Positions 1 to 28,352 of a stretch of DNA of 28,352 nt are shown one piece after another (position 1 is the stretch's first letter; every line of letters starts with the position of its first letter). The notes under the pieces were generated by a model, which ran no database searches, was not told the DNA's origin, and saw nothing but the letters and a program-made list of their open reading frames with translations. This DNA comes from a virus. Both the position numbers and the translations under genes were made by a program. The stretch lies in the IMG/VR virus record IMGVR_UViG_3300033273_000047, positions 1-28,352 of that record. The stretch is one strand, 5' to 3'.

Positions 1-953
1 TATATCACGCTATCTCGTCCCTTTGTAACTCCTGCTATCTTATGACCATAAGCTCTTATTTCAGCGATTGATTTCGGTTCTGCACTATCAGCCCATATAT
101 GAGTTGTTATATTGTTGTCTTTTAAGAAATGACTTATTTCTCTATTGTGCATACCCTTTCTGTATAATACTTCATCAAAGATATATGCTTCGTTCCACTT
201 GTATAGGTATATTAAAGCTGATGGGTCTAATGAATAACCAAAGTCAAGACCTGCACAAAGTAATCTTGCTTCGTCTGGTAAATTGTCTATAGGTTTCCAA
301 TCAGGAATACAAACACCTTCTAAACTTCCTATTTCTCCTAATCCATATACTTTCCACCAGTTCGCCCAATATGTACTTGTCTTTGCTTTTATTCTTGCTT
401 TCTCTATTTCTCTTACAATCGTGTCAGGCAAACTATCATTGTCTTTATATGTCAAAGTAATAAAGTCAGTATCTTCTTGTCCTATCAATTCTTTATCGAC
501 CCAAAACAAACTACTAGGATTATAGTCAAGCCATATATTACCAGATGTTCGAACTGCTAATTGTTGATAGCTTTCAAAATCTATATTATTACACTCATTA
601 ATAAATAAGTCAGTTCTTCTTGCACCTCTTAATCTGTCTGGTTGGTCTGTGCTAAAGAACTCTATATAACTACCTGTACTAAATTCGTATTTTAAGGTAC
701 TTTTATTGAACTTTCTGTCATCGTACCTATTAGTGACCTTAAGTATATTGAGAAAGTCCTTTAGAGCGCCTCTACGCAAGTGAGGGACACTTTCTGCTAC
801 TACGCTTATTTCTTTATAATAATTCTTAATTGCATAGTCAATAAGTATCATAAGAATAGCTATTGTTTTTCCCGCAGAACTACCGCCTCTTACAATTTTA
901 ATTCTGTTGTCTAATTTTCTTAAGCGTTTTACTGCTGTTGTCTGTGTAAACAT
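1..953 (-). CDS. terL: Terminase large subunit, partial (C-terminus off the left edge)
   Basis: This is the packaging motor ATPase and nuclease that cuts phage DNA and pumps it into the prohead. I translated 317 codons from the ATG at 953 to the window edge with no stop. The Walker A motif is GGSSAGKT (residues 23-30). A Walker B-like stretch, DLFINE, ends in the catalytic Glu at about residue 120. The nuclease domain begins at AGLDFGY (Asp237) and continues to a second acidic site, WADSAEPK (Asp289). The ATG overlaps the stop of the small-subunit gene as TAATG, so the two are translationally coupled. Only the C-terminal part of the nuclease domain is missing. The family assignment is secure; the packaging type cannot be told from this fragment. 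Confidence 0.96.
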   Translation of the reverse strand, partial: MFTQTTAVKRLRKLDNRIKIVRGGSSAGKTIAILMILIDYAIKNYYKEISVVAESVPHLRRGALKDFLNILKVTNRYDDRKFNKSTLKYEFSTGSYIEFFSTDQPDRLRGARRTDLFINECNNIDFESYQQLAVRTSGNIWLDYNPSSLFWVDKELIGQEDTDFITLTYKDNDSLPDTIVREIEKARIKAKTSTYWANWWKVYGLGEIGSLEGVCIPDWKPIDNLPDEARLLCAGLDFGYSLDPSALIYLYKWNEAYIFDEVLYRKGMHNREISHFLKDNNITTHIWADSAEPKSIAEIRAYGHKIAGVTKGRDSVI

Positions 954-1207
954 TAATAAATACTTAAAGGCACATCTTCGTTTATATGTATGTCCTTTGT
1001 TTCTTTTGGTTTACCGTACCTGTAGCCCATATATAGATTTAAAGCTCTTATATCTCCTTCGCCTATCAATTCTTTTAGCTTCTTAATAACTTCTTCTTTG
1101 TCTATTATGTTATCAAGTTTCTCTATAAGTTCTTTCTCTTGAGCTTTAGGTTTACGCCCTGCACGTCCTTTAGTTGAATGTCCGCCATTGTTTTTTCTGC
1201 CATCCAT
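953..1207 (-). CDS. terS: Putative terminase small subunit
   Basis: This is an 84-residue, very basic protein. It has a Lys/Arg/Gly-rich start (GRAGRKPKA near residues 16-24), then a predicted helical stretch (residues 25-60) and a short tail ending in VPLSIY. Its position directly before the large subunit, with TAATG coupling, its size and the basic DNA-binding look all fit a small terminase subunit that recognises the packaging site. It carries no motif that proves this, so the call rests mainly on context. It is the first gene downstream of one of the five bipartite phage promoter candidates (1248-1278), with a leader of about 40 nt, unlike the other four copies, which almost touch the ATG. 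Confidence 0.65.
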   Translation of the reverse strand: MDGRKNNGGHSTKGRAGRKPKAQEKELIEKLDNIIDKEEVIKKLKELIGEGDIRALNLYMGYRYGKPKETKDIHINEDVPLSIY

Positions 1208-1247
1208 AGAATTAATAAAATATTAATTAATTAATTATTTGTATATC

Positions 1248-1278
1248 TATATATCGAAAAATAAATTAAATTTTAGTC
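1248..1278 (-). promoter_or_regulatory. Bipartite phage promoter candidate, copy 1 (terminase)
   Basis: On the minus strand this reads GACTAAAA, 14 nt, then CGATATATA (1256-1248). It shares the exact architecture YAAAA-N14-CGATATATA with four other intergenic sites. It lies between the DnaA-like gene and terS. Measured to the TATATA part, the spacing from YAAAA is 17 nt, which is like a -35/-10 promoter. The function is inferred. Confidence 0.7.
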
Positions 1279-1686
1279 CGTTACTTCTAATTCTTTTTTT
1301 GCCATAGCGTCAATCATTATTGCTACTTTGTCTACGTCTTTGTTAGATATATAATTTAGCTTAAGTTTTATCAGCTCTCGTTTCTCTTGATTATCGTAAC
1401 TGTTTATGTCGTCACTTATAATATTTAGCCAGTCAATTAGCTGCGGACTATAGTTTTTAAATATTTGAAAGTTCCTTATGCTGTGTATTATAGTAGCGTG
1501 ATTCATATGCTTACCGTTCTTTATGTAGAAATCTCTTATTTCGTGCAGCGTCATTCCTTCATACTTCTTTAGTATAAATCCTAATAAAGACCGTGCTTCT
1601 ACATATTGCACCTTTCTTGTATTTTCAAACACATTTAGATTTGCTAGTTTGTTTATTCTCTTTGCTATTTTATTTGCTCTATTCAT
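1273..1686 (-). CDS. DnaA domain IV-like DNA-binding protein
   Basis: This 137-residue protein resembles only the C-terminal DNA-binding domain of the replication initiator DnaA. Residues about 31-73 follow the domain IV pattern: a helix (ARSLLGFILKK), a helix-turn-helix (MTLHEIRDFYIKNG) and the signature-like MNHATIIHSIRNF, where DnaA has RDHTTVLHA. There is no AAA+ ATPase domain, so it cannot act as a full initiator. It may bind DnaA-box-like sites in the phage or host origin, or act as a regulator. It overlaps the HNH gene by an ATGA junction and ends inside the terminase promoter candidate. The fold call is good; the role is open. Confidence 0.72.
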   Translation of the reverse strand: MNRANKIAKRINKLANLNVFENTRKVQYVEARSLLGFILKKYEGMTLHEIRDFYIKNGKHMNHATIIHSIRNFQIFKNYSPQLIDWLNIISDDINSYDNQEKRELIKLKLNYISNKDVDKVAIMIDAMAKKELEVTD

Positions 1687-2153
1687 ATTTTATTTCGTTT
1701 TATATTATTTTCATCTCGCCATAATGGCTGTGTATTTGTATAATGCATCAATCGCTTTACTTCTTTTACTGACTTTGCAGAAGATAGCGGTATAATATGG
1801 TCAAATTGCCAGTTGTCTTTTTGTTTACCATAATTATTCATATTCATACCTTCTTTAAATTTGCTTTGTATATATTCTATAAATTCCTGCATTGTTTTAA
1901 ATCCTACAAGTTTTAAAAATGTTAAATTTTTTCTATGAGGGTAATTCCACGCTTCTTTTAATAATGATCTACATTTTACCAATTCCCTATAAACTTCATC
2001 TTGCGCATATTTTATTTTTCTATTTTTATTTTGCGCTGCTTTCCATTTAGGATTTGTATGATACTCTTTTCTCTTACACGCTTTACAAAATGTATAATCT
2101 TTAGAGTATTCCTCTAAAGGTTTTAATTCTTTACATCTTGTACATTGCTTCAT
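1683..2153 (-). CDS. HNH endonuclease with N-terminal zinc ribbon
   Basis: This is a 156-residue nuclease. The N-terminus has a zinc-ribbon pattern, C4-x2-C7 and C23-x2-C26. The C-terminus holds the HNH core: FDHIIPLSSA (Asp118-His119), then HYTN (Asn140) and NNIKRNK. HNH proteins next to terminase genes are known in several tailed phages to be needed for packaging (for example gp74 of HK97), and here only the DnaA-like gene separates it from terS. It could also be a free-standing homing nuclease, but the neat ATGA overlaps on both sides argue for a resident gene. It starts at the ATG overlapping the stop of the exonuclease gene. Confidence 0.85.
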   Translation of the reverse strand: MKQCTRCKELKPLEEYSKDYTFCKACKRKEYHTNPKWKAAQNKNRKIKYAQDEVYRELVKCRSLLKEAWNYPHRKNLTFLKLVGFKTMQEFIEYIQSKFKEGMNMNNYGKQKDNWQFDHIIPLSSAKSVKEVKRLMHYTNTQPLWRDENNIKRNKI

Positions 2154-2920
2154 AATATTCCTGTTATTACATAATCGTCTAGGTCTGCACCATTGACAAA
2201 AAAAGTTTCGTATATGTCTATTGCTTTTTTAGTTAGTTCTTCTCCGTCTTTATAAAACTCCTCGCTACATTCAAATATACCTATGTCTAAACTTCCCTTG
2301 TCTACTACCAGGAATTTAAACTGCTTATATGATACATTAAAGAGCTGACAATATAAATAGCATTGTACACTATATAAATATTTCTTTGCAGATAAATAAA
2401 AGTTCTTTATGCCTCCTGACGTTGTTTTAAGGTCTACTATACCTTTCTTGCTTAATACATCTGCTTTGCCTCTAAATGGTAATCCGTATATGTCGCCTAT
2501 TGCAGGTACTTCAAACTCGCAGTCAGTTATAAGTTGTAATGCTTGTTCGTTCCTGAATATCGTGTCTGCTATCTTTTCTGCATTTTCCTTTTCTACTCTT
2601 GTATATACTTCTCCATACTTTGATAATGCTTCTTTATATATCTTTGTATTTTTACTTGCAACATCTACATAAATCTGCTCTTGGAATTTGTCTGGTTCTA
2701 GTATCGCCATATGTATTAACCTACCGTCTCTTAATGGTTGCGTTTCAGGACTTCCGTACTGATTTACATAAGCATACTTTTTAGGACTGTCTAATAAGAG
2801 TTTTAAAGAACTGCTACTTAATGATAGTTGTCCTAACGTGCCATAGTAATAGCTGTCATCGTACATCTTCTTAAGTACGTCATTTTTCTTATAATCCTTT
2901 TGGTCTAATAGTTTTATCAT
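2150..2920 (-). CDS. PD-(D/E)XK exonuclease, RecE/Cas4-like
   Basis: This 256-residue protein matches the phage PD-(D/E)XK exonuclease group that includes the RecE/exonuclease VIII type. Visible motifs are LSSSSLKLLL near the start, a GRLIHMAILEP box with His70, GKADVL (Asp154), IVDLKTT (Asp163, Lys165) and YLYSVQCYLY with the conserved Gln186. These are the active-site positions of the family. Such enzymes resect DNA ends for recombination or repair. It sits with NinG, SSB-like and other nuclease genes in the DNA-processing block. The ATG overlaps the preceding gene by 32 nt, more than the usual 4 nt, so the true start may be a little further in. Confidence 0.88.
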   Translation of the reverse strand: MIKLLDQKDYKKNDVLKKMYDDSYYYGTLGQLSLSSSSLKLLLDSPKKYAYVNQYGSPETQPLRDGRLIHMAILEPDKFQEQIYVDVASKNTKIYKEALSKYGEVYTRVEKENAEKIADTIFRNEQALQLITDCEFEVPAIGDIYGLPFRGKADVLSKKGIVDLKTTSGGIKNFYLSAKKYLYSVQCYLYCQLFNVSYKQFKFLVVDKGSLDIGIFECSEEFYKDGEELTKKAIDIYETFFVNGADLDDYVITGIL

Positions 2921-3179
2921 TTTTAAATATTACTTGTTCTGCCACTCTAGCTCGTTCCGCCCATTTGATTTTCTCATTATTTACATCGTCCTCACGAGAT
3001 AGTAGTATATGGTTTTCTGTTTCTAGCATATTGGCGTAAATATACATTTGATTTATATTACCTATGAGATTTGCTATTTGTTTCTTTTTCGCTCCTTCAG
3101 CTTTCTCATAAGCATCCTTTAGAAAGTAACCTATCATATTAAAATTACTTTCAAATATTTGCTTCTGCATTATAGTCAT
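2889..3179 (-). CDS. Hypothetical helical protein
   Basis: I do not recognise this 96-residue protein. It is rich in Lys, Glu and Asn and appears mostly helical, with a likely coiled coil in the middle (around KKKQIANLIGNINQMYIYANMLETEN). There are no Cys pairs, membrane segment or catalytic motif. It is translationally coupled by ATGA to the small membrane protein before it and overlaps the exonuclease gene after it, so it belongs to the same operon. An accessory role to the exonuclease is only a guess from position. Confidence 0.7.
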   Translation of the reverse strand: MTIMQKQIFESNFNMIGYFLKDAYEKAEGAKKKQIANLIGNINQMYIYANMLETENHILLSREDDVNNEKIKWAERARVAEQVIFKNDKTIRPKGL

Positions 3180-3310
3180 TGCTGTATAATTAAACTAACA
3201 ATAATAGCTATAGTAAATACTATAAATGCAAGTTCTAATGTCTTATAACATTCTTGATTCTTTTTAGGGTCACGCCCTTGATTACTTCGGTACTGTCTTT
3301 GTTTTTTCAT
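3176..3310 (-). CDS. Small single-pass membrane protein (44 aa)
   Basis: This short gene has a strongly basic N-terminal half (MKKQRQYRSN and following) and one clear transmembrane helix, about residues 25-42 (LELAFIVFTIAIIVSLII). The stop overlaps the next ATG as ATGA, and the start lies one base after the stop of the previous small gene, exactly the packing seen elsewhere here. The topology would put the basic N-terminus in the cytoplasm. Function unknown; the coupling and the clean membrane segment make it a real gene in my view. Confidence 0.68.
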   Translation of the reverse strand: MKKQRQYRSNQGRDPKKNQECYKTLELAFIVFTIAIIVSLIIQQ

Positions 3311-3311
3311 T

Positions 3312-3452
3312 TTACTTGTTTTTAAATTGCGTAGAACATACTGCTAATCGCTGTTCTTTATTAGGGTACTCATTTACCATTACGGTATCTGACATACATC
3401 TCATAATAAAATCTTTTTTACTTTCGTTTGCTTTTGGTTTTGGTATAGGCAT
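3312..3452 (-). CDS. Conserved-looking small phage protein with two Cys (46 aa)
   Basis: The product begins MPIPKPKANESKKDF and contains RCMSD, NEYPNKEQR and LAVCSTQF. This CM.D....YP...QR.AVC pattern is one I know from short phage proteins and from terminal segments of phage capsid-maturation proteins, though I cannot search for it here. It stands alone. The two Cys (19 and 39) could pair or bind metal. The ATG lies 16 nt after a good host-type -7 box, so this may be the first gene of a transcript. Confidence 0.72.
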   Translation of the reverse strand: MPIPKPKANESKKDFIMRCMSDTVMVNEYPNKEQRLAVCSTQFKNK

Positions 3453-3468
3453 AATTAACAATTTTTAA

Positions 3469-3498
3469 TAAATATATAAAATTAATCTGGAATAACAA
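3469..3498 (-). promoter_or_regulatory. Host-type (Bacteroidetes) promoter candidate
   Basis: The minus strand reads TTG (3498-3496), 19 nt, TATATTTA (3476-3469). The Bacteroidetes consensus is TTG/TTTG, 19-21 nt, TAnnTTTG, so this differs in one base of the -7 box. It points at the small gene starting at 3452. Confidence 0.5.
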
Positions 3499-3895
3499 TA
3501 CTTGCCATATTTTCTGTTAGCAAGTACACTTTCTTTAATACTTTCTTCTTTGTCCATAGTGTAGTATCAGGACAATACAATTCTTTTACTTTAGGCATCT
3601 CTAAATAGTTTAGCCAGTACAAATAAGTTCCTTTAGGGTCAGACACAAAATATAACTTTACTATCTCACTATCCATACTCATTAACGAATCGTATTTATG
3701 CTTCTCTAATAGTTTGTCAGAATAGTATTTGTTTCTAAACTTCATTTCCATAACGCAATCGTGTCCTTTAGGTGTTTTACCTTTAGCATCGTAAAAGTCA
3801 TAACCGCCTCCAGACCATTCTAGTTCCCATCCTGAAAACTCATTTAAGAACGTAACTACTGTCTTTTCAAACTTATGTATTCTTTCTATATCCAA
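3482..3895 (-). CDS. PD-(D/E)XK-like nuclease fold protein, probable TTG start
   Basis: This protein of about 137 residues carries GGYDFYDAKG followed by CVMEMKFR, giving an Asp33 ... Glu50-x-Lys52 arrangement typical of the PD-(D/E)XK fold. KYDSLM and YLYWLNYLEM follow. An upstream ATG at 4003 keeps the frame open but would make 36 extra residues out of DNA that codes for the gene at 3873-4112, so I reject it. The best start is the TTG at 3895 (LDIERIHKFEK), which overlaps the upstream gene by 23 nt. It may be a nuclease or a degenerate relative; a catalytic role is not proven. Confidence 0.65.
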   Translation of the reverse strand: MDIERIHKFEKTVVTFLNEFSGWELEWSGGGYDFYDAKGKTPKGHDCVMEMKFRNKYYSDKLLEKHKYDSLMSMDSEIVKLYFVSDPKGTYLYWLNYLEMPKVKELYCPDTTLWTKKKVLKKVYLLTENMASIVIPD

Positions 3896-4112
3896 GCTCG
3901 TACAGTTCGTTAATTTGTTTAATCCATTGATTCCATTGTTTCGGACTGCATCCGCAAGGAAGATAATACTTATGAGCAAAATACTTTGAATGTATAGTTG
4001 CAATCATTTCTTGTTCTTTTCTAGTTATCTTGTTGCTTTGTACTGATCTAAATTCAGTCCACTTGTCGTATTCTTCTTTATTTAGTTTTTGTTCCATCTC
4101 TTGTGATTCCAT
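3873..4112 (-). CDS. Conserved-looking small phage protein
   Basis: This 79-residue hydrophilic protein has the segment IHSKYFAHKYYLPCGCSPKQW followed by NQWIKQINELYELGY. The Cys-Gly-Cys with nearby His residues could bind metal. I recall similar short proteins from Bacteroidetes phages but know no function. The ATG at 4112 overlaps the upstream mini-gene by 35 nt; a second in-frame ATG at 4097 would cut this to 20 nt. It is part of the dense run of small genes between the sigma-like factor and the exonuclease. Confidence 0.72.
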   Translation of the reverse strand: MESQEMEQKLNKEEYDKWTEFRSVQSNKITRKEQEMIATIHSKYFAHKYYLPCGCSPKQWNQWIKQINELYELGYRKNT

Positions 4113-4245
4113 TTAAATAGTTTTTACGTTTTTCACACCCGCAATCTTCATAGCCAAGTTTATTCGCTATCCAAGTTGCTATTGCTTTACCTTTACCAAA
4201 GGTTATAATATTTATTATTGTTTCTAATTTATCGCCTAATCTCAT
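4078..4245 (-). CDS. Small phage protein with CGC motif (55 aa)
   Basis: This mini-gene codes for 55 residues including FGKGKAIATWIANKLGYEDCGCEKRKNYLN. It starts with an ATG that overlaps the stop of the gene at 4242-4748 as ATGA. The Cys-Gly-Cys and the basic residues after it resemble the CGC motif of the next gene (3873-4112), and both may be small metal-binding proteins. The helix around residues 18-31 is amphipathic. I do not know the function. Confidence 0.7.
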   Translation of the reverse strand: MRLGDKLETIINIITFGKGKAIATWIANKLGYEDCGCEKRKNYLNGITRDGTKTK

Positions 4246-4748
4246 AATAATTCTTTAATGTTTTTTAACATATCGTTATTTATAAAATATCCGTCTGTTT
4301 TTAATTGAAATGTAGTTCCATTATTTCTTTTTCTTAAAGTACCTTTTTTTAAAAATATAGATTTCTCTTTTATTTCTTTTTTAGTTAGCCACCCGCATAT
4401 ATTCAGTTCATTCTTTATTTTGTTTAAACTGTTAAATATATATATATCGCAATCATATTTCATTTGAAAAGCTATTAAGTGATGTACAAAATTATCTTGC
4501 ATATCTACATTCCTGCCCATTGTCTTGACGTCTATTGTTTTGTCGTTATATTTAAAATCAAATCCTCCGTCAAATCCATTCTCAAATGTATGCTCAATAT
4601 TAAATATCTTTTTAGTTAGTATTTCTCCTAATAATCCAATTAATTGATTTTCTTTATTTCCATTTGCACTATGCCTATTACCCATATTGTTTTCTTGCAG
4701 GTATTCCCAACATTCCTCTTTTAATTCTTTAGGTACTTTTATTATCAT
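4242..4748 (-). CDS. PD-(D/E)XK nuclease-like protein
   Basis: This 168-residue protein shows the restriction-endonuclease-like core: Glu42 in LIGLLGEIL, Asp60/Asp64 in GFDGGFDFKY, then TIDVKTMGR with Asp73-x-Lys75. This E...D...D-x-K order is the usual PD-(D/E)XK active site. The length and a single domain suggest a small structure- or damage-specific nuclease or a restriction-like enzyme; I cannot choose. It is coupled by ATGA to the sigma-like gene before it and to the 55-residue gene after it. Confidence 0.75.
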   Translation of the reverse strand: MIIKVPKELKEECWEYLQENNMGNRHSANGNKENQLIGLLGEILTKKIFNIEHTFENGFDGGFDFKYNDKTIDVKTMGRNVDMQDNFVHHLIAFQMKYDCDIYIFNSLNKIKNELNICGWLTKKEIKEKSIFLKKGTLRKRNNGTTFQLKTDGYFINNDMLKNIKELL

Positions 4749-5224
4749 ATATATTGCTTTAATTTTTCTTTTACTTTATTATAAGTATTGTATAGAGAAT
4801 AATAGCTTATATCGCTTTTTCTTGATAGTTCGCTTATGTTCGTTCCTTCCTCTATTATCTCGTATACTTTTCTATCGTACCAGTACATCTCTTTCAAAAC
4901 GTTTTGTATCTTCTCGTAAACTTGTTGATAGTTTGTATGGTCATTCTCGCTAATTTCTAAACCTTCAAGTTCTACTAATTTTACTTTACACTTCTTTCTC
5001 ATTAAATCTACATATAAACCTCGCAGGATTCTATAGACATACCAGTAATTAACTTCTGTATCATTATACATAAAATTAACTCCCTTCTGTGTGTTTTGTA
5101 TTAATAGCATATACATTGTCTGCACTAAATCTTCAACTTCTGTTTGTTTAAGACCGCCAAAGGTTTCGACTATGTTAATCCATTTATCGTGCTTCTCGTA
5201 TGCTATTTCTACTGGTGTTTTCAA
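4745..5224 (-). CDS. Sigma-70-like transcription factor, TTG start
   Basis: This 159-residue protein looks like a compact sigma factor. Residues about 28-80 resemble region 2: EVEDLVQTMYMLLIQ, then NYWYVYRILRGLYVDLMRKK, in the place of the -10-binding and core-binding helices. Residues about 115-157 look like a region 4 helix-turn-helix (YDRKVYEIIEEGTNISELSRKSDIS, then a recognition-type helix). It starts with TTG overlapping the helicase stop as TTGA; there is no nearby in-frame ATG that keeps region 2. It is a candidate to direct RNA polymerase to the five phage-specific promoters in this window, but it could also be a sigma-like DNA-binding protein without that role. Confidence 0.68.
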   Translation of the reverse strand: MKTPVEIAYEKHDKWINIVETFGGLKQTEVEDLVQTMYMLLIQNTQKGVNFMYNDTEVNYWYVYRILRGLYVDLMRKKCKVKLVELEGLEISENDHTNYQQVYEKIQNVLKEMYWYDRKVYEIIEEGTNISELSRKSDISYYSLYNTYNKVKEKLKQYI

Positions 5225-6135
5225 AATGGTAAATTTAATTGTTCTATCATTGTTCCTTTTACTGCTTGACTATCTCCTATTTGGAATCCTACATTATTGA
5301 CTATGCTTTTGATTTTTATAGGGTCGTCTATTGGTGTAGGTCGTCCCCCCGAATCTATGTCTTTTACTTTTCTTATATGCATCATTGAATACATCCAGTC
5401 AGTAGGGTGCTGAATATACCTATGTATAACCATAAAGTCATCAGCTCTATTCACAAACTTTCCGCCTCCTTCTACGTCACTAGCCATAGGAGGAATAGGA
5501 TGCCCTGCGTAATCTTCATTTTGATTGTGCTTCTTTCTTAATGCTTCTGTAGCTGCGTGAGTACATAGCCATATAGAAACATTATGCTTTTTGCAGAACA
5601 CTCTAAACTCGCTTGTAGCTTGATAATCGTAATCGTGACCTGAAATACCTTTTAACGTATCTCGATCTTTTAATAAAGAATTATAAGGGTCTATAAGAAA
5701 TCCTTGATATTCCCAAGCATTTTTAATAACAGTAGCCAAGTCAATAAGCGACTTATAAGTATAAAGCTCATTAATATCAATAAACTTAAAGTGATTGTAT
5801 ACGAATTCTTTGTGCTTATTAAATTCATCTTCGGTAATTTTGTTTATAGGTTTGACTGCTAAAAATTCTATAAGTTTCTTAATAATTGAATACGGTTCAT
5901 TCTCACTAGAATACACAAGCCACTTTATATTATGCTTAATTGAATACAATAACATAAAAAATAAAGTAAGTGTAGTTTTACCAGAATTGGCGTGTCCTAA
6001 TACTATATTAAAATTCCCGTACTTAAAACGTAAATGTTCGTCTATAGTCGGGAATCCTAATTTTAAACCTTCTTTGATTTTACCAGTCCTAATATCTTGG
6101 AGTTTACTGATCTGGTCGTCAAAGTTGATTAGCAT
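5221..6135 (-). CDS. DnaB-like replicative helicase ATPase
   Basis: This 304-residue RecA-fold ATPase belongs to the DnaB/twinkle helicase type. The motifs are Walker A GHANSGKT (47-54), a conserved SSENE (76-80) with the catalytic Glu, Walker B FLIDPYNSL (146-154), and a sensor-like WLCTHAATEALR (189-200). It lacks the N-terminal primase or primase-binding domain of full DnaB (about 450 residues), as is common in small phages. It would unwind DNA at the replication fork, probably as a hexamer. It is one base away from the gene before it and coupled to the sigma-like gene after it. Confidence 0.85.
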   Translation of the reverse strand: MLINFDDQISKLQDIRTGKIKEGLKLGFPTIDEHLRFKYGNFNIVLGHANSGKTTLTLFFMLLYSIKHNIKWLVYSSENEPYSIIKKLIEFLAVKPINKITEDEFNKHKEFVYNHFKFIDINELYTYKSLIDLATVIKNAWEYQGFLIDPYNSLLKDRDTLKGISGHDYDYQATSEFRVFCKKHNVSIWLCTHAATEALRKKHNQNEDYAGHPIPPMASDVEGGGKFVNRADDFMVIHRYIQHPTDWMYSMMHIRKVKDIDSGGRPTPIDDPIKIKSIVNNVGFQIGDSQAVKGTMIEQLNLPF

Positions 6136-6136
6136 T

Positions 6137-6403
6137 TTATTTATTCTTATCTCTCACTAAAATTAATAAAATTAAATAACCTACCAAATCATATAACGTG
6201 TCTTCTGTTTTATCGTTAATGCCCTTGTTTTTTATTCTCATTAACTTGTCGTCTAGTCTAGCTTTTATTGCTTCTTCTGCGCCTAGCTGTGAAAATATGT
6301 TTACAGGGTCTTGAGCTGTATTGCCATATGCTTTGTTTTTAGCTATTAGCAATTCAGTTAAATGGTTAGTTATTTGTCGTATCTGTTGTTCGTTACTATT
6401 CAC
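6137..6403 (-). CDS. Nucleotide-metabolism protein, DUF1599/MazG-like, GTG start
   Basis: This 88-residue all-helical protein has the pattern LIAKNKAYGNTA, then ARLDDKLMRIKN and DTLYDLVGYLILL. This matches the small DUF1599/Nmad1-type proteins related to MazG-like nucleotide pyrophosphohydrolases, including the acidic DxxGY helix. Such proteins may trim non-canonical or excess dNTPs during phage replication. The start is GTG (6401-6403) and overlaps the end of the ribbon-helix-helix gene by 8 nt. Enzyme activity is inferred from family resemblance only. Confidence 0.7.
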   Translation of the reverse strand: MNSNEQQIRQITNHLTELLIAKNKAYGNTAQDPVNIFSQLGAEEAIKARLDDKLMRIKNKGINDKTEDTLYDLVGYLILLILVRDKNK

Positions 6404-6545
6404 GTCCTTTCATATCTTTTACAATTAATCTTCTTAAATATTCGCTATAAGTAGTAAATTCTTCTTTTCCTCTTTTTGTTAAATAGCTTTTCAAAGATTT
6501 GTGTAATCTTATTGAATATGTTTTCATATTTTTATTTTCTTCCAT
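6396..6545 (-). CDS. Ribbon-helix-helix DNA-binding protein (49 aa)
   Basis: This mini-gene encodes MEENKNMKTYSIRLHKSL followed by KSYLTKRGKEEF and TTYSEYLRRLIVKDM. The pattern of a short beta strand (TYSIRLH, residues 9-15), helix, turn with SEY, and second helix is that of Arc/MetJ/ParD-type ribbon-helix-helix repressors, which dimerise through the strand. It probably represses a phage promoter. It lies between the SSB-like gene (stop 11 nt upstream) and the DUF1599-like gene. An alternative start is the internal Met7. Confidence 0.75.
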   Translation of the reverse strand: MEENKNMKTYSIRLHKSLKSYLTKRGKEEFTTYSEYLRRLIVKDMKGRE

Positions 6546-6555
6546 CTTCTTAATT

Positions 6556-6912
6556 TTAAAAAGGTAAATCGTTTACTGTTTCTCTATCTGGACTTTGTTG
6601 TGCTGCTGTCACAGATTCTTTAACTTCTTTTACTATAGGTGTGTTAGATTCTATTCTCCAACCTATAATACTATTAAAGTATTTAACTTCGCCTGTAGGA
6701 CTTGTCCATTCCCTACCTCTCAAGTTAATATCTATACTTACATTGTCGCCTACGTTATATTCGTCTAATAAGTATGTTTTTTCTTTTGTAAACTCTAATT
6801 GTAAAGTTTGAGGATACTGGTCATCAGTTGTTAGAACTAAAGACCTTACTTTAAAGTTATTTGCAAACTCTTTTGTTTCTGCTATAGATTTAATCGTTCC
6901 TGTTAGTTTCAT
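6556..6912 (-). CDS. DUF3127-like OB-fold protein with SSB-type acidic tail
   Basis: This 118-residue protein matches the Bacteroidetes DUF3127 pattern: MKLTGTIKSIAETKEFANNFKVRSLVLTT at the N-terminus, a central LQLEFTKEK, and VKYFNSIIGWRIE. The fold is a predicted OB barrel (residues 1-90). The C-terminus is a loose linker ending NDLPF, close to the acidic DDIPF tip by which SSB proteins recruit replication partners. I infer a single-strand DNA-binding protein for the phage replisome. It is coupled by ATGA to a second OB-like gene before it and lies in the replication block. Confidence 0.75.
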   Translation of the reverse strand: MKLTGTIKSIAETKEFANNFKVRSLVLTTDDQYPQTLQLEFTKEKTYLLDEYNVGDNVSIDINLRGREWTSPTGEVKYFNSIIGWRIESNTPIVKEVKESVTAAQQSPDRETVNDLPF

Positions 6913-7253
6913 TTTAATAGTTCGTTAAATTCGTTAGTAAATTGTTCTATTTCGTCTAGTTTAATTTTGCCTGAAGCTGCTAACTCAATAGCACCTTTAA
7001 ATGCGACCTGAAAACGTATTCTGTCATTAATGTCGTTGCTAGGTTTGTCTTGATTATAAATGAGCTTTGCAGTTCCGTATTCTTCATTAGTAACTTCATA
7101 GTCAATAATGTCTCCTACGTTCTTTTTAAAATCTCCTTTACTTAAGAATGTATAAGAGTTTCCATTTGCTAAAAACACTTCCGATTTTGTGAAAGTTCCG
7201 TGTTTTAATTGTGCAGTCCCTTTAGGTCTGACTTCTGTAATTTTACTTTGCAT
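6909..7253 (-). CDS. Hypothetical OB-fold-like protein
   Basis: This protein has 114 residues. The first 65 look like a small beta barrel (KHGTFTKSEVFLANGNSYTFLSKG, then VGDIIDYEVTNEEYGTAKLIY), as in OB-fold domains. The remainder is helical (RFQVAFKGAIELAASGKIKLDEIEQFTNEFNELL). Its ATGA junction with the SSB-like gene suggests the two work together on single-stranded DNA. I have no family name for it. Confidence 0.65.
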   Translation of the reverse strand: MQSKITEVRPKGTAQLKHGTFTKSEVFLANGNSYTFLSKGDFKKNVGDIIDYEVTNEEYGTAKLIYNQDKPSNDINDRIRFQVAFKGAIELAASGKIKLDEIEQFTNEFNELLK

Positions 7254-7266
7254 AATATAAATATAA

Positions 7267-7464
7267 TTAATTTTTGTTTTCTAAATATGTTTCTGTTTCA
7301 AAATCCTCCAGGAGTTCATTCTTTGCGTGAAGTAATCTGTTCTTAATTTTTAAGTTTTCGATTTCTTCATTTTGTTTCGCAACGTGTCTAGTCAAGAAGT
7401 TTATTCTATTATGTAGACGTTGAATTTCTTTGTTAAACTCCTCTTTTGATAGATGTAGGGTCAT
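7267..7464 (-). CDS. Short coiled-coil protein
   Basis: This 65-residue protein is almost entirely a predicted coiled coil, with a leucine/isoleucine heptad pattern from about residue 10 to 52 (IQRLHNRINFLTRHVAKQ, then EIENLKIKNRLLHAKNELL). There are no other motifs. It overlaps the end of the mini-gene at 7433-7609 by 32 nt. It may be an oligomerisation adaptor in the replication operon; function unknown. Confidence 0.6.
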   Translation of the reverse strand: MTLHLSKEEFNKEIQRLHNRINFLTRHVAKQNEEIENLKIKNRLLHAKNELLEDFETETYLENKN

Positions 7465-7609
7465 AATGTTTTAATTTTGTTATTTGCATCATTGTAGCTA
7501 TCGTATCTAAATAAGTTGCTTCAGATACGTCTCCTGACTTATATAATCTAGTAACGTGTACTAATAAATTGTAGTCAGATTCTGTAAGTAATTTTTGTAA
7601 TCTATTCAT
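7433..7609 (-). CDS. Hypothetical protein (58 aa), first gene after a promoter candidate
   Basis: The product begins MNRLQKLLTESDYNLLVH and continues with a helical region including RLYKSGDVSEATYLD. It has no known motif. It is the first open frame downstream of the terminator at 7691-7718 and of the host-type promoter candidate at 7629-7659, with a leader of about 15 nt, so it probably opens the replication operon. The 32-nt overlap with the coiled-coil gene is longer than usual here, so one of the two starts may differ. Confidence 0.55.
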   Translation of the reverse strand: MNRLQKLLTESDYNLLVHVTRLYKSGDVSEATYLDTIATMMQITKLKHYDPTSIKRGV

Positions 7610-7628
7610 AAGTAAATGTTTTGTTTGA

Positions 7629-7659
7629 TAAAACTAATTAAAAAAAGTTAATAAAACAA
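7629..7659 (-). promoter_or_regulatory. Host-type (Bacteroidetes) promoter candidate for the replication operon
   Basis: The minus strand has TTG (7659-7657), 20 nt, TAGTTTTA (7636-7629), one mismatch from the -7 consensus TAnnTTTG with correct spacing. It lies in the only clear gap between the NinG operon terminator and the replication genes. The gap is very AT-rich. Confidence 0.5.
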
Positions 7660-7690
7660 TAGCTTTTAAAAAAAAGTTTCAATAAAAACT

Positions 7691-7718
7691 AAAAAAGGGG
7701 AAAAATTAATCTCCCCTT
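7691..7718 (-). terminator. Rho-independent terminator after ninG
   Basis: On the minus strand AAGGGGA (7718-7712) pairs with TCCCCTT (7701-7695) around a 10-nt loop, followed by a run of T. It lies just downstream of the NinG-like gene and separates it from the replication operon. Confidence 0.85.
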
Positions 7719-7754
7719 CTTGAAAAACAAAACACTTACCTACTTGATAAGAAC

Positions 7755-8159
7755 TCACAAAGATAGTCGTTTATTTTCCTTATGCAATTTTTCTTTATAC
7801 AAATCCACTAATTCGTGCAAGTCATTCATAGAGTATTTAACTACTTCTTTTGACTTATTATAAAGTCGTTTAGATAAACCTCTTGATTGTTTGTCTAATG
7901 CTAAACTAAACTGGTATTGTCTACCGTATCTGAATCTATTACAGTATTGACATTGTGCAGCTACGTTTCTTTCGTCCCAACGTACTGACATTTCTTTACG
8001 AGATATAAAATGCCCTGCGTCTAATTCGTTCCACTTAAATTCTCTTTGACAAGTTATGCACTTACAAAATCCTTTTTTGTCTGCATCTCTTTTTCGTATG
8101 TATTCGCTAAATATTCTGTCTAGTTTGTTTATAAGACCTTTACGACTGATTTTTCTCAT
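7755..8159 (-). CDS. ninG: NinG/Rap-like recombination protein
   Basis: This 134-residue protein has the NinG family layout. The basic N-terminus (ISRKGLINKLDRIFSEYIRKRDA) leads into a treble-clef zinc site with C34-x2-C37, the AGHFISRK box with His50, then C70-x2-C73 and NRFRYGRQY. In lambda, NinG (Rap) is a Holliday-junction/branched-DNA nuclease that stimulates recombination. It is shorter than lambda Rap (about 200 residues) but keeps the zinc and HNH-like core. It is coupled to the upstream gene by ATGA, and a strong terminator follows. Confidence 0.88.
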   Translation of the reverse strand: MRKISRKGLINKLDRIFSEYIRKRDADKKGFCKCITCQREFKWNELDAGHFISRKEMSVRWDERNVAAQCQYCNRFRYGRQYQFSLALDKQSRGLSKRLYNKSKEVVKYSMNDLHELVDLYKEKLHKENKRLSL

Positions 8160-8371
8160 TTGTCCATTGCTCTTAAGAACTGGTCGCCTGTAGTTTTGTC
8201 AAGAGTTTTAATAGCTAGATATATTTGTCTGCTTTGCTTCTTAACTTCTTGTTTTTCTCGTTTAGTGCTGTCAATACCCAAGTTTGCATATAACGTGCAG
8301 TCAAGTTCTAGTAACCTGTCTATTTTGCCTTTGTCACTTATGCTTGTATAATTAAGTATTTTGTCTATCAT
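8156..8371 (-). CDS. Hypothetical helical protein preceding ninG
   Basis: This protein of 71 residues starts MIDKILNYTSISDKGK, with LLELDCTLYANLGIDSTKRE and a helical C-terminus ending LRAMDK. The frame is also open to ATG at 8383 and GTG at 8389. I prefer the ATG at 8371 because a perfect -7 box (TATATTTG, 8396-8389) would put transcription start at about 8382. It is coupled to ninG by ATGA. I recall similar short proteins beside ninG in other phages, but no function. Confidence 0.65.
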   Translation of the reverse strand: MIDKILNYTSISDKGKIDRLLELDCTLYANLGIDSTKREKQEVKKQSRQIYLAIKTLDKTTGDQFLRAMDK

Positions 8372-8388
8372 AAATGTTAGCATATGCA

Positions 8389-8396
8389 CAAATATA
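8389..8396 (-). promoter_or_regulatory. Host-type -7 box without a clear -33 partner
   Basis: TATATTTG on the minus strand is a perfect match to the Bacteroidetes -7 element. No TTG is present 19-21 nt upstream; that position is occupied by the polypyrimidine strand of the mirror repeat. A second identical octamer lies at 8547-8540. Confidence 0.4.
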
Positions 8397-8551
8397 TGAA
8401 TTTAAAAGAAAAGAAAAAGAAAAAGGACAAAAAGAAAAAGAAAAGAAAAAACCCCTACCCCAAAAAAGAAACTAAAAATTACCTGTTCCAAGCACCTTCC
8501 GACTTTATTAGGTTGTGCAAGTTTAGCTATTAGCAAAAACAAATATATAAA
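8390..8551. other. Non-coding gap between lysis-side and ninG genes
   Basis: I see no credible gene in these 162 bases. They hold two copies of the host-type -7 octamer TATATTTG on the minus strand (8396-8389 and 8547-8540), the mirror repeat at 8404-8451 and the block CCCCTACCCC. The stretch at 8470-8535 has mixed composition and could be a leader or a small RNA, but no stable hairpin stands out. Confidence 0.5.
8404..8451. repeat. Homopurine mirror repeat (potential H-DNA)
   Basis: The plus strand has a 21-nt arm of A4GA4GA5GA5 (8404-8424), the spacer ggac, then A5GA5GA4GA6 (8429-8451). The arms are perfect mirror images over 21 nt. Only one base in the whole stretch is not a purine. It is followed by CCCCTACCCC (8452-8461). 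This is the classic layout of an intramolecular triplex-forming sequence. Confidence 0.75.
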
Positions 8552-8668
8552 TTATTTTGAATATGCTTTATATATAGCTATTTTAAATAATACAGCTATT
8601 AATATTATTGTCCAAATGTTTAAATGTGTTTCTCCACATAGTCCTAAAATGTGTTCTAATGTTTCCAT
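8552..8668 (-). CDS. Small membrane protein (38 aa)
   Basis: The product begins METLEHILGLCGETHLNIWT and then forms one hydrophobic helix (about residues 17-34, NIWTIILIAVLFKIAIY). The LGLCGE.HLNIWT segment resembles short membrane proteins I have seen in other Bacteroidetes phages near holin genes. The ATG lies just after the stop of the basic mini-gene, and it is the last gene of the lysis-side operon. A helper role in lysis is possible but unproven. Confidence 0.65.
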   Translation of the reverse strand: METLEHILGLCGETHLNIWTIILIAVLFKIAIYKAYSK

Positions 8669-8669
8669 A

Positions 8670-8801
8670 CTATCTTCCTTGACCTTTATATCGTTTTAAA
8701 TAATTTTTACTTGATTTTACTTTACTGGATTTAGATTTAGCGTGTATGCCTTTCCTTTTGCGTGACTTGCTTTTATAAATGTTTACTACAAGTTTAGCCA
8801 T
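8670..8801 (-). CDS. Very basic mini-protein (43 aa)
   Basis: The product is MAKLVVNIYKSKSRKRKG followed by Ser/Lys repeats (KSKSSKVKSSKNYLKRYKGQGR). More than a third of the residues are Lys or Arg, suggesting nucleic-acid or membrane binding. The start codon overlaps the holin stop as TAATG, strong support for a real gene. Function unknown. Confidence 0.7.
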   Translation of the reverse strand: MAKLVVNIYKSKSRKRKGIHAKSKSSKVKSSKNYLKRYKGQGR

Positions 8802-9199
8802 TATCTCTTTCTAACTTTTTCTATTGAACGCCCACCGAAATATGCACCTATAACAGTTATTAAAACAAGCTGCAATAAATCTGTCCATTTTTCTTCTACA
8901 TTGAATTGTAAAGAACCTGAATCTATAAACACCATTAATACAGTAGTAACTATTAAAAATACTAACACTAAAGGTCTTACAGAACGAGTTAGCCAGTTTC
9001 CGTGTTCTAGGTCTGCTTTCCATCTTTCTGTGACATTATGCTGCATATCTTGTTCTGCTTTTATAAACACTTCAGTCATTTCTTTTTCAAACCTCGCTTT
9101 TTCTTCTTTGCTAAAAGTATGCTTGTCTATAATTCCAGATATTTTTTCTGCTACGCCACCTGCTGCACCTCCAAATATTTTAGATAGTATTTCTTTCAT
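8801..9199 (-). CDS. Holin, HolIn_3TMs-like
   Basis: This 132-residue protein starts with KEILSKIFGGAAGGVAEKISGIID, a weakly hydrophobic amphipathic segment. A charged helix follows, then NWLTRSVRPLVLVFLIVTTVLMVFID (a membrane helix at about residues 74-96) and LLQLVLITVIGAYFGGRSIEKV (a second at about 107-126). This layout and the RP(L/V) boundary match the 3TM holin family described in gene transfer agents and many phages. It would make the membrane hole that lets the M15 endolysin act. It is coupled by ATGA to the endolysin gene, which precedes it. Confidence 0.82.
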   Translation of the reverse strand: MKEILSKIFGGAAGGVAEKISGIIDKHTFSKEEKARFEKEMTEVFIKAEQDMQHNVTERWKADLEHGNWLTRSVRPLVLVFLIVTTVLMVFIDSGSLQFNVEEKWTDLLQLVLITVIGAYFGGRSIEKVRKR

Positions 9200-9660
9200 A
9201 CGTTTGTTATATCAATGTATTTAGTTTTACCTTCGTCTCTAACAGCTTTTAATATTCTATTTCTGTTTTTATCTTCACTAACATAAGAAACGTGTACCCA
9301 GTCAGGATTATCTTCATTACCAAATTCCCATATCATCTGGTCAAAATCTAAATTATCTTTAATCCAAGTAAACATCTCTTTATTTGTTTTGTGTCCGTAG
9401 ATGTCGTCTATGTCCATAGCTTGACCTTTGCAATGCTGACTTCTAGTAGAACCGCCTATTGCTTCGTTTAAAGCGCTTGACCTATAAAAACTATTTATCT
9501 TTATTGCACCACCTACATACTCTCTTAATGGCTCAAATACTTTTTCTGCAACTATTTTCATATTGTTAAGCGTATCTCCGTCAGGTGTGTTGTCTATACC
9601 TAATCGTAAAGCTGTGACGCTTTTAGTTGCTTCTTTTTCTGAAATATGTTTACTAATCAT
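9196..9660 (-). CDS. M15-family peptidase endolysin
   Basis: This 154-residue zinc peptidase of the M15_3 type cuts peptidoglycan cross-bridges (L,D- or D,D-peptidase). Zinc ligands are visible as His76 and Asp83 in SQHCKGQAMDID and His123 in WVHVSY. A conserved SFYRSSALNEAIGG (57-70) precedes them. There is no signal peptide, so export depends on the holin next to it. A single catalytic domain with no cell-wall-binding domain is usual for phages of Gram-negative hosts. Confidence 0.92.
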   Translation of the reverse strand: MISKHISEKEATKSVTALRLGIDNTPDGDTLNNMKIVAEKVFEPLREYVGGAIKINSFYRSSALNEAIGGSTRSQHCKGQAMDIDDIYGHKTNKEMFTWIKDNLDFDQMIWEFGNEDNPDWVHVSYVSEDKNRNRILKAVRDEGKTKYIDITNV

Positions 9661-9666
9661 AATTTA

Positions 9667-10002
9667 TTAGTTAGTTGCTACTCTTGTGTATTTACTGGTA
9701 TCTATTGCTTCTTGCATTTCTTCTACTGGAGCTTTTATTGTTAAGGATATATCAGCATCCCATCTACCTATTAAATTGCTGCCTTTGTATATAAATATTA
9801 CTGGCACAGATTTTATTTGCTGTCTAATAGAAGGTTTCTGGTCTTCTAAAAATGCTTTAATTATCTTAGCACCCTTAATCTCATTAAGTTGCTTATAATC
9901 ATTTCTAACATTCCAAGAACTGTTTATATGCAGTACAGTATATTCCTGTGAACTAACTATGGCATATACAAACAACGCAATTAGGGCAATCAGATTTTTC
10001 AT
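9667..10002 (-). CDS. Exported thioredoxin-fold-like protein lacking the CxxC pair
   Basis: This protein has 111 residues. A signal peptide is clear (MKNLIALIALFVYAIVSSQ, likely cleaved near residue 18). The mature part looks like thioredoxin: YTVLHINSSWNVRNDY where thioredoxins have the WCxxC site, then a helix and SVPVIFIYKGSNLIGRWDADIS, matching the cis-Pro strand and following beta strand. The two active-site Cys are replaced (WNVRN), so redox activity is unlikely. It would sit in the periplasm. Its place in the lysis cassette suggests an envelope role, such as blocking superinfection or aiding lysis. The thioredoxin resemblance is by eye. Confidence 0.62.
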   Translation of the reverse strand: MKNLIALIALFVYAIVSSQEYTVLHINSSWNVRNDYKQLNEIKGAKIIKAFLEDQKPSIRQQIKSVPVIFIYKGSNLIGRWDADISLTIKAPVEEMQEAIDTSKYTRVATN

Positions 10003-10277
10003 CTTTGTATAATTTCATATAATTTCTCATCTATTTTATCTAATTTGTTACTGTTCTCCTCAACTTGCTTTGCTGTATTTTCGATAGTTTCACGAATAAG
10101 CTGGTCTTTCAAATCATATTCTGTTCGTGATACAGCAGGTTCTGGAAGTAGCTTAGCTTCTTCTATACCTGCATTTAGGTCGGTGTACATTAAAGCAAGT
10201 GAAACAGCTCCAGCAATTACAATTCCGATTGTTTTTAAATCGAGTGTTAATTTAGTATTTTCACTTACTTCATTCAT
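9999..10277 (-). CDS. Membrane-anchored coiled-coil protein, possible spanin or lysis regulator
   Basis: This protein has 92 residues. One transmembrane helix is visible at about residues 17-32 (IGIVIAGAVSLALMY). It is followed by a Pro-containing linker (LLPEPAVSRTEYD) and a long charged helix with heptads (residues 55-92, RETIENTAKQVEENSNKLDKIDEKLYEII). This inner-membrane anchor plus periplasmic coiled coil resembles i-spanins, but no outer-membrane lipoprotein partner is seen. It is coupled by ATGA to the thioredoxin-like gene. Confidence 0.6.
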   Translation of the reverse strand: MNEVSENTKLTLDLKTIGIVIAGAVSLALMYTDLNAGIEEAKLLPEPAVSRTEYDLKDQLIRETIENTAKQVEENSNKLDKIDEKLYEIIQR

Positions 10278-10282
10278 TTTGT

Positions 10283-10525
10283 TTAATTTTTATCTGATTC
10301 TTCTTTTATTTTTTCATAAGAACCATCTTCCAAGTTGATATTTATTTTACCATACTCTTTTTCTAGCTCTTGTTTGAACTTGTTATCTTCTTCTTGAACA
10401 CCTGCCCACAAATGTAGTAATCCGTGTTTCTGTACTTCAAGTTGTCCTAAGTCGTGCTTAATAGCAGCGTACTTCTTTTGAGATTCTTGTAATTTCTCTA
10501 ATTGTTCTTTTGTAATTTTTGACAT
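10283..10525 (-). CDS. Hypothetical coiled-coil protein, first gene after host-type promoter
   Basis: This protein has 80 residues, mostly helical: TKEQLEKLQESQKKYAAIKHDLGQLE, then FKQELEKEYGKININLEDGSYEKI. The last part with YGKININLEDG recurs in my memory in small Bacteroidetes phage proteins near tail or lysis genes. The function is unknown. The start is a plain ATG about 24 nt downstream of a perfect -7 box. It is the first gene of the lysis-side transcript. Confidence 0.65.
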   Translation of the reverse strand: MSKITKEQLEKLQESQKKYAAIKHDLGQLEVQKHGLLHLWAGVQEEDNKFKQELEKEYGKININLEDGSYEKIKEESDKN

Positions 10526-10548
10526 AATATTAATTTTAAAGTTATATC

Positions 10549-10579
10549 CAAATATACTTAATCCCAGTCAGGTCGCAAA
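10549..10579 (-). promoter_or_regulatory. Perfect Bacteroidetes-type promoter for the lysis-side operon
   Basis: The minus strand reads TTTG (10579-10576), 19 nt, TATATTTG (10556-10549). Both boxes and the spacing match the Bacteroidetes housekeeping promoter exactly. The -33 box lies inside the last codons of the gene at 10558-10878. Confidence 0.8.
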
Positions 10580-10878
10580 GTTTCATCTACAGGATTAATT
10601 TGTAATTCAATTTGATTATCTAAATTTTCTTGCATCGCTTCAACGTCTAATCCTGCTTCTAACCAAGCAACTACATCGTCTTTAGTTAAGTCAGCATAAG
10701 GAATAAAGTTGTCTGGGTCATAAGTCACGCCTAACGTACCTATTGAACTTGCTGTATGTTCTCCTGATTCGTCTTGTGCAATATAGCTCCAATGTACAGT
10801 GTAGATAACATCGCTGTTATCGCCTTCTTGTATTTTTGCGTCTAACGCATTAATTTTCCAATTATAAGTATTTGCCAT
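10558..10878 (-). CDS. Tail-fibre-associated small protein
   Basis: This 106-residue acidic protein has NTYNWKINALDAKI, VIYTVHWSYIAQD and WLEAGLDVEAMQENLDNQI, ending RPDWD. This combination (a beta-rich part followed by a helix) is one I recognise from short proteins next to tail fibres in marine phages. No enzymatic motif is present. Its ATG directly follows the fibre stop, so it is translated from the late structural mRNA. It may be a fibre chaperone or a minor virion part. Confidence in the gene is high, in the function low. Confidence 0.7.
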   Translation of the reverse strand: MANTYNWKINALDAKIQEGDNSDVIYTVHWSYIAQDESGEHTASSIGTLGVTYDPDNFIPYADLTKDDVVAWLEAGLDVEAMQENLDNQIELQINPVDETLRPDWD

Positions 10879-13800
10879 TTATTTTGATTTTAATATTTCT
10901 ATTTCTTGTTTTAACTCTTGTATTGATTTTAATAGTATCGGCACAAGTTTAGAGTAATCAACTTGTTGCATTTGTTCTCCGTCTTTTTCTCCGTTTACTG
11001 CTTGAGGTATAACTTCTTGCAGTTCGTGTGCTTTAACTCCATAGCTTCTTGTTTTATCTGACTTCCACTCAAAGTCATATACATTTATATTATCTACTAG
11101 GTCTAATCCGTTAAAATCTTTATAATCATCTTTTAATCTATAATCCGAACTTGTATTAAATGCTGTTGCACTTCCTGATGTATGTATGCTTCCTACTTCG
11201 CCATTTGCATTATAATATATTTGTACTTTTGTTGTTGAAGTTGTAGGAGAAGATTGTTTTAATCGCATCAATGTTCCTGAAGTTTCAAAAGCTGCACCAC
11301 CCCCAGAACCACTTGGCACACTTGTACAATTCATTAATACATTCCCTCCAGAAGTAATACGCATTTTTTCTGCCTGTGTGCCATTACTATTAGTAGAAAA
11401 TATCATATCTGCATCTCTCGTAGAAGCAGTACTTGTCCAAGAATCAGTAGGAGCTAAAGTAATTTTACCAAGCCAATTATACTGATTTGCTGCAAATTCA
11501 TTTACAAAAGCTATTGAAACTGCTTCGTTTCCACCTGTACTTCCACTTGTATTTCTATTTATACAAGCTAATGCTACATCGCTTGTACTATCTGCTTTTA
11601 CAATTAATTTACCACTATAGGCACCACCCCCGTAAGTATATATATTTGAATTATTATAATTTATTCCTACGTTACCTGAAGAGTTAATAGATAATCTTTC
11701 TGAAGAAGCACCTACATCGTAAATGGAAAATCTATCATCACCTGATATTGCTAACCTATATGTTCCAACACTTGTTCTTGTTAAATCTAATAAATCTGCT
11801 CCTGAATCTTCAATTTGTAATTTAGCAGAAGGTGATGTATTTCCTATTGCTACCGAACCTGAAGAATCTATATATAATCCATCTGCAGTCGTTGAATTTG
11901 TCCTTAAATGTAATTCGTTATAAGTAGAAGCACTATTAGAGTATCCAATAATTTGAGCAGCCGTAGTATTGTTTCCATTTATAACTATACCTACATTATT
12001 AGAAGTATCAAAAGATGCAGCATATACATCGCTACTATCTACGTCTAATTTCCAAGTGCTTGGTGTTTTTCCAATTCCTACGTTACCACCTAACAAATAA
12101 GATGTACTTGTTGAGTGTATTCTTGATGTACCTATGTTTACAGAATATCCACTAGGAACAGTAACTTGTCCACCTGTTGTTACATTACCTGAAAAAGTTG
12201 CATTGTTTCCACTTATAGTTATAGGAGCATCTGTAATCGTATCAGTATCACTCCACATTGTAACTGTATTAGCCGTACCTGAACCATCTACTGCTCCATC
12301 TCCAATAGGTATTTCTATAACGTCTCCTGAACTATCTACTGCTAATCTATATGTAGCCGTGCCTGTGAAACTACCAGAACCATATTCTCCTAAATTTAAT
12401 TGACCTCCTCCTTCAAGAGTTAGATAATCTGCACCTAAACTTTGACTATGTATTTTAAAGTTATTAGCTCCGTCTCCTACCTCTATTTTCCAGTTTCCGT
12501 ATGTATCAACCCAACGTATATATTTATTATTTCCGTTTATGTCTATATTGTCGGTAAAATTAGCACCTCCTGTAACACTAACTCCTGTACTTGTTGTTTC
12601 AAGCTTTTTAGAGTTATTATAATATAATGAAACATCTGCACCATTATCAGCAGTTATATATTTTGCTGTACCATAATTAAGTAATCTCAAATCATTTGAC
12701 CTTATTCTTAATTCATTACTTGTACTATCAATGTAATTGTTACTTCCGTCACTATATATCTGCAAATCCGAAGAAGCTCCAAAAATTGCCTTACTTGAAC
12801 TTGTAAAAGTAATATCATCGTTTGCACTTACTGATATATCCGTTCCTCCTGTAGTATTTCCGTTAGCTAATACTTCTGATAATTCGTTATTATCACCTAC
12901 TTGGGCATCTACATATCCTTTAGAAGCTGCATCTGTACTTGCGACTGGAGTTGCAGGTATTGTTACTTGACCTGTAAAGCTACCTGTACCAGATACAGAT
13001 AAATTACCTGAAACAGTTAAATCATTTCCTATTGTAACATCATTTGGCAAACCTATTGTTAATGTTTGTCCACTTGCCGAAGTTTCTATTTCATTAGTTG
13101 TACCTGCAATAGTAAATGTTTGACTATCTAAATCTACACTTCCTGTGCCACTTCCACCTGCAAAGTCTAAATCTTCTGCTGTTACAGCAGCATCTACATA
13201 AGCAGTTGTAGCTACTTTAGTAGAATTATCTCCTTGACTTTGTGTTGTAGCTGTTGTTGATGAGCTTATTGTTCCACTTAATTGACCACTAAAAGTAGTT
13301 GCTGTAAAAGTACCACCACCAGAAATATTATTGCCACCCATAGCAATATTACCCGACATAGTACCTCCTGCTAATGGTAAATAATTACCTGCTGAAGAAT
13401 CTACATAGGCAGTAGTTGCAACCTTTGTGCTATTATCATTTGCACTTTGGGTAGTCGCTACTGTGCTTGAAGCTATCGTTCCTGTTAATGTTCCTTCTAC
13501 ATCTGCAACTAAAGTAGCTACTGTATATCCTGTTCCACTTGTATTTACTGTAGTTGTTGGTTGCTCCTCTAGGTTTCTAAATAGTTTAAATTTACTATCT
13601 CCTGTGTCTCTAAATAAACCTGCATATAATACAGTTCCACTTGGTGCATATTTACCATACCAACCTATATCTACTGCATCTGTTGAAGTGTTATTACTTG
13701 CGACTTCAATTAATGGGTCTTCTACAGTTAATGTTTGTGTGTCTATTGTTGTTGTTGTTCCTTCTACTGTTAAATCTCCTGTTACAGTTAAATTACCTCC

Positions 13801-14007
13801 TACTTTTGCATTTTGATAAACGTGAAGGTCGTATGTTGCTTCAGGCGTTACTCCTATACCTATTTGAGTTGTAGAGATATATAAAGGAGTTCCATTACCT
13901 AAACCGTCTGTAATTTGTTTCGCTGAACTTCCTATTGCATCGTTATCTGTTGCTTTAAGAAGTGCGTCGTATGTATTTTTTATCTTGGTGCTTGTTAATG
14001 TCGCCAT
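10879..14007 (-). CDS. Tail fibre with C-terminal Peptidase_S74 intramolecular chaperone
   Basis: This protein has 1042 residues. The body is Gly/Ser/Thr/Asn-rich, low in Cys and full of short beta repeats (GNLTVTGDLTVEGT, then many NVGIG/SGNVGI-type motifs), as in trimeric beta-helical fibres. The C-terminal 90 residues are an S74 domain: SSDYRLKDDYK (Ser954-Asp955 ... Lys959), YGVKAHELQEVIPQAV and VDYSKLVPILLKSIQELK. In this family the Ser/Lys pair, five residues apart, cuts the chaperone off after trimerisation, before the Ser. The N-terminus (ATLTSTKIKNTYDALLK) probably attaches to the tail. A duplicated segment is noted separately. Confidence 0.92.
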   Translation of the reverse strand: MATLTSTKIKNTYDALLKATDNDAIGSSAKQITDGLGNGTPLYISTTQIGIGVTPEATYDLHVYQNAKVGGNLTVTGDLTVEGTTTTIDTQTLTVEDPLIEVASNNTSTDAVDIGWYGKYAPSGTVLYAGLFRDTGDSKFKLFRNLEEQPTTTVNTSGTGYTVATLVADVEGTLTGTIASSTVATTQSANDNSTKVATTAYVDSSAGNYLPLAGGTMSGNIAMGGNNISGGGTFTATTFSGQLSGTISSSTTATTQSQGDNSTKVATTAYVDAAVTAEDLDFAGGSGTGSVDLDSQTFTIAGTTNEIETSASGQTLTIGLPNDVTIGNDLTVSGNLSVSGTGSFTGQVTIPATPVASTDAASKGYVDAQVGDNNELSEVLANGNTTGGTDISVSANDDITFTSSSKAIFGASSDLQIYSDGSNNYIDSTSNELRIRSNDLRLLNYGTAKYITADNGADVSLYYNNSKKLETTSTGVSVTGGANFTDNIDINGNNKYIRWVDTYGNWKIEVGDGANNFKIHSQSLGADYLTLEGGGQLNLGEYGSGSFTGTATYRLAVDSSGDVIEIPIGDGAVDGSGTANTVTMWSDTDTITDAPITISGNNATFSGNVTTGGQVTVPSGYSVNIGTSRIHSTSTSYLLGGNVGIGKTPSTWKLDVDSSDVYAASFDTSNNVGIVINGNNTTAAQIIGYSNSASTYNELHLRTNSTTADGLYIDSSGSVAIGNTSPSAKLQIEDSGADLLDLTRTSVGTYRLAISGDDRFSIYDVGASSERLSINSSGNVGINYNNSNIYTYGGGAYSGKLIVKADSTSDVALACINRNTSGSTGGNEAVSIAFVNEFAANQYNWLGKITLAPTDSWTSTASTRDADMIFSTNSNGTQAEKMRITSGGNVLMNCTSVPSGSGGGAAFETSGTLMRLKQSSPTTSTTKVQIYYNANGEVGSIHTSGSATAFNTSSDYRLKDDYKDFNGLDLVDNINVYDFEWKSDKTRSYGVKAHELQEVIPQAVNGEKDGEQMQQVDYSKLVPILLKSIQELKQEIEILKSK
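13189..13474 (-). repeat. Duplicated segment inside the tail fibre gene
   Basis: Two copies of the protein motif TQS..DNSTKVATTAYVD occur at about residues 186-203 and 255-272, each preceded by GTI(A/S)SST(V/T)ATT. They suggest an internal duplication of a fibre stem unit. A looser third unit, ASTDAASKGYVDAQV, lies further on. Confidence 0.7.
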
Positions 14008-14068
14008 TCGTCTTTTTTAAATACGTTAATAATCTTTTAATATTTAGTTGCTTCGGTTTATATCTCAT
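13955..14068 (-). CDS. Possible small basic protein overlapping the fibre start (37 aa)
   Basis: An ATG overlapping the adaptor gene stop as ATGA opens a 37-codon frame, MRYKPKQLNIKRLLTYL and further, very basic and without known motif. It runs 53 nt into the fibre gene in another frame. The coupling is the same as at true genes here, but the long overlap makes it doubtful. It may only carry ribosomes on to the fibre start. Confidence 0.3.
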   Translation of the reverse strand: MRYKPKQLNIKRLLTYLKKTNGDINKHQDKKYIRRTS

Positions 14069-14565
14069 AATACCCATCCATTAAATAAAGAATCTCTATC
14101 TGGACTTATGTCATCATTTGTATTGCTTGTATATTCAGGAAAACTTGACTGATTAAATGCCATATAATCAATAAATCTTCTTGTATAATATTCTGCAAAT
14201 TCTCTTTCTTTATTTACTAAATAATCTACTTCACTTTTTGCTACCGTTTCTGCTGTCTCGCTAGTATGCTTAAATATGCCTCCATTCTTAATTTGATATG
14301 CTGCAAATGGTAAATAATCGACCATAGCATAATGTATAAGCATTGGCTGTATATAAGAGTTTACAAGCGTTAAATAATCGCCTGTTAAACTATCTGCTAT
14401 AATATCTGCGCTGATTTTGTTATATAAATCCGTTCCTAGATAGTTTCTTATATGTATTTCCTGCGCTATTTTTATATACTGAATGAATTTGTCTATATCT
14501 ACGTTTCCGTCTATTATAGAGTTTCTTTTAAGCGTAACTGGTTTTATAAATAATGCTGTTGCCAT
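14065..14565 (-). CDS. Head-tail adaptor-like protein (DUF6712-like)
   Basis: This protein has 166 residues, mostly helical, including IDKFIQYIKIAQEIHIRNYLGTDLYNKI, a central LPFAAYQIKNGGIFKHTSETAETV and a C-terminal REFAEYYTRRFIDYMAFN. This is the pattern of small connector proteins in Bacteroidetes phages, where the long helices pack below the portal. Its gene follows the portal gene by 5 nt, the usual place for a head-tail adaptor. The family name is from memory, not a search. Confidence 0.65.
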   Translation of the reverse strand: MATALFIKPVTLKRNSIIDGNVDIDKFIQYIKIAQEIHIRNYLGTDLYNKISADIIADSLTGDYLTLVNSYIQPMLIHYAMVDYLPFAAYQIKNGGIFKHTSETAETVAKSEVDYLVNKEREFAEYYTRRFIDYMAFNQSSFPEYTSNTNDDISPDRDSLFNGWVL

Positions 14566-14570
14566 ATCTT

Positions 14571-16319
14571 TTATCTGTAATTAGGGTGGTGTCCGTTATT
14601 AGGCATATCTTTAGGTGCAACCTTTGCTTTTTTATGTCCTGCGGGTGTAGGTTGGTACGATTTAGGTATGCTATTTACTTCATCGTAATTTTGAATTACT
14701 TTCTTCATTGTTTTAGATTTTAACCTATACAATACCGCACTCCAATAGTGACCACAGTTTACACCGCCTTTGTATTTAAACAAGTCATAAGATTTGCCTT
14801 TATGTCCAAATGATTTATTAACTCCTGCTCTTGACGCTTTGTCAATATCTTCTATTCTATATACAACGCCTCGACCACTTCTTGACATCATAATTCTACA
14901 GAACTGTCTTGATTTACCAGAAGAATATTTTTCATTATATCTATATCTAACTTTATATAACGACTTGTCTAAATAACTAAATCCTGACTTTTTAGAATCT
15001 ATACTTTTCTTTTCTAAATTCTCTTGTTTAGATTCAATTAATCTAGCCGCCCATTCTTCATCACTTTCAGCATCTTCTTTATATTCTCTTTCGTCTACAA
15101 TTTCCCATCTATTAGAGATTTTTTCGCCTCTTAATTCATCTAATATAATATCAAATTCTTCGTCAGATAAATCTTCACTTAACTTTACGCCTGTTTCTTC
15201 TTCTCTTGTTTCTTGGTCTGCTACATTGTCTAGGTCTGTAAATTCAAGCGGCTGAAGCGTTTTAAAGTATAAATTAAGCGAGATATTGTTATAAGCTAGT
15301 ATTCTATCAAACGCATCAATTAAAAGCGTCTGAAACGGTCTAATTACCGTGTTGTCCATTAATAAAGTAGCTGTCTTTAATTCATCTGCATTGTTTCCTA
15401 AACCTGACTGGTCTTTAATACCTAAAAGCATTGGAGAAACAACTCTATGAGCTACCATAATCTTTTTTGTACTTTCTTCACTTAAGAATTGATATTGTTG
15501 ATGCGCATCTGATAATTGTACAGGTTCTATACTTGCAGCACTTTCTGCATTATCATTAAAAGCTAATATGAACTTACCCGCATTACTTGACCCGCTAAAC
15601 TTTTGGTATATTCTTTGCTCAATAAGTTGTCTTTCCTCCGCATTTGGTGTACCATTGTTAAAGTTAATTAACATAGAAGGCGACATACCATTCATTATGT
15701 TGTTTAAGTGGAAGTTAGATATTTCTTCTTCTAGTTCCGCATATTGTAACCCTCCTTGATAATCTACAGGAGAATAATAATAAAATCCTGCTTTATAAGG
15801 TTTTACATATAATATCTCTATACTTTCTTTGCTATAACCAAAAGCAGGTATTCTTAAAGGTTTATCATTTGGTTTGTATTTAGACCAATCCTTAAAATAA
15901 TAATATGCTTCTATTTCTCCTTTTTCATTGCACTTTTCAGCTCTTAATGTTTCAACAGGCATATGTTCAACTTGTGCGATTTTTTTTCTGTCTTTAGAAT
16001 AAATGACTTGTATAGCACAACCTCCCATTAACTTTAAGTCATAGCAAAGTTTTCTTACGCAGTCATTATTAAAAAGTGAAATCATTTGTGCATACTGGTC
16101 AGGTTTTTTATTAGAGTTTGTAGCATCTAAACCTTTTCCAAATATCATAGCAGATATACCGTTTATAACTGCATTGTTTGTAGGAGACCCATTGTATCTG
16201 TCAATTAAGTATTGAAAGTAGTTATTATCGTCTCCATAAGATACCCATTCCTTATTCTTAACTTCTTTTATTTTAGGACTTGTATAGGTACTTAAATTAA
16301 CTATTCTTAAATCATTCAT
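14571..16319 (-). CDS. Portal protein with a C-terminal Cys/His extension
   Basis: This protein has 582 residues. Residues 1-370 form the portal: YGDDNNYFQYLIDRYNGSPTNNAVINGIS at the start, a clip/stem region (LMGGCAIQVIYSKD), FNNGTPNAEERQ and the typical VVSPMLLGIKDQSGLGNNADEL before the wing-to-crown helices. It forms the dodecameric DNA entry ring. After an acidic linker (about 370-430) comes an extension of about 130 residues with basic patches and the motif GVNCGHYWSAVLYRLKSK, which is not part of the minimal portal fold. The extension may be a head-morphogenesis (MuF-like) or DNA-binding part. It overlaps the preceding gene by an ATGA junction. Confidence 0.9.
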   Translation of the reverse strand: MNDLRIVNLSTYTSPKIKEVKNKEWVSYGDDNNYFQYLIDRYNGSPTNNAVINGISAMIFGKGLDATNSNKKPDQYAQMISLFNNDCVRKLCYDLKLMGGCAIQVIYSKDRKKIAQVEHMPVETLRAEKCNEKGEIEAYYYFKDWSKYKPNDKPLRIPAFGYSKESIEILYVKPYKAGFYYYSPVDYQGGLQYAELEEEISNFHLNNIMNGMSPSMLINFNNGTPNAEERQLIEQRIYQKFSGSSNAGKFILAFNDNAESAASIEPVQLSDAHQQYQFLSEESTKKIMVAHRVVSPMLLGIKDQSGLGNNADELKTATLLMDNTVIRPFQTLLIDAFDRILAYNNISLNLYFKTLQPLEFTDLDNVADQETREEETGVKLSEDLSDEEFDIILDELRGEKISNRWEIVDEREYKEDAESDEEWAARLIESKQENLEKKSIDSKKSGFSYLDKSLYKVRYRYNEKYSSGKSRQFCRIMMSRSGRGVVYRIEDIDKASRAGVNKSFGHKGKSYDLFKYKGGVNCGHYWSAVLYRLKSKTMKKVIQNYDEVNSIPKSYQPTPAGHKKAKVAPKDMPNNGHHPNYR

Positions 16320-16681
16320 ATTATAATATAATCGTTATCGTGTGAACCAGATGTATCATCAAAGTCATATTGACCATCGTTAATGTCGTAGTAGTCGTTA
16401 TTGTCTTGATTAATTGTCTGGTCTGTACAAAATATTTTGTCTTTATAAACTATATCGCTTCCTGACAATAAAGTCATTATATAATTTCTTCCCTCTTTTA
16501 ACACAGGGTCAAATGTAACTGATACAGTTCTATAATTATCGCTTGTACTTGCTGAAACACTACCGTTAAATACTTCATCGTTTGCAGCTTCATCGTGTAC
16601 TTTTAAAGTATAAGAAGAAGCAAATGTTCTTGGAATTACGCTAATGTTTTGAGCTGAAGCACTTGTCGTCAATATCTTCAT
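16316..16681 (-). CDS. Small virion protein candidate, Ig-like
   Basis: This 121-residue protein is beta-rich and acidic, starting MKILTTSASAQNISVIPRTF, with YTLKVHDEAANDEVFNGSVSAS and YIMTLLSGSDIVYKDKIFCTD. It ends in an Asp/Asn-rich tail closing with DNDYIII. This build fits a head-decoration or neck protein with an immunoglobulin-like fold. The ATG lies only 3 nt after the CGATATATA box, so its mRNA would be practically leaderless. It is the first gene of the portal operon. Function inferred from context only. Confidence 0.6.
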   Translation of the reverse strand: MKILTTSASAQNISVIPRTFASSYTLKVHDEAANDEVFNGSVSASTSDNYRTVSVTFDPVLKEGRNYIMTLLSGSDIVYKDKIFCTDQTINQDNNDYYDINDGQYDFDDTSGSHDNDYIII

Positions 16682-16684
16682 ATT

Positions 16685-16715
16685 TATATATCGAAATAAT
16701 AACGCTATTTTGTAT
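16685..16715 (-). promoter_or_regulatory. Bipartite phage promoter candidate, copy 2 (portal operon)
   Basis: The minus strand reads ATACAAAA (16715-16708), 14 nt, CGATATATA (16693-16685). It sits just after the terminator at 16723-16752, making a terminator-promoter pair. The ATG follows after 3 nt. Confidence 0.78.
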
Positions 16716-16722
16716 CATAAAC

Positions 16723-16752
16723 AAAAAAAAAGAGGTCATATAGACCCCTTTT
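16723..16752 (-). terminator. Rho-independent terminator after the tail-tube-like gene
   Basis: On the minus strand AAAAGGGGTC (16752-16743) pairs with GACCTCTTTT (16737-16728), with one G-U pair and a 5-nt loop, and runs into nine T. It ends the transcript of the gene at 16774-17316. Confidence 0.9.
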
Positions 16753-16773
16753 CTTGCATTTATAAACCTTTTA

Positions 16774-17316
16774 CTATCCGTTATTAGGAGTTGCAGGTGT
16801 AATTTGAGTTCCACTTGCGTTTCCTGTCACGTCAGTTGAATCCGCACAGAAAGCAGGAGCAGAAATCTCTTGCGCTGTTAGCGTAATTGAGAATTGAGAA
16901 GCATCGCCCATAGCAGCTCCCGTGCTGAAAGTTCCTCCCGTTACTTCGCATCCGTGTTCACGTCCTAATAAGAAGAAGTTTCCGTTATAATCTTCAACTA
17001 CTACTTGAGGTCTACCTAAAGCAATAATCTTAAGTTCTTCTTGTGTCGCACTATCAAGTAATTGTAGTGTTATATTTAAATTTGTTTCAAAGAAAGTCGT
17101 ACCGTTCTCTCTTGAACTGTTTACTGTAGTTTCCATAGACGAATTACCTTTTAAGTCATATTGATAAAAAGTTGGAGAACCCCCTATGTCTACTTTTTCA
17201 GCGTCAGTTGCATTATCAGTAATCGTAAGTCCATAGTCAGCAAAATATACTGTCTTTAAACCTCCTACTGAAGATTTACAAGGTATCGCCCTTCCTGTTG
17301 TTAGTGTACAAGCCAT
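16774..17316 (-). CDS. Probable major tail tube protein
   Basis: This 180-residue beta-rich protein begins MACTLTTGRAIPCKSSVGGLKTVYF. It continues with YQYDLKGNSSMETTVNSSRENGTTFFE, a region matching what I know of tail tube proteins in Bacteroidetes siphophages, then IIALGRPQVVVEDYNGNFFLLGREHGCEVTGG and a strand pair typical of the tube fold. It would polymerise in hexameric rings around the tape measure. It follows the capsid gene, as highly expressed genes often do. The gene lies between two strong terminators with no promoter visible, so its expression must depend on read-through. A decoration protein is the alternative. Confidence 0.6.
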   Translation of the reverse strand: MACTLTTGRAIPCKSSVGGLKTVYFADYGLTITDNATDAEKVDIGGSPTFYQYDLKGNSSMETTVNSSRENGTTFFETNLNITLQLLDSATQEELKIIALGRPQVVVEDYNGNFFLLGREHGCEVTGGTFSTGAAMGDASQFSITLTAQEISAPAFCADSTDVTGNASGTQITPATPNNG

Positions 17317-17330
17317 ATTTATTTGTTTTT

Positions 17331-17365
17331 AAAAAAAAAAGGTAGGTAGTCAAAACCCACCTACC
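17331..17365 (-). terminator. Rho-independent terminator after the capsid gene
   Basis: On the minus strand GGTAGGT (17365-17359) pairs with ACCTACC (17347-17341) around an 11-nt loop, then ten T (17340-17331). It lies 28 nt after the capsid stop and before the tail-tube-like gene. Confidence 0.92.
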
Positions 17366-17392
17366 CTTTCTTTAGTTATACTTAATTATTTA

Positions 17393-18343
17393 TTATGCTA
17401 GAGTTAATAAAGCTAGGTCTGAACCGATACCATATTGTACTCCTGCTGTGAATCTCATAATTACTCTTACGTTTTGAGACCCGTCTAAATCAGCCATATC
17501 TAATAACTTCACTTCGTTATGGTCAGATAGTAATCCTGTACCAAAGTATAAGTTAGATTTTTGTCCTGCAACGATATGGTCAGAAGGCATCCCTGGCGCT
17601 AATACAACTTCAATACCGTCAAACGATAATGCGTTGCCTTCATTGTACCATAATGCACCTCTATTGTCAATACCTGCTGCACCTAATCCTGAAGCACCAT
17701 ATCCGCCTAAAGACCTGATATATGCTTGCCAAGCAGCTCTTGGTACATAGATTTTTAAATCTTCTTTACCATAAACTGCTGAAGGAAGCGCATCTACTAC
17801 GTTTTCTAATAAAGAAACGATGTTAGTGCTTGAAAATGCAGTTTCTGAATCGTTAGCTGCATCATTTACGTCAGAATCAGCAGCCATTAATACTGTGAAT
17901 CCGTCAAATTCTCCTGCGTTACCGTTTACACCACCCCAGATGTTTTGCTCATTCTTTTCTGCTACTAAACCTGCAACGTGTCCGATTAAGAAATCAGAAA
18001 ACTTTGGAGGTAAGTTTTGGTTAAGATAAGAATATCCCATTTCAATCGCTTCCCAATCAGAAACGAAATCCTTTTTACAAAGCTCAAGGTTTACTTGGAA
18101 TTCTTCTGGTTGTAGGATTCTTTCAGTTAAAGTAACTGTCGCTGTGTCTGTGAAGTCACAAGTAGCGTCTTTGATTACGTTAGAATCAGTTGCTACCTTT
18201 TTAATTACATCTTTAAATTTAACGTTAGGTTTAATTTCGATGTTTCCGTTGTCTAATGTAGGAGAACTTAAAAGGGCAGCACTTATATACTTCCCTGAAA
18301 ATTCGCCTGCATAAGTACTTGTTATGCTTACTGTAGTCGCCAT
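17393..18343 (-). CDS. Major capsid protein (HK97-fold type)
   Basis: This protein has 316 residues. Typical regions are an N-terminal arm (MATTVSITSTYAGEFSGKY), KFKDVIKKVATDSNVIKDATCDF, an E-loop/spine-like part (LQPEEFQVNLELCKKDFVSDWEAIEMGY), and the A-domain region ALWYNEGNALSFDGIEVVLAPGMPSDHIVAGQKSNLYFGTGL, ending VRVIMRFTAGVQYGIGSDLALLTLA. The Gly-Met-Pro loop and the C-terminal FTAGVQYGIG strand are common to HK97-fold capsids of Bacteroidetes phages. No delta-domain is fused; the scaffold-like gene directly before it would provide that role. It is followed by a strong terminator, as usual for a very highly expressed gene. Confidence 0.85.
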   Translation of the reverse strand: MATTVSITSTYAGEFSGKYISAALLSSPTLDNGNIEIKPNVKFKDVIKKVATDSNVIKDATCDFTDTATVTLTERILQPEEFQVNLELCKKDFVSDWEAIEMGYSYLNQNLPPKFSDFLIGHVAGLVAEKNEQNIWGGVNGNAGEFDGFTVLMAADSDVNDAANDSETAFSSTNIVSLLENVVDALPSAVYGKEDLKIYVPRAAWQAYIRSLGGYGASGLGAAGIDNRGALWYNEGNALSFDGIEVVLAPGMPSDHIVAGQKSNLYFGTGLLSDHNEVKLLDMADLDGSQNVRVIMRFTAGVQYGIGSDLALLTLA

Positions 18344-18361
18344 AATTATTTATTATTTATT

Positions 18362-18961
18362 TTAAAAATTTACTATTCTTTCTAATACTCTATCTCTTGT
18401 ACTTAATCTTCTTTTTTGTGCGTACAAGTGATTTTCTTTTTTTACTTCTCCTTCTGGATTATGCTTAATAGGTTCAGCAGCAGGTTGTGATAATTCTTCT
18501 TTTACTGCTTCTTCTACTTTCTCTTGCTCCGATAACATAGTTGTCATTGCAAGTCCGATTTCTTCAGCTACTTCTTGGTCTTTTAATTCAAGTTTAGCTT
18601 TTAAATCTTCAATGATAGCTTTTAGTTCAGATACTTCGTCTTTTGAAGCGTAAACTTCTTCTTTCATTTCTTCTTCTTCTGAAGTAGCTTCTTCTTCTTC
18701 TACTTCTTCTTCCATTTCTTTGATGTCAGAAATTATACCTTCATTAACGACAAGAATTTTCCCATCTTCTAATTGATATTCTCCATTAGGTACTGGTACT
18801 CTTTCGTCTTCTGTAACTATAAAAACTTCATTGTCTTTTTCAAACGCTTCTGCTTCTATAACAGTTCCGTTTTCTAATTTCATTTGCTCAAGTTTTACTT
18901 CTTCTTGAAGCTCAACACCTAACAAATCTTTGACTTTGTTTAACATTTCTGTAGCTTTCAT
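18362..18961 (-). CDS. Scaffold-like capsid assembly protein
   Basis: This protein has 199 residues. The N-terminal 80 form a beta-rich part: ENGTVIEAEAFEKDNEVFIVTEDERVPVPNGEYQLEDGKILVVNEGIISDI. A highly acidic stretch follows (about residues 82-105, runs of Glu), then a coiled coil (SELKAIIEDLKAKLELKDQEV) and a basic end (AQKRRLSTRDRVLERIVNF). An acidic helical rod with a basic C-terminal capsid-binding tail, directly before the major capsid gene, is the normal picture of a scaffolding protein. The ATG is 3 nt from the CGATATATA box. Confidence 0.72.
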   Translation of the reverse strand: MKATEMLNKVKDLLGVELQEEVKLEQMKLENGTVIEAEAFEKDNEVFIVTEDERVPVPNGEYQLEDGKILVVNEGIISDIKEMEEEVEEEEATSEEEEMKEEVYASKDEVSELKAIIEDLKAKLELKDQEVAEEIGLAMTTMLSEQEKVEEAVKEELSQPAAEPIKHNPEGEVKKENHLYAQKRRLSTRDRVLERIVNF

Positions 18962-18964
18962 ATA

Positions 18965-18995
18965 TATATATCGTTTAAGGTTATTTATTTTGCAT
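18965..18995 (-). promoter_or_regulatory. Bipartite phage promoter candidate, copy 3 (scaffold and capsid)
   Basis: The minus strand reads ATGCAAAA (18995-18988), 14 nt, CGATATATA (18973-18965), then 3 nt to the ATG at 18961. The upstream octamer is identical to that of copy 4. Confidence 0.8.
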
Positions 18996-19001
18996 TTTTA
19001 T

Positions 19002-19328
19002 CTAAAAGAGATTAGCTACCGATTTTAAAGCATTTCCCTTTTTTATAAATCCATCTGCTATGTCTTCTAGTTTTTTTAATTCTGGAGGTACAGGAACGCC
19101 TAAATCATTTGCACGTTTTACTAATTCTCCATACTTACTTTTAAAACTATCTCCTGCTCTTAAAAGACCATTGTATTTTTTTACTTCTGTACTTAAATCT
19201 GATTCTATTTTTCTTCCTCTTTGTATTAAATCTTTTAAGTCATCTACTAATGCTAATTCAATCTTTTCCGATTTTAATTCCTCTTTGTTTATTTGTTTAT
19301 AAACTGATTTTAATGTTCTTGGATTCAT
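19002..19328 (-). CDS. Helical protein, paralogue of the next upstream gene
   Basis: This protein has 108 residues. The N-terminus MNPRTLKSVYKQINKEE followed by EKIELALVDDLKDLI matches that of the gene at 19339-19701 (MDTRTLKRIYSKLSKQE, KVELASVQEIGKLA). Both also have a later LP or VP, LEK/LKK and DLG stretch. The whole protein appears helical. Two tandem copies that have since diverged suggest an internal head protein, an adaptor pair or a scaffold helper. They lie 10 nt apart in the same orientation. No known family. Confidence 0.68.
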   Translation of the reverse strand: MNPRTLKSVYKQINKEELKSEKIELALVDDLKDLIQRGRKIESDLSTEVKKYNGLLRAGDSFKSKYGELVKRANDLGVPVPPELKKLEDIADGFIKKGNALKSVANLF

Positions 19329-19338
19329 AGTTATATTA

Positions 19339-19701
19339 TTAAATAGTTGTATGAAATTTATTAAGTGTGTTAATTATTTTTTTTACGTTTATTGCATCTT
19401 TTGTTGCTATGTATGCTTCTCCTAATTCATTAATGTTGTCAGGATTTATTCCTAAATCTCTTGCTTGTTTTTCAAGTTCAGGCAATTCTCTTTCCATTCT
19501 ATCAGCAAGTTTAATTGCTTGTTCAAGTTTATTAGCTACTGCTCTTGATTCACTTATTAATCCTTTTATTCTAGAAATTGCTGTATCAGTATCTCTAAAA
19601 TATTGACTTGCTAATTTTCCTATTTCTTGTACAGAAGCTAGTTCAACCTTTTCTTGTTTTGATAATTTACTATAAATTCTTTTTAATGTTCTTGTATCCA
19701 T
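19339..19701 (-). CDS. Helical protein, first of a paralogous pair
   Basis: This protein has 120 residues. After MDTRTLKRIYSKLSKQEKVELASVQEI come several long helices, with a central ISRIKGLISESRAVANKLEQAIKLADRMERELPELEKQARDLGINPDN. There is no known domain. It shares its N-terminus and the ELPELEKQARDLG block with the shorter gene downstream (VPPELKKLED, ANDLG). Similarity to coiled-coil scaffold or portal-associated proteins is general only. It starts 13 nt after the Cys-rich mini-gene. Confidence 0.68.
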   Translation of the reverse strand: MDTRTLKRIYSKLSKQEKVELASVQEIGKLASQYFRDTDTAISRIKGLISESRAVANKLEQAIKLADRMERELPELEKQARDLGINPDNINELGEAYIATKDAINVKKIINTLNKFHTTI

Positions 19702-19713
19702 TTTTATTTAATT

Positions 19714-19881
19714 TTAAGATGTTCTATATATTGACCCTATGCCCTGCGCTCTTAATGAGCCATCACAGCATTCAATAGAGTATGTATTCGTGTCCCAACA
19801 TAAACAAGCTGTTCTTCCTCCTTTTGGACTTGTATAGCTAGGTATATAATTTTCTCTTGATGTATTTCTTTTCCAGTTCAT
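19714..19881 (-). CDS. Cys-rich mini-protein (55 aa)
   Basis: The product reads MNWKRNTSRENYIPSYTSP, then GGRTACLCWDTNTYSIECCDGSLRAQGIG. Four Cys in a C-x-C ... C-C arrangement (26, 28, 38, 39) suggest a small zinc knuckle. The start overlaps the protease stop as TAATG. I recall similar short CLC...CCDGSL.AQGIG proteins in Bacteroidetes phage head regions; no function is known to me. It may be a minor virion protein. Confidence 0.78.
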   Translation of the reverse strand: MNWKRNTSRENYIPSYTSPKGGRTACLCWDTNTYSIECCDGSLRAQGIGSIYRTS

Positions 19882-21074
19882 TATTTAATAGGTATACAGT
19901 TAGGGACTAGTTTTCCGTTTTTTCTTTTCATTCCGTATTGTTCGTACCCTGCTTGACAAGGTGCTTTCAATTCGTGATACTCACAAGGCATATACCATAT
20001 CTGACCTTCAAAGTCGTGTTCGTGTACGCCCTCGCATCCTAAATCTATTGCGATTTCTTCTGCTCTTTCTTTAGATGAATAAGCTAATCTGTCGTCTATA
20101 ATAGCAAAGTCATCGTTTACTTTCATAGATGCTAAACTTAATTCTCCTAGCTCTTTTAGTTTAGATGCGCTCCAACGTAGACCTGCTTTGCCACCCCATA
20201 ATAAATAAGAGATAGTTCCACACGCTTCATTATCGCCTTCGTTATAATATTCTTCTGCTCTTGATAAATAAGAGTACATTCTTTTAATTGTCTCTTTAGA
20301 AATAGGTTTGCCTTGTGCTAATTGTTGCGCTCTAATCTTACCTACGTCTGTTGCGCATTTATTATTGACTTTCTTGTTTAAATCAATACCTTTCTTTGCA
20401 TTATTTTTAACACCACTTGGGTAGTCGCTATAAGATTCCATTATCATTTTCTTTCCGTTCTTATATCTCTTGTCGTTTCTTACAATACCTTTTATTTCTG
20501 ACAATAACTCTTGTGCTTCTGCTTCTACATCTGCAAAGTCATTTATTTGCTCTTTAGGTCTTTCCACTTTGTCTGCAAAATATCCTTCAATGCTAAAACC
20601 TTTTACTTTGCCTGTCTTTACATACTCATTCCATATATCTTCATTGTTTACTTTTACAGAACCCATCCAAGTACCTATAGGAAGTTCCATATCGTATTTT
20701 CTGGACTTATCGTGTACTTCATCTTCTATAATCCAAGATTCTACTAAAGACAAACCTTGTATAGAGTGCTGATGCTCTAAAGTTGAATTGTTTTGATTGC
20801 CTTTTTGTAAATAAAGTTGGGAAGCTTTTAACACCGTATCTTTAGAGAAGTATATATAATATTCATCTTCCCCGTTTCTTCTATATATAGGTTTATTTGG
20901 TATTAACAAAGCTCCCAGTAGAATACGTTTCTCTTTGTCTACTTCAGCTAGTTTTATTTCTTGATTTTTTAGTGCGACAAAATCTTCTTCTATTGCAGGA
21001 TTTTCTACTATACTAATCGCCTCTATTCCTGAAATCTCTTGGTCTTCGTCTAATATTAATTCGACTATTCTCAT
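19881..21074 (-). CDS. XkdF-type prohead protease fusion
   Basis: This protein has 397 residues. Residues 1-175 are the XkdF-like protease: SIVENPAIEEDFVALK, LLGALLIPNKPIYRRNGEDEYYIYFSKDTV, LEHQHSIQG with candidate His101/His103, and GFSIEGYF with candidate nucleophile Ser161. It would process capsid and scaffold during prohead maturation. Residues about 195-300 form a second region with NNAKKGIDLNKKVNNKCATDVGKIRAQQLAQG and EACGTISYLLWGGKAGLRW, and the end has PCQAGYEQYGMKRKNGKLVPNCIPIK with paired Cys. These extra parts are usual in the related phages I know, but their job is unclear. Confidence 0.82.
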   Translation of the reverse strand: MRIVELILDEDQEISGIEAISIVENPAIEEDFVALKNQEIKLAEVDKEKRILLGALLIPNKPIYRRNGEDEYYIYFSKDTVLKASQLYLQKGNQNNSTLEHQHSIQGLSLVESWIIEDEVHDKSRKYDMELPIGTWMGSVKVNNEDIWNEYVKTGKVKGFSIEGYFADKVERPKEQINDFADVEAEAQELLSEIKGIVRNDKRYKNGKKMIMESYSDYPSGVKNNAKKGIDLNKKVNNKCATDVGKIRAQQLAQGKPISKETIKRMYSYLSRAEEYYNEGDNEACGTISYLLWGGKAGLRWSASKLKELGELSLASMKVNDDFAIIDDRLAYSSKERAEEIAIDLGCEGVHEHDFEGQIWYMPCEYHELKAPCQAGYEQYGMKRKNGKLVPNCIPIK

Positions 21075-21077
21075 AAT

Positions 21078-21108
21078 TATATATCGTATTTTAAATTAAT
21101 TTTTGCAT
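21078..21108 (-). promoter_or_regulatory. Bipartite phage promoter candidate, copy 4 (protease operon)
   Basis: The minus strand reads ATGCAAAA (21108-21101), 14 nt, CGATATATA (21086-21078), then 3 nt to the ATG at 21074. It lies between the tape measure stop and the protease gene. Confidence 0.8.
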
Positions 21109-22980
21109 TTACCCTATTGCTGCGCCTTGTACTATATTTCTGTCTAGTTCTTGAGCAGTAGATACATCGCCACTTACTACATATGCTTTCATAGGTTGCC
21201 CTTGTTGGTCTGCTATTGCACTCGCTAATTGATTCGCTCCTGACGCTCCTACTACGTTAAATGCAGGAGGTGCTGAAGGACTAGATATTTGAGGCACGTC
21301 TGCTGAAGCACCACCTATAGGAACTTTTGTTTTACTTACTGCTTTTTTAACGCTTCTTATAATACCTATACCTTGAGCTATTGCTGCCGCTATTGTAATA
21401 ATGTTTTGCGGAAAACCAATTTTACTACTTTCAGATACGTTTTGAGCTGCGTCTACACCCGCTTCTGCAACTGCTTTTTGCCCTTTAAAAGTAATTCTTT
21501 TGACATCTAATAAGGTTTCTTGTAATGCTAATGCTTGTTTTGCTATTAATAATGCCTTACCAATTCCTGATTCTGCGTCTGCAAATTGACTAATAGCATC
21601 TAATACCATTTGTTTATCTGTTATTTTTTGTCTTTCGATATTTCTTTCTTCTTCTGCTTGTATCTTTTTTGCTTCAATTAATTCATTATCTAATTCTGTT
21701 TCTCTATTGTTTACTTCTTGTATAAAAGCTAATCTTTCATTTTCTGCATCTGCATATGCTTGAGTGCCTAAAACATAGCTGTCTCTTTTTGCTTCTAATC
21801 TTTCTAACTCTTGTTGTTTTTCTATTTCTAAATTTTCCTTTTGTTTTTTTATTCTTAATACATCGTTTTCTATTTGCTCCGCATTAAAATCTCTTTCTAC
21901 TTTTGCTCTTTCAGCTGCAGCGTCAGTATTTGATTGCTCTAATTCTAGTTTTTCTCTTAATAAAGCGTTTCTATTAGAATCTTGTTCTGACATAAATCCT
22001 GTAATCTGTGCCTCTATAGCTGCCTTTTCATTCTTTGCTTCTTGTAAAGCTATAGCATTGGCATCATTATCATTCTTATCAAACTGTGCTTGGGCTGCTG
22101 CTAATATTGCGTTTGCGTTTTCTAGCATCGCTTCTTTTTGTTGGTCTAATACCGCCTTTAAATCATTGTTAGCTTTTATTCTTTCATCTATAGTTTTAAA
22201 TTCATCGTCTCTTGTTTGTCTTAACAATTCAGCTTGTCGGTCATAATCTTCTATAATCCCTTGATTTAATACTCTAGCTTTTTCTGCTGTCTTTTGAAGT
22301 TCTACATTTGCCTTCCCTGCTTTAATAGTTTCTTTAACATAATCAGTAGTTGCTTTAGTTACCTTACCTACTGTTTCTACTGATTTATCAAAACTATCGT
22401 CTACGCCAGTTAAAACATCTATACTTTCTTTACCTGCACTTTTTACATCTTCTAAAGCGCCTTTAAAATCTCCGCTAAATACTTTCTTTACTGCACTAGC
22501 TATAAATCCTAGTGTATCTAAAAACGAATTAAACCTTTCTACTAAATTTCTTTTTACAGCATCGCCAAAATCTATTAATGCTTGTTTAGGATTTTCAAAT
22601 ATTGACTTGAACGCATCTACTACGCCTCCTACATTGTTAAATATAAAATTAAAGAAGTCATTGAAAGCTAAAGACAATACTTCAAACGTAGTGCTAAAGA
22701 AATCTGCTACTTTTTGGTTTTCATTAAGAACTTCTGTAAACTTTGCAAATGCTGCTACAACAAGTCCAATACCTGCTGCTTTTAAAGCCGTACCTACTTT
22801 TTTTATTCCACCAGATGCTTTAGTTGTAGATTGTCCTACCCCATCAAAACCTTTTTGTAAATCCGTACTGGTCGAAACAACTTCTTTATTTGTTTGTTGT
22901 ATTTCTTTTTTTAGATTTTTTACTTCTCTTGTAGCTGCACCTGTCTTAACTGTAAAATCTACTACTATTTGTTTTGCCAT
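21109..22980 (-). CDS. Tail tape measure protein
   Basis: This protein has 623 residues, the longest helical protein here. It begins AKQIVVDFTVKTGAATREVKNLKKEIQQTNKE, typical of tape measures. Hydrophobic segments are at about 67-85 (ALKAAGIGLVVAAFAKF) and about 545-565 (IITIAAAIAQGIGIIRSV). Long Lys/Glu/Gln coiled coils lie between (about 260-480). It sets tail length and passes DNA and enzymes into the cell. By the rule of about 1.5 angstrom per residue the tail would be near 90-95 nm, an estimate only. It has a small gene overlapping its start by 16 nt. Confidence 0.82.
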   Translation of the reverse strand: MAKQIVVDFTVKTGAATREVKNLKKEIQQTNKEVVSTSTDLQKGFDGVGQSTTKASGGIKKVGTALKAAGIGLVVAAFAKFTEVLNENQKVADFFSTTFEVLSLAFNDFFNFIFNNVGGVVDAFKSIFENPKQALIDFGDAVKRNLVERFNSFLDTLGFIASAVKKVFSGDFKGALEDVKSAGKESIDVLTGVDDSFDKSVETVGKVTKATTDYVKETIKAGKANVELQKTAEKARVLNQGIIEDYDRQAELLRQTRDDEFKTIDERIKANNDLKAVLDQQKEAMLENANAILAAAQAQFDKNDNDANAIALQEAKNEKAAIEAQITGFMSEQDSNRNALLREKLELEQSNTDAAAERAKVERDFNAEQIENDVLRIKKQKENLEIEKQQELERLEAKRDSYVLGTQAYADAENERLAFIQEVNNRETELDNELIEAKKIQAEEERNIERQKITDKQMVLDAISQFADAESGIGKALLIAKQALALQETLLDVKRITFKGQKAVAEAGVDAAQNVSESSKIGFPQNIITIAAAIAQGIGIIRSVKKAVSKTKVPIGGASADVPQISSPSAPPAFNVVGASGANQLASAIADQQGQPMKAYVVSGDVSTAQELDRNIVQGAAIG

Positions 22981-23111
22981 TTGTATTCGTTTTTAATTTG
23001 TTTCACGCCCTCTTTAAATGTTACTGGCAACTTATACTTGCCTTTAGCGATTCTTATTCTTTCTGTTTCGCCATCTGCTATTTGTAATAATTCTAATATA
23101 TTCTGTAGCAT
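22965..23111 (-). CDS. Small protein before the tape measure (48 aa)
   Basis: The product is MLQNILELLQIADGETERI followed by RIAKGKYKLPVTFKEGVKQ and a basic end. The start overlaps the stop of the 679-residue tail gene as TAATG, and the stop lies 16 nt inside the tape measure. The position immediately before the tape measure is where tail-assembly chaperones normally sit. It is too short to be a full chaperone but may be one part of that function. Confidence 0.65.
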   Translation of the reverse strand: MLQNILELLQIADGETERIRIAKGKYKLPVTFKEGVKQIKNEYKWQNK

Positions 23112-25150
23112 TATACTATGTTTAATAATTCAAGGTCACTTTCTCCAGTTCCTAAATTTGTTGTTATACTGTTTATTCTATATTCTTGATTGCCTATTAC
23201 AAACTTGTCTGCTAGTGTATAGGTTCTTAATATCTTCAAGGGTAAATACGCTTTGAACTTAACTAACCTACGCTTTACTTTAAATACGTCTGTTATATAA
23301 GATGTATAGTAATTAGCGAATAACGTACCTGCAAATGTTTCTGTAGGTGTGTACTCGTTTAGCTCTTGATTAAAATGTATATTGTCATCGTCTGTACTTG
23401 CACTTGTGCTTACACTATTGCTAGGAATATAATAATCTGTTATGTCATCATAATCGCTACTTTCATCGTTTAAGAATCTTATACTTGTTCCACTAGATAT
23501 TCTAATAGGGTAAAATAATAATGCTTCTCCTAAATAAGGGTCATCGTTGTCATCTACAAACCATCCTACCTGTGCGTCTGTTTGTGCATAAGAACTTCCT
23601 GCATCTAATAACCTTTCAAACTTCATATGCTCAAAAGGTGCTTCTACTTTATAGATGCCTCCTGCCATTTGGTCTGTTTCAGCGTCTCCTCCCCTATATT
23701 CTGCTTTACCCCATTCTGTCCCTTGAGTTAATTGAGAGTGCTGAATAGCGAGTTTAGTGCCAAGACCTTTATATCCAAAATCTATTTCTTTATAAGGCAA
23801 CGCTACATCTATTTGTCTTTGAGACATATCTACATATTCATCTATGGTAAACGTAGAACCTCCTGAATAGAAGTTGTCTAATGTTTCTACTTTAATTGTT
23901 CCGTTGTCTTGCTTATATGCAGTTAAATTAAATACCTTAAATAATCCAGTTAAGAAATCTATGACTTTCATATTTGGCATTTGTGCAGTTCCGCTAAATG
24001 ATTTAGTAGCATTGATTGTAAACGAACCAGAATTAAATGTACCACTTATAGGTTGTAATAAATCTGCTGCATCAAATTCTACGTCTGTAACTGTAAACGT
24101 TTCGCTGATTATCATTTTAAGATTATAAGTACCATTACCTAAATCTGCTGATACTGCAACGTCTGAAGGAGCTGTACCGCTAAAAGTTTCTACTACCGTT
24201 CCTCCTTGTAATAATTGTACTGTATAATCGCTTGATTCTGCTGCGTCAGGGTCTACTGTAAATGTAGCTGTAATTTTATGCGCTCCTGTTAATCCTGAAA
24301 CAATAATATTTTCTCCTGATATTGTTAAGTGATTCCAACTACTTGTATCAGGTAAACCAAAATCTACAATATGGTCATATGTTTCTGGAGCATTAGGGTC
24401 ATCTATAAATCCTTTTTTTCTGTGCATCCACATATATAAATTATAATAAGGTGCATTAGATGAATTAAAAAAATCTGTGCTAAATGTTATACCGTATTGT
24501 TCTTCTATAGCTTTTACAATTAAATGTACTCTTATAGCAAATTTTAATTGATTCCATAACACGCCTTGCTGTGTTGTTCCACTTGGATATAAATTACCGT
24601 CTCCTTCTGTAGCTGAATTATAATATAATCTATCTGTGTGCGTAATTAAAGGAACTACTAAAGCATCTGTATAAGTTGTACTGTCTACTGTAAAATCTTT
24701 TCCGTTTCTTAACGCTCCTTGTACTTGAGCTGCATTATAGTTTGTTGTAAAGTTGTTTAGCCACGTTAAAGCGTCTAATTTATCTTCTCCTAATAAATCT
24801 TTTAAGTCTACAGTATCTCCAAAAAAAGTAACTCTATAAGCATAAGGTTTGTTATCTTTCATATCTACGCCCTCTAGCTTTATCTTGCCTTTCTCAAATG
24901 GAAAATAGTTAAGCTCTATAGTTGCTGTCTTTTTTACTCTAGCGTCAAAGCCATCGTCTATGTTATAATTGTAATAATGCTCAAATACTTTGTTATTGTC
25001 TTTAGATGCAGGTAAAGAAAATGTTTTAGTAAAGTTTGTAAATACTTTTGCTATGTCTTTTACGTTTTGGATTGTCTGTGTCAATGAAACAGATTCATCT
25101 TTAAACATATCCATTCTATTACCTTCTATGTAAAGCTGTATATTCTGCAT
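23111..25150 (-). CDS. Large tail protein
   Basis: This protein has 679 residues. The N-terminus MQNIQLYIEGNRMDMFKDESVSLTQTIQNVKDIAKVFTNFTKTFSLPASKDNNKVFEHYYN, then IELNYFPFEKGKIKLEGVDMKDNKPYAYRVTFFG, belongs to a tail-protein type I know only from flavobacterial and marine phages. The middle (about residues 280-375) has a Thr/Val-rich Ig-like region and the rest is beta-rich, ending TNLGTGESDLELLNIV. It is a good candidate for the distal tail or baseplate hub, as it is encoded beside the tape measure, but this is not proven. TAATG junctions on both sides. Confidence 0.65.
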   Translation of the reverse strand: MQNIQLYIEGNRMDMFKDESVSLTQTIQNVKDIAKVFTNFTKTFSLPASKDNNKVFEHYYNYNIDDGFDARVKKTATIELNYFPFEKGKIKLEGVDMKDNKPYAYRVTFFGDTVDLKDLLGEDKLDALTWLNNFTTNYNAAQVQGALRNGKDFTVDSTTYTDALVVPLITHTDRLYYNSATEGDGNLYPSGTTQQGVLWNQLKFAIRVHLIVKAIEEQYGITFSTDFFNSSNAPYYNLYMWMHRKKGFIDDPNAPETYDHIVDFGLPDTSSWNHLTISGENIIVSGLTGAHKITATFTVDPDAAESSDYTVQLLQGGTVVETFSGTAPSDVAVSADLGNGTYNLKMIISETFTVTDVEFDAADLLQPISGTFNSGSFTINATKSFSGTAQMPNMKVIDFLTGLFKVFNLTAYKQDNGTIKVETLDNFYSGGSTFTIDEYVDMSQRQIDVALPYKEIDFGYKGLGTKLAIQHSQLTQGTEWGKAEYRGGDAETDQMAGGIYKVEAPFEHMKFERLLDAGSSYAQTDAQVGWFVDDNDDPYLGEALLFYPIRISSGTSIRFLNDESSDYDDITDYYIPSNSVSTSASTDDDNIHFNQELNEYTPTETFAGTLFANYYTSYITDVFKVKRRLVKFKAYLPLKILRTYTLADKFVIGNQEYRINSITTNLGTGESDLELLNIV

Positions 25151-26511
25151 TATCTCATATCGTTTACTTTGTTGAACGCATAGCTAAAGTCAAACGTATA
25201 GTTTATTAGTTTGTCGTTTACAGATGTTTTAAACTGTACTGATTTTGTGTCTAGTGTTATTGGTTTAACTTCCGTACCATCGTATACCCATACTTGTTCG
25301 CTTAACATTAACTGTCTTATAACCTCGTTAAATGATTCGTCTATAAATCCAGTATTCATTTGTATCTTCTCTTTGCCTGTAACGTGAAATTGTCTTATAG
25401 AATGTTTTTCCTTGTTATATGTAGGGTCATTTACAAAATCCATTAAACTACGCTTATAGCTTTCTGAATTACTATCTAAACTAATCATAGATTTTTTATG
25501 AAAAGGCATAATTTGCAATGCTCCATACTTATTATAAAACACTACATCTAAAAAGTCATATTTAGGTTCGCATACTTCTTCTAATGTTAATGTAACGCTT
25601 TGAGTATATCCAGATTTAGTTGTAGATACAACAATAGTATCTCCTGTTTCTAAAGTAGTCGTAGGTGTTATTCTTATATATACGATTTTATCTTCTGAAA
25701 CATTTGTGTCGCTTATTGTTATGTCGCTTAATGTATTTCCCCAAGCTACATCGTATAAGTTCCAAAATTCATCTACTTGTTCCCAGTAAACATCTGCGCC
25801 ACCTCCTGTAGTAAAGCTAATCGTTCCTTCTGCTTCTGCGAATACTGGAAACACTATATCTCGACCTTGTTTAAAATATATCTTTGTATTTGATTGTAAA
25901 TATTGAGGTGTGTAGTTTCCTGTGTCTGCTATTGTATATGTTTCTCCAGAAGTAAATATATCATTCTTAACTGTTAGCTGTGTATCGCTATCTATTGCAG
26001 AAATAGTAGTGCTTGTAGAATCTGTAGTATTGTTTACTGTATCTCCTACACTTACTGTCTTTGTAAATGTCTGACCTGAATCTATAAGTTTATATGCTGT
26101 CGTACCAGTTGTTGTTGAACTTATTTTAGTCACAGCAGGATTTACACTTGTTCTAGGATTTACGCCATCTTCAAAATATCCATAACCATCAAAAGCTAGA
26201 TAATCATAGTTAGCTGTTTCACTTCCTACTGTTTTAGTTAAAGTAATATCTGCTTCAACCCAAACTCCGTCTATAGAGTATGCGCCATATTCTGTTATAA
26301 GATAATCTCTAATTAATTCTGTGATTTCAAATATTACATAATTGTTAGAACCTATAATATCTTTGCTTATTGTATAAGTTGCTGATGCAGGTTTGTCTGT
26401 TGTTAATGTCCCTGAATATATAAATAAATCCATTGACGCAGAACTTAACGTACCTGATGCAGGTGCTACTTTAATGTAATATGGACTTCTTGCGTTTATT
26501 ATTGTACTCAT
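25150..26511 (-). CDS. Tail protein with Ig-like repeats
   Basis: This protein has 453 residues. The start MSTIINARSPYYIKVAPASGTLSSASMDLFIYSG resembles virion proteins of Bacteroidetes phages. Residues about 120-200 hold a Thr/Ser-rich linker with TTTGTTAYKLIDSGQTFTKTVSVGDTVNNTTDSTSTT. About 225-315 is an Ig-like/beta domain (ITIRITPTTTLETGDTIVVSTTKSG-like). The C-terminal 130 residues (EVCEPKYDFLDVVFYNKYGALQIMPFHKKSMISLD and further) look like a structural tail domain. A role in the distal tail is inferred from position. It is coupled to genes on both sides. Confidence 0.62.
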   Translation of the reverse strand: MSTIINARSPYYIKVAPASGTLSSASMDLFIYSGTLTTDKPASATYTISKDIIGSNNYVIFEITELIRDYLITEYGAYSIDGVWVEADITLTKTVGSETANYDYLAFDGYGYFEDGVNPRTSVNPAVTKISSTTTGTTAYKLIDSGQTFTKTVSVGDTVNNTTDSTSTTISAIDSDTQLTVKNDIFTSGETYTIADTGNYTPQYLQSNTKIYFKQGRDIVFPVFAEAEGTISFTTGGGADVYWEQVDEFWNLYDVAWGNTLSDITISDTNVSEDKIVYIRITPTTTLETGDTIVVSTTKSGYTQSVTLTLEEVCEPKYDFLDVVFYNKYGALQIMPFHKKSMISLDSNSESYKRSLMDFVNDPTYNKEKHSIRQFHVTGKEKIQMNTGFIDESFNEVIRQLMLSEQVWVYDGTEVKPITLDTKSVQFKTSVNDKLINYTFDFSYAFNKVNDMR

Positions 26512-26996
26512 TCTATACTGTTTTCTATGTCTATTGCAAATGCTGTTGTTAATTCTGGCGGCAAGTCGTTAAATGCCTTCTCAAAAGGTTTAGTGAAAAA
26601 CATACTTGGTTTTATGCCATAAGTAAAAATGCTTCTTGCTATTAAGAAGTTTAAACTTTGTCTTTTAATAAACCTACCTTTCTTGTCTCTTGGTGCTATG
26701 CCTTTTCTTACTGACCATTTATCTAAACTGCTTGGCGGAGGCATCTTGCTCTTAAAACTAAAAGGTGTATCAAACTTTCTTTTCTTACCGCTTACCCCTT
26801 GGTCTTGATATGCTCCGTATTCTTCCATTAAGAAACTTAAACCAAAACTATTCTGACCTACTTTCAGCTCATAATCTAAACTGTCATATAATCTCTTACT
26901 ACTATTCTTCTTACCTTTAGTTAAGTTAGTTCGTGCCTGTTTAATAACGTATTTAGCAAACTTGTTTAATATTTGTTTTGTTTCTTTTAAATTCAT
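26508..26996 (-). CDS. HK97 gp10-like tail component
   Basis: This protein has 162 residues from the ATG at 26996, whose first base overlaps the previous stop (TAATG); an upstream TTG at 27002 is unlikely. It has a basic helical N-terminus (MNLKETKQILNKFAKYVIKQARTNLTKGKKNSSKRLYDSL), then beta-rich SFGLSFLMEEYGAYQDQGVSG and a long basic loop. This helix-plus-beta layout with the YGAYQDQGVSG turn looks like the gp10/tail-completion family. It would join the tail end to the head-completion proteins. The family call is by eye. Confidence 0.55.
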   Translation of the reverse strand: MNLKETKQILNKFAKYVIKQARTNLTKGKKNSSKRLYDSLDYELKVGQNSFGLSFLMEEYGAYQDQGVSGKKRKFDTPFSFKSKMPPPSSLDKWSVRKGIAPRDKKGRFIKRQSLNFLIARSIFTYGIKPSMFFTKPFEKAFNDLPPELTTAFAIDIENSIE

Positions 26997-27466
26997 TAAC
27001 AATTACTTACGTTGTTTTCTATTAGTATGTCCATTGTACAAGCCCATCCTGCTAACTGGTTTTCAAATCTTTCATAAAAAGGTTCACAGCTAGGGTCTCC
27101 GTCTAATTGGTATCTGTCTCTATATAACGTGCCACCTCTTAACAATACTATTAATCTATTTAATACTGCTAATTGAGAGTTTAATACATCGTGTTCGTTA
27201 TTGTTGCCAGTAAATAAATCTGTCTTGTTTTCTTTGTTTATATCTACTATGTCCATTGACATTACAGTTATGTTAAAGCTCAATACTTGGTCTTGCGGTG
27301 TCACACTATTAATTATGATATGCGACAAAGGAAATATAGTTTGTTTAGATAAATCTATGTCTGTAATATCTCCTGTCGTTACTGTATTGACATTTATGTC
27401 GTCTAGTAACTTGTCTTTAATTGTATCTAGTATCGTGTAAAAAGCTGTAATTCCTCTAATACTCAT
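26996..27466 (-). CDS. Tail completion-like protein
   Basis: This protein has 156 residues. The start SIRGITAFYTILDTIKDKLLDDINVNTVTTGDITDIDLSKQTIFPLSHIIIN and the central beta strand VLSFNITVMSMDIVDINKEN fit small tail-terminator or completion proteins (a helix, then a twisted sheet). The C-terminus has YERFENQLAGWACTMDILIEN, a strand of the same sheet. Its start codon overlaps the stop of the -1 frame of the gene before it as ATGA, which is important evidence for that frame. Confidence 0.58.
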   Translation of the reverse strand: MSIRGITAFYTILDTIKDKLLDDINVNTVTTGDITDIDLSKQTIFPLSHIIINSVTPQDQVLSFNITVMSMDIVDINKENKTDLFTGNNNEHDVLNSQLAVLNRLIVLLRGGTLYRDRYQLDGDPSCEPFYERFENQLAGWACTMDILIENNVSNC

Positions 27467-27717
27467 TTTAATTTAGTTTTTAATTGTTTTGATTCCGCAT
27501 CCGCTTTGTCCTTCATAAATGCTAAAAAGTTTAAACATTGATGTACATTTAATTTAGTGATATGTTCAATTCGTCTAATATTCCCTTGAGCGAGTGCGTA
27601 AAGCGATGAATACCAACCCCACTTTGTCGTAAACTGTCCCGCAGGTGTATAATCCTGTCCCCCTCCTGCTCCAAATAATTCGTCATAACTCTCGACAAGT
27701 CGATTCCTAAACGGTAA
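27463..27717 (-). CDS. -1 frame extension of the tail-region gene (frameshift product C-terminus)
   Basis: From the T9 run, the -1 frame reads LPFRNRLVESYDELFGAGGG, then QDYTPAGQFTTKWGWYSSLY, ALAQGNIRRIEHITKLNVHQ and CLNFLAFMKDKADAESKQ before TGA (27463-27465). That stop overlaps the next ATG as ATGA. The stretch is typical coding sequence, with a Gly-rich turn, WGWY and amphipathic helices, whereas the 0-frame over the same DNA ends 86 bases earlier without any coupling. Upstream, the -1 frame has a TAG at 27730-27732, so the shift can only occur in the T run. Joined to the first part, it gives a protein of about 245 residues. Confidence 0.7.
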   Translation of the reverse strand, partial: LPFRNRLVESYDELFGAGGGQDYTPAGQFTTKWGWYSSLYALAQGNIRRIEHITKLNVHQCLNFLAFMKDKADAESKQLKTKLK

Positions 27718-28199
27718 AAAAAAAGCATACTACCTAATACAGCATCCATTGGCATATTCTTCATTTTCTCTTGGTCTTTTGCTTCATAGTCAGCTATAAG
27801 ATATTTATGCTTTAAAGTGTTCGTTACAGGTCTGTATAAGACAGCCATAGCCAAGTGCATATTTTCCCAACTAGATAAATGCGTGTCTAAATCAATATAT
27901 TCTCCTAAACTCATATCGTCTAGGTTCGGTATAAATCCGTATTCAACTCCGTCCATAGTAAACCTTTGCACTAGCTTCGGTTTCTGCTCAAACATATCTG
28001 CTAGAATATTAGTAATTCTATATACGTCTGTAGCTTTCATTTTAAACGCATCTTTTAAATCTATACCGCAAAATACTTCTATCATTTTAGAAGCTAGAAA
28101 CGTGTCATCGTTGTTGTTCTCTTGTATCTTTAAATACTTTTGATACTGATGTAACTTGATTTCCGATAATTGGTTAGGTATCGTAACTTTAACTCTCAT
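27549..28199 (-). CDS. Tail-region protein, 0-frame product (frameshift site inside)
   Basis: This product has 216 residues from the ATG at 28199. An upstream in-frame ATG at 28241 would lie inside the promoter and terminator and is rejected. Residues 1-160, MRVKVTIPNQLSEIKLHQYQKYLKI to AVLGSMLFF, are helical with a conserved-looking core (SKMIEVFCGIDLKDAFKMKATDVYRITNIL, then LGEYIDLDTHLSSWENMHLAMAVLYRPVT). This resembles phage tail-assembly chaperones. After the T9 run the 0-frame gives a basic tail of 55 residues that looks like off-frame translation. It is the first gene after promoter copy 5. Confidence 0.72.
   Translation of the reverse strand: MRVKVTIPNQLSEIKLHQYQKYLKIQENNNDDTFLASKMIEVFCGIDLKDAFKMKATDVYRITNILADMFEQKPKLVQRFTMDGVEYGFIPNLDDMSLGEYIDLDTHLSSWENMHLAMAVLYRPVTNTLKHKYLIADYEAKDQEKMKNMPMDAVLGSMLFFYRLGIDLSRVMTNYLEQEGDRIIHLRDSLRQSGVGIHRFTHSLKGILDELNISLN
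27692..27723 (-). promoter_or_regulatory. Putative -1 frameshift site and downstream hairpin
   Basis: The minus strand has C followed by nine T (27725, 27724-27716) and A. The 0-frame is CTT TTT TTT TAC; heptamer T-TTT-TTT at 27723-27717 allows both tRNAs to re-pair after slipping back one base to give TTA. A small hairpin TCGA-CTTG-TCGA (27703-27692) lies 13 nt downstream. The T run alone could also cause transcriptional slippage or an assembly error. Confidence 0.65.
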
Positions 28200-28202
28200 A
28201 TA

Positions 28203-28233
28203 TATATATCGAAAATTAATTACGATTTTAGAA
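28203..28233 (-). promoter_or_regulatory. Bipartite phage promoter candidate, copy 5 (tail operon)
   Basis: The minus strand reads TTCTAAAA (28233-28226), 14 nt, CGATATATA (28211-28203). The ATG at 28199 follows after 3 nt. Immediately upstream is the terminator at 28242-28270, giving the same terminator-promoter order as at 16685-16752. Confidence 0.78.
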
Positions 28234-28241
28234 CAAAGCAT

Positions 28242-28270
28242 AAAAAAAGGCGACCATTTCTGACCGCCTT
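28242..28270 (-). terminator. Rho-independent terminator at the start of the tail operon
   Basis: On the minus strand AAGGCGGTCA (28270-28261) pairs with TGGTCGCCTT (28256-28247) closed by a GAAA tetraloop, with two G-U pairs, then T (28246-28242). It ends transcription of whatever gene lies to the right of the window. Confidence 0.88.
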
Positions 28271-28352
28271 ACATCCAATTAGTTATTATAGAAATAAACA
28301 ATAACTTAAAAAACCAACACTATACTAACTGGACGCTAAACAATAAAGTGAA
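28271..28352. other. Right edge without a recognisable gene
   Basis: These 82 bases are AT-rich. On the minus strand one frame runs from the window edge to a TAG at about 28320-28322 (FTLLFSVQLV), which could be the end of a gene off the window, but ten codons are not enough to judge. The terminator after it supports a gene ending nearby. Confidence 0.3.

Follow-up and report, generated by a model that had tools for sequence, protein, structure and literature searches.

Which factor transcribes the late genes of this phage? The window, that is, the whole stretch of DNA analysed here, is a linear IMG/VR fragment of 28.4 kb with essentially all of its genes on the minus strand. A bipartite box, YAAAA-N14-CGATATATA, occurs in it five times, always on the minus strand and with a spacing of exactly 14 nt (5′ ends at 28230, 21105, 18992, 16712 and 1275). 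Dinucleotide shuffles gave a mean of 0.01 and a maximum of 1 in 300.

Late boxes in the window

28203..28230, minus: late box TAAAA-N14-CGATATATA, C 12 nt before the ATG of gene 27549-28199
21078..21105, minus: late box CAAAA-N14-CGATATATA, before gene 19881-21074, prohead protease (Peptidase_S78_2)
18965..18992, minus: late box, before gene 18362-18961, scaffold-like
16685..16712, minus: late box, before gene 16316-16681, which is followed by the portal gene
1248..1275, minus: late box, C 49 nt upstream of the ATG of gene 953-1207

In four of the five boxes, the C lies exactly 12 nt before the A of the late-gene ATG. Terminator-like hairpins are found just before the box at 28203..28230 (hairpin at 28270-28247) and before that at 16685..16712 (hairpin at 16755-16725). 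The scaffold-like gene 18362-18961 adjoins the presumed major capsid gene (17393-18343), and gene 953-1207 precedes the gene for the terminase large subunit.

Of the window's boxes, the terminase-associated one (1275) alone leaves a leader, of about 40 nt. Relatives keep a leader there, so gene 953-1207 may be regulated differently. A sixth CGATATATA (4441-4449) lies inside a gene, lacks the first element and is probably due to chance. On the minus strand at 25150-25170, the C of CGATATGAG precedes the start codon of gene 23111-25150 by 12 nt; this site lacks YAAAA, lies inside the preceding gene and represents either a degenerate box or a chance match.

The first-pass annotation had described the late boxes as different from host promoters, and neither TTG/TTTG nor TAnnTTTG elements were found at the late boxes, in agreement with that description. 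The primary-sigma consensus of flavobacteria, the probable hosts, is TTTG/TAnnTTTG (PMC6847099; PMC9723704). Scans for sigma-70-type promoters remained at chance level in the AT-rich DNA of the window. An ECF promoter combines a stringent -35 element at fixed spacing with a CG-containing -10 element, and both are found in YAAAA-N14-CGATATATA or its variant with CGTTATATA. It had also been proposed that region 4 of a sigma factor reads YAAAA and region 2 the downstream element. The -10 letters, which region 2 reads in ECF sigmas, co-vary with region 2 residues, as described below. The -10 part itself had to be revised and is now best read as C-12 G-11 A-10 T-9 of an ECF promoter.

A predicted ECF-type sigma factor

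The gene previously put forward as encoding the reader was confirmed as an open reading frame at 4745-5224, its strand being minus. It had been said to share an operon with the helicase, and the helicase gene indeed lies directly upstream.

4745..5224, minus (5224-4745): predicted ECF-type sigma factor gene, 159 codons, TTG start; candidate late-box reader
5221..6135, minus: DnaB-like helicase gene, same operon as the sigma gene, directly upstream
4976..5197, minus: predicted sigma region 2, residues about 10-83 (model helices 12-22, 27-46 and 60-88; alignment to Mtb SigE and SigH)
4748..4930, minus: predicted sigma region 4, helix-turn-helix, residues about 99-159 (model helices 99-112 to 141-156)

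The TTG start of the sigma gene overlaps the stop of the helicase gene, and exonuclease, endonuclease VII-like, DnaA-C-like and terminase genes follow 3′ of it on the same strand. Among the window proteins scanned, the 4745-5224 product is the only sigma-like one, which is consistent with the earlier claim that the window holds a single such gene.

NCBIfam ECF models cover the full length of the protein at E-values of 4.6e-7 to 4e-5, all of these matches falling below the curated cut-offs: TIGR02959 (SigZ) matches residues 27-158 (E 4.6e-7) and TIGR02937 (sigma70-ECF) residues 17-158 (E 3.8e-5). The two matches bear out the initial description of a 159-residue product with region-2-like and region-4-like segments. 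The corresponding match of the best relative reaches 1.1e-8, and Pfam Sigma70_r2 gave an E-value of 0.17 for the window protein and 6e-5 among relatives. The Pfam search also returned weak helix-turn-helix matches; single-protein matches to TrmB, CENPH and Mga were at chance level and were discarded. Since Pfam searches with the single protein stayed at chance level, the ECF assignment needed NCBIfam, the relatives and the fold. The phmmer and profile searches against PDB chains gave only E-values of about 0.1-1.

An AlphaFold2 model based on 24 family members (pLDDT 85, pTM 0.50) has the architecture of sigma 2 and sigma 4 domains without region 3 or 1.1, the two helical domains being joined by a disordered linker (residues 84-96, pLDDT below 50). 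The top PDB fold matches are ECF sigmas (best E 3e-3, probability 1.0), led by Bartonella RpoE, Mtb SigL, SigE and SigH, and E. coli sigma-E, and primary and other sigmas rank lower. The named viral fold matches are mostly annotated phage ECF sigmas. Against solved ECF sigmas the model reaches global TM-scores of only 0.3-0.4, for which a different placement of the two domains is a plausible cause; region 4 of E. coli sigma-E (2h27) gives a TMt of 0.77 to the model at a weak Foldseek E-value of 3.2. The structure prediction suggested by the first-pass annotation as a check thus returned a sigma-like protein, with two helical domains, a floppy linker and ECF sigmas leading the PDB matches. Judged by sequence families and the predicted fold, the window protein is an ECF-type (group 4) sigma factor with regions 2 and 4 and no region 3. 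Region 2 is expected to read the CGATATATA element and region 4 YAAAA. T4 gp55 and SPO1 gp28/gp34, small phage sigmas that serve middle or late genes, had been named as precedents. This did not hold up, as the family and fold searches gave no match to them and ECF matches instead.

Boxes and sigma gene in related phages

Relatives of the sigma are encoded in 242 viral-contig stretches and a related capsid in at least 593 viral contigs. The scan of bacterial genomes found no relative of the sigma, and the only cultured relatives found were the Nonlabens phages P12024L/S. In the relatives, boxes again precede the same four late genes (g228, protease, scaffold-like and g121) and often the small terminase-associated gene as well. 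Both elements and their spacing are kept across dozens of relatives, while the intervening sequence varies. Some loci are near-identical contigs, so that box and locus counts are not independent; with this in mind, the C lies exactly 12 nt before the A of the ATG in 187 of 220 boxes (93 loci), and 67 of the 68 loci with two or more boxes have one box variant only (39 only CGATA, 28 only CGTTA/CGCTA). In the locus with mixed types (L102), the odd match lies inside coding sequence and is due to chance. A phage thus changes all of its boxes at once, which is what a single trans-acting reader would predict.

Boxes and sigma gene co-occur in every long record in which the replication module is present. 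Two records (G030 and G035) have boxes but no sigma; most of their replication module is also absent and they look truncated, so they do not refute the pairing of gene and boxes. The comparison of related phages that had been recommended earlier therefore came out in favour of this pairing, with the boxes accompanying the sigma gene and changing with it.

Record G037 (38.5 kb; L212-L213) contains two sets of late boxes and late-gene starts and one sigma. One set has CGTTATATA and the other partly CGCTATATA, and the record is possibly a chimeric assembly of two related phages. In two further loci (L001:1242 and L016:8530), a box-like TAAAA-N14-CGATATTTATATA follows the sigma gene and precedes an ATG; it is absent from the window.

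Joint change of box letters and region 2 residues

Three relatives (G022, G032 and G036) have a capsid 85-86% identical to that of the window, a sigma of only 45-48% identity that belongs to the CGTTATATA clade, and CGTTATATA boxes. Conversely, the capsid of G042 is only 58% identical, but its sigma belongs to the same clade as that of the window and its boxes are of the CGATATATA type. As judged from these sequences, the box variant tracks the sigma clade rather than the capsid, and the sigma tree needs one change each for the two box types.

Two asparagines of Mtb sigma-H contact this part of the promoter, N88 through a hydrogen bond to base -10 and N92 at the -11 base pair (PMC6411747). Pairwise alignment equates these residues with G69 and D73 of the window sigma.

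5018..5020, minus: codon of G69, equivalent to sigma-H N88; varies with box base -10
5006..5008, minus: codon of D73, equivalent to sigma-H N92; varies with box base -11

Base -10 is exactly where the two main clades (C-12 G-11 W-10 T-9) differ. Sigmas of the CGATA clade have Gly at residue 69, in one case Cys, and those of the CGTTA clade have Thr or Ser. Three further scans brought distant clades into the comparison, where several contigs are known by one box each: G69/N73 occurs with TTATATATT boxes, G69 plus S, A or Q73 with CTATATA, and N69/K73 with GATTATCTA or AATTCTCTA. P12024L and its kin, with N69 or S69 and D73, have CGTTAATA or CGTTATTA boxes, the registers of the P12024L type (CGTTAATA) and of some long-leader boxes being read by eye from the fixed 14-nt spacing and the 12-nt distance, and L237, with N69, has AGTTATATA. 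At base -10, G69 thus pairs with A and S/T/N69 with T; at base -11, D73 pairs with G, N/S/A/Q73 with T and K73 with A. Cys69 is ambiguous, with A(-10) in L020 (terminase box) and T(-10) in L242. Chosen for a blind check of the residue rule, the L056 and L064 contigs end short of the late genes, which their close relatives reach.

On the wider tree, the -10 base switched a second time, independently, between the sister sigmas L269 (G69, CGATATATA) and L321 (S69, CGTTATATA; support 98/94), and each of the three -11 changes maps to a supported clade of its own. Only a handful of independent switches were counted, a minimum of two at -10 and three at -11. Because the two main clades also differ at residues 51 and 75, a determining role of residue 69 is not proven.

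Alternative explanations

Some phages use small DNA-binding activators for their late genes, and together with the weak helix-turn-helix matches this could mean that the protein is a sigma-like DNA-binding regulator which helps the host sigma at the boxes instead of replacing it. We regard this as improbable, given that the protein has both sigma domains, connected by an ECF-type linker, and that the -10 letters, which region 2 reads in ECF sigmas, co-vary with region 2 residues. It is very unlikely that a host sigma, whether the primary one or a host ECF, reads the boxes and the phage protein does something else. Several ECF sigmas exist in Flavobacteria, one reported promoter class having a CGT -10 box (PMC9723704); however, the primary consensus TTTG/TAnnTTTG is unlike the boxes (PMC6847099), and a host sigma would leave unexplained that the box letters follow the phage sigma clade and residues 69/73.

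That the letters follow a DNA-reading protein also weighs against the boxes being translation-initiation or RNA-processing signals and not promoters, which seems scarcely credible to us. Most boxes do end 3 nt before the ATG, and AT-rich upstream sequence aids initiation in flavobacteria (PMC6847099), but YAAAA is held at a fixed 14-nt spacing with free sequence in between, the boxes stand at operon starts, two of them just after terminator-like hairpins, and 49 nt separate the terminase box from its ATG.

Proposed late switch

The reading that we prefer, and consider very probable, is that a small phage ECF-type sigma, made with the replication proteins, joins the host core RNA polymerase and drives about five late operons from the YAAAA-N14-CGATATATA boxes. 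That the phage sigma is the late-promoter reader had been the central proposal of the first-pass annotation; it is now supported by the sigma-like fold together with gene/box co-occurrence and joint change, and we infer that the boxes are read by the window sigma protein. The sequences themselves show that the protein is of ECF type, that the boxes exist and are conserved, and that their letters change jointly with residues 69/73; core binding, promoter activity, timing and start sites are inferred.

7758..7787, minus: putative host-type (sigma-A) promoter TTG-N19-TATCTTTG, ahead of the operon with SSB, helicase and sigma gene

The corresponding 320 bases contain a host-type match in 59 of the 82 relatives, the spacer being free; in the window as a whole, the 10 matches do not stand out clearly from chance (4.5 expected, up to 11 in shuffles). 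From TTG-N19-TATCTTTG, the host primary sigma would transcribe the early/middle operon; since the sigma gene lies in this operon, the phage sigma would be made with the replication proteins. Subsequently, it would join the host core RNA polymerase, with region 4 reading the A-rich YAAAA and region 2 reading and melting C-12 G-11 A-10 T-9, the start of CGATATATA. This would switch on about five late operons, namely terminase, protease, scaffold/capsid, portal/head and tail. With the C 12 nt before the A of the ATG (C = -12, A = +1 in sigma-H numbering), transcription would start at or next to the start codon, and the late mRNAs would thus be nearly leaderless. The host-type promoter ahead of the sigma operon suggests a cascade of this kind. 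Leaderless late mRNAs, if true, would be unusual for hosts of the flavobacterial kind, as flavobacterial mRNAs are rarely leaderless (PMC9723704; PMC6847099), with only 5.5% of the mapped mRNAs in Flavobacterium psychrophilum (PMC9723704).

Relation to known systems and to Nonlabens phage P12024L

As the window protein is of ECF type, its closest precedents are phiEco32 gp36 and 7-11 gp47 (PMC8948821). In phage 7-11, a phiEco32-like phage, gp47 (SaPh711_gp47) is a late sigma that forms a holoenzyme with the host core. Its late promoters are bipartite like those of the window, GTAAtg-(16)-aCTA, with different letters and spacing, and the early genes are read by the host primary sigma, as proposed for the window phage. 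The host of phage 7-11 is of another phylum, and its sigma is experimentally proven, whereas the window sigma is known from sequence; boxes abutting the start codon are not described there. The phage sigma phiEco32 gp36 serves middle and late genes, like the role proposed here, but it uses a single-element promoter (tAATGTAtA), has no recognisable region 4 and is helped by gp79. Phage sigmas driving late genes from their own promoters with the host core (7-11 gp47, phiEco32 gp36) are already known (PMC8948821). The new part is the residue-letter code and the start-codon-abutting boxes.

Compared with bacterial ECF promoters, the window boxes have a shorter -35/-10 spacing. Furthermore, the window sigma gene lies in a phage operon, unlike those of bacterial ECF sigmas. 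The latter (Mtb sigma-H and sigma-L, E. coli sigma-E) resemble the window sigma in having regions 2 and 4, a CGT-type -10 and residue-to-base contacts at -10 and -11 (PMC6411747, PMC6372665). Residue-base codes have been derived for bacterial ECFs, whose specificity has so far been approached with autoregulated members (Todor et al. 2020, cited in PMC8103513).

As far as the sequences tell, the window family is an unusually clear natural record of joint sigma-promoter change. On balance, we favour the broader view that one or two region 2 changes (69, 73) have repeatedly been matched by concerted -10/-11 changes across a large uncultured marine phage family, probably of Flavobacteriia. This would amount to a natural recognition code between one ECF sigma and a whole late regulon, with late mRNAs leaderless by design and the promoter abutting the start codon. 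The proposed switch assigns a reader to a new late-promoter class of an abundant marine phage group, and the matched natural sigma/promoter variants provide a specificity experiment for ECF sigmas run by evolution.

The cultured relative P12024L makes the whole switch testable. The gp35 protein of this flavophage (Nonlabens/Persicivirga), annotated as 'containing Sigma-70 region 2', is 30% identical to the window sigma. On the coding strand, P12024L has seven AAACAA...CGTTA...ATG boxes (shuffle mean 0.02, maximum 2), located before structural genes and near the terminase, six of the seven with the same 12-nt distance. Box geometry is alike in the two phages, while the P12024L boxes read AAACAA...CGTTAATA and its residues are N69/D73; sigma and boxes have both diverged from those of the window, yet are present together. 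The literature searched contained no description of a P12024L late-box regulon.

PHROG 24921 (L082, P12024L gp01) matches with its N- and C-terminal parts two window genes (18362-21074), the protease and the scaffold-like gene. Both window genes have their own late box and P12024L has one gene there; either one gene may have been split, with a second promoter gained, or two genes fused, with one promoter lost.
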